64,000 nt of DNA from Verrucomicrobiales bacterium (GTDB taxonomy: Bacteria; Verrucomicrobiota; Verrucomicrobiia; Verrucomicrobiales; DEV007), in the NCBI GenBank assembly GCA_029233965.1, contig JARGOP010000010.1, forward strand, positions 17,176-81,175, in the 5' to 3' direction. The position numbers were made by a program, and so were the translations under genes. The notes below the pieces were generated by a model. The model made no database searches. It was given only the letters and a program-made list of their open reading frames with translations, and was not told where the DNA came from. This document shows, piece by piece, positions 1-64,000 of the stretch. Numbering within the stretch: position 1 is the stretch's first letter; each line of letters begins with the position of its first letter.

Positions 1-38
1 CTCCAGCTCCAGCTCCAGCTCCAGCTCCAGCTCCAGCC
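1..38. repeat. Tandem CTCCAG hexamer repeat at window edge
   Basis: Six uninterrupted copies of CTCCAG open the window and probably continue to its left. Read on the plus strand from base 3 the repeat encodes alternating Pro-Ala that stays open to a TGA at 69-71; read from base 1 it encodes Leu-Gln and stays open to a TAG at 79-81. It could therefore be the low-complexity C-terminus of a gene whose body lies outside the window, or a non-coding microsatellite. Nothing here decides between them. Confidence 0.8.
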
Positions 39-58
39 CGGTTTCCTGTGTTCGGTGT

Positions 59-104
59 ATTCCGTGCTTGAATCCCGATAGGGACGGAATAAGCCGAAAG
101 GCTT
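59..104. other. Two adjacent inverted repeats downstream of fabD
   Basis: ATTCCGT (59-65) pairs with ACGGAAT (84-90), and the enclosed TCCC/GGGA arms can extend the stem. Directly after it AAGCC-GAAA-GGCTT (91-104) forms a 5-bp tetraloop hairpin. They lie just past the fabD stop on the minus strand and may end that transcript, but there is no T-run, so the terminator role is inference. Confidence 0.35.
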
Positions 105-122
105 GGCGCAGCGGCACGAAAC

Positions 123-1058
123 TTACCCTTCGTTGAGCGCCTCAACCGTCTTTTCGAAACCGTCGAGATCTCCGAAGCTCAGGGCTTTGACGCTGCGATC
201 GATGCGACGCATCATGCCGGCGAGGGTTCGTCCGGGGCCCAACTCGATAAAGAGGGTTTCCCCGTTACTGATGTAGTGTTGGACGCAGTCACTCCAGCGG
301 ACTGAGCCACTGACCTGCGCTTCGAGCGTCTTACGGATATCATCGGCTTCGCTGACTTCGCGGGCTTCCACGTTGCAGACGACGGGAAGAGCGGGAGAAT
401 GCAAATCAAGATCGGCAAGCACTCCGGCGAGCTTTTCCTGAGCCGACATCATGAGGCGGGAGTGGTAGGCACCCGCCACGTCGAGTTTCTGTGCGATGCG
501 AACGCCGTAATTTTCCGCAGAGGCGACGGCTTTGTCGATTCCTTCGGTCGATCCCGAGATCACAATCTGGCCGGGGCAGTTGAGATTGGCAACGTCGACA
601 TCAGCCTCGGCGGCGAGTTTGCGGATGCCTTCCTCCTCACCTCCGATGAGAGCCGCCATGGCGCCTTCCACGGCACTGGTGGCCTCCTCCATGAAGCTGC
701 CGCGTTTGGCGACAAGATCAAGACCGGTCGCAAAATCAAAGGTCCCGGCGGCGGCGTGAGCGGTGAACTCGCCGAGGGAAAGTCCGGCAACGCCGGCGAT
801 CTCGAGGTCGGGAACTTCGCTTTTCAGCAGCTCGAGACAGGCAAGGCCATGAGCGTAAAGCGCAGGCTGACAGATCGAAGTGCGGGTCAGTTCTTCGGCG
901 GGGCCGTTGAACATTTTATCCGACAACGAATAGCCGAGTTGCTCGTCTGCTTTCGCAAACAATTCAGCGGCTGCGTCATACTTTTCCGCCAGGTCCCGAC
1001 CCATTCCAACGGTCTGGGCGCCCTGGCCGGCAAACATCAATACTGCTCGTTTCCCCAT
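123..1058 (-). CDS. fabD: Malonyl CoA-acyl carrier protein transacylase
   Basis: This cytoplasmic enzyme transfers malonyl from CoA to acyl carrier protein and so primes type II fatty acid synthesis. The 311-residue product has the usual family length. It starts with the oxyanion motif GQGAQ (residues 11-15), carries the nucleophile Ser94 in GLSLGE, Arg119 in the KRG motif that binds the malonyl carboxylate, and the catalytic His199 in AYHSR. The elbow is GLSLGE rather than the common GHSLGE; I recall this variant from chlamydial and plant FabD, which fits a PVC-group bacterium. The ATG start follows a short gap. No other fab genes are visible, so the gene is apart from a fab operon here or continues one outside the window. 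Confidence 0.95.
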   Translation of the reverse strand: MGKRAVLMFAGQGAQTVGMGRDLAEKYDAAAELFAKADEQLGYSLSDKMFNGPAEELTRTSICQPALYAHGLACLELLKSEVPDLEIAGVAGLSLGEFTAHAAAGTFDFATGLDLVAKRGSFMEEATSAVEGAMAALIGGEEEGIRKLAAEADVDVANLNCPGQIVISGSTEGIDKAVASAENYGVRIAQKLDVAGAYHSRLMMSAQEKLAGVLADLDLHSPALPVVCNVEAREVSEADDIRKTLEAQVSGSVRWSDCVQHYISNGETLFIELGPGRTLAGMMRRIDRSVKALSFGDLDGFEKTVEALNEG

Positions 1059-1106
1059 AAGATAGGCGCCTACTCAATCCCGTATCGACGGCAGTGCAAG
1101 GGGTTT

Positions 1107-2540
1107 TCAGGGAAGCATGACCGGACCCTTTGCGTTGATCTCAGTCGCATGGGACGCTGCGCCGGGGAACTCGAGGTGCTTGTGGTTCTTGTCTTTTTTG
1201 CCGTTGATGTCGTCGCGGTCGGGAGTCGGATCGGTCGGAACGGTATCACCCGTGGCCTCAGACCAGTCGCCAAGAAGACCGCGAAGATCGTTCAGCGTTT
1301 CCGCAAACTCTGCCGTTCCGGCAAGATTGGTGAACTGATAGGGATCGTCGCTCACCTGATAAAGTTCCTCTTCCGGGCGCGGCTGCTCGAAAATGTCTTT
1401 CTGATTCCCGTTCAGCTCGCCCGCGGCATGTTTTTCCCAAAGCTCTTCCCCGGCAGGAAAGGTGGGATCACTTTCCTTGCTGAGGGCCTTCAGGTCGGGA
1501 AACGAATTTTTAATGTAGAGAAAATCCCCGGTCCGGACCATGCGCTGGTGGGCTTGATAAACGTGCCAGTTTTGCTCTGCGAAGGCGACTTCCCGAACGA
1601 CAGCGGTTGGATCCTTAAGGATGGGAACGAAGCTCACGCCCTGCGCCCGCTCGTCGATTTCGACTCCGGCCAGTTCGAGAATGGTGGGCCCGACATCAAT
1701 GCTGCTGATGAGAGAATCGACCACCGCGGGTTTAATCTTACCCGGACAGGCCACGAGAAACGGGGTCTTGATGCCGCTGTCGTAGAGCCGTGTCTTTGAG
1801 CGGGGGAAGGGGCGGCCGTTGTCGGTCATGTAAATAATGTAGGTGTTCTCCTCGATCCCCTGACGCTTCAGCTCCTCGACGAGTTTTCCCATAGTGGTGT
1901 CGGTCCGGCTCACTTCGTGATAGTAATCGGCAAGATCCTGGCGGGTCTTGGGTCCGTCGAAGAGAAAGGGGGGGACTTCGATTTCAGCGGGATCATAGAT
2001 GTGATTATCGTCGTCGATTTCCCAGTCACGATGGGCATCAACGGAGGCAAACCACGCGAAGAATGGCTGGTCGGTCGGGCGTTTCTGCAGGAGAGAAACC
2101 CAGTCCTGACTGCCGCTCGGCTTTCCGCCGTTGCTGATCACGTCGAAGGTTTCGGTCAGTTTCGCGATGTGGTTTTTCCCCGAGAGCATCGTGTAGTAGC
2201 CGGCCTCGCGCAGGGCTTTCGGAAATTTGAACTGATCATCCGGAAGCGTGGTGTGCAGCTCCGGAGCGCCGGTGTTGTGTGGGTAGCGGCTCGAAATGAT
2301 GCTGCATCGTGAGGGGCTGCAGCTGCTGATCGTGAGGTAGGCGTTCGTGAAACGGAGGCCCCGTTCCGCCATCGCATCGAGGTGAGGCGTCTTGACGAAT
2401 TCATTCCCGTAAGCGCCGAGATCATTCCATCCAACGTCATCGGTGATGAAGAAAATGAAGTTCGGGCGTTCTTCGGCCTGAATTGTGAATGGCAGGAGGA
2501 GGCCGGCAAAGAGGGTTGCGAAAGTCGCGAATTTCATCAT
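1107..2540 (-). CDS. Secreted sulfatase (arylsulfatase A-like family)
   Basis: Predicted type I sulfatase that removes sulfate esters, probably from sulfated polysaccharide, outside the cytoplasm. From the ATG at 2540 the 477-residue protein has a signal peptide (to about residue 22, ending IQA), metal-binding Asp34-Asp35 in ITDDVGW, and the formylglycine motif C74-S-P-S-R78. A metal-site Asn appears in YMTDNG. The reading frame stays open upstream to 2792 but that extension has no signal-peptide character, so 2540 is preferred; a second ATG follows immediately. The Cys-type motif needs a formylglycine-generating or radical-SAM maturase, neither of which is in the window. Substrate cannot be told from sequence alone. 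The gene is divergent from the SpmAB-like gene. Confidence 0.9.
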   Translation of the reverse strand: MMKFATFATLFAGLLLPFTIQAEERPNFIFFITDDVGWNDLGAYGNEFVKTPHLDAMAERGLRFTNAYLTISSCSPSRCSIISSRYPHNTGAPELHTTLPDDQFKFPKALREAGYYTMLSGKNHIAKLTETFDVISNGGKPSGSQDWVSLLQKRPTDQPFFAWFASVDAHRDWEIDDDNHIYDPAEIEVPPFLFDGPKTRQDLADYYHEVSRTDTTMGKLVEELKRQGIEENTYIIYMTDNGRPFPRSKTRLYDSGIKTPFLVACPGKIKPAVVDSLISSIDVGPTILELAGVEIDERAQGVSFVPILKDPTAVVREVAFAEQNWHVYQAHQRMVRTGDFLYIKNSFPDLKALSKESDPTFPAGEELWEKHAAGELNGNQKDIFEQPRPEEELYQVSDDPYQFTNLAGTAEFAETLNDLRGLLGDWSEATGDTVPTDPTPDRDDINGKKDKNHKHLEFPGAASHATEINAKGPVMLP

Positions 2541-2642
2541 GGCAGCGTGGCAGGAAAGAGGAGCGGCAGCAATGGCGTAAATCCAGTTTTGGTCTGCGGC
2601 TGCGGGAGCGTGAGCAGCGCGAATGGAAAATAAGCGCGCCTT

Positions 2643-2661
2643 CCGGCCTAACAGAGGCCGG
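2643..2661. other. Perfect 7-bp hairpin in divergent intergenic region
   Basis: CCGGCCT (2643-2649), loop AACAG, AGGCCGG (2655-2661). It lies between the divergent sulfatase and SpmAB-like genes, so it is more likely a 5'-leader structure or regulatory site than a terminator. No T-run follows on either strand. Confidence 0.4.
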
Positions 2662-2674
2662 CTGCACCGCCCTG

Positions 2675-2702
2675 ACAGTGTTTGCTGATAACCCAACCCT
2701 GT
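2675..2702. repeat. Imperfect copy of the AACAGGGTT inverted repeat
   Basis: ACAGTGTT (2675-2682) and AACCCTGT (2695-2702) form an 8-bp stem with one mismatch around a 12-base loop. The right arm, within CCAACCCTGTT, is identical to the right arm of the element at 16957-16987 and close to that at 61086-61116. Weakest of the three copies. Confidence 0.4.
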
Positions 2703-2757
2703 TGAGTCTTCCGAAAACCAGTTGCTTCGCAGCGGCTTTCTGTCGTTAGATAGCGGC

Positions 2758-4140
2758 ATGCTGAATTGGATCTGGATGGGAATGATTGTCATCGGCGTCG
2801 TCGTCGCGGCGTTGCTGGATCAGTTGAGCGGTTCCAACGGCATCGTCGAAGGCATGTTTTCGATGATTAAGGTGGGCGTCGTGAATATCGTCATCCCGCT
2901 CAGCGCGGTCATGATGCTCTGGCTCGGGATCATGCGGCTGGCGGAAAAATCGGGCATGATTCACGCGGTGTCCCGTTTTGTCCGCCCGGTCATGAAGCGA
3001 CTTTTCCCCGAGGTTCCTCAGGATCACCCCGCGATGAGCGCGATGGTCATGAACATGGCAGCGAACATGTTGGGGCTCGGCAACGCGGCCACTCCGCTTG
3101 GCCTCAAAGCAATGCAGCATCTTGATGAGCTGAACCCTAACAAAGGAACGGCAACCAACTCGATGTGCACCTTTCTCGCGATCAATACGAGTTCGGTCAC
3201 CCTGATTCCGGCGACGGCCATCGGGCTTCTTGCGGCGCAGGGGATCGCTGAGCCCTACGCGATTGTCGGAACCACGATCGGAGCGACGATTTTTTCCACA
3301 GCTGTTGCGATCCTTGCGGTGAAAACCTTCGAGAAGATGCCGGTTTTCAACCGGGTCGAGGCGCCGGTTTCCTCACTGGAAGAGGAAGCGGTCGATTATG
3401 AAGTCACCCCGAAGAGTCTCTCGACCCGCGGCAAAATCATCATGGCGGCGGTCGTCCTGCTCTTTGCGGGGATCGTCGCTTTGGAGGTTTACCCGGAACA
3501 GCGCATCGCGATTCAGGAAACCCTGGGCCTGCGCGAGGTCGCAATTCAGCTCGATGCCGGGGGGGCATCACTCGATGAAAAGACGGATGACGGAGCGAAA
3601 CCTTTCTGGCAGCGAACCGTTTCGGCCATCTCTCTCGCGGCGATTCCGTTTGTGCTCGTTTTCTTCATCGTCTTCGCCGCGCTGAAGCGCATTCCGGTTT
3701 ACGAGGAATTTGTCGAAGGAGCGAAAGAAGGCTGGCAGGTCGCGGTGAGGATCATGCCTTTCATCGTCGCGATGCTGGCCGCGCTGGCGATCCTGCGAAA
3801 CTCGGGGGCACTCTTTCTCTTCCAGAACCTGCTGAGGCCGGTCCTCGAATTCGTGAAGTTTCCACCCGAGCTCGTGCCGATGGCTCTGATGCGTCCGCTT
3901 AGCGGCAGTGGCAGCCAGGGCGTGCTCGTTGAAATTCTCACGAACGAAGGGCTCTCCGAAACGATCAAATACACCGCCGCGACGATGTTCGGATCGACCG
4001 AGACGACTTTTTACGTCCTTGCCGTTTACTTCGGCTCTGTCGCGGTAAGAAGGACACGCCACGCGGTCGCGGCCGGTCTCTGTGCCGATCTTGCCGGCGT
4101 CATCGCTGCCGTCGTCATTTGCAGGGCGATGTTCGGGTGA
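2758..4140 (+). CDS. SpmA-SpmB fusion-type membrane protein (nucleoside recognition/Gate domains)
   Basis: A 460-residue polytopic inner-membrane protein with two Gate domains in one chain. The first half has the SpmA-like segment with GLGNAATPLGLKAM and NTSSVTLIPAT; the second half has the SpmB-like RPLSGSGSQG and FGSTETTFYVLAVYFG. In Bacillus, SpmA and SpmB are separate proteins needed for spore-core dehydration. Fused forms are known in non-sporulating bacteria, where transport or envelope roles are suspected but unproven. The ATG at 2758 is chosen because the hydrophobic N-terminus begins there; an in-frame start at 2722 would add 12 polar residues. About 8-10 membrane segments are visible, with a hydrophilic linker near residues 205-225. 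Confidence 0.8.
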   Translation: MLNWIWMGMIVIGVVVAALLDQLSGSNGIVEGMFSMIKVGVVNIVIPLSAVMMLWLGIMRLAEKSGMIHAVSRFVRPVMKRLFPEVPQDHPAMSAMVMNMAANMLGLGNAATPLGLKAMQHLDELNPNKGTATNSMCTFLAINTSSVTLIPATAIGLLAAQGIAEPYAIVGTTIGATIFSTAVAILAVKTFEKMPVFNRVEAPVSSLEEEAVDYEVTPKSLSTRGKIIMAAVVLLFAGIVALEVYPEQRIAIQETLGLREVAIQLDAGGASLDEKTDDGAKPFWQRTVSAISLAAIPFVLVFFIVFAALKRIPVYEEFVEGAKEGWQVAVRIMPFIVAMLAALAILRNSGALFLFQNLLRPVLEFVKFPPELVPMALMRPLSGSGSQGVLVEILTNEGLSETIKYTAATMFGSTETTFYVLAVYFGSVAVRRTRHAVAAGLCADLAGVIAAVVICRAMFG

Positions 4141-4143
4141 GGG

Positions 4144-4554
4144 TTAGAGGAACGGATTTTGAATCGTCAGGCCCCCAAGGTCCCTCCCGTGCTGAAGATC
4201 TTCTGAATAGAGGATCTCAGCACCGCTGACCAGGGCCGAGGCGACGATCAACGAATCATAGAGTCGATACTGGGTTCGCGCTCTAATCGTCAACGCCTGC
4301 GAAAACAGCTCGGCATTCGGGAAAACGGAGCATCTTGGCCAGAGAACCAACTTAAGGTAAGCATCGAGGTCTTCTTCCTTCATCGGAGTTTTGAAACGAT
4401 GAAGGGCGACGTTCGAAAATTCCTGCAGGACTTGCCAACTGGTCTGCCAATTCTTGTTCCGGGTCAGTTGACGGGCACGCTCTGCCTTTTCAGTCGATTG
4501 CTGATCAAAGATATAAACAAGCACATTCGTATCGAGAAATGGCTCAGCGCTCAT
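4144..4554 (-). CDS. vapC: PIN-domain toxin, VapC family
   Basis: Likely the toxin of a type II toxin-antitoxin pair: a small magnesium-dependent RNase of the PIN fold. The 136-residue product shows the expected acidic residues in order: Asp in FLDTNVLVY, Glu in VLQEFSNVA, Asp in YDSLIVASAL and Asp in LYSEDLQHG. It overlaps the upstream antitoxin gene by 11 bases, typical for translationally coupled pairs. Its stop lies four bases beyond the SpmAB-like stop on the other strand, so the two transcripts converge with almost no spacer. The RNA target is unknown. Confidence 0.87.
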   Translation of the reverse strand: MSAEPFLDTNVLVYIFDQQSTEKAERARQLTRNKNWQTSWQVLQEFSNVALHRFKTPMKEEDLDAYLKLVLWPRCSVFPNAELFSQALTIRARTQYRLYDSLIVASALVSGAEILYSEDLQHGRDLGGLTIQNPFL

Positions 4555-4762
4555 TCATATCCTCCCTTGAGAACGATCCCCCTGATTCGACGTAATGAAG
4601 CCGATCCAGCAATTCATCAACTTGTTGGGAACGCTCCCGCTGCTCCGAGACTTCGACAAGCCATTCACGGAAAAGCTGATTCAGCGTCGTTTTTCGCGAG
4701 CGCGCCGCCTCTCTCGCCTCTCTGATAAGGTTTTCGTCTGCGCTGAGAGTAATATTTTTCAT
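4544..4762 (-). CDS. Ribbon-helix-helix antitoxin partner of the PIN toxin
   Basis: A 72-residue basic N-terminus plus acidic C-terminus protein. Residues 1-35 (MKNITLSADENLI onward) look like a CopG/RHH DNA-binding domain with a beta strand followed by helices; the tail rich in Glu and Gln probably binds and neutralises the PIN toxin. The start is placed at ATG 4762 because MKNITLS matches the usual beginning of such antitoxins; an in-frame GTG at 4780 would add six residues. The gene precedes and overlaps the toxin gene, as expected for an autoregulated pair. Confidence 0.75.
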   Translation of the reverse strand: MKNITLSADENLIREAREAARSRKTTLNQLFREWLVEVSEQRERSQQVDELLDRLHYVESGGSFSREDMNER

Positions 4763-4767
4763 GGCAC

Positions 4768-4796
4768 CATAAAAATGCACACGAAAGCAGTGTAAA
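4768..4796 (-). promoter_or_regulatory. Candidate promoter/operator of the toxin-antitoxin pair
   Basis: On the minus strand TTTACA (plus 4791-4796) is followed after 17 bases by TTTATG (plus 4768-4773). The -35 matches the sigma-70 consensus at five of six positions; the -10 is weak. ACAC...GTGT arms between the boxes could serve the antitoxin as operator. Initiation would fall at or beside the ATG at 4762 with no Shine-Dalgarno sequence, suggesting a leaderless mRNA. Inference from sequence only. Confidence 0.3.
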
Positions 4797-4852
4797 GCAA
4801 GGCCGAAGCTTTGGGCATCGCTAAAGAACGACAGATCGCGTAATCTACCTCT

Positions 4853-7045
4853 ATGCTCCGCCTTTCCTTCCGATTCCCGTTCCCATTGCCGGCATTCTGT
4901 GTTCTCTTAGCCGCCATGTCTCACGCCGAAGAGGGCCACGTTCGCCTCCCGCTGCCCGCCCCTGAGGTGATCGCGACACTGCCTCCGAACGGAGGGGAGG
5001 AGTTCAATCGCCTTGTCTTCGAGCCGAGCCCGTATTTGCGGCAGCACGCAAGGAATCCGGTCGACTGGTGGCCCTGGGGTGACGAGGCCTTTGCCGAGGC
5101 GAAGCGTCTCGATAAGCCGGTCTTCCTCAGTGTCGGCTACGCGACCTGCCACTGGTGTCACGTCATGGAGCACGAGTCGTTTGAGGACGACGAAGTCGCC
5201 GCTCTCATCAACGCGCACTTTATTCCGGTGAAAGTCGACCGTGAGGAGCGTCCCGATATTGACGAAATCTACATGCAGATCACGCAGGCGATCACCGGTG
5301 GCGGTGGGTGGCCCATGACAGTGATCATGACGCCGGAAAAGCACGCCTTCTTTGCAGGGACTTACTTCCCGAAAGAGTCTCGCCCCGGACGTCCCGGAAT
5401 GATGCGGCTCGTACCGGAAATGCATCAGTTCTGGGTGGAGCGTCGCGAGGAGGCCGAATCGATTGCCCTGAATATTTCCGGGCAATTGGGAGGAATGATG
5501 GGGGCATCTCCGGGTGGAGAACTGGACCCGACCATCTTCGACACGGCCTTCGCAGCCTTTTCAGAACGCTATGATGAAAAACACGGAGGCTTCGCCGTAC
5601 GCCCGAAATTTCCCGTGCCACCGAACCTGATGTTTCTTTTGCGGTATCATCATCGCACCGGCAATGAAGCCGCCTTAGAGATGGTGGAAAAAACCCTGAC
5701 TGAAATGCGAAGGGGAGGAATCTACGATCAAATTGGATTCGGAATACATCGCTACTCGACCGATCCCGAGTGGCTCGTACCGCATTTTGAAAAAATGCTC
5801 TATGACCAGGCGCTCGTCACCCGGATCTACCTCGAGGCCTATCAGGTCACGGGTAAGGAACGTTATGCGGAGACGGCACGTGAGATTCTCACCTACGTCC
5901 TGCGCGACATGACGAGTGAGACGGGCGGTTTCTATTCGGCGGAGGACGCCGATAGCGAAGGAGAGGAAGGGAAGTTCTACGTTTGGACCGACGAAGAGGT
6001 CAAAGCCGTTCTTGGAGAGGAGGATGCCGCTTTTTTTCAGTCGACCTTTCAGTTCGAAGCGGAGGGCAATTTTCTCGACGAGGTGACGCAGCAGAAGACG
6101 GGATCGAATATTCCGCACCTGGAAAGTGAACTCAGCGGCGAAACGGCTGATCGTGTCGAGACGCTCCGTCAGAAGCTCTACGATGCGAGGGAGGAGCGGG
6201 TGCATCCTTTCAAGGACGACAAGATTCTCACCGATTGGAATGGCTTGATGATCTCGGCGTTCGCGAAAGCGGCGCAGACGCTTGACGATTCGTCTTATGC
6301 CGCGGCGGCGACGAAGGCGACGGACTTTGTGCTGGAGACGCTCACGAACGAGGCGGGACGTCTCCTGAAGCGCTATCGACAGGGCGAGGCGGGGCTCACG
6401 GCGCACCTCGAAGACTATGCCTTCATGATCGCGGCTTTGCTGGATGTCTACGAGTCGACCTTCGAGGTTCGCTATCTGGACCAGGCGATCACGTTTCAGC
6501 GTGTCATGGACGAATTTTTCTGGGATGAGATGGAGGGTGGATACTTCACTGTCGCCGATGATGCCGAGCAACTCATCGTCCGGGCGAAAAAACTCTATGG
6601 CGGGGCGATTCCGAGCGGCAATGCGGTGGCGATGGAAAACCTCGTGCGGCTTCACCGCATGACGGGGCAGCCGCATTTTGCGACGAGAGGAGAGGAGTTG
6701 ATTCGAGCCTTTTCCGGGGAAGTGGAGAAGAACAGCATGGTGTATCCGCTAGTCCTTACCGCGCTCGACTTTCACTTCGGACCGTCGTTTGAAATCGTCA
6801 TCAGCGGGGATGATCCCGGGGAAATGCTGGAAGCGATTCGAAAGCCCTTTCTTCCCAACAAGGTCGTCCTTCATCGAACCGGCGAAAACGCCGAGTGCTT
6901 AACCGGCCTCGCTCCCTACACGGAGTTTCAGGTGCCTCTCGATGGAAAGGCGACCCTTTATGTCTGTCAGGATTTCGCGTGCCGGCTTCCGACCACCGGG
7001 GTTTCGGTGATGAAAAAAAGCCTCGGGATTGAAGAGGAAGATTAG
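4853..7045 (+). CDS. Thioredoxin-domain protein, YyaL/DUF255 family, with signal peptide
   Basis: A 730-residue member of the family that includes Bacillus YyaL and mammalian SPATA20. A signal peptide (about residues 1-25, ending SHA) is followed by the DUF255 thioredoxin-like domain with a CHWC active site (C99, C102) and the typical [12 protein letters not shown] and GGWPMTV stretches. The remaining roughly 450 residues form an (alpha/alpha)6-barrel region resembling glycoside-hydrolase or epimerase folds, including [13 protein letters not shown] and [10 protein letters not shown]. Biochemical function is unknown; a redox role is likely given CHWC. Most homologues I know of are cytoplasmic, so export is notable. 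The stop codon overlaps that of the convergent helicase gene. Confidence 0.88.
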
Positions 7046-8958
7046 TAGCGATCACTTCGGTCGCTGCGATTGCCTTCCCGTTTGCCGCGTCCACCACTAC
7101 CCTGACGATCACCACGGTAACCGCCGCTGCGTCCTCCGCCCCCGCCACCGCGATCGTCGCGTTTTCCACGGTATCCGCCCCCGCCGCCCTGGCGATCGCC
7201 GCGGTATCCACCGCCCCCGCCACGGTGTTCGCCACCGCGTGGACGGTCACTACCTTCTCCGCCTTCGCGGGGGCCCTTGTCGAAGTCGAGCTTGAATTCG
7301 CGTCCGCGAAGCTTGGCCTGTCCCGCCATGTCGATGGCCTTCGGCGCGCTGTCCTTAGCGACTTCAACAAAGCTGAAATTCGGCATGAGCCGGATGCGTC
7401 CCACGGTGCCCCGCTCAAGCTGGCACTCATTGTGAAGCATGCCCACGATGTCTCCGGGGCTGATATTGTCGCGTTTTCCGAGACTGAGGAAGAGCTGCAC
7501 CATTCCCTCTTCAGGACCGCTATACTCTTCTCTGGGGCGGCGGGGAGGACGATCACCGCGGTCACCGCCACGATCAAAGTCAGCACGACGGTCGGAACGA
7601 CGATCATCTCTGCGGTCACTGCGGCCGCCGCCCGGTCTGTCCTCGATGATTTCCTCGCCGTCACGGGCGGTCGTTTCCTGAAGCAGCGCCATGAGAGCTG
7701 CGGCAATGTTCTCCCATTCGTGCCCTTTTTCTTTGAGCTGGTTCAGCAGCGCAAGGTGGTTTTCGCTGGGTTCCTCTTCCAGTTGCACGGCAACGGACTC
7801 GATGAGTTGATCGGCGAGATGAGTATTGACCTCTTCCTGGGTGGGAATGACGCCCTTGGGGATCTGCTGGCGAATGAAACGCTCGATCGTTTTGATGCGA
7901 TAGGCATCACGTCCGTAGATGAAGGAAACAGCTTTGCCGGATCGTCCGGCCCGACCGGTTCGTCCGACACGGTGGACGTAATCCTCCGGATCCTGGGGCA
8001 GTTCGTAGTTGATGACGAGATCAATATCGTCGATGTCGATACCGCGGGCGGCCACGTCGGTGGCGACGAGGACTTCGACCACTCCTTCGCGGAAAAGACG
8101 CAGGACGCGTTCCCGCATCGTCTGGGCGATATCGCCGTGAAGACGGTCCGCAGAGTAGCCTCGTGCGAGGAGTGCTTCAGCGCACTCATCGACGCTGCGC
8201 TTCGTATTGCAGAAAATGATCGTCAGCTTGGGTTGCTCGAGATCGATGACTCGTGAAACCAGCTCAATGCGTGATCGTTGGCGCACTTCGAAGCAAACCT
8301 GTTCGATCGAATCCACCGTGGCACTCTTGTGCTCGATCTGGATCGTCTCGGGCTCGTTTCCAAATTTCTTGATGAGACGCTGCACCGCAGAGTTCATCGT
8401 TGCGGAAAAGAAAAGGGTCTGGTGGTTATCGGCGAGAGCCCGGAGAATATTTTCCATATCCTCGGCAAAACCCATGTCGAGCATGCGGTCTGCCTCATCA
8501 AGGACTGCGATTCCGACCTGATCGAGCTTCAGAGTGCCCCGTTCAATGTGGTCAATGAGTCGACCGGGGGTTCCGACGACAACCTGCGTCCCGTTCCGCA
8601 ACGCCCGCACCTGGCGATCCATGGGGGCGCCCCCGTAAATCGGAGTGGCGTGCAGTCCTGACATTTTCGCACCGAGGCGCTGAATTTCGCCACAGACCTG
8701 GACGGCTAACTCCCGGGTAGGGCAGACTACGAGCACCTGAGGGGCTGAATTTCCGACATCGACGCGGGCCAGGCTGGCGAGGGCAAAGGCGGCCGTCTTT
8801 CCGGAACCGGTTTCGGAAAGGCCGACAATGTCACGGCCTTCCAGTGCTGCCGGAATGGCGGCTTCCTGAATGGCGGAAGGCTCTTCGTAGCCGAGTTCTT
8901 CAACGGCGGCGACGAGGTTTTCGGGAAGTCCGAGTTCGGAGAAAGTTTTCTTAGTCAA
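7042..8958 (-). CDS. DEAD-box ATP-dependent RNA helicase with DbpA-type domain and RGG tail
   Basis: RNA helicase of the DeaD/CsdA group, expected to act in ribosome assembly and cold-stress RNA remodelling. The 638-residue chain has the Q motif near residue 31, Walker A SETGSGKT (48-55), PTRELA, DEAD (154-157), SAT, and in the second RecA domain [18 protein letters not shown] and [12 protein letters not shown] DbpA-like RNA-binding domain lies around residues 465-545. The tail of about 90 residues is Gly/Arg/Asp-rich with repeated GGGYRGDRQ-like units, an RGG tail for non-specific RNA binding. Its DNA is correspondingly repetitive (7050-7260). The stop overlaps the YyaL-like stop by four bases. 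Confidence 0.93.
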
Positions 8959-9070
8959 AGCGACAGAATCAGGGGTTCAAACACCTGGTCCTGAGCTATA
9001 CGAAGGTGGACTCGGTGGACGCAGAAACTACGCCGGAAATGCAAAAGGGAAAGCCAAACCTCCCTGTAGG

Positions 9071-9598
9071 CTATTTCTCGACTCGCAGGCCGGTATCGGT
9101 TTCGACCCGGTTTTGTGTTTCCAGTGAAGAATCACAGGAAAGCTGGCGGGCTGCCCGGCGTCGTGCTTTGAGCAGTCCGGCGATCTCTTTTTGAAGGACT
9201 CTCAGATCGAATGGTTTCGTGAGAAAGACATCAGTTCCGGCCTGAAGCGCCTCGCGCCGCATTTGTTCGTCAGCATTGCCGGAGGCAGTGATGATCGGGA
9301 CGGTCGCAATCGATGAATCAAGGTAGCGGATCTGCTCAATAAGCGTGATTCCGTCCATGATGGGCATTTCGACGTCGGTGATGACAAGATCGGGCCTGAT
9401 CACTTTGTCGCGAAGTAAATCCAGCGCTTCGATACCGTTGGTGGCTTCGAAGACCGCATAACCCGCGTTTTTGAGAAACTTCCCGAGGAGCATCCTGTTG
9501 GGCAGCATGTCATCGATAACGAGAACGGTGAAGCAGTTTGCCGGAGGCAGAACGAGGGGAATCGAGTGATGAGTATGAGTGGGCATTCGATTTTCCAT
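9071..9598 (-). CDS. Single-domain response regulator (CheY-like)
   Basis: A 175-residue protein consisting of one receiver domain with no output domain. The acidic pocket D29-D30, phosphoacceptor D75 in ITDVEMP, T104 and K128 in FLTKPF are all present, so it should be phosphorylatable. The last roughly 35 residues are basic (LLKARRRAARQL) and then polar, with no recognised fold. No cognate kinase lies beside it; the only kinase in the window (55706) has its own partner. Translation may start at 9598 or at the ATG at 9586 (MPTHTHH); neither has a strong Shine-Dalgarno sequence. An AT-rich leader with an 8-bp inverted repeat precedes it. Confidence 0.88.
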   Translation of the reverse strand: MENRMPTHTHHSIPLVLPPANCFTVLVIDDMLPNRMLLGKFLKNAGYAVFEATNGIEALDLLRDKVIRPDLVITDVEMPIMDGITLIEQIRYLDSSIATVPIITASGNADEQMRREALQAGTDVFLTKPFDLRVLQKEIAGLLKARRRAARQLSCDSSLETQNRVETDTGLRVEK

Positions 9599-9649
9599 GA
9601 TATCTTACCGAATTGTTAAGAATTACAAGTATTTAAAGTATCTGTATTA

Positions 9650-9671
9650 CTTTGAACAATAATGTTCAAAG
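9650..9671. promoter_or_regulatory. 8-bp inverted repeat upstream of the response regulator
   Basis: CTTTGAAC (9650-9657), loop AATAAT, GTTCAAAG (9664-9671) is a perfect 22-base inverted repeat in an AT-rich stretch 52 bases upstream of the response-regulator start on the minus strand. It has the size and symmetry of a dimeric regulator site. A second repeat CTCTCTC/GAGAGAG with a GAAAT loop lies further upstream around 9727-9745 and may end transcription from the preceding gene. Confidence 0.4.
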
Positions 9672-9766
9672 GTTTTCGTCCTTTCTCAGCAAGCCGACCG
9701 GGTCTTGCTGCTGAATTTCCAGTTAGCTCTCTCGAAATGAGAGAGTTTAGGGTAGCCGGAGAAGCT

Positions 9767-10657
9767 TCAGTTATTGGGAAGTCCCGGGGGACGTTCGGAA
9801 ATGCGTCTGAACTCCGTGTGCTCGTAAGGAGTGGACATTTCCTCTTCCGTAAAGCCTCCCACCACGGAAACATCACCAAAGTCACTGGATTTCAGCTCGG
9901 GGCGATTTCCGTTTTTTTCAAAATACTTTTCCTGGCGAACGGGATCACCATCGATGTTCACGACGGTGTATTTGTATCTCTGAGGTCCCGTCATGTGCAA
10001 AACGTGGAGTTGATTCTGACGATCGATCGAGTAGGTCGGCTTTCGCAGCGACATATAGTCTCCGATTGGATAGGTTTTGTAGACCACGCCGGAGTCACTG
10101 TCTTTGAGTCGAAAATAGAGCGCCTTGCTTCGGGCACCGTGATAGTAGGTCATGAGTGAAAACTCACGGTAACTTCCGGCGTGGGGGTGTCCCTGGGGGA
10201 CGCCGACAATCTGACTCCAGATGGGTTGACCTTCGGTGACCTGAACACTGAGTGTTTTCGATTGGAAGACCCGGTTGATTTGGGGGAAGGAAACATTCGC
10301 GCGCACGCGATATTGGCCCACTGTCGACATCGGGTAATAACGGTTGATCGTGACTTTGTGCTCGTAAGTCTGCCCCGAAGATAAAACGACCGGACGCTCG
10401 TTGAGCTGATTCCGCACGGGGACAACGAGATGTCCCCGTCCGTCGGTGACGGTGAAATCGAGCCAGCTCATGCCGCCTGAGTCGCCGAAGATCAGATCCT
10501 GACCGGCGCGGTTCACCAGGGTGAGTGTGCCCGTGATCGGTTCGTGAGCGACGAAGAGGGTGCGATCCAACTTCAGCTCTACCTGAATTTGAGCGTTTGC
10601 GCTGTGTGAGAGCATGAGGACAAACGCCAGAGAGAGAAGAGTAAGGATCGATTTCAT
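9767..10657 (-). CDS. Secreted protein of unknown function
   Basis: I do not recognise this 296-residue protein. It begins with a clear signal peptide (residues 1-22, cleavage after SANA). The rest is beta-rich: the first 120 residues (for example FVAHEPITGTLTLVNRAGQD and GQYRVRANVSF) look like one or two immunoglobulin-like or intermediate-alpha-macroglobulin-like sandwiches, followed by a less regular half with many Tyr and Arg residues. No catalytic motif and no Cys pair is visible. It is divergent from the O-antigen-ligase-like gene, so a surface role is possible but unproven. Confidence 0.75.
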   Translation of the reverse strand: MKSILTLLSLAFVLMLSHSANAQIQVELKLDRTLFVAHEPITGTLTLVNRAGQDLIFGDSGGMSWLDFTVTDGRGHLVVPVRNQLNERPVVLSSGQTYEHKVTINRYYPMSTVGQYRVRANVSFPQINRVFQSKTLSVQVTEGQPIWSQIVGVPQGHPHAGSYREFSLMTYYHGARSKALYFRLKDSDSGVVYKTYPIGDYMSLRKPTYSIDRQNQLHVLHMTGPQRYKYTVVNIDGDPVRQEKYFEKNGNRPELKSSDFGDVSVVGGFTEEEMSTPYEHTEFRRISERPPGLPNN

Positions 10658-10672
10658 AGCCCGTAATTCAGA

Positions 10673-10687
10673 ATTACCACCCGCAGG
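10673..10687. promoter_or_regulatory. 15-base palindrome in front of the secreted-protein gene
   Basis: GTAATTC-A-GAATTAC is perfectly symmetrical and ends 15 bases upstream of the minus-strand ATG at 10657. It lies in a 192-base AT-rich divergent intergenic region shared with the O-antigen-ligase-like gene and may be a regulator site. No matching second copy was noticed elsewhere. Confidence 0.35.
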
Positions 10688-10849
10688 TAGCTATTCTGCA
10701 AGAGACGATGCGGGAAATCAATGGCAAACTGAAATCATCAGGCTGCCGGAAAATCATTAGAATAACTGAATATTTGAGTAAAATAAGATTTTGGTTTTTC
10801 TAAAATGACTGCATAATTCTGCCTGGCCTTACCGATCGGGCTTTTGAGG

Positions 10850-12874
10850 ATGATATCCGGTATTCGCGCCATAATCGTGTTCGCTTTTCTTGGTGGTCTT
10901 TTTTTGACCGGCTTGCTGGGCACCTCAACCTCAATGACTTTTGTCTGGCCGGGATATCTCATGATCGGGATAGCGGGCATTCTTTCGATTGGGGCATTGT
11001 TCCAGCACGTTTCTTTCTCGCTTCCGAAGTGGACGACGGTTTCGTTATTTCTCCTCGTCTTTTTTCTTCTTTCGAGAGCCGCAGAGTCTCCCGTTGCCTA
11101 CTTTGCGCGCGGGGATGCCATGATGATTATCGCCTGCTTCATCGCTTATGCCGCAGTGATATCGCTCTGCTCGTCAGCGAGATGGAGGAAAGGTGTGGCC
11201 CTGACGTTTGCCGGGTTAGTGCTCGTGAATCTGTGTTTTGCGCCTCTTCAGATGGCAGTGGATCCGGCGATTTGGCTCCTGCCGGGATACGGGCGGACGA
11301 TGACAGGTGCCATGGGAGGGCTGTTCAATCAGCCTGATCACTTTGCCATTTTTCTCGCCGCCCTGGTTCCTCTCTGGCTTTCCATGGGGATTCAGGGGCG
11401 TGAGAGCCGTGTTTTCCGGTTCTTCTGGATGGGGCTCGCAGCGCTATCGGTGCTCTTTCTGGCGATTTCCGGCAGTGTTGCCGGTTGGATTACCCTCGGT
11501 GCAGGCGTGATTTGTTTGAGCGCTTTGACTGCTCATCTCGTCTGGCCAAGGCTCAAGATACCGGTTCGACGAATGGTGGTATCAGCCCTGAGCGTTTTCA
11601 TGACGGCTCTCCTCCTGGGCGGGGGCGCTGCCTTGGGTACACTGGGGCATGGCTTCTTCTCCGGCGGTGAAAGCGGACTACTCTCTATTTGGAAAGTGGG
11701 ACTAAAGCAGGCGGCTGAGTCTCCGATGATCGGAACCGGAAGCCGCACTTCCCGGATTTACGGACGCCTTTTCCGGACGGAGGATCTCGGGGTTGGCGCA
11801 ACGGAGTCGGAGTTTGTTCATAACGAATTTATTCAGATGCTCGGCGACTACGGAGCGATTGGCCTGATCCTTGTCACTTGTCTTTTAGGAATTCATCTCG
11901 CGACGGGCTTCCGCTTCCTGAACTCTTTTCGTTGGATCAAACCGGCAAGGGGAAACCTCATCCCGAAATCCAATCCTCTCGCGCTCGCCTCGGGGGCGAC
12001 CTCGACCCTGGTGGCTTTGAGCGCTGCCGCGACCTTTGATTTCATTTTTCATCTTCCCGTCATTGCGATTCTCGCGACGGTGCTTCTTGCCATTCTTGCG
12101 GTTCCCGATCCCATGGCTCAGGTGGAGAAGAATAAAGAAACAGATCCGGTGATTCCGGGCGGCACACTTCTTTTCGGAGTTCGGGCGGTGAGTTTCGGCG
12201 GCGGTCTCGTTCTCGCGGTCCTCGGTGCCGTTTTTGTGCAAAGTGAGTACCACTATGAGATGGCACGAAAAGGGTTCGAAAGCGGAGGAAAGACCTTTCA
12301 GCAGTACCGCCACCTGCAACATGCGCGGAATCTCGATCCGAAAAATCCCTATGTGCACACCTTGAGTGCCCATGCTCAGGTGAGAAGTATTGATCTTGAG
12401 ATGCCGACAGCTGAGCGGAGGCAGGCTCTGGAGAAAGCGGACCTCTACTTTTCGCGTGCGGAGCAGCTCTACCCGCAGGACATCTTTGCTGCGATTGGAC
12501 ACGTGGCAGTTCTCGATGAACTTGGCAAGCAACAGCGTGCCCGGGACCGGTTGCGTAACTCCCGTCAATGGGCTCCCCTCTACGGAAATCTTATGCTCGC
12601 TGAAGCTGAGCATTACCTGAGAAACGGCCAGGTGGCGCTGGCGAAGGAAACCTACGCCGAGTCCTTGCAAGCATCGGCCTTCCGCGATGAGGCTGCGGCA
12701 CGGGAAGGGCTGCGGACTATTTCAGAGTGGAAGCTGATTGCGCAGCAAAACGGCATTCCAATGGAAGCACTTGATGCACTCACCCCCGGGGATGGAATTC
12801 GTCGAGTTCTCCCCGACGCCCGTGTTGAAGAGCGGGCTGTCGCCGGTCAGGTCGAGGTTCCCGAGCTTCCGTAA
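10850..12874 (+). CDS. O-antigen ligase (Wzy_C/WaaL-like) family membrane protein with TPR tail
   Basis: A 674-residue protein with roughly ten to twelve membrane segments in the first 450 residues and a periplasmic loop containing GTGSRTSRIYGR and ATESEFVHNEFIQMLGDYG, the layout of Wzy/WaaL polysaccharide polymerases and ligases. The last 200 residues contain tetratricopeptide-like helices (for example ARNLDPKNPYVHTLSAHA and ADLYFSRAEQLYPQD). Such O-antigen-ligase-TPR proteins attach or polymerise glycans, or glycosylate exported proteins. The start is the ATG at 10850; a TTG at 10844 is also in frame. No other polysaccharide genes adjoin it, so it is an orphan and the substrate cannot be named. 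Confidence 0.8.
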   Translation: MISGIRAIIVFAFLGGLFLTGLLGTSTSMTFVWPGYLMIGIAGILSIGALFQHVSFSLPKWTTVSLFLLVFFLLSRAAESPVAYFARGDAMMIIACFIAYAAVISLCSSARWRKGVALTFAGLVLVNLCFAPLQMAVDPAIWLLPGYGRTMTGAMGGLFNQPDHFAIFLAALVPLWLSMGIQGRESRVFRFFWMGLAALSVLFLAISGSVAGWITLGAGVICLSALTAHLVWPRLKIPVRRMVVSALSVFMTALLLGGGAALGTLGHGFFSGGESGLLSIWKVGLKQAAESPMIGTGSRTSRIYGRLFRTEDLGVGATESEFVHNEFIQMLGDYGAIGLILVTCLLGIHLATGFRFLNSFRWIKPARGNLIPKSNPLALASGATSTLVALSAAATFDFIFHLPVIAILATVLLAILAVPDPMAQVEKNKETDPVIPGGTLLFGVRAVSFGGGLVLAVLGAVFVQSEYHYEMARKGFESGGKTFQQYRHLQHARNLDPKNPYVHTLSAHAQVRSIDLEMPTAERRQALEKADLYFSRAEQLYPQDIFAAIGHVAVLDELGKQQRARDRLRNSRQWAPLYGNLMLAEAEHYLRNGQVALAKETYAESLQASAFRDEAAAREGLRTISEWKLIAQQNGIPMEALDALTPGDGIRRVLPDARVEERAVAGQVEVPELP

Positions 12875-12884
12875 TCCCGGTCCG

Positions 12885-13877
12885 TCACACGCGTGAGGAG
12901 AGAATCACCGGTTCGCCTTCCCCCGGAGCGACGACCCGGTCGTCAATGGCATGATCCATGATCGCATTCCTCAAGCGAATCATCGGCTCGGCACGATGTT
13001 CATTGCTGATCGGGAAAGTGGCATGATGCATCGGAATCATGCGGCGGGCTCCCAGGTCAAGAAATGCCTGCACAGCTTCCTCCGGATTCATGTGCACTTC
13101 CCGCCCGCTGGGGCAGTCGTAGGCTCCAATCGGCAGAAGGGCGGTGTCAATTTGGTGCCGCTTCCCGATTTCCGAAAATCCGTCGAAGTAGGCGGAGTCT
13201 CCTGAGTGATAGACTTTGTGCTCCGGAGTGTTGATCACATACCCGCCGAAGCCTTTGTGAGTGTCGTGCAGATAACGGGCTCCCCAGTGATGGGCCGGGG
13301 TGAAATGGATCTCAGAATTCTTGTAGGTGATCGATTCCCAGTCTGACATTTCATGGATGGAATCGTAGGGAAGGCGCTTCAGCACTTTCCCGACTCCTTT
13401 CGGGACAATCACGGTTTGACTCCCGTCGACAATCTGCTTCAGGGTCACCCGGCAGAGGTGATCAAAATGGGCATGCGTGATGAGGACCAAATCGATGGGC
13501 GGAAGGTGTTCGATATCAATGCCCGGGTCGCGATGCCGCTTCAGGGGACCCATCCACTTGGCCCAGACAGGATCAATGAGCGCATTGAAAGTGGCGGTGC
13601 GGACGAGAAAGCTGGCATGTCCAATCCAGACGACTTCGATTTCGTCGGCTTCCAGAGGTCGAAAGACCGGCGGCTCCAGGGTTCCGGTGGCCTCGCGCGG
13701 TTGAACGAGAGCAGGAAGGAGACTTCCGCTCAGATATTGATAGTTCCGGCGTGCCCAGCCTTTTTGGGGCACAAGGCCGACGCGGCGACCTTCGGTGCGA
13801 AAGCGAGAGCCGATCTTTTTCTTCGCCGCTCCGTCGGTCGTTGGATTGGCAGGTGGCTGTGGGTTGTCTTCCGGCAT
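12885..13877 (-). CDS. MBL-fold metal-dependent hydrolase (NAPE-PLD/UlaG-like)
   Basis: A 330-residue metallo-beta-lactamase-fold hydrolase. Metal ligands are visible in WIGHASF, H135-A-H137-F-D139-H140, HSGDSAYFDG and the late PMHHATF. Spacing and the segment PIGAYDCPSGREVHMNPEEA match the branch that includes N-acyl-phosphatidylethanolamine phospholipase D, suggesting a phosphodiester or phospholipid-like substrate, though the exact reaction is unknown. The start is placed at the ATG at 13877 (MPEDNPQPP), because upstream in-frame sequence runs into the divergent kinase gene and is basic and compositionally unlike the protein. The first 45 residues are Pro/Lys/Arg-rich. The gene converges with the O-antigen-ligase-like gene. 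Confidence 0.85.
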   Translation of the reverse strand: MPEDNPQPPANPTTDGAAKKKIGSRFRTEGRRVGLVPQKGWARRNYQYLSGSLLPALVQPREATGTLEPPVFRPLEADEIEVVWIGHASFLVRTATFNALIDPVWAKWMGPLKRHRDPGIDIEHLPPIDLVLITHAHFDHLCRVTLKQIVDGSQTVIVPKGVGKVLKRLPYDSIHEMSDWESITYKNSEIHFTPAHHWGARYLHDTHKGFGGYVINTPEHKVYHSGDSAYFDGFSEIGKRHQIDTALLPIGAYDCPSGREVHMNPEEAVQAFLDLGARRMIPMHHATFPISNEHRAEPMIRLRNAIMDHAIDDRVVAPGEGEPVILSSRV

Positions 13878-13974
13878 AAGAAGGCAGTAGGAGAATGTAG
13901 GCAAAGCAGGACCATGTCGCAATGAGATTAAAATCACTTTTACGCGTCCTAATCCGTGGTTTGGTGCGGTTCTC

Positions 13975-14979
13975 ATGCTACTGAATCTCAACGAAGTCGA
14001 AGAGCGGACCCGAACACAACTTTCCGGATGGAATGATGCCCGGCTCGATTTTTCTGTGATCGAAAAGGGCGGGTCAGGCCGTGTTTTCGTGCGAGCAAAG
14101 AACCTCGATCTCGGGGAATCCGTGATCACGATGCATTATTCGGACGAGCGGTCTGACAATCTGCGCTTCGCTGATGTCACCGATTTTTTGAACCGTCATG
14201 GCATTTCTGCGCCCAAAGTGATTGATCGGCGCCTTGCCGAAAACCTTCTCTGGGTGGAGGACCTCGGAGAGCAGGACCTCGGTGATTTGGCAAAGAGTGA
14301 CTGGGACAGGGTCCGTCGTCCTGCCTACGAGTCAGCATTGAGGGCCGTCTTTCCACTGCATCGGATTTCCGAAGAAGAGGCACCATCGGATTTGCCGGAA
14401 CTGGAAATCCCGTTCGACGAATCGCTTTACCGGTGGGAGCAGGAGTACTTCATTCATCAGTTTATTGAGCGTTTTCTCCCCGAAGGAATCGCTTCGGATC
14501 TGCTCGTTGACGAATCGCTGAAAGATCTCGCGAGTTCTCTCGCGAGCCTTCCCCGCTCTCTGCTCCATCGGGATTTCCAAAGCACCAACGTTATGATGAT
14601 CGACGGCGAAGCTTTTCTCATCGATTATCAGGGTCTCCGCTGGGGGCTGCCGGAGTATGATCTCGCGTCACTTGTCTACGACCCCTACACCGAATTTTCG
14701 GTGGAGGAACGGGATCACCTGATCCGCTATTATTTCTCGCTGTGTCAGGATGTTGACACCGGGGCGGATTTCGCTGATTTCTCAGACCGCGTTGCGAAGT
14801 GTGCAATGCAGCGATTGATGCAGGCAATGGGAGCCTACGGGTTTCTCAGTGAAGTGAAAGGAAAGCGGGAATTTCTGGAACACATCCCGACGGCGCAGGC
14901 CCGCTTGAAGGAGGTCGCGGCATCCGGTGCAGGCTTGCCCGTGCTGGCTCAGGTTCTGCGTCACAGCGCCGAAATATGA
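13975..14979 (+). CDS. AmgK-like sugar kinase (aminoglycoside phosphotransferase fold)
   Basis: A 334-residue cytoplasmic kinase of the APH/choline-kinase fold. It shows the nucleotide-binding loop GGSGRVFVRA, the catalytic HRDFQSTN segment and the metal-binding LIDYQGLRWG. The combination of HRDFQ.TN with DYQ..R.G.P.YDLASL is characteristic of AmgK-type N-acetylmuramate/N-acetylglucosamine anomeric kinases that recycle cell-wall sugars to UDP-MurNAc. The partner nucleotidyltransferase MurU, usually adjacent in proteobacteria, is not here, so the assignment is by motif only. Its 3' end overlaps the convergent recQ gene by 19 bases. Confidence 0.72.
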   Translation: MLLNLNEVEERTRTQLSGWNDARLDFSVIEKGGSGRVFVRAKNLDLGESVITMHYSDERSDNLRFADVTDFLNRHGISAPKVIDRRLAENLLWVEDLGEQDLGDLAKSDWDRVRRPAYESALRAVFPLHRISEEEAPSDLPELEIPFDESLYRWEQEYFIHQFIERFLPEGIASDLLVDESLKDLASSLASLPRSLLHRDFQSTNVMMIDGEAFLIDYQGLRWGLPEYDLASLVYDPYTEFSVEERDHLIRYYFSLCQDVDTGADFADFSDRVAKCAMQRLMQAMGAYGFLSEVKGKREFLEHIPTAQARLKEVAASGAGLPVLAQVLRHSAEI

Positions 14980-16874
14980 TCGAGAAGGTCGAGAAAGGGT
15001 ACCTCGGCGAGCGCTCCAAATCTTTCATCGCGCTGAAGGCGGGCGCGAGTCGTCGCCGGACTGGACAGGCCGGAAAGAAAGCGCGCAATCTGCCGCGGTT
15101 GGCGTAGGGCGGGATGGCCCTCCATTTTTGTCTGTTGGATGATGGCAGCCATCTCCAGATCGATTTCGACCCGGCGTGACTGCGGGAGGGTGCCGCCCGT
15201 ATGCTCGCCGGTGCAGACGCCGCACTGGCCGCAGGATTCCATTTCGTCGCCAAAGTAGCGGACGAGCTGTGCCTGAAGACATTCGCCTGACTCGCAGAGT
15301 TCGACTACCAGACCGAGGCGTTCGATTTCTCCCGCTTCACTGGCTTCGAATCGTTCCACAAGCATCTCCGTGAGTGAGGCGACAGTATGATCCGTTTCGG
15401 CGGCGAGGGCATAGGCATGCCGCAGTCCTGACGGTTGCACAATCGCATCGCCCATGTCGGCGAGGTAGTTGATCGCCTTGCGAACCCGTTCCTCTGTCTC
15501 TCCAAGTTCGTGAGCAGATTCCGCAATATCGAAAGTGTGCCAGCGCCATCCTTTCTTCCCTGTCTCGAAAAGTTTGGTCAGAAAATGCTGACGCCCCGGC
15601 GTGTGGCCGGCGAGGACGTCATCGAAATTCCGAATCAACTGCACGCGGGAGCCACCGTAAAAGGGACCTTTCGGGATGATAACTTTTTCAAGCTCCAGGT
15701 AGGTCAGCGCCGTCGAAACCACGGATGGTCGAATGTCACGGGAGACCGAGAGGTCGTAGCGGGAAATGGAAAACTCTCTCCCCTGGAGCATGACGTGCTC
15801 GACAAGGGATTTCAGCGCCGTGCTCGATGGCGTGTCGCCGAAGATGAAGTTTTCGAGCACGGTAAGATCATCAGCGCAGGCGAGGATGTTGCAGGTCGCG
15901 GTTTCGCCGTCCCGTCCGGCTCGGCCTGACTCCTGTACGTAGTTCTCCAGTGATTTCGGAAGGTTGTAATGATAGACATGGCGGATATTGGATTTATCGA
16001 TTCCCATGCCGAAGGCGATCGTGGCGACGACGATCTCGATGGAGCCTGCCATGAAACCATCCTGTACTTCAGCGCGGTGTTCATCTTTCATCCCTGCATG
16101 ATAGGCGCGGGCATTCAGTCCCGCGCGTTTCAGAACCCCGGCGACCCGTTCTGCGGACTGCTGGAGGGTCACGTACACGATCGATGCTCCCGGGGCCTGC
16201 CCCGAAACTTTCTCGACGAGAAGATCGTCTCTTTCGGATTCAGCGCACGGGAAGACTCCGAAGATCAAGTTCGGGCGTGAGAATCCGGTCTGAATCTGGT
16301 CGTCCTCGCCAATGCCGAATCGCTCCCGGATCTGCCCGGCGACGCGCGGCGTTGCGGTTGCCGTGAGAGCAAGAACCCGTGGAATTTTCAACGACCCGGC
16401 CAGTTCCGCCAACTTCAGATAGTCAGGCCGGAAATTGTGACCCCACTCCGAAATGCAGTGCGCTTCATCAACCGCCATGAGGTCAATCCGGCAGCGCCGG
16501 AGGCGCCGGATGAAGCCATCGTTGGCCAGGCGCTCCGGGGCGACATAGAGCAGCTTTAGCGTGCCGTTTTCCATCTTGTCGTAGATCCCGTTCACTTCGG
16601 CACGATCGAGCGTCGAGTCGAGGCGGGCGGCCTCGATATTCTTCACCTGAAGTGCCTCAACCTGATCTTTCATCAGAGCGATGAGAGGAGAGACCACGAG
16701 GGTGAGCCCGTCGAAGATCAGGGCCGGGAGCTGGTAGCAGAGACTCTTCCCCCCGCCGGTCGGGAAGAGAGCCAGGGCCGATCTCCCGGCAAGGAGCGAA
16801 TCAATCACCTCGACCTGGCCGGCCCGGAATTCGGAGTGTCCGAAATGCTGTTCGAGGAGATCGCGGTAATCCAT
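14961..16874 (-). CDS. recQ: ATP-dependent DNA helicase RecQ
   Basis: 3'-5' DNA helicase for recombination and stalled-fork repair. The 637-residue protein has Walker A FPTGGGKS (37-44), the DEAH box (136-139) followed by the RecQ aromatic-rich loop CISEWGHNFR, SxTATATP, and motif VI QESGRAGRDG. The zinc-binding region carries Cys in CESGECLQAQ and CGQCGVC, and a winged-helix RQC-like part follows the second RecA domain, although it reads closer to short RecQ forms than to E. coli RecQ; an HRDC domain is not obvious at the C-terminus. Divergent from the Gfo/Idh/MocA gene. Confidence 0.93.
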   Translation of the reverse strand: MDYRDLLEQHFGHSEFRAGQVEVIDSLLAGRSALALFPTGGGKSLCYQLPALIFDGLTLVVSPLIALMKDQVEALQVKNIEAARLDSTLDRAEVNGIYDKMENGTLKLLYVAPERLANDGFIRRLRRCRIDLMAVDEAHCISEWGHNFRPDYLKLAELAGSLKIPRVLALTATATPRVAGQIRERFGIGEDDQIQTGFSRPNLIFGVFPCAESERDDLLVEKVSGQAPGASIVYVTLQQSAERVAGVLKRAGLNARAYHAGMKDEHRAEVQDGFMAGSIEIVVATIAFGMGIDKSNIRHVYHYNLPKSLENYVQESGRAGRDGETATCNILACADDLTVLENFIFGDTPSSTALKSLVEHVMLQGREFSISRYDLSVSRDIRPSVVSTALTYLELEKVIIPKGPFYGGSRVQLIRNFDDVLAGHTPGRQHFLTKLFETGKKGWRWHTFDIAESAHELGETEERVRKAINYLADMGDAIVQPSGLRHAYALAAETDHTVASLTEMLVERFEASEAGEIERLGLVVELCESGECLQAQLVRYFGDEMESCGQCGVCTGEHTGGTLPQSRRVEIDLEMAAIIQQTKMEGHPALRQPRQIARFLSGLSSPATTRARLQRDERFGALAEVPFLDLLDHISAL

Positions 16875-16956
16875 GCGATGAATTCATCCGCCGGAATGGC
16901 GCGCACTGCAAGCCGCGTCCTTGCCGCGGCTGAAGTCGCAGGATCGATTTGCACGC

Positions 16957-16987
16957 AACAGGGTTGAATCTCCGACCCAACCCTGTT
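16957..16987. repeat. AACAGGGTT inverted repeat, copy 2
   Basis: AACAGGGTTG (16957-16966) and CAACCCTGTT (16978-16987) form a perfect 10-bp stem around an 11-base loop. It sits between the divergent recQ and oxidoreductase genes, 13 bases before the ATG at 17001, so it is not a terminator of either gene. The arms match the elements near 2675 and 61086. Confidence 0.65.
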
Positions 16988-17000
16988 AAGCCATCGTTTG

Positions 17001-18110
17001 ATGAGCGAAAAGAAATGTCGATGGGGGATTCTGGGAACCGCCGGAATTGCACGAAAGAACTGGCAGGCGATCCGGAATTCAGGGAACGGACAGCTCGTTG
17101 CCGTCGCGAGCCGCACCGAAAAACGGGCCTCGGACTACATCACGGAAAATCAGTCCCAGGTGCCGCATGCTCCGGTTCCCCGTCCCATTGCCGGCTACGA
17201 CGAAATGATCGCGGCGGACGACATTGACGCGATTTACATTCCACTCCCGACGGGTCTCAGGAAAGAATTTGTTCTCAAAGCCGCCGCCGCCGGGAAACAC
17301 GTTCTCTGTGAAAAACCCTGCGGGGTGAATGGTGACGAAGTGCGGGAAATCGTCGACGCCTGCTCCGCCGCCGGCGTTCAGTTCATGGATGGTGTCATGT
17401 TCATGCACAGTGACCGGCTGTCGGCGATTCGGGACGAGTTGGATCGGGGAGAAGCCGTTGGCGAGATCAAGCGCATTGCTTCCCAATTCAGCTTCATGGC
17501 GCCACCGGACTTTGATGGAAACATCCGCATGCACTCCGATCTCGAACCTCTCGGTAGTCCCGGCGATCTCGGCTGGTATTGCATCCGCATGACCTTGTGG
17601 ACCCTGAACTATGAGATGCCGGTTTCTTTAAAAGCCCGCATGATTCGTGAGACGGGACGCATTGGCAGCGATGACTCGGTTCCGATCACGCTCTCTGCTG
17701 AGATGGTTTTTGCGAGTGGAGTGACGGCTTCGTTTTACTGCAGCTTCGAAGTCGAGCATCAGCAGTGGATCAACATCAGTGGAACGAAGGGCCATATCGC
17801 AGTGAACGATTTCGTCCTGCCCTATCATGGTCCCGAGCTCGGATTCGATGTCGAACAGGCTCAATTTGAAACCGACCTTTGTCAGTTTCATATGGAGCGG
17901 CATACGCGACGTGTCACGGTGCGGGAGTATTCCGACAGCCATGCAAGTTCGCAGGAAACAAAGCTGTTTCGGAATTTCGGAAATCTTGTCCTCGGTGGAA
18001 TGATTGATTCGCACTGGCCTGAGATTTCGCTAAAAACCCAGCGCGTACTCGACGCCTGCCTCAAGTCTGCCGGAAACGGGGGAGAGGAAATTATATTTCG
18101 GAAGCTCTGA
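17001..18110 (+). CDS. Gfo/Idh/MocA family NAD(P)-dependent oxidoreductase
   Basis: A 369-residue dehydrogenase with an N-terminal Rossmann fold (WGILGTAGIARKN near residues 8-20) and the family EKP motif in VLCEKPCGV. The C-terminal half is the alpha/beta domain that binds sugars or polyols, with PGDLGWYCIRM marking the region of the catalytic Lys/His partners. Related proteins oxidise sugars, inositols or sugar acids; no substrate can be given. The ATG at 17001 is preferred to the TTG at 16998. An inverted repeat of a dispersed family lies in its leader. Neighbouring sulfatases and a nucleoside transporter fit a carbohydrate-scavenging setting, but this is inference. Confidence 0.88.
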   Translation: MSEKKCRWGILGTAGIARKNWQAIRNSGNGQLVAVASRTEKRASDYITENQSQVPHAPVPRPIAGYDEMIAADDIDAIYIPLPTGLRKEFVLKAAAAGKHVLCEKPCGVNGDEVREIVDACSAAGVQFMDGVMFMHSDRLSAIRDELDRGEAVGEIKRIASQFSFMAPPDFDGNIRMHSDLEPLGSPGDLGWYCIRMTLWTLNYEMPVSLKARMIRETGRIGSDDSVPITLSAEMVFASGVTASFYCSFEVEHQQWINISGTKGHIAVNDFVLPYHGPELGFDVEQAQFETDLCQFHMERHTRRVTVREYSDSHASSQETKLFRNFGNLVLGGMIDSHWPEISLKTQRVLDACLKSAGNGGEEIIFRKL

Positions 18111-18240
18111 TAGGTCACGCCAATGAAGAGGGGATGGGGAAAAATGAAACGAATCCGGTCTTCGAAAATTTGTGTCCCGTCTTTCACATCCGGGAGAGCG
18201 AAGTGCATGCAACTTTGAAATCAAATTCTAACATTCCTTC

Positions 18241-19542
18241 ATGATCGAAAACATTTTTCGGGGATTCATCGGAGTGGTTGTGCTGCTGGCGATATGCTTT
18301 CTCCTCAGTAACGCCCGGAAGTCGATCAACTGGCGCCTCGTCGCCGGCGGGCTGTTTCTCCAGGGGGCACTCGCGATCTTGATTCTTGCAACTCCGTTCG
18401 GTGGTTTTGTAGAGTGGATCTCAGGAGGGTTTGTGAAACTGTTAGGCTATTCCGATGTCGGGGCCGAGTTCATGTTTGGAAAGCTGATCGATGCGAGTCA
18501 GTTCGGCTTTGCCTTCAAAGTGCTTCCGACGATTCTCTTTGTTGCGGCACTGACCTCGCTGCTCTACTACCTCGGGGTGCTTCAGTGGATTGTGGTTGGA
18601 TTCGCTTGGGTCATGAAACGGCTTATGCGCCTCTCCGGGGCGGAAAGCCTCGCGACGGCGGCCAATATTTTTGTCGGGCAGACTGAGGCTCCACTCATCG
18701 TAAAGCCTTACATTTCCGGCATGACGAAGTCGGAACTCATGGCGCTCATGACCGGAGGGATGGCGACGATCGCCGGCAGTGTTTTCGGCCTCTATGTGGT
18801 CACTCTGGGCGGCGGCGATGTTGAGACTCAGGTCGCGGTTGCGCGCCAACTCCTCACTGCATCGATGATGAATGCACCGGCGGCTTTGCTGGTGGCGAAA
18901 ATGTTAGTGCCGGAACGGGAGGAAATTAACGAAGAATTGTTGGTTCCGAGAGGGAAGGCGGGGCGGAATACGCTCGATGCCCTCGCACGTGGCACGACCG
19001 AAGGTTTGAAACTGGCTTTGAACGTGGCCGCGATGCTCATTGTCTTTGTAGCGGTGATCGCTTTGTTCAACGGTATCCTCGGCTGGATCGGTGGAGTCGG
19101 TGGGGAAAAAGGATGGTTGAACGGACTCGTCGAAACGGCGAGCGGCGGGGTTTTTGAACAACTTTCCTTTGAAGCGATGCTCGGATTTCTTTTCGCTCCC
19201 ATTGCCGCGGCGATTGGTGCGGAATGGAGTGATGTTCTGGAACTGGGGCAGCTTCTCGGCATTCGAATGGTGGCCAATGAATTTGTCGCGTATCTCGAGT
19301 TGGGCGAGTTGAGCACTGCGGGTTCCCTCACCCCGAAGAGTGTTTTCCTGGCGACTTTTGCTTTGTGTGGTTTTGCCAACTTCAGTTCCATCGGCATTCA
19401 GATTGGCGGGATTGGCGCTCTTGCTGAAGAGCGCCGCAGTGACCTCGCCGCCCTCGGATTCAAAGCGATGATCGGTGGCACGATCGCGAGTCTGATTACC
19501 GCAAGCATCGCGGGTATGTTTTTCCACCTGTCCCAGTTATGA
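18241..19542 (+). CDS. Concentrative nucleoside transporter, NupC family
   Basis: A 433-residue inner-membrane symporter that imports nucleosides with sodium or protons. The hallmark segments are present: GQTEAPLIVKPYISGMTKSE, the following MTGGMATIAGSVFGLYV, and near the C-terminus NEFVAYLEL and CGFANFSSIGIQIGGIGALA. Hydropathy fits an N-terminal group of three helices followed by the CNT core. The following sulfatase ATG overlaps its TGA (ATGA), so the two are probably co-translated, an unexpected pairing of nucleoside uptake with desulfation. Confidence 0.9.
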   Translation: MIENIFRGFIGVVVLLAICFLLSNARKSINWRLVAGGLFLQGALAILILATPFGGFVEWISGGFVKLLGYSDVGAEFMFGKLIDASQFGFAFKVLPTILFVAALTSLLYYLGVLQWIVVGFAWVMKRLMRLSGAESLATAANIFVGQTEAPLIVKPYISGMTKSELMALMTGGMATIAGSVFGLYVVTLGGGDVETQVAVARQLLTASMMNAPAALLVAKMLVPEREEINEELLVPRGKAGRNTLDALARGTTEGLKLALNVAAMLIVFVAVIALFNGILGWIGGVGGEKGWLNGLVETASGGVFEQLSFEAMLGFLFAPIAAAIGAEWSDVLELGQLLGIRMVANEFVAYLELGELSTAGSLTPKSVFLATFALCGFANFSSIGIQIGGIGALAEERRSDLAALGFKAMIGGTIASLITASIAGMFFHLSQL

Positions 19543-21017
19543 GAGTTTTCCTTTTTTTACTCGCCTCTTTCGTCGCCGGTTTCGTTCATGCCGATGAGCC
19601 GGAGCGACCGAACATTCTCATGATCGCGGTCGATGATCTTCGTCCCATGCTGGGTTGCTACGGGGATGATCGGATCAAAACGCCGAACATTGATCAACTC
19701 GCTTCCGAGTCGATGCTTTTCGAGAATGCCTACTGCAACTATGCGAAGTGTGGTCTCTCCCGCTTGTCGCTCATGACGGGGCTTCGTCCTGCTTCGATTG
19801 AGGTCTACGATCATGGCGAGGAAAATGTCAAAGCGTTCCGCGAGCGTCGCGCCGATGCGGTGCCGATGTCACGCTGGTTCCGGGATCTGGGTTACGAGAC
19901 ACGAAGCTTCGGCAAGATTGATCACGATGGATGGGATATCCCCGAAGACTGGAGCGCCCCGCCGCGGCCCGGGCGCGAGGGGGAAATGTGGGAGGTTTTC
20001 GATGAAGAGGACCCGGGTGGCGAAACGATCATCGCCGACCGGCGGGCCTGTCCTGTGATGCAGTCCCCCGACGTGCCTGATGATCATTTTTTTGCGGGGC
20101 GGATGACCAACGAGGTCACCGCTCTCCTTGCCGCCCGCGAGAGCGACGAGCCTTTTTTTTACGCGGTTGGTTATCGCCGCCCTCATTTGCCTTTCGTTGC
20201 CCCGAAGAAGTACCGGGATCTCTACGAACCCGATGCGTCGTGGCTCGCGCCGAATCCGGATGCTCCAGCAGGGGTTCCCTTTTTTCCCTGGTTCAACTCC
20301 GATGGCTACGTCGGCATGGCAAAAGCGCTCGGCGAGCCGATGCCGGACAGGATGGCTCCGGCACCTGCAATGGCCTTCAATGGGTTCGAGATGCGGAGTT
20401 ACCTCGGGGTTCCCTGCGAAGGGCCGCTCTCTGAAGAACTCCAGTTCGACCTCCTCGGGCACTATGCGGCCTGCATTTCCTACGTCGATGCGCAGATCGG
20501 GCGGCTCATGGAGCAACTCAAGAAAAGCGGCCTCCGGGAAAATACGATCCTTGTTTTCTGGTCGGACCATGGATGGCACCTCGGCGAAATGGGAGCCTGG
20601 GGAAAAATGACAAACTATGAAACCGGCACGCGAATTCCTTTTCTGATTTCCGTTCCCGGAAAAGAAGCGGGGCGCACGAATTCTTTTGCGCAACTCGTCG
20701 ACCTCTACCCGACGCTTTGTGATTTGTCAGGATTGGAGAAGCCGGCCCATCTGGAAGGTGATGTCCTCACTCCGATCCTTTCGGACGCGGAGGCGGAGGT
20801 GAAATCCGAAGTCTTTACGAGCTACCAACGCTACAAAGGGCGATACTTCGGGCGTGCTGTGAAGAATCACGACTACCGCTATGTTCGATGGACGAACAGG
20901 AAAGGCGGAATTGAGGCGGAGGAACTCTACGATCAGCGGGCCGATCCTCTGGAGACGGTCAATATCGCCGGGGATAATCCGGCGGTGGTCGAGAAGATTA
21001 ATGCTTTGTTAGAGTGA
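19539..21017 (+). CDS. Secreted sulfatase with altered CxLSR motif
   Basis: A 492-residue sulfatase of the iduronate-2-sulfatase-like branch, with a signal peptide (residues 1-18), metal-site Asp32-Asp33 in AVDDLRP, GYRRPHLPFVAP and the late DHGWHLGEMGAWGK. The position of the formylglycine motif reads C71-G-L-S-R75: the Pro of C-x-P-S-R is Leu, encoded by CTC at 19759-19761. Cys and Arg are kept, so the enzyme may still be matured by a tolerant maturase or may work differently. It overlaps the NupC gene by four bases. No maturase is present nearby. Confidence 0.88.
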   Translation: MRVFLFLLASFVAGFVHADEPERPNILMIAVDDLRPMLGCYGDDRIKTPNIDQLASESMLFENAYCNYAKCGLSRLSLMTGLRPASIEVYDHGEENVKAFRERRADAVPMSRWFRDLGYETRSFGKIDHDGWDIPEDWSAPPRPGREGEMWEVFDEEDPGGETIIADRRACPVMQSPDVPDDHFFAGRMTNEVTALLAARESDEPFFYAVGYRRPHLPFVAPKKYRDLYEPDASWLAPNPDAPAGVPFFPWFNSDGYVGMAKALGEPMPDRMAPAPAMAFNGFEMRSYLGVPCEGPLSEELQFDLLGHYAACISYVDAQIGRLMEQLKKSGLRENTILVFWSDHGWHLGEMGAWGKMTNYETGTRIPFLISVPGKEAGRTNSFAQLVDLYPTLCDLSGLEKPAHLEGDVLTPILSDAEAEVKSEVFTSYQRYKGRYFGRAVKNHDYRYVRWTNRKGGIEAEELYDQRADPLETVNIAGDNPAVVEKINALLE

Positions 21018-21114
21018 GTGATTCGCAAGGCGCAGCCTGAGTTCCTTGAGAGACGATGCGGTTTTGGAACCACGGAAAACCCGGATTAGGCAGATAGGTT
21101 TCCGGGTCATGGGA

Positions 21115-21134
21115 CGAAACTCCCACGAGTTTCG
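21115..21134. terminator. Possible bidirectional terminator hairpin
   Basis: CGAAACTC (21115-21122), loop CCAC, GAGTTTCG (21127-21134), a perfect 8-bp stem between the convergent sulfatase and orphan membrane-protein genes. No T-run follows on either strand, so function is inferred from position. Confidence 0.35.
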
Positions 21135-21169
21135 CTGCGCTGATTCTCTGTGGCGGTGGAACAATCCGG

Positions 21170-22468
21170 CTACAAGCCGAGTCGCTCTTTCAAGCCGACG
21201 CGCCATTTGGTGGTTTCTTCATTCTCCGCTTCGGCGTTTGCTGAAATATTCTTCTCGTAGAAATCGATGAGCTGCTTCATGAGCTGCTCGCGCACTTCGA
21301 GGGAAAGCAGGTCCGGCTGCGCGAAGTGCTTTGGTTTCGGGCTCGCGTTCTGGGCGATGCACCGATAAAGAAAAATCCGGTCGTAGCTGCTCTTGAGCGG
21401 AAGGCGGCCGAGTTCGCGGAAGGTTTCCCGCAGCACTTCCTGGGTCGCATCAAACTTGCTGAGGAGGTGGGCGAGTTCGACGCCGTAGATCCAGTCGGGG
21501 CTGCGGTATCGATGCGTCGGGTCGTAGATGCCGGCGGTCTCCCAGGCGATGATTCCCATGGTCTGGCGGACGAGGCTGAGAAGGTAGGCGTCCATCGCTT
21601 TCTTGCCGAGATGCTTGCCGCCTTTCCAGATAATCTCTGATCCGGCGATCCAGCCGGCCGCGAGGAGGGGATTGGAGGTCAGAAGCATTTTACTGCCCTG
21701 CCAGAGATAGCGAACCGGTTTGAGGTAGGGCTGCAGCTCTTCGTATTTTTTATAGACCGTGCTCGCCTTCCGGATGTTGTCGGACATCTTTCTCAGGTTC
21801 ATCTGCTGGACCTCGACGATGGGAAGTTCTTCCAGCAGCAGGATGATCTGGACGGAGGCCCGGTTCAGCGCCTTGAGGAGACTCTCCAGGTTCAGCTCAA
21901 GAAGGGGACGGTCTGAATCAGGGCAGTAGATGCGGGCGATTGCCTCGGTGAAGCTGACGAGGTCGAGGAGGAGCTGTCGTCCATCGAACTTTCCATCAGT
22001 CCAATAGACTCCGCTTGAAAAGCGTTGCAGCATCAAGTCGGCCTCGGAGTCAAGGAGGCTCGCGACCTTTTCGTCCATGACCGCATGATTTTCATCGGCC
22101 CAGTCAATCGTCTGCAGCAGCTGGTAGTCCGGAAACTCCATCCATTCCCCGTAGGACATGAGGACCTTCTCCAGGTTGGCCCGCTTGCTGTCGAGTCGGC
22201 TTGCTTCGTTCCTGATCGCCTGACGGGCCACTTCAATGAGATCATCTTCGTCCCGGGTCGGTTCTTCCGGCGCTCTCCAGAAAGTGATGACCATGAGGCC
22301 GCTCAGGGTCACGAGCCAGATGAGCCACTTCATCCAGTGCGGCTCGACGTTGGCAAAGAAAACCGCTATGGCAATCGTCGTAAATCCCAATCCGGCCACG
22401 AGTCGTCCTCCCCGACTGAGTTGCGAGCGCTTCATGAGCGCGGAGGGGCTGGAGGAAGGATCAGACAT
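21170..22468 (-). CDS. Orphan membrane protein of unknown function
   Basis: I do not recognise this 432-residue protein. Two membrane helices lie close together near the N-terminus (about residues 23-39 and 46-63), followed by some 370 mostly helical cytoplasmic residues. An amphipathic segment around residues 258-285 (LTSNPLLAAGWIAGSEI) could be a re-entrant or membrane-associated helix. Tyr and Trp are frequent and the C-terminus is acidic, then basic. It is the last gene of the minus-strand run that includes the BatA/DUF4175 cluster, 33 bases after the caspase-fold gene, and is probably co-transcribed with that gene. Confidence 0.78.
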   Translation of the reverse strand: MSDPSSSPSALMKRSQLSRGGRLVAGLGFTTIAIAVFFANVEPHWMKWLIWLVTLSGLMVITFWRAPEEPTRDEDDLIEVARQAIRNEASRLDSKRANLEKVLMSYGEWMEFPDYQLLQTIDWADENHAVMDEKVASLLDSEADLMLQRFSSGVYWTDGKFDGRQLLLDLVSFTEAIARIYCPDSDRPLLELNLESLLKALNRASVQIILLLEELPIVEVQQMNLRKMSDNIRKASTVYKKYEELQPYLKPVRYLWQGSKMLLTSNPLLAAGWIAGSEIIWKGGKHLGKKAMDAYLLSLVRQTMGIIAWETAGIYDPTHRYRSPDWIYGVELAHLLSKFDATQEVLRETFRELGRLPLKSSYDRIFLYRCIAQNASPKPKHFAQPDLLSLEVREQLMKQLIDFYEKNISANAEAENEETTKWRVGLKERLGL

Positions 22469-22501
22469 GAGGCCGGGAAACCATTCGCGATGGGCTGCCG
22501 A

Positions 22502-23461
22502 TCAGCTGTCGCCGACCTGCCGGTACAGTTGAGCCAGCTTGAGGAGAAGTGGTTCCAGTTGCTCGTAGTAGGCGTCTTCGTCGAGCGAGTCCTTTTTCCG
22601 GCGGAGGGTTTTCACAGCCCGTTCCAGTTGATCGCGCTCGGCCCGTTGTTTGGGAGTAAGGCGCCGCTCGAATTCATTTCTCACGAGCACTTTCTGGGCG
22701 GCGAGGTCACCGTCCGGTTTCGCCTCTTTTGCGGCGAGCTCGATCGCGGTGGTTCCGTCGAACCATTCCATACGGGATCCAAGGGAGTCCCCATTGTCAT
22801 CGATCATGGCGTGTTCGGTGGCGAGTCGTCCGGCGTCTTCGTAGAACTTCGCAGTCTCGTGTGAGGCGTAGAGAAAGCCCTCGAGAAGAGAGACCTGATT
22901 GTCATTGTCGAGGTCGGCGGCCCCGAGGCCACCGATCGCTTCGGAAAAATAGTTTCCGAAGCGGGTGTAGAACACTTCCGCTTCGTTCTTCGTCGCCGTG
23001 ATGATGGTCCGGTTCGGTGCCGAAAGTGTCCGGACAAAGGAGCCGCTCGACGAGGCGGTATTGATTACCGCGAGAGCTCCGGGGTAGGCCTTCACCCAGT
23101 TCGCGAGATCCTTGTCCGTGAAGTCCGGTCCCTGCAGGTTGAACTTCACGGTCCGGCTGTCAAAGCTGCCATGGCCGATAAGGACGATCCACAGCTCCGG
23201 TTCCGCCGCCGTTTCGATCGCTTCTTTGAGGAGATCGTGATCACTCGTTTCCGAGTCCTTTGTTCCAGCTCCGATCAGGGTGAATTCCGCTCCGCCCAGA
23301 TCAGCCGCTGCCTTCCAGCGTTCCGCCGATTCCGCGAAGATTTTCTCATAGGTATCCGTACCGCCGGTTCCCACCACCGTGATAATGCGAAGAGACGCTT
23401 CTTCCGCCCCGGCATGGAGCAGGGGGGCGAAGGTGAGGAGAAAAACAAAAAGGCGAATCAT
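22502..23461 (-). CDS. Exported caspase/legumain-fold protein lacking the catalytic Cys
   Basis: A 319-residue protein with a signal peptide (about 1-19). The body resembles the C13/caspase fold: WIVLIGHGSFD holds the expected His97, and NTASSSGSF (134-142) sits where active members have a Cys before Ser-Gly, but Ser occupies the position here. An EF-hand-like loop DLDNDNQVSLLE (183-194) and DDNGDS follow, and a charged coiled-coil segment ends the protein (about 255-319). It is therefore a predicted pseudo-peptidase, or a hydrolase with Ser in place of Cys. It lies downstream of the amidotransferase-fold vWA gene on the same strand. Fold assignment is by motif reading only. Confidence 0.65.
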   Translation of the reverse strand: MIRLFVFLLTFAPLLHAGAEEASLRIITVVGTGGTDTYEKIFAESAERWKAAADLGGAEFTLIGAGTKDSETSDHDLLKEAIETAAEPELWIVLIGHGSFDSRTVKFNLQGPDFTDKDLANWVKAYPGALAVINTASSSGSFVRTLSAPNRTIITATKNEAEVFYTRFGNYFSEAIGGLGAADLDNDNQVSLLEGFLYASHETAKFYEDAGRLATEHAMIDDNGDSLGSRMEWFDGTTAIELAAKEAKPDGDLAAQKVLVRNEFERRLTPKQRAERDQLERAVKTLRRKKDSLDEDAYYEQLEPLLLKLAQLYRQVGDS

Positions 23462-23625
23462 GGCTCAAATCGAAGATAGCCTCTTCCACCACTTGGGAAC
23501 ACGCAAAATTTAGGCGTCTTTCCAGACCGCCCGGGAAGCGAAATCCGACGTAGGAGCGTGCGACTTATGTCATGCAAAAGGAGGCGAGGGGTCGATGAAA
23601 CGGAAGGAGTGAAGTTCGTCTCCGG

Positions 23626-26037
23626 CTACAGCACTCCCTGCCTTCTTCTCACGACCCATTCTCCGACGAAGAAGGCAAGAGCGAGGAGAAACAGCCATGG
23701 GGTGTGCCAGAGAGGGTGCTGGCGGACTTCGGAGACGGGGAGGTCGAGTTTTTCGAGGAGGCCGGGAAGTTGATCGACCCCGGTGAGCTCGAGGAGTTGT
23801 CCTCCGGTGAGGTCGGCGATGGCCTGCAGTTGCGCGAGGTTGGGGCCGAGTCCGGCGAACTCGTTGGCCTCAGCATTGAGGGCGCGGGCCACTTCGTCCC
23901 GGCCGATCTCGACGCCATCCCCGTCGACGACTGTGGCCTCGATGCGGTAGCCCCTGCTTTCTTCGGACGCGTATTCGGCTGTGAATAGACCGGGCTCATT
24001 GAGCGATGGTTCGGCAGTGATGAGCGTGTTTTTGCCCTCGCGGTCGGTCACGGTGAGAAGGACGGTGGCGTTGTCCTGTGGCTCGAAGTCTTTCTCACGG
24101 ACGCGAACGGAGAGTTTGGTCAGGGGGATGCCGCCGGGATCGATTTCCTCCTTTTCCAGGCTGACGCGGGCGGGGACTTCGGTGACGCCCCATCGCAGGA
24201 GCTGGCGCCAGGTTTTTCCGAGGGCTCCCTGTTGTTCGGCGTCTTTCATGCCCCAGCGCCAGAAGTCGCCAATGGTCACCGCTGCGGTTTTCCCTTCGCC
24301 GTAGCGTTGTGTGATGATGGCAGGCAGGGACCGCTCTTCACTGTCGTTTACGGTAGCGAGGACACTGGCGCCGGGTTTGATCGCCCGGATCTGATTGACG
24401 GCGAAAAAGGGCGTCATGTAGGCGAGGCGATTGTACTCCTCTTCCTGACTTGCACGGAGTCGCATCCAGGATTCGAGCCAGCCCTCGCGGGTGAGATTGA
24501 AGGCCGCTTCGAGCGAAGGAGCACCACGCCCGAGGTCTTCGAGGTAGACGGGGAGAAGGCGGCCGATGGGAGTGTTTTCCCATCCTCCGGCCTGAAAGGA
24601 TTCCTGTCCCCCTAACATAATCACGGTTCCGCCGCGCCGGGTCACGAAGCGGTCGACGAGTTCCTGCTGCTCCTGCGTGAACTGTTCGGCCTCGACGTCG
24701 TCGAAAATGATCGCGCGGTAGCGGGGGAAGAGATCCTCCTCGGCTTTGGGGAATCCGTTTCGCAATTCCTCCGGTCCCGAAGTGTTGAGACGGACAAAGA
24801 CCGGTTCGTCGTAGCGCTGGGTTTCCTCCGGGATGTCACTTTGGAAGCCGCGGAAGAGCGGATTGCTGCTTTCACCGGTGCGGCCGCGCCATTCAAATTT
24901 CGGCTCGCGCTTCGCAATGCGGATAAGTCCGACGAGATCAATCTCGGCGTCCTGCGACAAGGCACGACGGAGGAACTTGTATTCCCAGTTGGGCCGCCCG
25001 CTTACATAGAGGATGCGATAGGGGCCGGAACCCTGGTTGACGACGACTTCCTGTTGGTTGTTCCGGTCGGTGAGCTCGGGCTTCGGCTCAGTGGCTGTGT
25101 CTTCGATCCGGACTTTGAGAAAGGAAACGCCGGGAGGAATCGCGGCGAGTCGCAGTCGCACCGGCAGAGTCTGGTCTCCGATGTTCGCGGGAAAGACGAC
25201 TTCCTTCCGGCCGATCTCTTCATCGTTCTCGTTGCTGACGACCACGGCAGCGGTAGTGCCTGCCTTTCCGATCGAGCGCGCGGCGACGGTGAGAGAAACA
25301 CGGGCATCCTCGAAGGGGCTGGTCTCGACGTCGATGTTCCCCAGGGCAAGATCGTGCGCTTCGGGGTTCGGCTCGCCGATGACGACCGGATAGATCGGTG
25401 CGGTTTTTTCCCCGTTCTCTTTCAAGTCGGCGAGCCATTGCGCAAGCGCGGCGGCATCCGTCGCATTGCCATCGGTAAGGACGACGGTCGCGGCAAGAGG
25501 GCGATTCTGAAAACGCTGGCTGATGCCGGCGAGGGCATTGCCGAGCTGGGAGTTCGGACGATCAAATTCGAGGTCGTGAAAGTCGGTTGTCCGGCGCAGG
25601 GTCCGGTCGAAGAGGAAGGTCTGGAGACGGAAGGTATCGCCGAGAGATTCGATCCAGTCGGGGAAGAGGGTGGGGTCATCGGTCGTAAGCGCTTCTTTTA
25701 ACTGAGCTGAGGAGAGTTGCTCCTCAGCGGAAAGGGGAATGGCGAGACCCGATGAGTTGTCGGCGAGAATGACGAGGTCGTTCGCGTTCTTTTTCGGCTG
25801 CTCTTCGAGATGGACGGGCTCCATCAGGGCGAGGGCAAGGAGGACGAGTCCAACCGCTTTGAGCGCAAGCGCGAACCACTTGCTTCCGCCCCGCAGAGGT
25901 GAGTTTCGATAGCTCAGGAAGAGCACGAGAAGAGAACCGGCGCCGAGGGTGATGGCGACCCAGCCCCAGGACTCGTTGGCGAACGCGATCGTAGCCAGGG
26001 GAAGCGGGGACAGCGAAATGAGGAAAAAATCGGGCAT
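23626..26037 (-). CDS. Membrane-anchored vWA-like/glutamine amidotransferase-fold protein
   Basis: An 803-residue envelope protein. Two membrane helices lie in the first 80 residues and one at the C-terminus (LFLLALAFFVGEWVV). After the anchors comes a vWA-like domain with a degenerate MIDAS (LADNSSG; VVLTDGNATD), then an immunoglobulin-like stretch, and then a class-I glutamine-amidotransferase-like region (PYRILYVSGRPNWEYKFLRR; GGTVIMLGGQESFQAGGW). No catalytic Cys is apparent in the latter, so it is probably non-enzymatic. This architecture (COG5426-like) is typical next to BatA proteins in Planctomycetes and Verrucomicrobia. It follows the DUF4175 gene by 29 bases. Confidence 0.8.
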   Translation of the reverse strand: MPDFFLISLSPLPLATIAFANESWGWVAITLGAGSLLVLFLSYRNSPLRGGSKWFALALKAVGLVLLALALMEPVHLEEQPKKNANDLVILADNSSGLAIPLSAEEQLSSAQLKEALTTDDPTLFPDWIESLGDTFRLQTFLFDRTLRRTTDFHDLEFDRPNSQLGNALAGISQRFQNRPLAATVVLTDGNATDAAALAQWLADLKENGEKTAPIYPVVIGEPNPEAHDLALGNIDVETSPFEDARVSLTVAARSIGKAGTTAAVVVSNENDEEIGRKEVVFPANIGDQTLPVRLRLAAIPPGVSFLKVRIEDTATEPKPELTDRNNQQEVVVNQGSGPYRILYVSGRPNWEYKFLRRALSQDAEIDLVGLIRIAKREPKFEWRGRTGESSNPLFRGFQSDIPEETQRYDEPVFVRLNTSGPEELRNGFPKAEEDLFPRYRAIIFDDVEAEQFTQEQQELVDRFVTRRGGTVIMLGGQESFQAGGWENTPIGRLLPVYLEDLGRGAPSLEAAFNLTREGWLESWMRLRASQEEEYNRLAYMTPFFAVNQIRAIKPGASVLATVNDSEERSLPAIITQRYGEGKTAAVTIGDFWRWGMKDAEQQGALGKTWRQLLRWGVTEVPARVSLEKEEIDPGGIPLTKLSVRVREKDFEPQDNATVLLTVTDREGKNTLITAEPSLNEPGLFTAEYASEESRGYRIEATVVDGDGVEIGRDEVARALNAEANEFAGLGPNLAQLQAIADLTGGQLLELTGVDQLPGLLEKLDLPVSEVRQHPLWHTPWLFLLALAFFVGEWVVRRRQGVL

Positions 26038-26066
26038 GGTCGAAACGATAGGGCAGTCTGCAGGAA

Positions 26067-29000
26067 TCAGTTGCCTGAACCAAGCTCTTCGTAATAGCGT
26101 CGCACGAGGTCGCGGAATTCGGAGGGGACCGGATCGCGATCAATCGGGGAGATCGGATTTTCCCTATTCAATTTGGCGATCTCCTCGCTGAGGCGCTGGC
26201 GCAGCTCGATGAGTGGCAGGGTGATGCGCTGATCGATCGCACCGGCGCCGGGGGGGAGATTGTCGCGACTGAAATCGACCCGCATCTCGCGGGCATTGTC
26301 GGCGACGCGGGCGGCCTGATTCCTGAGGTCTTCCTGCGGGATCATTTCTTCGATGTTGCCGAGGCGGTCGCGAAACTCTTTGTAGCCTTCGCCGGTGATG
26401 GGGCCGGGTTGACGCTCCTCGGACGGCTGGTTGAAGAAAAGGGGAGCGGCAGTTTTTCCGTTTCCGTTCGGGACACTGCTGCCGCGATCATCTCCGCCGA
26501 GGCTGAGGGATCCACCGCCGCCACGGGGACCGCTTCCGGCGATGCTTTCGCCTTCGGATGGCTCACCGCTTTCGCCTTCGCCCTGTCCTTTTCCTTTGCC
26601 CTGACCTTTTCCCTTTTCGCCACCTTCGCCGGGCGTTTCACCTTCGCCCTGACCGGGTCCGGGCTGGCCACTTTCGGCGAGAGAGCCTTCGCCTTGTCCC
26701 TGACCCTTGCCTTTCCCTTTGCCGGGTTGCCCGCTTTGGCTTTGGCTCTCGCCCTCACCCTCACCCTCACCTTCTCCGGGAGTTTCTCCTTTGCCGACCA
26801 TTTTGCCCTTTTCTTCCCCTTTGCCTTTTCCCTGTCCGGGTTTTTCGCCCGGCTGCTCCCCGTTCCCGGGTTTTCCTTCACCGGGTTCGTTGGAAGCCTG
26901 TTGGCCTTCGCTTCCTTCTTCCTGCGGCTGACCTTCGCCCTGACCTGCCTGCGGGCTGGATTCAGACTCTCCCGGTGCCTGACCCTGTTGACCTTCGGAG
27001 GATGCTTCCCCTTCCTTTTGAGCGAGTTGCCGGGCTTCCTGCTTGCTCTCTTCGATGAGACGATCGAGTTCGGATCGCGCGAGACGGAGGGCGTCGCCTT
27101 CGTTCCCGAGTACCTTCTCGGCAGCGGCTTCGACCTGTTCCTTCAGCTCGTCGATGCCGCGGGTCGCCGCCTCCTGAGGCTCGAGCGCCTGGGTCGGGCG
27201 GTTGTAAAAGGTGTAGTCGCGGGCCTCTTCGAGTGAGTCCTGAACCCCGTTCATCATGGTGCTGCGGACCGCGTCGTAGAGTGAGTCCGAGAGAATGGGC
27301 TCGGAGGGCTCAGCCTGTTCGCTGAGACTCTTCATTTCTTCGACGATATCGCTCAGTTCGTTGGCCTGATTGCTGATCTCTTGCGCGAGTTGGCTTCGCT
27401 TGAGCTGACCCTCAGTCGAGAGTGTGTCTTCCGCGTCGGGGGCGGCGAGTTCGTTGAGGGTTTCGCTGATGCTCTCCTGATTTTCCGCGAGGTCGCGGGC
27501 GCGCTGGCGCAGTCCGCGCAATTCCTCGGCAAACTTCTTCGAAGTGCGCTCGCGGAATTCCTCTTCCATTTCCTTGAGTTCCTCCTCAGCCCGGGTCGCG
27601 GAGTTGGCCGCATCGGCGAGTTCTCCGGCCTCGAGTTTTTCAGCCGTTTCCTGAATGTTCTCGCGGGTTTCTTCGAGCTTCTCTTTTTCCTCGCTCATGT
27701 TGGCGCGGTTCTCATCGGAGTCCATGCGTTCAGAGAGGTCATCGACTTCGCGAAGGAGATCGCGCTGTTCTTCCTGCAATCGTTTCAGCTGGCGCTCAAT
27801 CTCGGCGCGCTCCTCTTCGTTTGCATTCTGGAGTTGCTCTTCGAGTTCCTTGATCTTCTCAGCGATGGCCTCCTGACGACGGGCGAGTTCCTTGAGGCGG
27901 TTGAGGACGGCGAGGTTCTCCTTTTGCTCGGCGGTGGCCTGCTCCTGCTGAGCCTGGGATTGCTCTTCGTATTTGAGTTCGTTTTGTTTGAGCTCAAGAT
28001 TCATGTTTCGCTGTTCCTGCTGAGAGCCCTGGCCCTGGCTCGGCTGCTTTGACATGGAGATCTCGGACTCGCGATCACGGGCTTCGAGGAGCTTCGCGAA
28101 AACGGCCCGGGCGGTTTGGTGTGCGGGGCTGATGAGCGCTCCGTTGCGCTCATTCGCGGCGAGAAGGAATTCCTCTGACGCCTGTTGCATGAGCACTTTG
28201 GCCGCTTCGTAAATTTCTTTGAGTTCCGGATCCTCCACTTTCGCGAGGACCGGTTCGATCATGGAAAGCACGATGAGCTGAGATTCCTGCACGACATCAA
28301 GGTCACCGGCGAGAGATTCGAAGGGACGGTTCAGGTCGTGGTAGCGACGGAGTTTCCAGGCAGCGTTGATGACCTCTTTCTGAAGTTTGAGGAGTTCACC
28401 GGAGTCTCCCTGCTGCTCGCCGGGCTGTCCGGACTGGGGCTGGCCTTCGCGGATGATTTCCTCGAAGAAACGGACTTCGGCAAAAAACATGTCACTGGTG
28501 GTGCGGCGGACTTTGCCTTCGCGGTCGAGGTCTTCGGCCCAGAAGTAGTACGTGATGAGATCGCGCGGCTCGGCACCGAGTTCCTCGATGTCGATGAAGG
28601 TGGAAAGCTCATGCGTCTCCTCTCCGGCGAGCGATTCTTCCGAGAGGACAATTTCGGTTTCCTCTTCCCCTAACTGATACGCAAAACCGACGCGCTCGAT
28701 CTGGACATCGTCCCAGGCTTCGCCTTCGATGGGCAGCTCCTGAACGGCGGAAACCTCAAAGTCGCGTCCGGGAAACGTGAGTTTCAATTCGGGCGGCTCG
28801 TTGCGCTTCACATTGACCGTGAACCACGGAGGCTGCTTGTTTCCGCGATCTTTCCCGTCGACGAGATGAAGCCGGTAGCGCTGCGACTCAAGAGGGTTAT
28901 GTGTCGCTCTCAAGAGGGTCGGGTCTTCGGAATCGGGAATGAGCGGGATGGAGGTTTCGTCCTCTCCGAAAAGCTCGGCCGCAGCGAGAGGTTTGTTCAC

Positions 29001-29954
29001 GCGGATCTTCCAATCGACGCGGGAATCTTCCATCACCGTGATCTTCTGTGTGTCGAGTTTTTCCTCCGGTTCACGATTCAGATAGGCGGGCGGAGTAATG
29101 AGAGCATCGGCCTGAACGAGGACTGGAAATTCAAAGACGTCGATTTTGAACTCGTCGGATGATTTGTCTTCGAAGCGAACTTCGTAATCGCTTTCGAGGA
29201 TGACCTTCGGGAGGAGCGCCGAGAAGACGCTGTCATCGAGACCAACCGTCATCGGGATCTTTCGCTCACCGTCCGCATTGTTCACGACGAGCATTGCGGT
29301 GGCGGGAGCGCGATCAGGGAAACTGGCTTCGATTACGAGCCGCGAGCCTTTTTCGATTTCGACGTCGCCGGGAAGAACGGAGACGGTGAGTTCAGCGAGT
29401 TTTTTCGGAGCCGGCTTGAGCTCTTCCGGGGCAACCTGGACGAGGTTACCCGCGCCCGGGGCATGCCCGAGGAGGAACCAGATCGAGAGGCAGAATCCAA
29501 TCACGGCGGCGAGTTGACCCCAGCCGGTGAGGGCGAGGCGCTTTGCCGAAACCTGACGCACCCACTGATGCTTGATGGCATGCTCCGAGACGTCGGACAT
29601 GAGGCGACGCTGAAGAAAGGAGAGTTCCCCTCCGGGTTCGACCTTCTGATCCATCGCTGCGAGAAGCGCTGCCTGGAGGTCAGGGTGACTTTCTTCGACC
29701 TGTTTAGCCAGAGTTCGCAGGTCAGGCTTTCTCCCTGCGCGGACAATGCCGGTGATCGAGACGATGGAAAGGAGGGCCATCCACCCGAGGATCAAGGGCC
29801 ATGACCACCAGTCGGTCCAGATCGCGAGCCCGAGAAGAATGAGAAACCCGAGAGCGCCGGCATTGAGAACCGCAATCGTGATCCGTCGACGGCGGAGTTG
29901 AATCTCGGCTTCGAGGACCGGATGCAGACATTTGGCAAGGAGAGTCTCAATCAT
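26067..29954 (-). CDS. DUF4175-type giant membrane protein with coiled coil and Gly/Glu/Lys repeat region
   Basis: A 1295-residue protein with three membrane helices in the first 170 residues, a beta-rich extracytoplasmic region to about 520, long coiled coils at about 590-900 rich in Glu, Gln, Leu and Arg (for example KIKELEEQLQNANEEERAEI), then a disordered stretch (about 990-1190) built of GEG, GKG and GQG units, and a conserved C-terminal region. Function is unknown; the family occurs beside BatA/vWA genes and is thought to work in the envelope. The repeat region makes the DNA at roughly 26.5-27.0 kb low in complexity, which produces long meaningless open frames on the other strand. It starts 19 bases after the BatA gene. 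Confidence 0.85.
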   Translation of the reverse strand: MIETLLAKCLHPVLEAEIQLRRRRITIAVLNAGALGFLILLGLAIWTDWWSWPLILGWMALLSIVSITGIVRAGRKPDLRTLAKQVEESHPDLQAALLAAMDQKVEPGGELSFLQRRLMSDVSEHAIKHQWVRQVSAKRLALTGWGQLAAVIGFCLSIWFLLGHAPGAGNLVQVAPEELKPAPKKLAELTVSVLPGDVEIEKGSRLVIEASFPDRAPATAMLVVNNADGERKIPMTVGLDDSVFSALLPKVILESDYEVRFEDKSSDEFKIDVFEFPVLVQADALITPPAYLNREPEEKLDTQKITVMEDSRVDWKIRVNKPLAAAELFGEDETSIPLIPDSEDPTLLRATHNPLESQRYRLHLVDGKDRGNKQPPWFTVNVKRNEPPELKLTFPGRDFEVSAVQELPIEGEAWDDVQIERVGFAYQLGEEETEIVLSEESLAGEETHELSTFIDIEELGAEPRDLITYYFWAEDLDREGKVRRTTSDMFFAEVRFFEEIIREGQPQSGQPGEQQGDSGELLKLQKEVINAAWKLRRYHDLNRPFESLAGDLDVVQESQLIVLSMIEPVLAKVEDPELKEIYEAAKVLMQQASEEFLLAANERNGALISPAHQTARAVFAKLLEARDRESEISMSKQPSQGQGSQQEQRNMNLELKQNELKYEEQSQAQQEQATAEQKENLAVLNRLKELARRQEAIAEKIKELEEQLQNANEEERAEIERQLKRLQEEQRDLLREVDDLSERMDSDENRANMSEEKEKLEETRENIQETAEKLEAGELADAANSATRAEEELKEMEEEFRERTSKKFAEELRGLRQRARDLAENQESISETLNELAAPDAEDTLSTEGQLKRSQLAQEISNQANELSDIVEEMKSLSEQAEPSEPILSDSLYDAVRSTMMNGVQDSLEEARDYTFYNRPTQALEPQEAATRGIDELKEQVEAAAEKVLGNEGDALRLARSELDRLIEESKQEARQLAQKEGEASSEGQQGQAPGESESSPQAGQGEGQPQEEGSEGQQASNEPGEGKPGNGEQPGEKPGQGKGKGEEKGKMVGKGETPGEGEGEGEGESQSQSGQPGKGKGKGQGQGEGSLAESGQPGPGQGEGETPGEGGEKGKGQGKGKGQGEGESGEPSEGESIAGSGPRGGGGSLSLGGDDRGSSVPNGNGKTAAPLFFNQPSEERQPGPITGEGYKEFRDRLGNIEEMIPQEDLRNQAARVADNAREMRVDFSRDNLPPGAGAIDQRITLPLIELRQRLSEEIAKLNRENPISPIDRDPVPSEFRDLVRRYYEELGSGN

Positions 29955-29973
29955 GGTTTCCGGTGGTGTGGAG

Positions 29974-31986
29974 TTACGTTGCAGGAGCAGGGCTCGTGCC
30001 GTCCTGCTTCGCGGCGCGATGGCGTTTCAAAGGAGATCCTGCGACCCAGGATTCGATGATCAGTAAAAGGAGGACGACGAGAATGATCCATTTCCAGAGT
30101 TTCTGGTTGTCCTCTTTTTCAACCGACTCGAGGCGCGCGAGTTGCGTTTCAGTGAGCTGTTCTCTGGCGATTTCTTCGGAGAGATCAATCAGCGGAATGC
30201 CCCAGTCCGGGAAAACGGAGGCCGGATCGAAGGATTCGGTGATGCCCTCATTCGGGGCGAGGTTGACGGCTTTGAGCTGGGAACGCTCGTCTTCCGGAGT
30301 CTCATAGAAACCGGGTTTGCCGTATTCGGTTTCGCCGACGTAAAGCGTCGCAACAGAGCGGATGCTGAAGCCGGTGTGCTCGAAGATTGAGAAGAGGAGG
30401 GGGACAAATTTTGAGGAAAGGGCGAGCTGACTTTCGGAAGGCTCCCACCCTGACAAAAAGAGAAACGCAGCGCCGCTGCCGATGGTTTGCTCGACGAGGG
30501 CAGGTGACTCGCCGTCAAAGGTTGCGATCACTTTCGTTTCGGGGCCCGGCTCAACTCCGGCGAGGACGCGGTGTTTCCAGAAGCGGACTTTCGTAAAGTC
30601 ACGGATCCGGGCGCGGGCGAAGGGTTGGAGGACGGGGTGATCGAAATCGAGATCGGCGAGGAGAGCGTAGTCTTTGCCTTCGGCTTCGCTCAGGGTCCAG
30701 TCCGCTTCGCCGGTGAGATTCGCAAGGGCATCGGAGCTGGCTTTGGCGGACGGAATCGCGATGACGAGCCCCCCCTCGCGGGCGAATGCCTGGAGGCGGG
30801 TGGCGGTATCTCCGGCCCAGGTTCCAGTGACGATGATGACTTCATTCTCCGCGAGTTGCGCTTCACTGAGGGATCCTGCTGCGGAGACGATCGGCTCCAG
30901 GGTCGGGGTTGGCTGGAGGGCGCGGCGCAGATAAAAAAGCGGCGAACCGGCCTCGTCGGAGACGCCCTCTTCGGAGAGAAGGAGGACGCGCAGGGGGCGG
31001 GCCGAAACAGGGGAAACGTAGATTTCGTTGTCGAAGGTGTGCGCGTCTCCCGTGATCTCAAGAATGCCGCGTGTCGCTCCGGCGGGGCGGGGAGCCGAAG
31101 TGAGAATGCGGCTCGTGCCGGGAGCGACGGTGGTCGGCATCGAGGTTTCGGGGAATCCTTTCCAACGCATTGTCGCTTCGGCGTTGTCGGAGTCAGCGGC
31201 GTTGCGTATGCGGACCCGGTAGACTTCCTCCTCTTCGACATTGGCCCGCGCCGGAGTCGCCGCGAGGTTGAGCGAGAGATTGCCGGGTGTTTCGGTAGCG
31301 AGCGGAATCGCGCGGACGGACACCTCTTCGGGCCAGGCCCCTGACTGGAGGAGGTCGCGCGAGGCACCTTCCTGGAAATCACTGATGACGATGAGCTCGC
31401 GTCGGCTCACCGGTTTATCGGTATCCTCGGCGAGGAGAAGTTCAGCGCTTTGCATCATCGCGGCGCCGAGGTCGCTCCCGAGCCAACCGGCTTCGGCAGG
31501 GAGTTCATCGAAGGCAGCGGTGCGGGCGTTTTTCCCCATGGTTCCCCAGAGTGCAAAGTTGGCGGCGAGATCGAGTGATTCATCGAAGAAGGCCACGGCA
31601 AGATCGTCGCTGCCGTCGAACCTGGCGATCTCCTCTCTGGCGGTACGTTTTGCCTTTTCCCAGAGATCCTCGCGCTGCATCGAAGCGCTTCGGTCGATGA
31701 GGATCATGACTCGGGCGTGGGCGTCCTCTTCCCCGGGCAGGGAGAGGGATCGAAAGAAGGGGCGGCAGAAGGCGAGGGCGAGGAGAATGATTGCGAGACA
31801 GCGTAGCGCGAGGAGGAGCCATCGATCAAGACGGGTCCGGCGGGTGAGTCGCTCCGGGGTCTTCTCGAGAAAGAGGTGGGAGCTGAAGGGGACATGCTCT
31901 TTCGGCGGACGTTTTCTCAAATGCAGGAGGATGGGCGCGGCGATGGCCAGCGCACCCAGCAGATAGAGAGGAAAGAGGAAACTCAA
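29974..31986 (-). CDS. BatA-domain/vWA protein
   Basis: A 670-residue membrane protein. The N-terminus (MSFLFPLYLLGALAIAAPIL, then HLRKRPPKEHVPFSS) is the BatA/TIGR02226 double-helix motif. A vWA domain follows at about 90-260 with an intact MIDAS start (ILIDRSASM) and DVISDFQEG-like distal Asp. A beta-sandwich and an amidotransferase-like region (VIIVTGTWAGDTATRLQAFA) come next, and a final helix (KWIILVVLLLLIIESWV) anchors the C-terminus. In Bacteroides the Bat proteins support aerotolerance; here the role is unknown. The MoxR ATPase and DUF58 genes that normally accompany it are not adjacent; the upstream gene is fxsA. Confidence 0.85.
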   Translation of the reverse strand: MSFLFPLYLLGALAIAAPILLHLRKRPPKEHVPFSSHLFLEKTPERLTRRTRLDRWLLLALRCLAIILLALAFCRPFFRSLSLPGEEDAHARVMILIDRSASMQREDLWEKAKRTAREEIARFDGSDDLAVAFFDESLDLAANFALWGTMGKNARTAAFDELPAEAGWLGSDLGAAMMQSAELLLAEDTDKPVSRRELIVISDFQEGASRDLLQSGAWPEEVSVRAIPLATETPGNLSLNLAATPARANVEEEEVYRVRIRNAADSDNAEATMRWKGFPETSMPTTVAPGTSRILTSAPRPAGATRGILEITGDAHTFDNEIYVSPVSARPLRVLLLSEEGVSDEAGSPLFYLRRALQPTPTLEPIVSAAGSLSEAQLAENEVIIVTGTWAGDTATRLQAFAREGGLVIAIPSAKASSDALANLTGEADWTLSEAEGKDYALLADLDFDHPVLQPFARARIRDFTKVRFWKHRVLAGVEPGPETKVIATFDGESPALVEQTIGSGAAFLFLSGWEPSESQLALSSKFVPLLFSIFEHTGFSIRSVATLYVGETEYGKPGFYETPEDERSQLKAVNLAPNEGITESFDPASVFPDWGIPLIDLSEEIAREQLTETQLARLESVEKEDNQKLWKWIILVVLLLLIIESWVAGSPLKRHRAAKQDGTSPAPAT

Positions 31987-32040
31987 AGCAGAAGTAAGAT
32001 TGTCAGATTTCGGCGGGCGGCGCGAGGACGTTTTCGCGGA

Positions 32041-32535
32041 TCAGGAGGGGTCGGTCGTATCGCCGGTTCTACTCGAAGAGCGCGGGGAATCGTCAACGAC
32101 TTCCGCTTCGATATTGATCACTTTGGAGGCACCCGGCTGAGGACGGGGAGCGCCCATGGTTTCGCCGACGACGGTGACTCGTCCGCTGAGGTAGGCCTTG
32201 GCGATGCTCTTTACGAAATCTCTTACGGTCGGAACGAGGAGGGAAAATCCGATCGCGTCGGTGAGGAACCCGGGGGTGAGGAGAACGGCGCCGGCGATCA
32301 GAATGAGAAGACCATCCATGACTTCTTCATGGGGGAGGCGCCCCTGCGAGAGGGCCGCCTGGTATTTGGTCAAGGCCTTGAGACCCTGGGATTTGGTCAG
32401 CCAGGCACCGAGAACCGCGGTGATGACAATGATTGCGAGCGTCGTCGGGATGCCGATTTTCGAGCCCAGCATCAGAAAAATGCAGAGTTCGAGGACCGGA
32501 ATGGTGATGAAAAGAATGAGGAGTCGGGCAAACAT
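32041..32535 (-). CDS. FxsA family membrane protein
   Basis: A 164-residue protein with the FxsA layout: an N-terminal hydrophobic hairpin (MFARLLILFITIPVLELCIF), a short loop with GAWLTKSQG, an amphipathic segment, then a third hydrophobic stretch containing LTPGFLTDAIG, which is the family signature. The C-terminal 50 residues are polar and likely disordered. FxsA overproduction affects phage T7 exclusion in E. coli, but its normal job is unknown. It is first in the minus-strand run leading into the BatA gene, with a 54-base gap. Confidence 0.88.
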   Translation of the reverse strand: MFARLLILFITIPVLELCIFLMLGSKIGIPTTLAIIVITAVLGAWLTKSQGLKALTKYQAALSQGRLPHEEVMDGLLILIAGAVLLTPGFLTDAIGFSLLVPTVRDFVKSIAKAYLSGRVTVVGETMGAPRPQPGASKVINIEAEVVDDSPRSSSRTGDTTDPS

Positions 32536-32613
32536 AGTTACAATTAGTTACGGCTTAGACGGTGAAACCGTAGCAGGAGTTCAAAAGGAGGCTCGTGGTT
32601 GTGGGTCAAAGAT

Positions 32614-32647
32614 CCTTTCCATTTTCCCGGAGGGGGAAATGGAAAGG
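32614..32647 (-). terminator. 15-bp hairpin after the SDR gene
   Basis: Bases 32614-32628 pair with 32633-32647 across a four-base loop, with one G-U wobble, giving a very stable stem. It lies 45 bases past the stop of the SDR gene on the minus strand. The bases that follow (ATCTTTG) are only weakly T-rich, so it may work as a terminator or as an mRNA-end stabiliser. Confidence 0.5.
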
Positions 32648-32691
32648 TTTTCGGGGATAAGGAAAAAGAGCAGGAAAATGAAAAAGAGTCT

Positions 32692-33474
32692 TCACGCAGT
32701 CTCCTCCGGAATATCCCGGCAGTGTTTGAGACGGTAGGCGCCGTCGACAGGAAGAATCGTTCCGGTGATGTAGTCAGCCTCGCTGGAGGATAGAAAAGCG
32801 GCGGCGTGACCGATTTCCTCCGGCAATCCGAGGCGGCCCCAGGGGAGCTTTCTGCCTTCGGCGGCCATGGTTTCGTCGTCGTAATGCTGGCGCTCACCCG
32901 GAGTATCGATCCAGCCGGGCTCAATCGCATTGACATTGATCTGATGTTCACAAAGCTCGATCGCCATGGTTTGCATCATGGAATTGAGGCCTGCCTTGGC
33001 GGCACTGTAGGCGACGCAGCGGGCGTTCGGGATGCGGGCCAAAACGCTGGAAATAAAAACGATTTTCCCCGGCTTTGATTCGGCAACGAGCTGACGGGCA
33101 ACGAGTTGAGAGATGTGAAAGCTGCCGAGAAGGGCGGAATTGAGGATGCCTTCGAAGTCGTCCGGATGGTAATCCAGAAAATCGGCGCGGCGGTTGTAAG
33201 CGGGAACGCTCACCAGAACATCAACAGTTCCAAACTGATCGAGGCAGGCTTTGAGAGTGGTCTCGCAGCCTGCCCGCGAGAAGGCGTCGGCTTCGATCGG
33301 AAGGCAGGCGACACCGAGCGCTCGCAGTTTTTCAGCGGCAGGGTCAAGATCCCCGCTGCCGGGACGATCGGCGAGAACGAGAGATGCTCCTTCCTTCGCG
33401 AGAGCTTCCGCGCACCCGAAACCTATTCCCCGCGCTCCTCCTGTGACTATGGCCGTTTTTCCCTTCAACTTCAT
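32692..33474 (-). CDS. Short-chain dehydrogenase/reductase
   Basis: A 260-residue classical SDR. The NAD(P)-binding motif TGGARGIGFG lies at residues 11-20, the catalytic Ser in FISSVLA, and Tyr/Lys in AYSAAKAG; the NxxEPGWIDTPG stretch and the C-terminal SSSEADYITGTILPVDGAY are typical. Asp in the second beta strand (LADRPGSG) suggests a preference for NAD over NADP. Substrate is unknown; homologues reduce sugars, acyl-ACPs or alcohols. Divergent from apt, with no operon partner. Confidence 0.88.
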   Translation of the reverse strand: MKLKGKTAIVTGGARGIGFGCAEALAKEGASLVLADRPGSGDLDPAAEKLRALGVACLPIEADAFSRAGCETTLKACLDQFGTVDVLVSVPAYNRRADFLDYHPDDFEGILNSALLGSFHISQLVARQLVAESKPGKIVFISSVLARIPNARCVAYSAAKAGLNSMMQTMAIELCEHQINVNAIEPGWIDTPGERQHYDDETMAAEGRKLPWGRLGLPEEIGHAAAFLSSSEADYITGTILPVDGAYRLKHCRDIPEETA

Positions 33475-33627
33475 GCGGCAGAACAGTAGTCAAAGGATTC
33501 GCAAGACGGAAGGACTCAATCACGGATTTCTTATCGAAGCGGTCGCCCGGCAGGGTTTCCGCGAAATTCACCCTCAACTTTTCCGATCCCATCTTGACCG
33601 TTGGGGTTTCTCTGGCGAGCGTGCCGC

Positions 33628-34161
33628 GTGAACGAGGAAAATTTGAAACGAATTGATGCGGCTATCCGCGACGTGCATGACTTCCCGAAACCGGGGATTG
33701 TCTTTAAAGATATCACTCCGGTTCTTGGCGACGGGGAACTCTTCCGGCTCACGACCGACTCGTTCGCGGATACGCTCAACGGCGAATCGGTGAGCAAGGT
33801 CATCGGGATCGACGCCCGCGGCTTCATCTTCGGGGCGGCGCTCGCGGACCGCATCGGAGCGGGATTCGTTCCGGTCCGGAAAAAGGGAAAACTGCCGTGG
33901 GAAACGACAGGAGTGGCCTACTCGCTCGAGTATGGAGAAGCTCACGTCGAAATTCACAAAGATGCGATCAAGCCCGGGGAGAAAGTGATTCTCGTTGATG
34001 ATCTGCTCGCGACGGGGGGCACCGCAGAGGCGGCAATCAAACTGGTGAAAGAACTCGGCGGCGAGATCGTCTGCATGAGTTTCCTGATTGAGCTCGTCTT
34101 TCTCGACGGTCGGAAAAATCTCGATTCCGATGTCCGGGTTGAGGCTTTACTGACGTATTGA
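33628..34161 (+). CDS. apt: Adenine phosphoribosyltransferase
   Basis: Salvages adenine with PRPP to AMP. The 177-residue protein has the expected length and shows FPKPGIVFKDITP near the N-terminus, GIDARGFIFG, RKKGKLPW with the flexible loop, and the PRPP-binding motif VILVDDLLATGGTA. The start is placed at the GTG at 33628, since it gives the normal N-terminus (NEENLKRIDAAIRD); a TTG at 33601 would add nine unrelated residues. It is followed after 31 bases by the methyltransferase gene on the same strand. Confidence 0.94.
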   Translation: MNEENLKRIDAAIRDVHDFPKPGIVFKDITPVLGDGELFRLTTDSFADTLNGESVSKVIGIDARGFIFGAALADRIGAGFVPVRKKGKLPWETTGVAYSLEYGEAHVEIHKDAIKPGEKVILVDDLLATGGTAEAAIKLVKELGGEIVCMSFLIELVFLDGRKNLDSDVRVEALLTY

Positions 34162-34192
34162 GACCGCGGCCGGTTCGAAAGGCCCGAAGATC

Positions 34193-34927
34193 ATGAGTTA
34201 CGAAAGCGACATCCTCCGCGACTGGTATCTGCTGTTTCACTTTGGAACGGCAGAAGAGATTCTCGAAGGCGTGGCCTTCGAGCCCGCCAGTCTTCCTGAG
34301 CGTTGTCTTGAATTTCCGGTGACCACAGTCGAGGCGGCAGGGATTGACGATGAAATCGGTCGTGCGCTGGATCTGGGCTGCGCGGTCGGAAGGTCGAGTT
34401 TCGAGCTTTCGAAATGTTGCCGCGAGGTCGTCGGTATCGATTTTTCCGCCAGCTTTGTGAATGTAGCGGCCGAGGTCGGACGCGGGGAAAATCCGCTCTA
34501 CCGGCGCTACTTTGAAATGCATCTCAGCGATCACTTGGTCGCGAAGTTGCCGGAGGGAAGCAAACCGGAACGCGTCATTTTCGAGCAGGGCGATGCGATG
34601 AATCTCCGCGAGGACCTCGGATCCTTCGATCTCGTCCACGCCGCCAATTTGCTTTGCCGCCTCCCGGAGCCGGAACGGTTTCTGGATCGTCTTCCATATC
34701 TTGTGAATCCGGGCGGCACCCTCGTGATGGCGACTCCGGCGACCTGGATGGATGCCTACACGCCGCGGGCGAACTTTCCACCGGGTCCAACCCTCGATTA
34801 TTTGAAAGATTGCCTTTCGGCCACCTTCGAATTTCGGGAGGTCAGTGAGCTTCCCTTTCTGATTCGGGAGCATCAGCGCAAACTGCAGCTCAGCACTGCC
34901 CAGACCTCCGTTTGGCGCCGTCGCTGA
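34193..34927 (+). CDS. Stand-alone OvoA C-terminal-type methyltransferase (4-mercaptohistidine N1-methyltransferase-like)
   Basis: A 244-residue SAM-dependent methyltransferase. The SAM motif ALDLGCAVGRSSFEL, together with AANLLCRLPEPERFL, NPGGTLVMATP and the final PFLIREHQRKLQ, matches what I know of the putative 4-mercaptohistidine N1-methyltransferase family, which in OvoA is fused to the C-terminus of the sulfoxide synthase. It would finish ovothiol biosynthesis by methylating 5-thiohistidine. No OvoA synthase or sulfoxide lyase is in the window, so the pathway is unconfirmed. It lies between apt and the DUF1080 lipoprotein gene, with 31 and 64 bases of spacing. Confidence 0.72.
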   Translation: MSYESDILRDWYLLFHFGTAEEILEGVAFEPASLPERCLEFPVTTVEAAGIDDEIGRALDLGCAVGRSSFELSKCCREVVGIDFSASFVNVAAEVGRGENPLYRRYFEMHLSDHLVAKLPEGSKPERVIFEQGDAMNLREDLGSFDLVHAANLLCRLPEPERFLDRLPYLVNPGGTLVMATPATWMDAYTPRANFPPGPTLDYLKDCLSATFEFREVSELPFLIREHQRKLQLSTAQTSVWRRR

Positions 34928-34991
34928 ATCCGTGTCGGATCGCGCAAATCAGGGTTCGACAGAGGGCCGTCTATCATTACGATGGGGGCTT

Positions 34992-35753
34992 ATGAAAAAA
35001 TTACTCCCATATCTTACTTTGCTCAGCGCAGGAATTTTCCTGAGTGCCTGCAGTGAACCCACCGAAACCGCGTCGGAAGCTCCGGCCGAATCTGCTGAGG
35101 CGTCGGAAGCAGCAGAAGCACAGGATGATGGTTGGGTTTCCCTCTTCGACGGGGAAACGCTGAATGGCTGGAAGCCTTCGACTCTCGGGTCGGCTGAATA
35201 TTCCGTTGTCGACGGCACGATCTACGGCAAGACCGTCGAGGGCAGCCCGAACACCTTCCTCCTCAGCGAAGAGCAATACGGGGACTTCGAACTCGAGTTC
35301 GAAGTGAAAGTTCACGACAGTCTCAATTCAGGTTGTCAGATCCGTTCCCGCGAAAAGAATGAGGCAGATCTCGCGATTTCCGGCAAAGACGGAAAGCCGG
35401 CCACAGATCTGAACCGGTTCTGGGGACCGCAGGTTGAGCTTGAATCATCACCCGGTCAGTCTGCTTACATTTACGGCGAGGCAACCGGTCGCGGATGGAT
35501 CTCACCGGAGCCCGCGGACAAGGAACATTCCCATGACTACATGAAGAACGGCGAGTGGAACCAAATCCGCATTGTTGCCAAGGGGCCGAACATCAAGACG
35601 TTCATCAACGGAAACGCAGTTGCCGACCTGACCGACGGCGGAATCTACGAGACGCATCCGAAGGGACACATCGGTCTTCAGGTTCACGGAATTAAGAAGG
35701 GTACCGGTCCTTTTGATGTCGCCTGGAAAAATATCCGGATCAAGACTTTGTAG
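34992..35753 (+). CDS. DUF1080-domain lipoprotein (3-keto-disaccharide hydrolase-like)
   Basis: A 253-residue exported lipoprotein. The signal peptide ends in LSAC, giving a lipidated Cys at residue 19. A Glu/Ala/Ser-rich spacer (about 20-45) is followed by the DUF1080 lamin-G-like sandwich: WVSLFDGETLNGWKP, DFELEFEVKV, SGCQIRSR, NGEWNQIRIVAKG and the end motif VAWKNIRIK. Members of this fold are now described as 3-keto-glycoside hydrolases or binding modules and are abundant in Verrucomicrobia and Planctomycetes. The start is the ATG at 34992; the upstream frame to 34932 is polar and would bury the signal peptide. Confidence 0.9.
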   Translation: MKKLLPYLTLLSAGIFLSACSEPTETASEAPAESAEASEAAEAQDDGWVSLFDGETLNGWKPSTLGSAEYSVVDGTIYGKTVEGSPNTFLLSEEQYGDFELEFEVKVHDSLNSGCQIRSREKNEADLAISGKDGKPATDLNRFWGPQVELESSPGQSAYIYGEATGRGWISPEPADKEHSHDYMKNGEWNQIRIVAKGPNIKTFINGNAVADLTDGGIYETHPKGHIGLQVHGIKKGTGPFDVAWKNIRIKTL

Positions 35754-35764
35754 GAAAATCAGCG

Positions 35765-35813
35765 GGATTGGGAGCAAAGGGAATTTATTTTCTTGCTGCC
35801 CCACTCCCGATTG
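35765..35813. other. Long imperfect stem directly after the DUF1080 gene
   Basis: GATTGGGAG (about 35765-35773) can pair with CTCCCGATT (about 35804-35812) using two G-U pairs, and the inner bases (GCAA...TTGC) pair further. It begins about 12 bases after the lipoprotein stop and may end that transcript. It is the first of four structured blocks in the 324-base gap 35754-36077. Confidence 0.35.
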
Positions 35814-35821
35814 ACTAGAAA

Positions 35822-35922
35822 AGACTTAGCGAGGGCAGCTGAACTTCATTCCTGAAGCTCGGTGTCTTCGCCTTAAGGAGGAGGGCCCCGGTACTGCGCA
35901 AGCAGTACCGGGGTATTTTTTT
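35822..35922 (+). ncRNA. Candidate structured small RNA, about 100 nt
   Basis: Between the DUF1080 gene and smpB no reading frame fits, but the sequence folds strongly. GCGAGGGCA (35829-35837) pairs with TGTCTTCGC (35863-35871), and CTGAACTTCA (35839-35848) with TGAAGCTCGG (35853-35862), giving a 19-pair hairpin with one bulge, one mismatch and a TTCC loop. Next comes a single-stranded purine linker containing AAGGAGGAGGG (35875-35885), then a 12-bp perfect terminator. A possible promoter TTGCTG-N17-TAGAAA (35793-35821) would start it near 35826; it is weak. The purine linker could pair with 16S rRNA 3' ends or mRNA pyrimidines, or bind a GGA-recognising protein. I do not recognise it as a known RNA family. 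Confidence 0.45.
35886..35922 (+). terminator. Strong intrinsic terminator
   Basis: CCCCGGTACTGC (35886-35897), loop GCAA, GCAGTACCGGGG (35902-35913), followed by TATTTTTTT. A perfect 12-bp stem with a GNRA-type loop and a T-run on the plus strand. It would end the candidate small RNA and any readthrough from the lipoprotein gene. Confidence 0.88.
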
Positions 35923-35946
35923 GAGTTTGGAGGAGGCCAAACTCAA
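35921..35946. other. Perfect 10-bp hairpin with AGGAGG loop
   Basis: TTGAGTTTGG (35921-35930), loop AGGAGG, CCAAACTCAA (35937-35946). It starts within the T-run of the terminator, so it would form only on readthrough transcripts or in the leader of smpB. Its loop repeats the purine motif of the linker just upstream. The rest of the gap up to 36077 shows nothing further. Confidence 0.5.
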
Positions 35947-36077
35947 TCAGGATTGTCGTATTCGAAACCGATGTGACGCCTTTTCCGGAAAAACCTGCGT
36001 TGCCCGGATTACGCAGCTCACTTGCGGAGAGGACGAATTTCGACGAACCTTCACCCCGCGCTGAGCGGAAGGATTCT

Positions 36078-36527
36078 ATGAGCGATATTGCGAATAACCG
36101 GAAAGCCCGACGGGATTTTCACATTTCTGACAAGGTTGAGGCCGGTATCGAGCTGAAAGGTACGGAAGTGAAGTCAATCCGCGCCGGTAAGGTCAATATC
36201 AGCGAAGCCTTCGCCCGCGTCGATAAGGGGGAGATGTGGCTTTATCAGTGCGACATTCGCCCCTACGAGCAGGCGAGTCACGAGTTTCATGTGCCGCTGA
36301 GGAACCGCCGTCTCCTTCTTCACAAGAAGGAGATCCGTCGCCTCGAAGTGCTCACGGAGCAGAAAGGGGCGACAATTGTTCCGCTGCGTCTCTACTGGAA
36401 GAACGGAAGAGTGAAGATCGAGCTGGGAGTGGGGAAAGGAAAAGACCAGCGTGACAAGCGCGAGGATCTCAAGCAGCGTGCCCACAATCGTGAGGTGGAA
36501 CGAGAACTGGCCCGTTTCAATAAGTAG
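36078..36527 (+). CDS. smpB: SsrA-binding protein SmpB
   Basis: Binds tmRNA and delivers it to stalled ribosomes for trans-translation. The 149-residue protein starts at the ATG at 36078 ([14 protein letters not shown]); the open frame upstream to 35973 has no SmpB-like sequence. Signature stretches include [48 protein letters not shown] and the C-terminal basic tail ending with [10 protein letters not shown], which enters the mRNA channel. The tmRNA gene itself is not in the window. Confidence 0.95.
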
Positions 36528-36598
36528 TCGGGAGGCGTTTTGACTTTCGAGGAAGTCGGTTGACTGAGACGCCGTTTCCCGTTCATTCCCCAAAATTT

Positions 36599-37696
36599 AT
36601 GGGATCTTCATTCGGAAAGCTTTTTCAACTCTCGACCTGGGGAGAATCACACGGCGGTGGGGTCGGTGTTGTCGTGGATGGGTGTCCGCCACAGATCCCG
36701 CTGACCGAGTCAGACATTCAGATCGACCTGGATCGCCGTCGCCCCGGCCAGAGTGAAGTGACGACGCCGCGGAAAGAAGCGGATGAAGCCGAAATTCTCT
36801 CCGGCACCTTCGAAGGATTGACCCTCGGATCACCCATCGCGGTGCTGGTGCGGAACAAGGACGCGCGTCCCGAAGCCTATTCAGAGATGAGCGAGAAGTT
36901 TCGTCCGTCTCATGCCGATTACACCTACCAGGCCAAATACGGAATCCGGAACTGGCAGGGGGGAGGGCGTTCCAGTGCCCGCGAAACGATCGGGCGGGTC
37001 GCGGCTGCGGCGATTGCGAAAAAAGTGATTGCGCAGTGTTTTGCCCCGGACCTTGAAATCCTGCCTTTCGTCGAATCCATCGGTACGATCCGCGCCAGTG
37101 TTGACACGGCGACGGTGACTCGCGAAATGATCGAATCCAATATCATTCGCACCGGTGACCCGAATTCGGTTGAGGAGATGATCGACAAGATCAAGGAGAT
37201 TCGCGGTGACGGTAATTCAATCGGTGGCGTCGTCGGATGTGTGATCCGGAATGTTCCTGTCGGTCTCGGCATGCCGGTCTTTGACCGCCTCGAGGCGGAT
37301 CTGGCGAAGGCGATGTTGAGCCTTCCCGCGACGAAAGGATTTGAGGTTGGCTCGGGCTTTGCCGGTACGGAGATGACCGGTCGTGATCACAATGATCCGT
37401 TTCGCATGGTCGACGGCAAGGTCCGCACCACGAGCAACCGTTCCGGCGGAGTTCAGGGTGGAATTTCCAATGGAGAAGACATCGTCTTCCGGGTGGCGTT
37501 CAAGCCGACGGCAACGATCATGACGGGTCAGGACACGGTGACGACCGGCCTCGAAGACACTGAGCTCAAGGGGCGCGGCAGACACGACGCCTGCGTTCTT
37601 CCCCGGGCCGTCCCTATGGTGGAAGCAATGGCGGCCCTCGTTCTCGTCGATCACATGCTGCGCCAGCGGGCTCTCACGGGGGATTCAGATTGCTGA
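36599..37696 (+). CDS. aroC: Chorismate synthase
   Basis: FMN-dependent last step of the shikimate pathway, from EPSP to chorismate. The 365-residue protein begins [19 protein letters not shown], the conserved N-terminus, which fixes the ATG at 36599. Further signatures are [38 protein letters not shown], and [16 protein letters not shown] followed by [17 protein letters not shown]. Length is normal. It is followed after four bases by the membrane-protein gene, itself four bases from gatB, so the three probably form an operon. Confidence 0.96.
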
Positions 37697-37700
37697 GATC

Positions 37701-38576
37701 ATGACTGATTTTTTCCCGCTCCTTCTCGCCGTTCTCATCATTGTACTTACGTTCATTTCAGCGATGAACAACGGGGTGGTGAAGCTGTTGGCTTCCGGAA
37801 TGGCAGCCTTCGTCCTGCTCGTGATTCTCATTCTGGGGATCCAGTTTCTGCCCTGGCTCGGGCAAACGTTTCTTGATGTTGAACTGACGTGGAAAGTCAC
37901 TCTCGGGGTCACCTGTGTGATCGCGATTCTTGCCTACACGATCAGCCGCTTTGTCTTCGGATGGATTTTAAAAGGGGCACTGGGTCCAGACGGTTGGTTT
38001 CACTGGATGGCGGATGGAGTTCCGGGCGGAGTTGTCTCGTTTGTTCCATCGTTTGTGATCGTGATTTTTCTCTTCAGTTGCACCCGGATTGCGGGGACGG
38101 TTCTGGAGCTCAATTACGTGGCCACCCTCTGTCAGCCTCAGGTGACGAACACGATCACCAAACTGCCGTCATACCCGTTTTCCGCAAAGTGGAGGAACGC
38201 CATTGAAAGTATTCCTCTTTTCCCTGAGATCTTCGATGTGATTGATCCACTTACGAACCGGGCAAACCGGAACACGGCAGCACTCGTGATGGTTGATCGC
38301 TCGGTTGCGTTGAAAAAATATTTCAAGACACTTCCCGCGACGGCATCTCTGATTGAAGCACCGGGACTTTCCGGGCTTTCGGCCGATGAAACGATTGCGG
38401 AGATGCTCAAGGCGCAGGAGCGACTTTCCCTTGTCAACGCCCCCGCGATCAAAGACTACGCAGCTTCTTTCCCGGCTCAGCAGGAACTGAAGCAGCTTGA
38501 TTTTCAGCCTGTTCTCGAAGGGTTTGTTGCCTCTCTCAAGCCTCTTGAGATTCCTGCGCCGGCCGACGCAAATTGA
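37701..38576 (+). CDS. CvpA-like membrane protein of unknown function
   Basis: A 291-residue protein with four membrane segments in the first 135 residues (for example LLLAVLIIVLTFISAMNNG and VVSFVPSFVIVIFLFS) and a soluble C-terminal part. The Asn-Gly-Val after the first helix and general layout are reminiscent of CvpA family proteins (colicin V production), but the match is weak. The soluble part contains NRNTAALVMVDRSVAL and many short helices. It lies between aroC and gatB with four-base gaps on each side, implying co-transcription with these housekeeping genes. Confidence 0.75.
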   Translation: MTDFFPLLLAVLIIVLTFISAMNNGVVKLLASGMAAFVLLVILILGIQFLPWLGQTFLDVELTWKVTLGVTCVIAILAYTISRFVFGWILKGALGPDGWFHWMADGVPGGVVSFVPSFVIVIFLFSCTRIAGTVLELNYVATLCQPQVTNTITKLPSYPFSAKWRNAIESIPLFPEIFDVIDPLTNRANRNTAALVMVDRSVALKKYFKTLPATASLIEAPGLSGLSADETIAEMLKAQERLSLVNAPAIKDYAASFPAQQELKQLDFQPVLEGFVASLKPLEIPAPADAN

Positions 38577-38580
38577 TCCC

Positions 38581-40044
38581 ATGTCCGAATCCCGTTACAT
38601 CCCCTGTATTGGTCTCGAAGTTCACGTGCAGTTGAAGACAGAGAGCAAGATGTTCTGCTCCTGTGCCGTCAGCTTTGGTGAAGAGCCGAACTCTCTGACC
38701 TGTCCGACCTGCCTCGGGCTTCCCGGAGCACTTCCGGTGCTGAACGCCGGAGCGATCGAGCGAACGATTCTGACCGGGCAGTTGCTGGATTGTGAAACGC
38801 CACCTGTCGTCAAGTGGGACCGGAAGAACTACTTCTATCCGGACATGCCGAAAAACTATCAGATTTCCCAGTTTGATCTGCCGCTTTGCATCGGAGGAGC
38901 CGTGCCGCTCTATGAACTGGCTTATCCGAAGGACCATCAGAAATCGATCGTGAATCCGGGCAAGGCGGTTCAGCTCACCCGGATCCATCTGGAGGAGGAT
39001 GTCGCGAAATCAACGCACCACTCGACTTACACGACGATCGATTTCAACCGCGCAGGAACGCCGCTCATGGAGATTGTTTCGGAGCCGGATATCGATTCCG
39101 CGGAGGAAGCCGTGGCCTACCTCAACTCTCTCCGTCAGATCCTCGTCTACAGCGGCGTTTCCGATGCGGACATGGAAAAAGGGCAGATGCGTTGTGATGT
39201 GAACATCTCAGTGCGCCCTGCGGATGAGGAGGAGCTGGGCGTCAAAATCGAATTGAAGAACCTGAATTCTGTTTCATCGGTTCGCCGCTCGATTCAATAT
39301 GAGATCGGACGTCAGATCGAGGAACTGGAAGCGGGGAGAACCCTGACCCAGGCGACCTGGCGCTGGAATGACGAAATCGGTCAGACCGAAATCATGCGGA
39401 CGAAAGAGGATGCGCATGACTATCGATACTTCCCCGACCCCGATCTCCTGCCGGTGAGAACCGGGGAGATGCTTGCCCGCGTGCAGCAGGACCTGCCCGA
39501 GCTGCCTCACGAAAAGGTGGCACGATTCGAGAAGGATTACGAGATCACGCACTACGACGCTTCGGTGCTCGCAGCCGGGCAATCGCTCGCGAACTACTAC
39601 GAGACAGCGGCTGCCGGAGCCAAATCGGCGAAGAAGGTCGCGAACTGGGTGATCAATAACCTCCTGGCTGAACTGAACGAACGCAGCCTCGAAATTGGCG
39701 AATGTCCGGTCGAAGCGGCGAAAATAGGTGCTCTCGTTGATCTGGTTGAGGCCGGCCAGATATCGAACAATCAGGCGAAAGAGGTCTTTGCGGACCTGTT
39801 TGAGAATCCGGATCAAAGCCCTGCTGAGATTGCGAAGGCGAAGGGATTCGAGCCGGCCGACTCCGGCGAAGTGGAAGGATTCATCGACGAGGCAATTGCT
39901 GCCAATCCCGGTCCGGCCGGTGAAGTTACCGAGGGCAATGACAAGGCGGCGAATTTCCTGACCGGCCAGGTCATGAAGTTATCCCGGGGCAAGGCGAATC
40001 CGAAGCAGGTCACTGAATTAATTCTGAAAAAGCTCCGGGGCTGA
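38581..40044 (+). CDS. gatB: Aspartyl/glutamyl-tRNA(Asn/Gln) amidotransferase subunit B
   Basis: The kinase-like subunit of GatCAB that activates and amidates misacylated Glu-tRNA(Gln) or Asp-tRNA(Asn). The 487-residue protein starts at the ATG at 38581 (MSESRYIPCIGLEVHVQL). The zinc site has CSC and CPTCLGLPG; the catalytic region includes FYPDMPKNYQISQFD, HLEEDVAKSTH, DFNRAGTPLMEIVSEPD and VKIELKNLNS; the C-terminal YqeY-like tail ends with GKANPKQVTELILKKL. GatA and GatC are not in the window, so they are encoded elsewhere. Confidence 0.96.
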   Translation: MSESRYIPCIGLEVHVQLKTESKMFCSCAVSFGEEPNSLTCPTCLGLPGALPVLNAGAIERTILTGQLLDCETPPVVKWDRKNYFYPDMPKNYQISQFDLPLCIGGAVPLYELAYPKDHQKSIVNPGKAVQLTRIHLEEDVAKSTHHSTYTTIDFNRAGTPLMEIVSEPDIDSAEEAVAYLNSLRQILVYSGVSDADMEKGQMRCDVNISVRPADEEELGVKIELKNLNSVSSVRRSIQYEIGRQIEELEAGRTLTQATWRWNDEIGQTEIMRTKEDAHDYRYFPDPDLLPVRTGEMLARVQQDLPELPHEKVARFEKDYEITHYDASVLAAGQSLANYYETAAAGAKSAKKVANWVINNLLAELNERSLEIGECPVEAAKIGALVDLVEAGQISNNQAKEVFADLFENPDQSPAEIAKAKGFEPADSGEVEGFIDEAIAANPGPAGEVTEGNDKAANFLTGQVMKLSRGKANPKQVTELILKKLRG

Positions 40045-40130
40045 GTGGCCCGCAGCGGAACCTGCCGGGTTTCCGGGGTAAGGGGCTTTGCGTTTGGAAG
40101 GTCGGCGCTATCCGCCACGTGAGGAGCCGG

Positions 40131-40343
40131 TTACAACTCGGTTGAGTCATCACGCCCCTTCAGCTTGATCAGCTTCTTCTTGATCACTTCCAGTTCGATC
40201 GTGAGTTGATAGGAAGCTTTAACGACATCAGCGGTGGTTTCCTCATCGCCGAGCTGTCTCGCTGCGGGAGTGACTTTCATCATCTCGAGAGCAATCACTT
40301 TGCACGCTGCTTCAATTTTCTGGATCGCTTCGTCTCTCGTCAT
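40131..40343 (-). CDS. Small helical protein of unknown function
   Basis: A 70-residue protein predicted almost entirely helical, with a charged C-terminus (VIKKKLIKLKGRDDSTEL). It begins at an ATG five bases after the thioesterase stop and reads in a coherent, protein-like composition, whereas the longer frame upstream to 40787 is rich in Arg/His/Pro and is the thioesterase gene read out of frame. Likely co-translated with the thioesterase. I do not recognise a family. Confidence 0.6.
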   Translation of the reverse strand: MTRDEAIQKIEAACKVIALEMMKVTPAARQLGDEETTADVVKASYQLTIELEVIKKKLIKLKGRDDSTEL

Positions 40344-40348
40344 GCCGG

Positions 40349-40762
40349 TCAGATGGAATAGATTTCGAGAATATCTTCGGGAATGGGCTGCGGTCGACCG
40401 CTTTCCAGTGAGATCATCGCATAATCCAGCCAACCTTTCGCGACGAGCTTCCTGTCGGATTCCTTGTGAATCTCGAAACCGACCCTCACGCCACGTGGCT
40501 TCACCTCCTCTACCCCGGTTTGCACAAGGGCAACATCCCCAATATGAAGGGGGCGTTTGTGTTCCATGTAGGAAGCCCTCACAACCCAGCTGAAACCCCG
40601 TTCCAGAAATGCTCCCATCGACATGCCATAGCAGCGCTCCATCTGATCGTAGCGGGCGGCGAGGACGTAGTCGAGATACTTCGAATTGTGGACATGTTGG
40701 TTCATGTCGATGTCGTCGGGTCTCACTTCGACGCGGCTCTCGAAAATGCTGTAATCGGCCAT
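40349..40762 (-). CDS. Hotdog-fold acyl-CoA thioesterase (4HBT/YbgC-like)
   Basis: A 137-residue hotdog thioesterase. The family motif D-x-D-x-x-x-H-V-x-N-x-x-Y-L is present as DDIDMNQHVHNSKYLDY, with the catalytic Asp at the first or third position, and a central helix follows. Residues GFSWVVRASYMEHKRPLHIGD are the typical second strand region. It probably hydrolyses short or medium acyl-CoAs; the exact substrate is unknown. Start chosen at ATG 40762 (MADYSIFES); a TTG at 40777 lies inside the upstream terminator. Confidence 0.85.
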   Translation of the reverse strand: MADYSIFESRVEVRPDDIDMNQHVHNSKYLDYVLAARYDQMERCYGMSMGAFLERGFSWVVRASYMEHKRPLHIGDVALVQTGVEEVKPRGVRVGFEIHKESDRKLVAKGWLDYAMISLESGRPQPIPEDILEIYSI

Positions 40763-40773
40763 GATGGACAGGG

Positions 40774-40808
40774 ACAAAAAAGCTCATTCCGTTTCGGGAA
40801 TGAGCTTT
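40774..40808 (-). terminator. Intrinsic terminator of the small-lipoprotein gene
   Basis: AAAGCTCATTCC (40779-40790), loop GTTTCG, GGAATGAGCTTT (40797-40808), a perfect 12-bp stem. Read on the minus strand it is followed by a run of T, so it ends transcription from the lipoprotein gene at 40829 before the thioesterase gene. Confidence 0.85.
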
Positions 40809-40828
40809 GGAAGAAACCGCAGTGTCGG

Positions 40829-41158
40829 TCAGCGGAAGAGTCGCTTGATCCGATAATCGCGTCCGGGCTCGATGACATCCGTTTGGCGGGACTGTCCCGA
40901 AGAAGAGGATCGGGAAGGCTGCGAAGGTTGACCATACTTTTTCTTATCCGTAACGACCTTCAGCTCCACCGGTCCACCTTCCTCTTGAAATTCAAGGATG
41001 GCAGGATCGGGAGCCACGGGATCCGGCTCGTCCTCGAGTTTTGCCCCGCCGACAATCCATCCTGGCGCACCGCCCAGTTCAATGTTCTCGCCGGGGACGC
41101 AGGAAGTCAGGAGCGCTGTTGCCAGGCAAGTGACGAAAAAGAAAGAAAGAGTTTTCAT
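40829..41158 (-). CDS. Small lipoprotein of unknown function
   Basis: A 109-residue exported protein. The signal peptide ends in LLTSC, giving a lipidated Cys at residue 20. The mature part is Pro/Glu-rich and then Ser/Gln/Arg-rich (PSQPSRSSSSGQSRQ), apparently disordered, with a basic end RDYRIKRLFR. No family recognised. The longer frame running up to 41422 overlaps the cupin gene out of frame and is not used. It has its own terminator downstream. Confidence 0.65.
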   Translation of the reverse strand: MKTLSFFFVTCLATALLTSCVPGENIELGGAPGWIVGGAKLEDEPDPVAPDPAILEFQEEGGPVELKVVTDKKKYGQPSQPSRSSSSGQSRQTDVIEPGRDYRIKRLFR

Positions 41159-41225
41159 CGGTGATGGATATGTAGAAGAGATGTGCAGTTTCCGACGCGG
41201 TTCGCAAGGGAAAATTTCAGGGAAT

Positions 41226-41585
41226 CTACGAGAAATACGTGTCCTCGTGGGAGTAGGGGGGAGCGCAGCAGCAGAGAAGTCGCAGTTTATGTTCGCCGTC
41301 CGCCGTGATCTGATGCCATTCGCCTTTGGGAATGAGAATCGCATCTCCCGGGCCAACCTGTTTCGTTTTACCACTGAGTTCCATTGTTCCATTGCCCTCG
41401 AGAATGAAATAAAACTCCTCACTCACTTTGTGGTAATGACGCTCTGTGGCTCCGCCGGGAGGAAGGGTTGCTTCCGCGAGACTCTGCGCTTCAACAGGAG
41501 CATTGGTGCGGTCGAGGATACTCCGGATTGTCGAGCCGTCCGCAGTAGTGAACGGTTCCTGTTCTGCGATTTGATTGACCGTCAT
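41226..41585 (-). CDS. Single-domain cupin protein
   Basis: A 119-residue cupin. The two conserved motifs are ERHYHKVSEEFYFILEGNG (metal-binding His-x-His pattern as HYH, plus Glu) and PKGEWHQITADG with the last His. The metal site appears intact, so it may bind iron, manganese or zinc. Such small cupins act as dioxygenases, isomerases or sugar-binding sensors; no substrate is evident. The C-terminal LLCCCAPPYSHEDTYF contains three adjacent Cys, which is unusual. Divergent from the GH75-like gene. Confidence 0.85.
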   Translation of the reverse strand: MTVNQIAEQEPFTTADGSTIRSILDRTNAPVEAQSLAEATLPPGGATERHYHKVSEEFYFILEGNGTMELSGKTKQVGPGDAILIPKGEWHQITADGEHKLRLLCCCAPPYSHEDTYFS

Positions 41586-41736
41586 CTAAGTCTATGATGG
41601 GTGAAAGGTTCTTCGTTTAAATTGCGTTGAGAATAGCGCTTTTCCCCGCTAAGGAGAGTGGAGAATCTGCCAGAAAAGCGAAGTCCCGAAACCGGAGTTC
41701 TTCTACGATTGATCCCATTTCCTGCTCCCGAAACTC

Positions 41737-43272
41737 ATGAATGACAAGGAAGAGTTTTTCATCTCGGACGAGGACTCGCCTCCCCGCCGCGCGACGTCCC
41801 GAAAAAAGAAGCGCGGATGTTTCGGGCACTTCCTTCTCATGGCAGTTCTCGGCCTTGCTTTTCTCGTTGGAATTCTCGTGATCATCGATATGACAAATTC
41901 CGGCGGGGCGGTGAAGAAAACGCTGATCGGAATTCTGGGAGGCGAAACGGAAGCTCCCGAGCCCGTGGTCCGGGAAAAGATCGTCGAAGTGCCGGTCGAG
42001 AGAGTGGTGGAAAAAGTCGTCGAGAAGATCGTCGAGGTCGAAAAAATTCCGCCGATGCCGTCGAGCTACGTCTCCTGGAAGAAGGTCGATGTCGCCGAAC
42101 TATGGAGCGAGATCCCGATAAAAACCGAGGTCGTTTCCGAGCAGGGCGATATCGCCTCGAAAGTGAGGGAGCAGGACGAAAGCTACGAGATCGAAATGAA
42201 GCTCAAGCTGACGGTGCCGAAACCGAATAAGTCCGCGAAGGAGCTCAGCGCGATCAACAACAACCTGCCGAAAATTTTGAATGATTTTGAAATGCTCGTC
42301 GAAAGGGCGGAAGTCTCACCGTTTTTTCATCATCTCTATGAGCTGAAAACAAACTACATCCAGGAGCGGGTCACGCGGATTGACAGGATTCTCTCGCGGC
42401 ACAACCTCTACGATCTCGAGACCGTGCTGCAGGTTGCGCATCCCGGGACAGGCCAAAAGTTGCTTCTCGTCCAGGGAGAAATGGATGTGGTCACCGATGG
42501 TTCGGACGGAGATCGCTGGCCTATGCTCGACGATTACATTTCCATGTCGCAGTTTTATCAGCCATTCACAAGTTATGGATGGGGGAAGCGCTCCAGCACG
42601 CCGAACCCGCTTCTGGAGCGGTGGGAGACCAGGCTCGCGGAATACGAAAAGGAGTTCGCCATCCCCGGACTTTCCATTGAAAGGAATCGCTATCTTCGCA
42701 CCGAGATCGAAACCCTGACTCGCGAAGTGGCTGACATGAAAGCACGAAGTTATCTCATTGCCGAGGCCGACCCGTTTTTTGTCCTGCCGCTCTCCTTTCT
42801 CGGTCGGGGCGATGAAAATGAGTTTGCGCCTTCGATCGGGGACTACGGTGTCATCATTCACGAAGACAAACTTTATCCGATGATTGCCGGGGACGCGGGA
42901 CCGAGTTGGAAGTTCGGGGAGGCTTCTCTTCGAGTCGCGAAAACGCTTAGTGAAAACGCGAGCCCGTACAATCGCCCCGTCAGTGATTTGACGGTGACCT
43001 ACCTTATTTTTCCAGGCTCCCGCGATGAGACGAAGGGGCCGCCCGATCTCGCTGCGTGGCAGGCGAGGTGTCAGGAGCTGATGGATGGGATCGGAGGAAT
43101 CGGCGAAGGCTTCGCTCTTCACGAATGGGAGGACCTCATCGCGAAGAAAAAAGCGGAACAGGAGGCGGCGGCTGCTGAGGCGTCCGCGAAAGCAGAGGCA
43201 GAGAAGCCGACTGAAGATGCACCTGTCGCTGAAGACGCCCCGGCTCAGCCAGAGGAAGGCAGCGATCCGTGA
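41737..43272 (+). CDS. Membrane-anchored GH75 (chitosanase-like) protein
   Basis: A 511-residue protein with a short basic cytoplasmic N-terminus (RRATSRKKKRG), one membrane helix (about 30-50), a Val/Glu/Lys heptad-like linker (VVEKVVEKIVEVEKI, about 85-100) and a C-terminal glycoside hydrolase family 75 domain. In GH75 chitosanases the catalytic Asp and Glu lie in GD-containing and GEASL segments; here MIAGDAGPSWKFGEASLRVA keeps both. GEMDVVTDGSDGDRWP resembles the family's first conserved block. The last 50 residues are Ala/Glu-rich. Prediction: hydrolysis of chitosan-like or other amino-glycans in the periplasm. Its TGA overlaps the GTG start of the MFS gene. Confidence 0.72.
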   Translation: MNDKEEFFISDEDSPPRRATSRKKKRGCFGHFLLMAVLGLAFLVGILVIIDMTNSGGAVKKTLIGILGGETEAPEPVVREKIVEVPVERVVEKVVEKIVEVEKIPPMPSSYVSWKKVDVAELWSEIPIKTEVVSEQGDIASKVREQDESYEIEMKLKLTVPKPNKSAKELSAINNNLPKILNDFEMLVERAEVSPFFHHLYELKTNYIQERVTRIDRILSRHNLYDLETVLQVAHPGTGQKLLLVQGEMDVVTDGSDGDRWPMLDDYISMSQFYQPFTSYGWGKRSSTPNPLLERWETRLAEYEKEFAIPGLSIERNRYLRTEIETLTREVADMKARSYLIAEADPFFVLPLSFLGRGDENEFAPSIGDYGVIIHEDKLYPMIAGDAGPSWKFGEASLRVAKTLSENASPYNRPVSDLTVTYLIFPGSRDETKGPPDLAAWQARCQELMDGIGGIGEGFALHEWEDLIAKKKAEQEAAAAEASAKAEAEKPTEDAPVAEDAPAQPEEGSDP

Positions 43273-44507
43273 GCAGCGAGGCGAAACCTCACCGTGATCT
43301 GGTCAAACGAACGTTTCTCGCCGAGTCGGTTCGGGCCGTGAGCGCCGGGATCATTGAGACCGCGCTGGCGACTTTCGCCGTGCTCATCGCGGTGAATCAG
43401 TTCCAGTCGAGCGCCGCCTTGAAATCCTTTCTTCTCGCCAGTCCCGCGCTGGGTTTGTTGGGAAGTTTTCTGATCGTTCCCCTCGCAATCAGGTGGCAGA
43501 TCCGCTCCAGCATGGTCGCCGCGCTGATCAGCCTCGTGAGCATGAGTGGCTTTCTTCTTTCCGCGATGGGAGCCGGAAACGAGACCTGTTTTGTGGTCGG
43601 TATTTCGATCGGGATCGGCATGATCGGCATGGCCATTCCGCTGCAGACCCATTATCTCCGGCTTAATTATCCGGCGAAAAACCGGGGGCGACTTTTCTCG
43701 GTGACGATTTTTATCCGAGCCCTCACCGCCATGATCGTGAGCTGGGTTTTCGGAGTCTATCTGGATGAAGACTTCAGTCGCTATCCGGTTCTTCTCTGGG
43801 GCATGGTCGGCGCGGCACTCGTTTCGGCATTCTGCCACTTTCTGGTGCCGTCGGAAGCGCTGCGGAGTTCACGCCGGAAACGTCACGCCCTCTGGGAATC
43901 CATTCACATCAGTCGGGAGGACAAAGTGTTTGTGCGCTTGTTGGTCGCGGCCATGATCATGGGTGTGGGAGTGCTTTCCGCTAACGCTTTACGCGTTGAT
44001 TACCTCGTCAATCCGGTTCACGGCCTCGAGTTCGACGTCAAAACGGTGAGCCTCATCACCGGAATCGTTCCCTCGATCGTGAGACTCGTTTCCACGTTTT
44101 TCTGGGGATGGCTTTTTGATCGGGTGAATTTCTTCCGGCTCCGGATCGCCGTGAATCTTGTCTTCCTTGTCGGTGTGATCCTCTATTTCGTCTGGAGCGA
44201 CGTCCGCTTGATTCTTGTCGGCAGCGCTCTTTTCGGGCTCGCGAGAGGCGGCGGTGAGATCATGTTTAACCTTTTTGTGACGAAGCTGGCCCCGGGTGAA
44301 CACATCGCTGATTATATGTCGGTCCACACCTTTCTGGCCGGTCTCAGGATTCTGGCGGCGCCCTTTCTCGGGTTCTTTCTCGTCGAATGGGCCAACGTTC
44401 CGGTGATGACCGCTGTCAGCGTGAGCTTGATCATTGCCTCCATCCTCGTCGTCGGAAATGCGAGGCAAATCGACGCGTCAAAGACGCCGGAAGAACGCAT
44501 GACTTGA
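43269..44507 (+). CDS. Major facilitator superfamily transporter
   Basis: A 412-residue protein with about twelve membrane helices. The MFS loop 2-3 pattern is degenerate, but the overall six-plus-six layout, the inter-domain loop near residue 200 (SSRRKRHALWESIHISRED) and the AGLRILAAPFLGFFLVEW region are typical. Translation starts at a GTG that overlaps the stop of the GH75-like gene (GTGA), so the two are translationally coupled and the transporter may import products of that enzyme. Substrate is not evident. Confidence 0.82.
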   Translation: MSSEAKPHRDLVKRTFLAESVRAVSAGIIETALATFAVLIAVNQFQSSAALKSFLLASPALGLLGSFLIVPLAIRWQIRSSMVAALISLVSMSGFLLSAMGAGNETCFVVGISIGIGMIGMAIPLQTHYLRLNYPAKNRGRLFSVTIFIRALTAMIVSWVFGVYLDEDFSRYPVLLWGMVGAALVSAFCHFLVPSEALRSSRRKRHALWESIHISREDKVFVRLLVAAMIMGVGVLSANALRVDYLVNPVHGLEFDVKTVSLITGIVPSIVRLVSTFFWGWLFDRVNFFRLRIAVNLVFLVGVILYFVWSDVRLILVGSALFGLARGGGEIMFNLFVTKLAPGEHIADYMSVHTFLAGLRILAAPFLGFFLVEWANVPVMTAVSVSLIIASILVVGNARQIDASKTPEERMT

Positions 44508-44552
44508 AAGAAACGCTGGATATTTGCCTTCACCCTCCTATAAAGTTTAGGC

Positions 44553-45101
44553 ATGCCGAATCTCAATAAAGTCATGCTCATCGGGAATCTCACCCGGGAC
44601 CCGGAAGTGCGCTACACGCCAAAGGGCTCAGCCGTGACCGACATCGGTCTCGCGATCAATCGCAATTACACCCTCGACGACGGGGAGCGACGGGAAGAGA
44701 CCACCTTTGTCGATGTCACTTTCTGGGGCCGCCAGGCGGAAGTCATCGGCGAATATATGAAAAAGGGCCGTCCCATGTACGTCGAAGGCCGTCTCAATCT
44801 CGACCAGTGGGAGGACAAGACTTCCGGTCAGACCCGAACCAAACTGAAGGTTGTCGGGGAAAATTTTCAGTTTCTCGGAGGACGTGATGATGCCGGGGGT
44901 GGAGGTGGTGGCGGCCAGTCGTATGGCGGCGGTCAACCCCGGCAGCAGCCACAACAGCCTCAGTATCAGCAGACCCATCCCCAGCATCAGGAGGCACCTC
45001 CTCAACAATCCGCGCCGCAGCAGGCTGCGCCAGAACAGCAGGCGCCACCGCAGCAAAACTACGAGCCGATCCGCGACGAGGAAGACGATATTCCTTTTTA
45101 G
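44553..45101 (+). CDS. ssb: Single-stranded DNA-binding protein
   Basis: Essential ssDNA-binding protein for replication and repair. The 182-residue protein has an OB fold in the first 105 residues (NKVMLIGNLTRDPEVRYTPK; FWGRQAEVIGEYMKKGRP; VEGRLNLDQWED), a Gly-rich then Gln/Pro-rich disordered linker (about 110-168) and the acidic protein-interaction tip DEEDDIPF. The ATG at 44553 fits the usual N-terminus. No replication genes adjoin it. Confidence 0.96.
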   Translation: MPNLNKVMLIGNLTRDPEVRYTPKGSAVTDIGLAINRNYTLDDGERREETTFVDVTFWGRQAEVIGEYMKKGRPMYVEGRLNLDQWEDKTSGQTRTKLKVVGENFQFLGGRDDAGGGGGGGQSYGGGQPRQQPQQPQYQQTHPQHQEAPPQQSAPQQAAPEQQAPPQQNYEPIRDEEDDIPF

Positions 45102-45179
45102 GTCTTAGGTGAGTGCAGAGACAGCCGTTTCGGAACGAAGGCATCGCAATCGTTTGAGAGGAACTGTTTGCGGGGTTCT

Positions 45180-45923
45180 TCAATCGTAGTGCGATTGGAA
45201 AACCTGTCCCCAGTGCTCCAGGAAGAACCGTTTTTCGGTCGGGAGAAAGGTTTCTTCGGCGGGCCCGAGGAGAGGGCGGAGGGAGGTCGACATCTGGAAC
45301 GTGACGACGATGAAGATGAGTGACCAGAAGGTGAGGTAGGTCGTGCTGTGATCCCCGAAGGCTTTGGCACCCTTCGTGATCGTATCAATTCCGAAACCGA
45401 GCGCGGCGATCCAGAAGACAAGGACGAGGAAGCCCATGAATCCGATCGAGTCGGTCGACTGTGTGAAGATCCAGAGCACCGGCGCAAGCCCAATGAGGAT
45501 GACGCCGATCAGAGTGAGCCCCGTGAGGAGGAGGCCCGCCGCTTTCCTGAGCGTGAAGTCGAACCCTCCGAGACTGCTGAAGACGTAGAGACTCGGAAGC
45601 GTGATCAGTGCTGCGAGGAGGGATCCGCCGAAGACTTTCAAGGGCACGGCCCAGAGTTGGGTGCCTCCGGAAAACAGGCCGAGGAGGAACCCGAAGATGA
45701 GAAAGGATCCGCTCGCGATCAGCGCGAGGTGTTTCAAGACGGCACGCCCGCGCCCTTCCTCCCATTCGAAGAGGAGTCGTCCCGGACTTTTGAGAAGCGC
45801 GTCGATGACGGCGGCGAATCCAGCCTCGCCGGAAATTGCTTCGTAACTCAGGCGGTCCGCCTGTTTCGGCAGCGCCGGAGGTGTCGCCGGTGCGGGAGTT
45901 TTATCGGTTTCATTTTTGCTCAT
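45180..45923 (-). CDS. Polytopic membrane protein of unknown function
   Basis: A 247-residue protein with a Pro/Ala-rich cytoplasmic N-terminus (KTPAPATPPALPKQ) and five or six hydrophobic helices (for example LIASGSFLIFGFLLGLF and LIGVILIGLAPVLWIF), resembling Yip1-type small membrane proteins in layout. Start placed at the ATG at 45923 (MSKNETDK), because the in-frame region up to 46007 overlaps the end of the upstream gene and is low-complexity. It follows the next membrane protein gene by 34 bases on the same strand and is probably co-transcribed with it. Confidence 0.72.
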   Translation of the reverse strand: MSKNETDKTPAPATPPALPKQADRLSYEAISGEAGFAAVIDALLKSPGRLLFEWEEGRGRAVLKHLALIASGSFLIFGFLLGLFSGGTQLWAVPLKVFGGSLLAALITLPSLYVFSSLGGFDFTLRKAAGLLLTGLTLIGVILIGLAPVLWIFTQSTDSIGFMGFLVLVFWIAALGFGIDTITKGAKAFGDHSTTYLTFWSLIFIVVTFQMSTSLRPLLGPAEETFLPTEKRFFLEHWGQVFQSHYD

Positions 45924-45957
45924 CGTATCAGTGGGTTGGGTTAGGTTGGGAGATGAT

Positions 45958-46659
45958 TCAGAGGGCGTATTTGAAGGCCCACCAGACGGATTCATAAAAG
46001 TTTCCACGGAAGAGATCCGGGCGGAGAAATTCGATCTTCAGTCCCGGTTGGCCGAAGATGGGGCGAAGCAGAAATCCAACCTGGGCACCGGCGAAGAGGT
46101 TGCCGGAGAGCAGGCCGAGAAGAGAGTGACGGGCCGCTTTCGCTGATTCTGCAAAGTGGAGGAGCACGCGGTAAAGGCGGGCGGTGGAAATGATGCCGGC
46201 AAATGCGATGAGCAGCGTGTGCGCGAGGATAAGCCGCCGATGGGTTTCTTCCCCGCCCGGTTCGTTCGGAGCCGGTGCATCGACGGCCATCCCGAAGGTA
46301 ATCGGGGACAGTGAACCGACAATGAGGCCGAACACCGCAAAGGCACTCAGCAGCGCGAGCGTCGTCTGCACAAAGGTGAGTCGAACTCCAGAGAGGCTCG
46401 CGAGAATGCCGTTGAGAATCGCGTTCATCAGCAAGGTGAGAAGAATCACCCAGGGAAGTTTGATCGCGACGAAACAGGCCTGTATCGGTCCCTGCCAAAT
46501 GCCGATGGATGCCCCGTAGCTGCCGACTCCCAGAAAAATAAGGAGAAGACAAATGAGCGTGGACCGCCGGTCCTTTTCCTCGAGCGTTTCAAGGCAGCAG
46601 CGATCCTCCCCCCGGAGAAGTCCGTGACTGTGTTGAGCGATGGATGAGAAGAACGACAT
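45958..46659 (-). CDS. Polytopic membrane protein of unknown function
   Basis: A 233-residue protein with five or six hydrophobic segments (such as STLICLLLIFLGVGSYGASI and TTLALLSAFAVFGLIVGSLS) and a soluble loop near residues 127-145. Layout resembles the following gene, and both may belong to a Yip1-like superfamily, perhaps acting as a pair. The ATG at 46659 starts a plausible N-terminus (MSFFSSIAQHSHGLLRGED). No enzymatic motif seen. Confidence 0.7.
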   Translation of the reverse strand: MSFFSSIAQHSHGLLRGEDRCCLETLEEKDRRSTLICLLLIFLGVGSYGASIGIWQGPIQACFVAIKLPWVILLTLLMNAILNGILASLSGVRLTFVQTTLALLSAFAVFGLIVGSLSPITFGMAVDAPAPNEPGGEETHRRLILAHTLLIAFAGIISTARLYRVLLHFAESAKAARHSLLGLLSGNLFAGAQVGFLLRPIFGQPGLKIEFLRPDLFRGNFYESVWWAFKYAL

Positions 46660-46808
46660 GTTTCAGGGACCCGCTACCGGGCACCTGAAGAATCGTCTTC
46701 GTGGATGAAATCCCTGTGAAGGGAGGATGAAAAAGCGGTGAAAACCAAGGGTTCTCAGCCTCCTCTGCTCTCAAGGCGACGAAAACACCGGTTCACGGGG
46801 GAGGGTAA

Positions 46809-46841
46809 GTCAAAACCATTGTTTTGACCGGTCTTACGACC
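46809..46841 (-). terminator. Tandem hairpins downstream of serA
   Basis: GTCAAAAC-CATT-GTTTTGAC (46809-46828) is a perfect 8-bp hairpin, and GGTC-TTAC-GACC (46830-46841) a 4-bp one next to it. They lie 20 to 53 bases past the serA stop and before the next same-strand gene. There is no clear T-run, so terminator function is inferred from position. The remainder of 46660-46861 shows nothing else. Confidence 0.4.
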
Positions 46842-46861
46842 TACCCCGGGAAGGCAGCCGC

Positions 46862-48466
46862 CTAAAGCTCGACCGATTTGGCGCTCTGAATGCCTTCCAC
46901 TTTCAGAATTTCAGCAATGACCTCGTCGCTGATCGCGGAGTCGACGTTGAGAATGCTGAGGGCCTGGCCTCCGACCTGGTTTCGGCTGAGCGACATGTTG
47001 GCGATATTGATTCCGGCTTTGCCGAGAAGCTGTCCAAGCGCTCCCACCACGCCCGGCGTGTCGTTGTTTTCGAAAATCAGGAGATTCCCGTCCGGATAGG
47101 CATCAATATTGTGCTCATCAATGCGAACGATGCGCGGCTGGGAGCCGAAGAAAGTTCCGGAAATGTGAATGCTCTCCTTGTCGTTGCCGACGATGACGGT
47201 GAGAAGGTCCGTGTAGTCGCTTTCCTCCGCAGGACGGCTTTCGGTGAGACGAATGCCGCGATCCTCGGCGAGAGACGGGGCATTGAGATAGTTGGCCGAT
47301 CCCGAGGTTCCGCCGGTTTCAAGATAGCCCTTGAGCGCCGAGCGCGTCACAAGAGTGGTGTCGAGATCTCCGACCGCTCCGACATACTCGACGCGGAAGG
47401 CATCGGGTTGCGTTGGCCCGGCTTGTCCCGCGAATTTGCCGAGCGTTTCAGCCAGTTTCAGGTAGGGGCCGATCTCTTTGAGGGTGTTCTCATCGAGATT
47501 CGGCATGTTGACCGCATTGACCACCGCGCCATGAAGAAGGCGGTCACGGATTGCCTCGGCGATCTCGATTCCCACATTTTCCTGCGCTTCCTCGGTGGAA
47601 GCTCCGAGGTGTGGTGTGAAGACCATCTCTTCGCGCGAGAGAAGTTCATAGTCGGCGGAAGGAGGCTCGTCTTCGAAGACATCGAGCGCGGCACCGGCGA
47701 TTTTACCGCTCTTGAGACCTTCAAGAAGGGCCGCTTCGTCGATGAGACCTCCACGGGCGCAGTTGATGATGCGGACGCCGGGCTTCATGAGTTCAATGCG
47801 CACGGCATTGATGAGGTGAGTCGTCTCCGGAGTCTTCGGCATGTGAAGGGTGATAAAGTCCGCCTGCTCGACGGCTTCGTCCACGGTTGCGCAAAGCTCG
47901 ACGCGCATGTTCTTCGCCTTGCTCGCGGCCATGTAGGGATCGTAAGCCACAACACGCATGCCGAAGCCCATGGCGCGGCGGGCGAATTCACCCCCGATAC
48001 GGCCCATTCCGAGAATTGCCAGAGTCTTGTTGTAGAGCTCGACACCTTTGTAAGCCTTGCGTCCTTCCTTGAAACGTCCGTCGGTCACCGACTGATGGGC
48101 CTGCGGAATGTGACGCGCGAGTGACATCATGAGGGTGAAGGCGTGCTCCGCCGTGGAAATGGTGTTTCCGGCGGGGGTGTTCATGACGACGACGCCGTGT
48201 TTGGTTGCGGTGGGGATGTCGATGTTATCCACGCCGACGCCGGCACGACCAATGGCACGAAGAACACCGGAGCCTGCCTCGATGATCGGCGCGGTGATTT
48301 TGACGCCGGATCGCACGATGATGCCCTCGTAGTTCGGGGCGAGAGAGATCAACTCTTCCTCGCTCAGACCGAGTTTCACATCGACTTCGATGCCTTCGGC
48401 TTCCTTGAGTAATTCGATCCCGCGCTCAGCGATGGGATCGGCGACGAGAACTCTGCGTGTGTCCAT
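46862..48466 (-). CDS. serA: D-3-phosphoglycerate dehydrogenase
   Basis: First step of serine biosynthesis, oxidising 3-phosphoglycerate with NAD. The 534-residue protein is the long form: substrate and nucleotide domains with AGVGVDNIDIPTATKHGV, LGMGRIGGEFARRAMGFG, NCARGGLIDEAAL (catalytic Arg), and TPHLGASTEEAQ (catalytic His); then the allosteric substrate-binding domain (about 320-450) and a C-terminal ACT domain (about 455-534, starting NLLIFENNDTPGVVGALG) that mediates serine feedback in related enzymes. The ATG at 48466 is well supported by the N-terminus MDTRRVLVADPIAERGI. Confidence 0.95.
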   Translation of the reverse strand: MDTRRVLVADPIAERGIELLKEAEGIEVDVKLGLSEEELISLAPNYEGIIVRSGVKITAPIIEAGSGVLRAIGRAGVGVDNIDIPTATKHGVVVMNTPAGNTISTAEHAFTLMMSLARHIPQAHQSVTDGRFKEGRKAYKGVELYNKTLAILGMGRIGGEFARRAMGFGMRVVAYDPYMAASKAKNMRVELCATVDEAVEQADFITLHMPKTPETTHLINAVRIELMKPGVRIINCARGGLIDEAALLEGLKSGKIAGAALDVFEDEPPSADYELLSREEMVFTPHLGASTEEAQENVGIEIAEAIRDRLLHGAVVNAVNMPNLDENTLKEIGPYLKLAETLGKFAGQAGPTQPDAFRVEYVGAVGDLDTTLVTRSALKGYLETGGTSGSANYLNAPSLAEDRGIRLTESRPAEESDYTDLLTVIVGNDKESIHISGTFFGSQPRIVRIDEHNIDAYPDGNLLIFENNDTPGVVGALGQLLGKAGINIANMSLSRNQVGGQALSILNVDSAISDEVIAEILKVEGIQSAKSVEL

Positions 48467-48586
48467 ACCTGTTGGTTTAAAAATTGAGGCCGGAAAATAG
48501 GGGGGCTGGAACCGGAAGCAAGGGGGAACTGTGCAAGAAAGCCGATTTCACTTGTCTATTTGGGCAGGGTTGTCGTTGGTTACGGC

Positions 48587-49570
48587 ATGCAGCGCCTTTT
48601 CAGCCAACTTACGAACGCTTTTCCTCTCTGGGTCGGGGTCTGCAGTGTCCTTGCTCTGTTTTTCCCGGAATGGTTCACCTGGTTTCGCGGACCTCTCATC
48701 GTTTGGGGGTTGGGAATTATCATGTTGGGGATGGGGCTGACACTCACCGTTGACGATTTTAAAGGCGTGCTCAAGCTTCCGAAGGCCGGTGTTATCGGGG
48801 TGGCATGCCAGTTCGGGATCATGCCTCTGTTGGGATGGGGAATTTCGAAAATGCTCCGCCTCGATGAGATTGATCCCATGCTCGCGGTGGGCCTCATTCT
48901 CGTGGCCTGCTGTCCCGGCGGGACAGCGTCGAACGTGGTCGCTTTCCTTGCGCGGGCCAATGTCGCGCTTTCGGTGATGATGACCGTGGTTTCGACGCTC
49001 GCGGCAATTGTCCTGACTCCGCTTCTCACGAAGTGGTATGCCGGAACTCTCGTCGAAGTTGATGCCTGGGGGCTCTGTAAAAGCACGATTCAGGTCGTGC
49101 TTCTTCCCCTGACGCTGGGATTGCTTGCAAACCGGTTTCTCCCGCGATTAAGCGGCACCGTGAAGCCGTACTCGCCGTTCGTTTCGGTCGTGGCGATCGT
49201 TCTCATCGTCGCCAGCATCATCGGGGCCCAGCGGGAGATCATTCTTGAAGCCGGTTGGCGACTTCTTGCCGCGCCGGCCCTGCTGCATGTCGGTGGTTTC
49301 GGCCTCGGTTACCTGGTCGCCCGTGCTCTCGGTCTCGCCGAGGCCAATAGTCGGACCATTTCGATTGAGGTCGGAATGCAGAACTCCGGACTCGGGGCAG
49401 CCCTCGCCGGGAAGCACTTCCCCGGCACCGTCGCCCCGGTCCCCTGTGCCATCAGCGCGGTGTACCACTGCCTCATCGGCAGCCTCCTCGTCGGCTTCTG
49501 GCGCTGGCGGGACAGCAATAGCAATCATATTGAGCAAGCGGAGCCGTCGTCCTACAGGGTAACGGATTGA
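48587..49570 (+). CDS. Bile acid:sodium symporter (BASS) family transporter
   Basis: A 327-residue inner-membrane transporter with about ten helices. Family marks include MLGMGLTLTVDDFKGVLKLP, LVACCPGGTASNVVAFLARA (the crossover region binding sodium) and SIEVGMQNSGLGAALAGKHF. BASS members carry organic anions such as bile acids, pyruvate or pantoate; substrate here unknown. The start is the ATG at 48587 (MQRLFSQ); a TTG at 48560 would add nine residues. Divergent from serA. Confidence 0.9.
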   Translation: MQRLFSQLTNAFPLWVGVCSVLALFFPEWFTWFRGPLIVWGLGIIMLGMGLTLTVDDFKGVLKLPKAGVIGVACQFGIMPLLGWGISKMLRLDEIDPMLAVGLILVACCPGGTASNVVAFLARANVALSVMMTVVSTLAAIVLTPLLTKWYAGTLVEVDAWGLCKSTIQVVLLPLTLGLLANRFLPRLSGTVKPYSPFVSVVAIVLIVASIIGAQREIILEAGWRLLAAPALLHVGGFGLGYLVARALGLAEANSRTISIEVGMQNSGLGAALAGKHFPGTVAPVPCAISAVYHCLIGSLLVGFWRWRDSNSNHIEQAEPSSYRVTD

Positions 49571-49613
49571 CTCAACCCCGGTAGATCGGGCGCTCCGCCC
49601 GGCGCGGCCGTCC

Positions 49614-50714
49614 CTAATCTTCCGTCGTGCCGCCGCCGGAGTTTCCGAGCTCAGCATATTCCGGAGGCAGGGCTGCTTTGAAACGGCTCTTATCGATCGC
49701 TTTCATGTAGGCCTCCAGAGCGGAAACCCGGCCTTCCAGCATCTTCGACCAGATCGAGTCGTCCATGAACTGCATGCCGTATTCTTTGCCGCCGGTGATG
49801 ATATCGAACAGTTTCTGAGTCGCACCTTCACGAATGACAGAACTCACCGCCGGCGTGGAAACGAGAATCTCGTTCACGGCGGTTCGTCCTCCGTCTTCGG
49901 TCTTGAGTAAGAGCTGCGCAACCACCCCCCGGAGTGAACCGGCAAGCATGGTTCGCACCTGTGCCTGCTGATCGGACGGGAACACGTCGACGAGACGGTC
50001 AACGGTCTTACGGGCATTGTTCGTGTGCAGTGTTCCAAAGACGAGCAGTCCTGTCTCTGCAGCTGTCAGCGCGAGTGAAATCGTTTCCAGGTCGCGCATC
50101 TCGCCCACGAGAACGATATCGGCATCCTCACGGAGGGAGGCGCGCAAGCCGTCGGCGAAGGAAGGGCAATGAACCGGAACTTCGCGCTGGCTGATCGTCG
50201 ATTTTTTGTTGTTGTGAACGAATTCGATCGGCTCCTCAATCGTGATGATGTGACGGGAGTAGGTCCGGTTGATGTAGTCGATCAACGCGGCGAGGGTCGT
50301 GGATTTTCCGGAACCGGTAGGGCCGGTGACGAGAACAAGCCCGCTTCGCATGTCGCCGAAGCGCTCGATGCTGTCCGGGACCTTCAAGTCCTGAAGCGTT
50401 TTGATCTTGGTTGGAATGAGACGAAAGACCGCGCCGAGTCCGTTCTTCTGCTTGAAGTAGTTGCAGCGGAAACGGGATTCCTGGTCCATCTCGTAAGCAA
50501 AGTCGAGGTCACCGGTTTCGAGAAAGCGTTCGAAAGCTTTCTCGTCGCAGATTTCCGCGAGCATGGCGCGGATCGTCTCGTGCTCAAGGATTCCCTCGGA
50601 GATCGGTTGGATGGTTCCGTGCGCCCGAAGCTTGGGTGGCTGGCCTTCACTCAGGTGAAGGTCGGAACCGCCGGTGGCGACAAGGTGCTGAAAGTATTGG
50701 TCAATGACAGCCAT
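49614..50714 (-). CDS. pilT: PilT/PilU-type twitching motility ATPase (second copy)
   Basis: Hexameric ATPase that powers retraction of type IV pili. The 366-residue protein has the N-terminal PAS-like domain (GSDLHLSEGQPPKLRAHGT), Walker A GPTGSGKSTT, the Asp box TIEEPIEFVH, Walker B ADIVLVGEMRDLET, the His box GTLHTNNARKTVDR, and the PilT C-terminal AVSSVIREG and FMDDSIWSKM stretches. It follows the other pilT-like gene by 28 bases. Pilus structural genes are not in the window. Which copy is PilT and which PilU cannot be settled by eye. Confidence 0.9.
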   Translation of the reverse strand: MAVIDQYFQHLVATGGSDLHLSEGQPPKLRAHGTIQPISEGILEHETIRAMLAEICDEKAFERFLETGDLDFAYEMDQESRFRCNYFKQKNGLGAVFRLIPTKIKTLQDLKVPDSIERFGDMRSGLVLVTGPTGSGKSTTLAALIDYINRTYSRHIITIEEPIEFVHNNKKSTISQREVPVHCPSFADGLRASLREDADIVLVGEMRDLETISLALTAAETGLLVFGTLHTNNARKTVDRLVDVFPSDQQAQVRTMLAGSLRGVVAQLLLKTEDGGRTAVNEILVSTPAVSSVIREGATQKLFDIITGGKEYGMQFMDDSIWSKMLEGRVSALEAYMKAIDKSRFKAALPPEYAELGNSGGGTTED

Positions 50715-50741
50715 AGTGTAAGAATCGTGGGTTGTTGAGGG

Positions 50742-51824
50742 TTACGCTCCGATCGCGGCTCTGAGGGTAGGGGGATCAATGGCGCGTCCTACCGCTTCCT
50801 CTTTCGAGATTTTGCCCTCGTTGTAGAGTTTGATGAGGGCGTCATCCATCATGATCATCCCGATTTTTTTACCGGTCTGCATGACACCCGGGAGCATGAA
50901 GGTCTTTCCCTCCCGAATCAGCGACGAAACCGCAGGGGTGTTCACGAGAAGTTCGAGAGCGAGTTCGCGCCCGCTCCCGTCAGCTTTGGGAACCAGTTGC
51001 TGAGAAATGATACCGCGAAGCGACTCACCGACCATGATCCGGATCTGCTCCCGCTGTTCGGTCGGAAACACGTCGAGAACCCGGTCGAGGGTACGGGCCG
51101 CACTGCCGGTGTGGAGCGTTGCAAGGACGAGGTGACCGGTTTCCGCTGCCGTGATCGCAAGCGAAATGGTCTCAAGGTCCCGCATCTCACCCACCATAAT
51201 TACGTCCGGATCTTCCCGGAGGGCGGCTCGCAGGGCGTGAGAGAAACTCTCCGTGTGCGTGTGCACTTCCCGCTGGTTCACGTGGCAGTCTTTCGACTCG
51301 ATGACATACTCAATCGGGTCTTCCAGCGTGATAATGTGGTCGGTGCGCTGACGATTGATTTCATCGACGAGGGCGGCCAGGGTCGTGGACTTTCCGGAAC
51401 CTACGGCTCCGGTGACGAGAACGAGTCCGTTGTGATACTCCAGGAGAGGTTTGATCGCATCCGGCAAACCGAGCTCGTCCATGGTACGAAGAGAGGTGTC
51501 GATCACGCGGAACACCATTTCCCATCCGAGGCGGGTTTTCACGACAGAGGCGCGGAAACGACCGAATCCCGGATCATAGGCGAAGTCGACATCCCCCTTT
51601 TCCTCGAGACGCCTCATTTCCTGCTCGGGCAGAAAGTTTCGGGCAAGTGTTTCGCTTTGCTCAGGGCTGATGATGTCTGCATTTTCCCAGATCGGCTGAA
51701 GAAGACCGAAGCGTCGCCACTTAGGCTGCGTGCTCGGAGCGAGGTGGACATCGGAGACATTGTATTCCTGCGCGAGACGAAGATATTCATCAACGTGACT
51801 GAGGATGGCGATGGTATCTGACAT
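50742..51824 (-). CDS. PilT/PilU-type twitching motility ATPase (first copy)
   Basis: A 360-residue paralogue of the next gene. It shows NVSDVHLAPSTQPKWRRFG, a Walker A with Ala-Val in place of Pro-Thr (GAVGSGKSTT), TLEDPIEYVI, PDVIMVGEMRDLET and ATLHTGSAARTLDRVLD, all needed for ATP hydrolysis. The C-terminus has AVSSLIREG and MMDDALIKLYNEG. Start placed at the ATG at 51824 (MSDTIAILSHVDEYL); the longer frame to 51935 has no family match. Tandem PilT paralogues commonly act together, one retracting and one modulating. Confidence 0.88.
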   Translation of the reverse strand: MSDTIAILSHVDEYLRLAQEYNVSDVHLAPSTQPKWRRFGLLQPIWENADIISPEQSETLARNFLPEQEMRRLEEKGDVDFAYDPGFGRFRASVVKTRLGWEMVFRVIDTSLRTMDELGLPDAIKPLLEYHNGLVLVTGAVGSGKSTTLAALVDEINRQRTDHIITLEDPIEYVIESKDCHVNQREVHTHTESFSHALRAALREDPDVIMVGEMRDLETISLAITAAETGHLVLATLHTGSAARTLDRVLDVFPTEQREQIRIMVGESLRGIISQQLVPKADGSGRELALELLVNTPAVSSLIREGKTFMLPGVMQTGKKIGMIMMDDALIKLYNEGKISKEEAVGRAIDPPTLRAAIGA

Positions 51825-51894
51825 AGTAAAATGTGATTCGGAAAGAGGGCTTTGCAAGCCTCGCCGGAGATCCGGGGAGTTTGAGGAGTATTTG

Positions 51895-51959
51895 GATTGG
51901 AAGAGTGACAGGCAAGTCAAAAAGTGGCTTTTCAACGGGATGCTTCAATTTCCAATCCA
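51895..51959. promoter_or_regulatory. Divergent regulatory region with a 9-bp inverted repeat
   Basis: GGATTGGAA (51895-51903) and TTCCAATCC (51951-51959) face each other across 47 bases in the 195-base gap between the pilT pair and the DUF1080-like gene. On the minus strand TTGACT, read from plus 51915-51920, could be a -35 for the pilT pair, but no good -10 is found at 16-18 bases. Suggestive only. Confidence 0.3.
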
Positions 51960-52019
51960 CTTTCATCAGGGGAGGCAATTTTTCTTGCAGTCAGCGGTGG
52001 AAACGGTGAACGCTGGGGG

Positions 52020-52865
52020 GTGAAAAAATTTAGCGGACTTTTTATATTTTTGGTCGTCTTCGCTCTGTCGGGCGTGGTCATTCATCAGGTGCTCTACAAC
52101 AGCCTGGGAATCTTTGTCTGGTCGTTGCAGGAGAATCCGGAAACCGGTTCGAAGGGATTTGCCCGAACGACGCTGACTCCTGCGAGTACTCCGGAGGACG
52201 CGGAGCCCGAACCGGCCGGGAGCGAAGTAGTGACGAAAGAAGAGCCGCTGGAGGCAGCGCCTGCTCCCGAGGCCATTCCTGCCGGGGAGACGGAGCAAAG
52301 CGAGATCTCGTTGTTCAACGGTAAAGACCTCGGGAAGTGGGAATCGACGCAGTATGGCGGCGAGGGGGATGTCTTCGTCAATGAAGCGGGCAACCTTGAA
52401 TTCGGTTTCGGCGCGGTCATTACCGGCGTCAACTGGACCGGGGAAGTGCCGGCGCGGAGCAATTATGAAATTACTCTGGAGGCGATGAAACTCGACGGAT
52501 ACGACTTCTTTTGCGCTCTCACTTTCCCGGTGAAAGACAGCTATGCCACCTATGTTCTTGGAGGATGGGGCGGAGGCGTCGTCGGGATCTCAAGTGTGGA
52601 TGATCTCAATGCCTCGGAAAATGAGACGATGAATATCGAGGGATTTGAGAATGACCGGTGGTATCGGATCAAAGTTCGCGTCACCGATGATCGCCTTGAG
52701 GCATGGCTCGACGACGACCAAATGGTCAATCTTGCGCTGAAGGATAGAAAAATCAGCCTGTTGCCGGGAGATATTGAACTCTCTGTGCCGATCGGTTTGG
52801 CAAGTTTTCAAACCCGATCACAATTTAGAAACATTGTCTGGCGCAATCTCCCCGTAGCTGAGTAA
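52020..52865 (+). CDS. Membrane-anchored lamin-G/DUF1080-like protein
   Basis: A 281-residue protein. A membrane helix (KKFSGLFIFLVVFALSGVVI) is followed by a Pro/Glu/Ala-rich spacer and a sandwich domain that begins ISLFNGKDLGKWESTQYGG, the DUF1080 entry motif, and ends with ASFQTRSQFRNIVWRNLP. The middle (YEITLEAMKLDGYDFFCALT) resembles carbohydrate-binding sandwiches. Start placed at the GTG at 52020, right after a G-rich stretch and before the helix; an upstream TTG at 51924 would extend it with polar sequence. It may bind or cleave 3-keto-glycosides like the lipoprotein at 34992, but is anchored differently. Confidence 0.72.
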   Translation: MKKFSGLFIFLVVFALSGVVIHQVLYNSLGIFVWSLQENPETGSKGFARTTLTPASTPEDAEPEPAGSEVVTKEEPLEAAPAPEAIPAGETEQSEISLFNGKDLGKWESTQYGGEGDVFVNEAGNLEFGFGAVITGVNWTGEVPARSNYEITLEAMKLDGYDFFCALTFPVKDSYATYVLGGWGGGVVGISSVDDLNASENETMNIEGFENDRWYRIKVRVTDDRLEAWLDDDQMVNLALKDRKISLLPGDIELSVPIGLASFQTRSQFRNIVWRNLPVAE

Positions 52866-52959
52866 GGTAAGGTTTTGCCCGCCTCCCTTCATGGAAATTA
52901 TAAAATTGTCAAAAATTAAAATTATGGAGGGCTTAATTATCAACTTTTTGAACGAATCG

Positions 52960-52976
52960 CTTGACCCTGTGTCAAG
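52960..52976. promoter_or_regulatory. CTTGAC/GTCAAG inverted repeat in AT-rich leader
   Basis: CTTGAC (52960-52965), loop CCTGT, GTCAAG (52971-52976) in a 200-base AT-rich intergenic stretch (52866-53065) before the HTH-protein gene. The region is much more AT-rich than its neighbours and likely holds the promoter, but no convincing -35/-10 pair with 16-18 spacing was found. Possible operator. Confidence 0.3.
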
Positions 52977-53065
52977 ATGCTGTCTGGATATTTAAAAATT
53001 GTGGCCTGCTTCCAGCTTTACCCTCATTTTTTTAGTGACCCTCAACTCAAGTTTTTACCACCTAG

Positions 53066-54109
53066 ATGAACCTGCGCGACCAGCTTAAAGAAATTCTTCC
53101 TGACATTCTGCCAAGAAACCCGGCCCAGGCGATCAAGGGCACCGAACTCATCGAGATGGTGAAGCATCGGCTTAAGCAGGATTATTCGGACGCCACACTG
53201 CGTTATCACTTTTCGATCATGTCCTGTGATCCATCCTCACCGATTGCCAAGGTTGAGCAGGGACAGGGATATTATTTGAGAACCTCGACGATTCACAGTG
53301 TCAACAGTGCAAGGAATCTGTTTCATCAGAACTACGGCGGGGTATCTGATGAAGGCTCGATGGGTTCAGTGGATGTTGACGTAGCGCTGGCCCGCGCTGA
53401 AAAGTTCCGTGCCGTGGTTCAGCGTTACCTCGAATCGGTGCAGCAGTTTCCTTTCACCTTTAACGAGTCGTTTTCGTCGGATGCCGATGCCAACCGCTGG
53501 CGTGTCCCTGACATGGCTGTGGTCGATTGGGTCGCCTCCAGGGAAGTGGACAACGAGGTGATTCTCGAGCAGCAGAAACTGGAGGTGCATCGTCGTCTCG
53601 GTCAGGCGCCTTTCCGCGTTTCCAGCGTGAAGCTTCGTCTCGAGTTGAGTCATGCTTCGCACCTTGAAGACCTTTATCAGTGTCTTGCCACTTCGGAATG
53701 GGCCAACTCCGGGGAACTTCTTATCGCGGCGCCGATTAACGATGCGCGCCTCCTCGAAGAGGTTCGTCGTTTCGCCTCCCGCTACGGAGTCGGGGTGATC
53801 AGCTTCGGTCTTGATGCTGACATCCTTGACGACATGCCGGAGCCGGCCGCGATTGAAAATCTTTCTCCTGATGAATTTGATTCGATTCAGGGACTCCTTC
53901 AGATCCGCCGCTACGCGACGCCACAGTCCCAGCCCAGCTTTGATTGGAATCATGTCGCGGCCTCCTCGGTAGAGAACACGGACTTTGCCCGCTTCGAAAA
54001 GTGGATCGCCCGTTGTGTCACGGAAGAGCGCACCATGACTTCCCGCGAGTTTGAAGATCTTGAGCGCAAGCCGGCGGTGGCTGCGGTTTCTCAGGAATAC
54101 GTGGCCTGA
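53066..54109 (+). CDS. HTH protein with a putative degenerate PD-(D/E)XK-like domain
   Basis: A 347-residue cytoplasmic protein. Residues 1-75 look like a winged HTH (AIKGTELIEMVKHRLKQDYS; TLRYHFSIMSCD; QGQGYYLR). The second half contains WRVPDMAVVDWVASREV and then SSVKLRLELSHASHLEDLYQ and TSEWANSGELLIAAP, which resemble HTH-nuclease proteins of the COG2958 type, where a PD and an E-x-K are catalytic. Here PD is present but the E-x-K reads S-V-K, so catalysis is doubtful. No neighbouring methylase or defence gene supports restriction. It ends before a strong terminator and is transcribed alone. Confidence 0.5.
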   Translation: MNLRDQLKEILPDILPRNPAQAIKGTELIEMVKHRLKQDYSDATLRYHFSIMSCDPSSPIAKVEQGQGYYLRTSTIHSVNSARNLFHQNYGGVSDEGSMGSVDVDVALARAEKFRAVVQRYLESVQQFPFTFNESFSSDADANRWRVPDMAVVDWVASREVDNEVILEQQKLEVHRRLGQAPFRVSSVKLRLELSHASHLEDLYQCLATSEWANSGELLIAAPINDARLLEEVRRFASRYGVGVISFGLDADILDDMPEPAAIENLSPDEFDSIQGLLQIRRYATPQSQPSFDWNHVAASSVENTDFARFEKWIARCVTEERTMTSREFEDLERKPAVAAVSQEYVA

Positions 54110-54146
54110 TTTTTTCCTCCCCTTGGTAGACAGGAATCTTATGAGA

Positions 54147-54180
54147 GGCGTCCCGTGGAAGCGGGGCGCCTTTTTTCTTT
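54147..54180 (+). terminator. Intrinsic terminator of the HTH-protein gene
   Basis: GGCGTCCCG (54147-54155), loop TGGAAG, CGGGGCGCC (54162-54170) with one G-U pair, followed by TTTTTTCTTT. Strong intrinsic terminator 38 bases after the stop codon. Confidence 0.9.
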
Positions 54181-54191
54181 CCGGTGAGCTT

Positions 54192-54231
54192 TTACAACTT
54201 CCTGACAACCCTTTTACAGGGCCATGACAAC
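54192..54231 (+). promoter_or_regulatory. Four direct 7-mer repeats at 11-base period (Pho-box-like operator)
   Basis: TTACAAC (54192-54198), TGACAAC (54203-54209), TTACAGG (54214-54220) and TGACAAC (54225-54231) are spaced exactly 11 bases apart, start to start, sharing T-(T/G)-A-C-A. This is the architecture of PhoB/PhoP boxes, where each 7-mer binds one winged-helix monomer. It ends 29 bases before the ATG of the vWA gene, which is followed by a histidine kinase and an OmpR/PhoB-type regulator. No clear -10 is seen between repeat and ATG. Confidence 0.6.
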
Positions 54232-54260
54232 TGATTCGGAAACCGCGCGATCTTCTCTGC

Positions 54261-55613
54261 ATGGACAAGATCCGAATCAAATCAATGTTGGCGCTCGGGG
54301 CAGTGATGCTCGCGGGCATGAATCCTTTCGTCTCAGGACACGGTGACATCCTGCCTTTGAAGGTGAAGACCGAGGTCGATCGACCACTCATTCATCAGAG
54401 CAAAGACGAGCAGAAAGTGGTCATTAAAATCGAAGTCACCGGCGAGCAAATGCCGGTTGGTGAGCGAATGCCGCTCAATCTTGCGATCGTATTGGACCGC
54501 AGCGGCTCAATGTCGGGAGGAAAGCTTGAGCAGGCGAAGCAGGCCGCGGAGATGCTGGTGGATCAATTGGAGAGCGATGACGTTCTTTCGCTCGTGGTTT
54601 ACGAGTCGGAGGTTGAGGTCGTTCTCTCCGCCGGGCGGATTGGAAAACGCCATGCTGAGATCAAGCGCCTCATCCGTCGCATTGAGACTGGAGGCAGCAC
54701 GGCCCTCTATGGAGGGGTGGAGAAAGGGGGGGAAGAGCTTAGTGAATTCCTTTCCAAAGAACGAATCAACCGTGTCATTCTCCTTTCCGACGGCATCGCC
54801 AACGTCGGGCCGGGTAGCAATCGCGAGATCGCGCAGTTGGGTTCCCGTCTCGCGAGGGAGGGCATGTCCGTGACCACGATCGGTCTCGGCGGCGACTACA
54901 ACGAAGCGCTGATGACGGCACTCGCTGAAGCGAGCGATGCCAACTACTACTACGTGGCCGATGTCGAGACCCTTCCTGAGGTGTTCCGGAACGAACTGGG
55001 CGAATTGAAGAGTCTTGTCGCCCGTGACTTCGTCATCGAGATTCGCTGCCCGAAGGGGGTGCGTCCGATTCGCTTCCTCGGTCGCCCTGACGAACTCAAG
55101 TCGCAGACGGGCAGCCTCACCTTTGGAACGCTCGCGAGCGGTCAGACGCGTGAACTCTTTCTTGAGTGCGAAGTCAGTCCGGAGGTTCAGGGTAGTCTTA
55201 CGGAAATTGCGGTCGTTTCTGCCGCGTTCGAAGACCTCAAGCAGGGGAAAAGGGCAAGGATTGATGACCGGACCGTGGTCGTCGGCTACACCGAGGATTC
55301 AGAGCTCGCCGGGAAGAGCGTGAACCAGGCGATTCGCGCCGAATCGGTGATCTACGCCAACGCAGTCGAAACCGAGAGAACTCTCTCCTACGCTGACTCC
55401 GGCGACATCGAAGCTTCCCGGGCGAATATCGTGAAGCAGAAGGCTGAATTGAACGCGGTGTATGCCGCCGCCCCGGAGGCTCAAAAGGCGACCCTGCGGG
55501 AGGAAATCAGCGCTCTCGAAGACACCGAGAAAGATCTCGAGTCGGACAGCCTCTCCAAAGAGCAGCGGAAAAAGCTCTCGATCGGTTCCTTTTTGAAACG
55601 CAACGCGAAGTAG
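54261..55613 (+). CDS. Exported vWA-domain protein
   Basis: A 450-residue protein with a signal peptide or anchor (residues 1-25). The vWA domain (about 70-245) has an intact MIDAS: LDRSGSMSGG (Asp79, Ser81, Ser83), Thr in GGSTALYGG and Asp in LLSDGIANVGPG, so it should bind a metal and a protein ligand. A beta-sandwich follows, as in inter-alpha-trypsin-inhibitor-like and YfbK-like proteins, and a charged helical C-terminus. It stands behind the 11-base-period repeat and ahead of a kinase-regulator pair; a terminator separates it from the kinase gene. A link to envelope or nutrient stress is inferred. Confidence 0.85.
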   Translation: MDKIRIKSMLALGAVMLAGMNPFVSGHGDILPLKVKTEVDRPLIHQSKDEQKVVIKIEVTGEQMPVGERMPLNLAIVLDRSGSMSGGKLEQAKQAAEMLVDQLESDDVLSLVVYESEVEVVLSAGRIGKRHAEIKRLIRRIETGGSTALYGGVEKGGEELSEFLSKERINRVILLSDGIANVGPGSNREIAQLGSRLAREGMSVTTIGLGGDYNEALMTALAEASDANYYYVADVETLPEVFRNELGELKSLVARDFVIEIRCPKGVRPIRFLGRPDELKSQTGSLTFGTLASGQTRELFLECEVSPEVQGSLTEIAVVSAAFEDLKQGKRARIDDRTVVVGYTEDSELAGKSVNQAIRAESVIYANAVETERTLSYADSGDIEASRANIVKQKAELNAVYAAAPEAQKATLREEISALEDTEKDLESDSLSKEQRKKLSIGSFLKRNAK

Positions 55614-55635
55614 GCTGATGCCGGGTGACGCAAGC

Positions 55636-55663
55636 GGGCGGGTCTCAGCAGGCCCGCCCTTTT
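55636..55663 (+). terminator. Intrinsic terminator/attenuator between the vWA and kinase genes
   Basis: GGGCGGGTCT (55636-55645), loop CAGC, AGGCCCGCCC (55650-55659) with one G-T wobble, then TTTT. It lies 22 bases after the vWA stop and 43 bases before the kinase ATG, so it may lower kinase expression relative to the vWA gene rather than end the operon fully. Confidence 0.75.
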
Positions 55664-55705
55664 CCGTGAAGCGATCTTTGTCGAAGCGTGGTAGGCTTCC
55701 CCACC

Positions 55706-57691
55706 ATGAAACGAATTGCCCTGGTCTTCTTCCTCGCGATTCTGCTGCCCTCGATTCTGCTGGCAGTGATGGCGATTCGTTCAGTTCGCGATCAGTCCCT
55801 GATCCTCAACAGTCAGCGGGCGATGTTCTATCAGTCGACCTGTGATTCCGTGGCCGCTGAGATCAACTTGTTCATGGATGAAGTTCGTGTCTTTCACGGG
55901 CAGCTCATCGACGAACTCGCCCGACGTCAGAAATCGGGGTTGGTCGAAACTTTCGACGAGGCGATTACGGATGCATGGTCTCAGGCTGCGGTTGGTGCGG
56001 TCGTGAGCAGTGAGGGCATCATCATTTCTCCTCTCGTTGGTGAGTCAGCCGCCGCGGATTCCTTTCTTGCAAACCATCGGGATTTCCTCATGAATGAGCG
56101 CACCGTCGAGGTCTACCAGGCTCCTCCAGTGCTCAACAGTGAAGTATCGATCGTCGAGGATAATTCCGCTTCGAGAGGTGCGGCCGGTTCTTTTTCCAAA
56201 GTTGCCCCCTCACGATCTCTTGAGGATGCGGAAGCCTCCGTCGCCGGGGAACCGCAGCGATCCAAACTCAAAGTCGGAATCGTCCAGAATAAGTTGGAGG
56301 GCTTCCGCTTCGAGGAGCCTTCGAAAGAATCAGGGCCGGAACTCTCAGATGTCGCGGAATTGCGGGTTCCGGCCGCTGCTCCGAAAGTAATGCAGCAGCG
56401 GAACGTGATGCCGACTCAGTCATCCGTGCCGTTGAGCGAATCTCTCTCTCCCCTGCTTGAGGAAGCACGTGAGACTCAGGCCACCACAAACGTTTCGCGA
56501 CTGAGCGCTGCCGAAGTGAAATCAACTGATTTGATTGCCGCGGAGTCAGGGGCCGTGAGTCGGCTCATCGATGGAGAGCTTCATATTCTGCTGTGGGAAA
56601 AGAGTCCGCGTCTTCCGGGCTACACCTTCTGGACGGAGCTGGATCTGCAAACGATCCGCGAAGATCTTGAACTCCTTCTTACGGAACTCCCGTTTGCCTC
56701 ACAGGAAGCGGTTTCCGTCGCCCTTCTGGATTCGGACGGTGAAATGGTCACTCAGACAGAGCCCGGATTCACGACAGACTGGAGCCTCCCGTTTGTGGCT
56801 TCCGAAGTGGGGCAGATTCTGCCGCGCTGGGAGGTCGCGACCTATTTTCTGAATCCTGATTCCCTCAACGAATCGGCGAGGACCCTTCGCTGGACCCTTT
56901 CCCTGATCGTGGTTTCGCTGCTTGTTGCGGTCGCGGTGGGGAGCTTTCTGATCCTCAAAGCGGTGCGCTACGAAATGCAGTTGGCGACGCGTAAGACGGA
57001 TTTCGTGAGCAACGTGAGTCATGAATTAAAGACTCCACTGACCTCCATCCGGATGTTTTCCGAGTTGCTTGCGAGGGGAGGGGAAGCGGATCTCGAAAAG
57101 ACGAGAAACTACGCCGGAATCGTGCACAAAGAGTCGGAGAGATTGAGTCGCCTGATCAATCGGCTTCTGGATTTTTCGCGCCTGGATCGCGACGAGATGA
57201 CTCTCAAGGCTGGTCCGGTCGATCTAAGCCGACTGGTGAAGGACAGTGTTGCGACCTTTGAAATGCAGCTCGAAGCCGATGCGATGAATATTCAGATCGA
57301 AGAGAGAGTGGATCAGCCTTTGGTCGTCATCGGGGATCAGGATGCTCTCGAACAGGTGATCTTGAACCTCCTCAGCAATGCCGGGAAATACGCCGCAGAT
57401 GGAGGAGAGATTCGAGTCGTCGTTGCCGCCCCGGGCGAAGAGAAAGCGGTGCTCCGCGTTGAGGATCGCGGGAAAGGGGTCCCCCGGAGCCTGCGCGAGA
57501 AGGTCTTCGAAAAGTTTTACCGGATCGACGATTCCATCCATGCCGGGGTGGATGGTTCGGGTATCGGTCTGGCGCTGAGCCGTCAACTGGTTGAAAAGCA
57601 CGGCGGTGAAATCCGGTGTGAACCGCGCGACGGCGGCGGAAGTTCTTTCGTCATTGAACTGCCCCTGAGGAACCCCCATGAAGAAGAGTGA
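55706..57691 (+). CDS. Sensor histidine kinase with large extracytoplasmic domain
   Basis: A 661-residue membrane kinase. The first helix (RIALVFFLAILLPSILLAV) and a second near residues 393-413 enclose an extracytoplasmic sensor of about 370 residues with a long Ser/Glu-rich, apparently disordered middle and no recognised fold. The HisKA domain has His439 in NVSHELKTPL; the ATPase domain shows NLLSNAGKYA (N box), DRGKGVP (G1), FEKFYRID (F box) and GSGIGLALSRQLVEKHGG (G2). Start placed at ATG 55706; a GTG at 55688 adds six residues. The response regulator gene overlaps its end by 14 bases, so the two are a cognate pair. Confidence 0.93.
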   Translation: MKRIALVFFLAILLPSILLAVMAIRSVRDQSLILNSQRAMFYQSTCDSVAAEINLFMDEVRVFHGQLIDELARRQKSGLVETFDEAITDAWSQAAVGAVVSSEGIIISPLVGESAAADSFLANHRDFLMNERTVEVYQAPPVLNSEVSIVEDNSASRGAAGSFSKVAPSRSLEDAEASVAGEPQRSKLKVGIVQNKLEGFRFEEPSKESGPELSDVAELRVPAAAPKVMQQRNVMPTQSSVPLSESLSPLLEEARETQATTNVSRLSAAEVKSTDLIAAESGAVSRLIDGELHILLWEKSPRLPGYTFWTELDLQTIREDLELLLTELPFASQEAVSVALLDSDGEMVTQTEPGFTTDWSLPFVASEVGQILPRWEVATYFLNPDSLNESARTLRWTLSLIVVSLLVAVAVGSFLILKAVRYEMQLATRKTDFVSNVSHELKTPLTSIRMFSELLARGGEADLEKTRNYAGIVHKESERLSRLINRLLDFSRLDRDEMTLKAGPVDLSRLVKDSVATFEMQLEADAMNIQIEERVDQPLVVIGDQDALEQVILNLLSNAGKYAADGGEIRVVVAAPGEEKAVLRVEDRGKGVPRSLREKVFEKFYRIDDSIHAGVDGSGIGLALSRQLVEKHGGEIRCEPRDGGGSSFVIELPLRNPHEEE

Positions 57692-58385
57692 TATCACCAT
57701 TTTTATCGTCGAAGATGACACCAGCATCCGCTTTGGGCTGGAAGAGATCCTGAAAGTTGAGGGCTTCTCAGTGGTCTCATGCGGGAATGGCGGGGTTGCG
57801 ATTGAGGGGATTGGAGAAGCGCTGCCGGATCTCATCATTCTCGACGTCATGTTGCCGGGTAAGAGTGGCTACGAGATTGCTGCGGAACTCCGCAAAACAG
57901 GCTGCCGGATTCCCATTCTCATGTTGACCGCGAAGGGGCAGGAGATGGACAAGGTGGCCGGCTTGAACAGCGGGGCGGATGACTACGTGACGAAGCCCTT
58001 CGGGATCAGTGAATTGCTCGCGCGGGTCAATGCACTGCTCCGACGCTCCTGCGACTGGGGAAACAGTGAGGCGGCCGCCGGTGAGGCGGGGGTCATTCCG
58101 CTCGGTCGCGCGGAGATCGATCTCGAAAACTACGCTGTGAATCTCGAAGGGGAAACTGCGGCTCTCACCCCGCGGGAGCGCGAACTGATTATTTTCCTGC
58201 TGCAGCATCGGGGGCAGGTCCTGAGTCGCGACCGGATCCTCGAGGCGGTCTGGGGAGTGAAGTATTTCGGCACCACGAGGACGCTGGATCAATGCGTTGC
58301 CCAGGTCCGGAAAAAGATCGGGGACCACGGGCGCACCGCTGAGTATCTCCTCACCGTCCACGGGGTCGGCTACAAGCTGGTCTAG
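57678..58385 (+). CDS. OmpR/PhoB-family response regulator
   Basis: A 235-residue transcription regulator. The receiver domain has the acidic pair EDD near residue 12, phosphoacceptor Asp56 in ILDVMLPG, Thr in MLTAKG and Lys in VTKPFG. The C-terminal winged helix has LTPRERELIIFLLQHRGQVL, RDRILEAVWG and the wing VHGVGYKLV. Family members bind head-to-tail direct repeats with about 11-base spacing, exactly what stands before the vWA gene 3.4 kb upstream, so that site is its likely target, or that of a true PhoB elsewhere. Confidence 0.93.
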   Translation: MKKSDITIFIVEDDTSIRFGLEEILKVEGFSVVSCGNGGVAIEGIGEALPDLIILDVMLPGKSGYEIAAELRKTGCRIPILMLTAKGQEMDKVAGLNSGADDYVTKPFGISELLARVNALLRRSCDWGNSEAAAGEAGVIPLGRAEIDLENYAVNLEGETAALTPRERELIIFLLQHRGQVLSRDRILEAVWGVKYFGTTRTLDQCVAQVRKKIGDHGRTAEYLLTVHGVGYKLV

Positions 58386-58467
58386 TTTCGGTGAGCCCCG
58401 GGGATGTTTCTAATTGCCGGGGCGACAGCAGAGATATCCCGGGTTCGCTGCTGACAAATTCCCGGAA

Positions 58468-58503
58468 AAAACGGAGTTCAGGTCCATCCTGATTTACCGT
58501 TTT
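58468..58503 (+). terminator. Probable terminator of the kinase-regulator operon
   Basis: AAAACGG (58468-58474) pairs with CCGTTTT (58497-58503), enclosing a second stem TCAGG (58478-58482)/CCTGA (58488-58492). Only four T follow directly on the plus strand. A GCCCCGG/CCGGGGC stem lies just upstream (58395-58423). Together they probably end the regulator transcript. Confidence 0.4.
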
Positions 58504-58545
58504 GACGTACCGAATGCGGACGAAGGAATCTGATAGCATGAAAAG

Positions 58546-59751
58546 ATGAAACGACTCACGATTGCGCTCTTACTGGCTCTTTTCATCTCAAAAGGAGAGG
58601 GACAGGAATCGCCCCCGGCGGAAATTCATGCGGCGGAATTTGAAACCCTGCAGGAAGCGATCGACGCGCTACCCGGGGCCGGGGGCATTGTCCGTTTGCC
58701 ACCGGGTAATTTTGAAATCACAGAGCCACTCCGCCTTTCCACCCCGGAAACCAAGCTCGCCGGTTCGGGGCCATCGACCCACATTCAGAACAAGAACGAA
58801 GAAGGTCAACCTGCCTTGATTCTTGAATCACCTCTGAGGGCAACCGACCCCAAGGCAAAACTCTGGCGGATTGAGGTGGCCCACCTTCGTATCTCCGGAA
58901 CGGAGAAGAGCGGAGACGGGATCCGGGCAAACGGGATCCAGGAAATTTTCATTCACGGTGTTTCGATTGATCATCATGGCGGTCACGGTATCGCCCTGAT
59001 CGATTGCTATGAAGACCCGCGGGTCTCTGACTCCATTCTCACCTACAACAAGCAGGCGGGTCTCTTCATCGACGCGGGCCATGACATCGTCGTCAACGCC
59101 AATCACTTCGAAGAAAACAATGACGCGGTGCACTGCGTTGACAGTTTCAATCTCTGCATGAACGGAAACAACCTCGATGATCATCTCGGCAACGGAGTCG
59201 TCATCGAAAACACCTACGGTTCGGTCATCTCGGGAAACATGATCGAAGAATGCAACGGTACTGCGATCATTCTCGATCGCGACTGCTACGGAATCACTCT
59301 CTCCGCAAATGTGATCGCGCATGACATGAAGGGCGGCATTGACCTTCGCGACGCGCACGGATGCGGCGTTTCCGGGAACACCTTCACTCTTGTTCATGGT
59401 TTCGGCGTTCGCGTGGGACCGGGGAGCAGTCGGATCGCAATCTCGGCTAACGCGTTTTCCAACAGCTATATCGGGAACGGGGAAATCAAGCGTCCTGTCG
59501 AGCACGAGAAGCCGATCCAACGCGACGCGGGCGCCGGCATCGTCCTCGAACAAACCAGCCACCACGCCATTTCCGGGAACACGTTTACGGGACTCGATGG
59601 TGCTGCGATCACTGCGGACGAAGCCACACGAAACCTGGTCATCACCGGCAATCTGGTAACGGACATCGGTCGCAGGGAGGAAGGAAACACGGAGCCCTTC
59701 CTCCTGCCCGACGATGAATCGATTCTTGTAAAAAACAACCTCACCGACTGA
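58546..59751 (+). CDS. Exported right-handed parallel beta-helix protein
   Basis: A 401-residue protein with a signal peptide (residues 1-20). After EFETLQEAIDALPGAGGIVRL, the typical entry of pectate-lyase-like folds, it contains repeated turns of the NosD/PbH1 type (for example NGNNLDDHLGNGVVIENTYG and SGNMIEECNGTAII). Such proteins bind or cleave polysaccharides, often as lyases or epimerases; no catalytic residues can be pinned down by eye. It stands alone, with no promoter of clear quality upstream. Confidence 0.82.
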   Translation: MKRLTIALLLALFISKGEGQESPPAEIHAAEFETLQEAIDALPGAGGIVRLPPGNFEITEPLRLSTPETKLAGSGPSTHIQNKNEEGQPALILESPLRATDPKAKLWRIEVAHLRISGTEKSGDGIRANGIQEIFIHGVSIDHHGGHGIALIDCYEDPRVSDSILTYNKQAGLFIDAGHDIVVNANHFEENNDAVHCVDSFNLCMNGNNLDDHLGNGVVIENTYGSVISGNMIEECNGTAIILDRDCYGITLSANVIAHDMKGGIDLRDAHGCGVSGNTFTLVHGFGVRVGPGSSRIAISANAFSNSYIGNGEIKRPVEHEKPIQRDAGAGIVLEQTSHHAISGNTFTGLDGAAITADEATRNLVITGNLVTDIGRREEGNTEPFLLPDDESILVKNNLTD

Positions 59752-59787
59752 GCCGCACCCTGAGTGTCATCTCTTTTCAACGGACCT

Positions 59788-60444
59788 CTATTCTTCAAAA
59801 CCGGGCAGCATCGCCTGCCTGACGGGACCTTCGTGGCGATCCGGATTCTTCAGCGGATTCTCGCAGCGAAAGAGAGTGAGGTTTCCGTCGCCGGAATCCA
59901 GCAGGGATCGCGGGTCGGCGCTCTCAAGGAATTCGGTGAACTGCTCCGGTTGGAGGAAGGCAGGCATGCGATCGTGGATTGTGGCGATGGAACCTTTTGC
60001 CCGGGTGGTCAGCATCGTGTAGCACGCCGTTGCCAGGGATGAGGAGGACGGGGCCGGTTCCCAGAGACCCGCCGCCCAGAGGAGGTTTTCACCCCCGGCA
60101 GGTTCAAATGCGTAGGTCTGTTTGTTCCCGGCAGCTCCGGTCCATTCGTAGAACGTGGCAACCGGAATGAGGCAGCGCCGCCGGTTCCGCCAGGCGCCGG
60201 ACCACATCCCATCGAGCTTGTCGGATCGCGCATTGTTGACGCAAGGATTGAATTCCCTCGCAAAGCCCCAGCGCATCGTCGATGCCGTCGGCGATCCGTC
60301 CTCCAGTGTAACAACGAGCCCCGGATCGGTCTTGCGAATGCCCCAGGCCTTGCGCGAATCCTTGAGGGCGCGGGCGACGGCTTCCTCCCAGTCATCGCGC
60401 GAACGGTGACGCAGAGCCCTTCCCATGTCGTAGAGATTGCACAT
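59788..60444 (-). CDS. HMCES/YedK family abasic-site shielding protein
   Basis: Crosslinks to abasic sites in single-stranded DNA and protects them. The 218-residue protein starts MCNLYDM, exposing Cys2 after Met removal, which forms the thiazolidine crosslink. Also present are NNARSDKLDG, RCLIPVATFYEW with the active-site Glu, and TIHDRMPAFL with the catalytic His. Family length is normal. The ATG at 60444 is fixed by the Cys2 requirement. The acetyltransferase gene ends three bases upstream, implying co-transcription. Confidence 0.93.
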   Translation of the reverse strand: MCNLYDMGRALRHRSRDDWEEAVARALKDSRKAWGIRKTDPGLVVTLEDGSPTASTMRWGFAREFNPCVNNARSDKLDGMWSGAWRNRRRCLIPVATFYEWTGAAGNKQTYAFEPAGGENLLWAAGLWEPAPSSSSLATACYTMLTTRAKGSIATIHDRMPAFLQPEQFTEFLESADPRSLLDSGDGNLTLFRCENPLKNPDRHEGPVRQAMLPGFEE

Positions 60445-60447
60445 GGT

Positions 60448-61044
60448 TCACCCTGCCTTTTTAACGAGGGTTGTTGCGCCGCCAAACCCGGGGAGCCATC
60501 GCAAATACTCAAAGCTTTCTGTTTTGACGGCTACGAATCCCTGTTGCTCATAGAGTTTGCGTGCCCGCGGGTTCACATCAATGACGTCGAGTCGAATCGA
60601 GCTTAGCTTCTTTTCGTTCACGTGCCTCTCGATTTCAACAAGGAGTCCCTTGCCGACGCCTCTGCCTTGATGAGACCGGGTGACGGAAATTCCGTCCATG
60701 AGAAGCTCTCCTGGAGCTTGTGGCCGTTCGTAGAGCGTGAATACGGCGGCGGCCCGGAGAGCAGGGAAAAAGCCCAGCGTCTTCTTCAACGTTTTGAAGG
60801 TGATATTGCCGGTGAGCGATCCTTCTCCTGTCTTAAAGCCGGCAATCCCGATCAGTTCCCCTCCTTCAAATGCTCCGATACAGAAGTCGAGGCAAAACGA
60901 TTCGCGAAGCAGCTCGATTCTCTTCCCGAGTGATTTGATCGCGCCCCGGAACTTCTGGCCGAATGCTTCCTCATAGAGAAACGCGGCCCGTTCGCGGAAT
61001 TTTCCCCGAATCCCCTTACGGTAGTGGACACTTTTGTCGGTCAT
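60448..61044 (-). CDS. GNAT family N-acetyltransferase
   Basis: A 198-residue acetyltransferase. The acetyl-CoA-binding motif A is seen as SVTRSHQGRGVGKGLLVEIE, followed by motif B with NPRARKLYEQQGFVAV. The N-terminal half is basic (RKGIRGKFRERAAFLYEEAF) and contains an unusual segment, TFKTLKKTLGFFPALRAAAV, that may contact the substrate or membrane. Substrate unknown. It is three bases from the HMCES gene and begins 42 bases after the inverted-repeat element. Confidence 0.88.
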   Translation of the reverse strand: MTDKSVHYRKGIRGKFRERAAFLYEEAFGQKFRGAIKSLGKRIELLRESFCLDFCIGAFEGGELIGIAGFKTGEGSLTGNITFKTLKKTLGFFPALRAAAVFTLYERPQAPGELLMDGISVTRSHQGRGVGKGLLVEIERHVNEKKLSSIRLDVIDVNPRARKLYEQQGFVAVKTESFEYLRWLPGFGGATTLVKKAG

Positions 61045-61078
61045 TCGAGAGAATCCTGCAAGGGATCGGCGATTCCGG

Positions 61079-61116
61079 AAAACAAAACAGGGTTAGGTCA
61101 TCGACCTAACCCTGTT
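61079..61116 (-). terminator. AACAGGGTT inverted repeat, copy 3, acting as rpsR terminator
   Basis: AACAGGGTTAGGTC (61086-61099), three-base loop, GACCTAACCCTGTT (61103-61116): a perfect 14-bp stem. On the minus strand the stem is followed by TTGTTTTCC, and it lies 32 bases after the rpsR stop, so it is a good intrinsic terminator. Its outer arms are the same nonamer found near 2675 and 16957. Confidence 0.75.
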
Positions 61117-61147
61117 GGGGAAAGTTTGAACGGAGAGAGACAGGCTC

Positions 61148-61387
61148 CTACATCAGGTTCATGGCGCGGGCGCGCTTGATCTCGCGAGTGATCTTGCGAT
61201 GGAGTTTCGCGGAAACCCCTGTCGTGCGACGCGGGTAAATCTTTCCGGACTCGGTCGTGAACTTCTTCAGGAAGTCGGGATTGAGGTAATTCACTTTCTC
61301 AAGAGGCACGTCGAGACGGCGGCGTGGCATCTTGCGGTTGGCGCGGCGAAAGTTCATGGCGCGCTCTTCTGTTTTCGGTCCAATCAT
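61148..61387 (-). CDS. rpsR: 30S ribosomal protein S18
   Basis: Small-subunit ribosomal protein bS18, here 79 residues. The core VNYLNPDFLKKFTTESGKI and PRRTTGVSAKLHRKITREIK are characteristic. It has no Cys, so it is the zinc-free (C-minus) form. The ATG at 61387 or the internal one at 61357 could start translation. It follows rpmG by 33 bases; both are likely in one transcript that ends at the hairpin at 61086-61116. Confidence 0.94.
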   Translation of the reverse strand: MIGPKTEERAMNFRRANRKMPRRRLDVPLEKVNYLNPDFLKKFTTESGKIYPRRTTGVSAKLHRKITREIKRARAMNLM

Positions 61388-61420
61388 AGAATTGTCTGGT
61401 TAGGGCTACCGTTTTCGGGA

Positions 61421-61594
61421 TCAGCGCTTCTCGCGGTGGAGAGTGCGGCGCTTGAGGTAGGGATTAAACTTTACTTTTTCCAGTCGACCCGGAGTACGAA
61501 GGCTCTTCTTGTTTCGGGTGGAAACATAGATGGAAGGACGGGCGCCTTCTTCTTTGGCTTCCGTGCATTCAAGGATGATAACTTCTCTGGGCAT
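61421..61594 (-). CDS. rpmG: 50S ribosomal protein L33
   Basis: A 57-residue large-subunit protein bL33. Translation from the ATG at 61594 gives MPREVIILECTEAKEEGA, then SIYVSTRNKKS, RLEKVKFNPYLKRRTLHREK and a final Arg before TGA at 61421-61423. The STRNKK and LKRRTLHRE stretches are diagnostic. Only the first of the Cys positions of zinc-binding L33 remains (Cys10), so it should not hold zinc. It lies between the TraR/DksA-like gene and rpsR on the same strand. Confidence 0.93.
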   Translation of the reverse strand: MPREVIILECTEAKEEGARPSIYVSTRNKKSLRTPGRLEKVKFNPYLKRRTLHREKR

Positions 61595-61660
61595 GACTGG
61601 GCGAGTTTACGTGTGTTTCGCGAGGGCGGGAAATGTAATCGGATCTTAAAATTTCTCAAC

Positions 61661-61675
61661 CGAATATTTTATTCG
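61661..61675. promoter_or_regulatory. CGAATA/TATTCG palindrome upstream of rpmG
   Basis: CGAATA-TTT-TATTCG (61661-61675), a 15-base palindrome overlapping the stop of the TraR/DksA-like gene and lying about 67 bases upstream of rpmG. It may be a regulator site or a weak terminator stem. No second copy noticed. Confidence 0.3.
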
Positions 61676-62571
61676 TCCTCGGATGAGGCCTTGGAGACTT
61701 CTTTCTCGTCGAGCCCGAAGAGGGAGGTCACCGGTGAGCGATGAATGCCTTGAGCCTGCTCTTCATCGAGCTTCTCCTGGTAGTCGACGGTGCAGCGCGC
61801 AAAAGGCATCGCTTCGAGGCGGGCGGGGGGAATCGGCTCGCCGGAACCTTCACAAACACCGTAGGTGCCGGCATCGAGGCGAATGAGGGCTTCTTCGATT
61901 TCGTTCACCGCATCCTGCTCCTGAGAGAGGATATTCAGAGCGAAATCGCGATCGTAGGAATCTGAGCCGGCGTCTGCCTGGTGCATCCCGAAGGCGGAGG
62001 AATCCGAGTTGTCCTCGCCGCGGCCCAGCGTATCCCGGGCGACACCGTTCATCTGATCGACAAGCATATCGCGGAGATCGAGAAGTTTCTGGCGCTGATT
62101 TTTGAGGAAAGTCGCCGAAAGTTTTTGAGGTTTGCCGCCCTTTGTCGGTGCGGGAGAGGGAAGGTTGCGCTGAGCGAGATGAGGCATCATGGGGCGCTTC
62201 TTCGCAGTGATTCGCTTTCTCAGAGGGGTCTGGTTAGCCGGGGCGTTTGCGTCATACTTCTTTTTGGAAGCCGCCTTCTTCGCCGGAGCCTTCTTCACCG
62301 GCGCTTCCTTTTCAGCAGGGGCTTTTTTGGCGGGAGCTTTTTTGGCGGGCGCTTTTTTGGCGGGAGCTTTTTTGGCGGGAGCCTTTTTCACGGCTGTTTT
62401 TTTGGCGGGCGCTTTTTTGGCCGGGGCGGCTTTCTTAGCGGGCGCTTTTTTAGCGGGTGCTGCTTTCTTTTTCACTGCTTTTTTGGCGGGAGCCGCCTTT
62501 TTGCTGGATGCTTTTTTGGAAGGGGCTGTTGCCCTCTTCGTAACCTTTTTTGTCGCCGCTTTCTTTGCCAT
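61669..62571 (-). CDS. TraR/DksA-family protein with histone H1-like Lys/Ala/Pro repeat N-terminus
   Basis: A 300-residue fusion. Residues 1-110 are Lys/Ala/Pro repeats of the APAKKAPAKKA type, like histone H1 tails and HC-like chlamydial proteins, which should bind DNA or RNA. Residues 110-170 are a basic linker. The C-terminal half has a coiled coil with acidic residues and a zinc-finger-like end: YGVCEGSGEPIPPARLEAMP and then ARCTVDYQ. Only Cys240 of the four zinc-ligand positions is kept (Ser243, Thr261, Tyr264 replace the others; Cys260 is one place off), so zinc binding is unlikely. Start at ATG 62571 (MAKKAATKK); the frame upstream is not protein-like. Role in transcription or nucleoid control is inferred. 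Confidence 0.82.
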   Translation of the reverse strand: MAKKAATKKVTKRATAPSKKASSKKAAPAKKAVKKKAAPAKKAPAKKAAPAKKAPAKKTAVKKAPAKKAPAKKAPAKKAPAKKAPAEKEAPVKKAPAKKAASKKKYDANAPANQTPLRKRITAKKRPMMPHLAQRNLPSPAPTKGGKPQKLSATFLKNQRQKLLDLRDMLVDQMNGVARDTLGRGEDNSDSSAFGMHQADAGSDSYDRDFALNILSQEQDAVNEIEEALIRLDAGTYGVCEGSGEPIPPARLEAMPFARCTVDYQEKLDEEQAQGIHRSPVTSLFGLDEKEVSKASSEDE

Positions 62572-62703
62572 GACCGTTGGCTTCTGGGGTGGGGAAATGC
62601 TTAATGTAACGAGGCGGGAACACACTCGTCCCTCTGAAAGGCGGAATTTGTAAAGCATTCGAACCGCTCCCGCAAGAGGAATCCAACGTTTCCACCATAA
62701 AGG

Positions 62704-64000
62704 CTAAAACGGCCAAAGGCGGGGAATAAGGAAGCTCGCCATGATCCAGAGCCCGATCGCGAGGGGGAGACCGATCCGGCTGAAATCGGTGAACCTGTAG
62801 CCACCGGCGCCATAGACGTAGGTGTTGGTCTGGTAGCCGATGGGAGTAACGAAGCTTGCGGAAGAGGCGAACATCACCGCGACAACAAAGGGTCTCGCAT
62901 CGACGCCAAGCTGGCTCGCGATCCCGATGGCAATCGGGGTGAGGAGGGCCGCCACGGCATTGTTGCTGATCAACTCGGTGAGGATCGCGGAAAGAAGGTA
63001 GAGCGCTGCGAGGATTGCGTAGGGTCCCAGATCCTGGAACCAGTGCGCCGCCTGCCCGGCGAGAAGCCGGGCGAGGCCGGTATTTTCGAGCCCCATCCCG
63101 AGCCCCAGCATGCCGAAAATCATAAAAATGACTTTCCACTCGACGGCTTCATAGGCTTCTTCAGGGTCGATGCAGCGGGTCACGAGGGTGAGTAAGGCAG
63201 CCGTCAGAGCGAAAATAGGAATGTAGGCGGGAAGGACGGCGCCCCCGATCATGAAGAGCAGAAGCGCACCGATCGCGATAGGGGCCTTCCCATGGCGAAT
63301 CGAACGGCCCTTCGGCTTACTGAGGTTCACGAAGTCTTTTTCCGTGAAAAGATCATTCATCCGGTCGACGGGGCCCTCGACGAGCAGGGTGTCGCCAAAG
63401 GCAAGTTTCACCTCCTCAAAGCGGTTGCGCAGATTGACGCCACGGCGATGGACCGCAAGGATGACGACGCCGAACCGCTGCCGGAAGTTCAACTCCTTGA
63501 GACTGTGCCCCGCCATTCTCGACTCCGGTCCGACAATGCCCTCCATGAGAACCGCCGATTCGGTGCGGACGTGGCTGAGACCGAGGTCACTGTCAGGAAG
63601 CAGATCGACGCCGGTGGTTTCAGAGAGCTCGACGACGCCCGAGGCACGGGTTTTCAGGGTGATTTGATCGCCGGATTCAAAGATCAGTTCATTCAGGGGG
63701 ACAGGCAGAGGGCGGCCTTCGCGGAGGATTTCGATGATACGGAGGTTCCGGCGCTTCGCGAGCGGTGTTTCGGGGAAAGGCTTTCCAATTAGGGGGGAGT
63801 CTTTCGAAACGTAGACCTGGGTCAGGAATTCCTGTGAAGCTTCCCCGTCGAAGAGGGTCGAGAGGGTGACGCGGTCAGGGATGAGACGCCATCCGCCGAG
63901 GAGGACGTAAAGAATCGCGCTGATGACGAAGAGGATTCCGAGCTTGCTGATCTCGAACATACCGAAGGGTGTCATGCCGGCATCTGCGGCAATGCCTGAA
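62704..64000 (-). CDS. SLC13/DASS-type transporter with two RCK_C domains (5' end outside window)
   Basis: C-terminal 431 residues of a membrane transporter whose frame is still open at the right edge. A membrane helix (about window position 63.9 kb) is followed by two tandem TrkA-C/RCK_C domains (GDQITLKTRASGVVEL; FGDTLLVEGPVDRMNDL) and then six or more helices with SNNAVAALLTPIAIGIA and PIGYQTNTYVYGAGGY, the SLC13 sodium-site and substrate motifs. Related proteins carry sulfate, dicarboxylates or citrate. Full-length members are about 590 residues, so roughly 160 residues are missing. With two sulfatases in the window, sulfate is an appealing but unproven substrate. Confidence 0.88.
   Translation of the reverse strand, partial: SGIAADAGMTPFGMFEISKLGILFVISAILYVLLGGWRLIPDRVTLSTLFDGEASQEFLTQVYVSKDSPLIGKPFPETPLAKRRNLRIIEILREGRPLPVPLNELIFESGDQITLKTRASGVVELSETTGVDLLPDSDLGLSHVRTESAVLMEGIVGPESRMAGHSLKELNFRQRFGVVILAVHRRGVNLRNRFEEVKLAFGDTLLVEGPVDRMNDLFTEKDFVNLSKPKGRSIRHGKAPIAIGALLLFMIGGAVLPAYIPIFALTAALLTLVTRCIDPEEAYEAVEWKVIFMIFGMLGLGMGLENTGLARLLAGQAAHWFQDLGPYAILAALYLLSAILTELISNNAVAALLTPIAIGIASQLGVDARPFVVAVMFASSASFVTPIGYQTNTYVYGAGGYRFTDFSRIGLPLAIGLWIMASFLIPRLWPF

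Follow-up and report, generated by a model that had tools for sequence, protein, structure and literature searches.

A four-unit tandem array as a candidate operator of a vWA-kinase-regulator operon in Verrucomicrobiota

An array of four direct repeats ahead of a vWA gene in a Verrucomicrobiales genome is very probably the operator of a self-regulated vWA-kinase-regulator operon that would be turned up by its own regulator. Comparison of the window (the whole 64,000-nucleotide stretch analysed here) with related genomes indicates that the array is most likely an operator of the OmpR/PhoB tandem-repeat type, with the regulator encoded two genes downstream as the candidate ligand.

The array and its conservation before vWA operons

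A sequence-only reading had described four TxACA repeats at an exact 11-base period before the vWA gene, and our analysis confirmed both positions and period: the units TTACA, TGACA, TTACA and TGACA start at 54192, 54203, 54214 and 54225, and the letters at 54192-54229 are TTACAACTTCCTGACAACCCTTTTACAGGGCCATGACA. The array follows the end of an intrinsic terminator by 13 bases and precedes, by 31 bases, the ATG of the vWA gene, the first of a three-gene operon encoding a vWA protein, a histidine kinase and an OmpR/PhoB-type regulator. The features are listed below; per-unit counts come from 80 aligned arrays selected for a score of at least 17, which inflates them.

54143-54178, + strand: intrinsic terminator of the upstream gene 53066-54109; 14-pair stem with 8 GC pairs and a T tail
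54192-54196, + strand: putative operator unit 1, TTACA; TKACA in 76 of 80 aligned arrays
54203-54207, + strand: putative operator unit 2, TGACA; TKACA in 79 of 80
54214-54218, + strand: putative operator unit 3, TTACA; TKAC in 61 of 80, the least conserved unit in relatives
54225-54229, + strand: putative operator unit 4, TGACA; G at the second base in 78 of 80
54249-54254, + strand: inferred -10 element GATCTT, 19 bases after unit 4
54261-55613, + strand: exported vWA protein, 450 aa, with MIDAS residues and a predicted leaderless start; Pfam VWA, E = 1.4e-19
55688-57691, + strand: membrane histidine kinase, 667 aa; HisKA and HATPase_c
57678-58385, + strand: OmpR/PhoB-family response regulator, 235 aa; Response_reg and Trans_reg_C; recognition helix RTLDQCVAQVRKK; proposed array ligand

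The terminator would insulate the array promoter. An Rfam match to ctRNA_p42d near the array (17.6 bits, with 50 needed) corresponds to this hairpin and was discarded. The gene at 53066-54109 has no Pfam or NCBIfam match but is 69-96% conserved, and usually syntenic, in the genus. The kinase and regulator genes overlap and a gap of only ~75 bases separates the vWA and kinase genes, so the three genes likely form one operon. The DxSxS, T and D residues of the vWA metal site (D79, S81, S83, T146 and D177 in the numbering of the first aligned sequence) are invariant across ten aligned vWA proteins, that of the window included. The best NCBIfam match is TIGR03788, a marine proteobacterial sortase target that is likewise a vWA-domain protein; at 48 bits against a curated cut-off of 551.65, the window protein falls far outside that family. 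In the kinase, which carries a SHELKTP motif, two hydrophobic stretches flank a large extracytoplasmic region, and the regulator carries a DVMLPG aspartate region. Elsewhere in the window, 61669-62658 encodes a long lysine/alanine-rich, histone-like N-terminal half with an apparent DksA-type zinc-finger end, and 49614-51935 (minus strand) holds two adjoining PilT-like ATPase genes.

Searching the window for TKACA-N6 repeated four times, with up to three mismatches, yielded no independent second match, the second one listed being the array shifted by one unit; the expectation in the shuffled window is 0.01. The genome-wide scan proposed in the sequence-only reading returned this single four-unit site in 4.83 Mb at up to two mismatches. 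As the pattern was defined after the sequence had been seen, conservation is the proper test. We therefore gathered vWA orthologues from order- and family-level relatives by protein similarity and read their upstream regions. Array scores were mostly 18-20, and the array was present in all order- and family-level vWA-kinase-regulator operons with an intact upstream region, down to ~35% vWA identity, with the same four units, the same exact 11-base period and a nearly equal distance to the start codon; the orthologues at L015, L017 and L022 are among the carriers. The remaining non-carriers either have upstream regions cut by a contig end or are vWA genes for which no linked kinase and regulator were detected, such as the homologues L227 and L228 and, on a short contig, L226. 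With the exception of one distant Chloroflexi match, the three genes occur together wherever the contig extends far enough.

Scanning 388 genomes for the exact pattern gave 17 arrays in 16 genomes, most of them before vWA genes of the window's vWA family; because these loci had been chosen by the array itself, the survey was repeated with a protein profile. Among 40 profile-selected loci across the phylum, all outside the earlier set, the array score was at least 17 in 34, and in 26 of the 30 for which a linked kinase and regulator were detected. The other four linked operons scored below 17; L310 keeps two units and L303 shows nothing recognisable. Absence of the array upstream of orthologues, which had been named beforehand as a refutation, was thus looked for, and the array was found to be present.

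In the aligned arrays, units 1, 2 and 4 are nearly fixed and unit 3 is the most variable. At their third base, units 1, 2 and 4 have A instead of T in 77, 79 and 79 of the 80 arrays, respectively. A unit 0 or unit 5 occurs in none of the 80, and the unit count is exactly four. The repeats are direct rather than inverted and recur at about one helical turn (10-11 bases), as in OmpR/PhoB-type tandem operators.

Promoter geometry and the direction of control

In 42 of 46 operons, a motif of the form xAxxxT starts at an offset of 57 or 58 bases from the array start, compared with 0-6 operons at any other single offset; within the window's family, 23 of 24 members have it at one of these two offsets. 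This -10-like element lies 19-20 bases past the last unit. In the wider set the signal drops to 54 of 80, and the -10 assignment weakens outside the window's family. A consensus sigma-70 promoter at 16-18 base spacing was looked for at the array promoter and was not found. In the window's family the -10-like element ends 6-7 bases before the ATG, and when the last base of GATCTT is taken as -7, +1 falls on 54261, the A of the ATG. There the ATG lies 68-70 bases past the array start (L027 is a later exception, and in L010 an out-of-register ATG comes first). Given the near-constant distance from -10 element to ATG, only about 6 bases, and a +1 on the ATG itself, the vWA transcript of this family is predicted to be leaderless; outside the family, the ATG is often further downstream.

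These features suggest a mechanism in which the extracytoplasmic kinase, perhaps together with the vWA protein, would sense an envelope or surface cue and phosphorylate the regulator. The phosphorylated regulator would then occupy one face of the DNA as two dimers arranged head to tail, with a monomer on each 11-base unit, and would recruit RNA polymerase. The promoter in question offers a -10-like element but lacks a -35 element at the usual 16-18 base spacing. Because polymerase would be recruited to a -35-less promoter by the regulator, the operon would be turned up by its own product, with transcription in the window's family starting at the A of the ATG; in relatives, the operator may have spread to additional kinase-regulator operons and to genes for large secreted proteins. 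Control is probably activating, a direction that we infer from geometry alone.

The same operator, read by the same regulator, could instead mediate negative autoregulation by covering the -35 region, an explanation that differs only in the direction of control. Unit 4, which is never TTACA and is TGAC-like in 78 of the 80 selected arrays, spans -36 to -32 relative to the inferred start, roughly the place of a -35 element, and four sites over this region could equally repress. However, a promoter that has no -35 element at normal spacing unless activated leaves little to repress, and OmpR/PhoB arrays in head-to-tail order immediately preceding a -10 element usually activate, as established for PhoB. 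Repression is therefore unlikely, though worth keeping in view. Unit 4 may also double as a displaced -35-like element.

The protein that reads the array

Four OmpR-type regulators are encoded in the genome, and the helix RTLDQCVAQVRKK occurs only in that of the array operon. All array-linked regulators with a readable helix share a DQ pair (LDQ[CH]), in place of which the genome's PhoB, CreB-like and QseB-like regulators have DT, DA and DV. Among the further relatives' regulators that were read, those of the operon-regulator kind also have DQ and four unrelated ones have DR. For three of the DQ regulators (L232, L233 and L236) the contig may stop short of the operon start, and a fourth (L234) accompanies a degenerate array with a score of 17.

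In the comparison of 75 family genomes, the array was found in 33 of the 36 that have a close orthologue of the regulator and in 6 of the 39 that do not (Fisher p = 9e-12, an optimistic value because the genomes are related). Two of these six (G030 and G035) encode regulators of the operon-regulator kind that are more distant, two (G009 and G024) are incomplete genomes, one (G049) carries the array before a VIT-vWA gene and one (G053) has a simple repeat. No close vWA orthologue was found in G025, and the array there stands directly before the histidine kinase-response regulator pair (L130). An OmpR/PhoB-family regulator is thus both linked to the array, two genes downstream, and co-occurs with it in the family. 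The earlier proposal of an operator for the downstream regulator is supported by this comparison, through conservation, linkage and the recognition helix, and makes this regulator the best candidate ligand.

The link between array and regulator is a sequence correlation only, and would also arise if some other DNA-binding protein bound the array and merely controlled the vWA-kinase-regulator module. We consider this improbable in view of the helix signature common to the array-linked regulators, the joint absence of array and regulator, and the array's position directly before a kinase-regulator pair where a close vWA orthologue was not found.

The sequence-only reading had also offered a PhoB encoded elsewhere as the binder and a phosphate or envelope-stress regulon as the setting. 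Pho boxes are built of direct repeats at an 11-base period, with seven better-conserved and four spacer bases per unit (PMC4415409), and their core is similar to that of the array (E. coli phoA, TGTCATAAAGTTGTCACG; PMC10294691, PMC4415409). As with the sites of PhoB in E. coli and of PhoP in B. subtilis and Streptomyces, the array repeats lie upstream of a -10 element, and the Pho box is read by a winged helix of the OmpR/PhoB family, to which the proposed array reader also belongs. The array differs in its unit, which is TKACA rather than TGTCA and, with A rather than T as third base, does not match the CTGTCAT-type consensus; in its number, fixed at exactly four; and in its linkage to the vWA-kinase-regulator operon rather than to phosphate genes. 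Its last unit starts 24-25 bases before the -10 element, unlike the 16 bases in E. coli phoA, whose -10 element we take to be TATAGT. The two pst operons and the phoB-phoR locus of the genome were searched for an array, as were the pst loci of five other genomes, and none was found; the PhoB helix, DTHIKRLREK, differs from the DQCVAQVRKK of the operon regulator; and across genomes the array tracks with the orthologue of the operon regulator. That the array is a pho box read by PhoB is thus very improbable, and neither PhoB as the binder nor placement of the vWA gene in a phosphate regulon was supported by the comparison; phosphate control of the operon is not supported. An envelope-stress role is plausible because the genes encode exported or membrane proteins.

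ArcA, an OmpR/PhoB-family regulator, likewise binds sites of three to five direct repeats at 11-base spacing in E. coli (PMC3798270). The array resembles these multi-repeat sites in its direct repeats and spacing, but their number and position vary, whereas those of the array, like its spacing, are nearly frozen across the phylum. Within the PVC superphylum, a vWA-domain gene is also a regulator target in Waddlia (Chlamydiae), where it is under HrcA (PMC4989314); that regulator is a different one, and the accessible part of that source describes neither an array nor a two-component operon.

Although a run of identical 11-base repeats in G053 illustrates that repeats of such a period can arise, chance or a simple tandem-repeat artefact has a negligible probability and is already refuted by conservation, since spacers vary while units are fixed across the phylum and, in 20,000 Markov-simulated 300-bp upstream regions, a best array score of 17 was reached five times and 18 never.

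Further targets and significance

A second site, of three units (TGACA-N6-TTACA-N6-TGACA), lies in the same genome at C137:18384-18410 (L198:4885-4911, minus strand), ahead of a 91-aa reading frame and an MscS-like gene, with a CAGAGT-6 bases-ATG geometry as in the window. It is a possible further array; the 91-aa frame has a single match in the genus, at 32%, and is otherwise not conserved there. We attributed to chance a three-unit match with one mismatch on C4, which lies at a sulfatase-like reading frame.

Relatives also carry arrays ahead of distinct operons of a secreted gene, kinase and regulator (L122, L124 and L154), and ahead of genes for VIT-vWA (L136), alpha-2-macroglobulin-like (L158) and DUF4139 (L145) proteins and for very large secreted proteins of two kinds. 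The first kind, at L119, L128, L129, L132 and L133, has an open frame of ~2,330 aa that matches no Pfam family above the cut-off, and these loci have a vWA-like gene upstream. The second comprises long secreted proteins (L125, L131, L134, L140, L143, L152 and L155) with, where read, a DLEAIFEKEGRGVFLPYREF-like motif; the one tested had no Pfam match. For one giant-protein target examined by orthology, the array is present in six closer orthologues and absent in four divergent ones, two of which have upstream regions cut short, and this target holds for one clade only. As these other targets were mostly found through the array, they are leads rather than a defined regulon. The G053 run (G053:C347:4553-4623, L144) consists of at least seven identical 11-base repeats, TGACATTTATC, and is either an expansion of the array unit or an unrelated simple repeat.

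To our knowledge, Verrucomicrobiota have few known operator-regulator pairs, and none of the papers found by searching an open-access library describes a TKACA four-unit operator. That four units and their spacing have been retained across the phylum suggests that more than simple binding is under constraint, probably the need for two obligatorily cooperative dimers at a fixed distance from polymerase. More tentatively, and with somewhat less than even confidence, we propose a Verrucomicrobiota-wide sensing module of vWA protein, kinase and regulator whose four-site operator is frozen in number, spacing and position across many families, which in one family would be a leaderless sensor operon and in some lineages the hub of a surface regulon comprising further kinase-regulator operons and VIT-vWA, alpha-2-macroglobulin-like, DUF4139 and giant secreted proteins. 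The array as a ready search motif and the recognition-helix signature together allow targets to be assigned in genomes of uncultured bacteria, and they make it possible to test what this widespread but unstudied vWA two-component module does.
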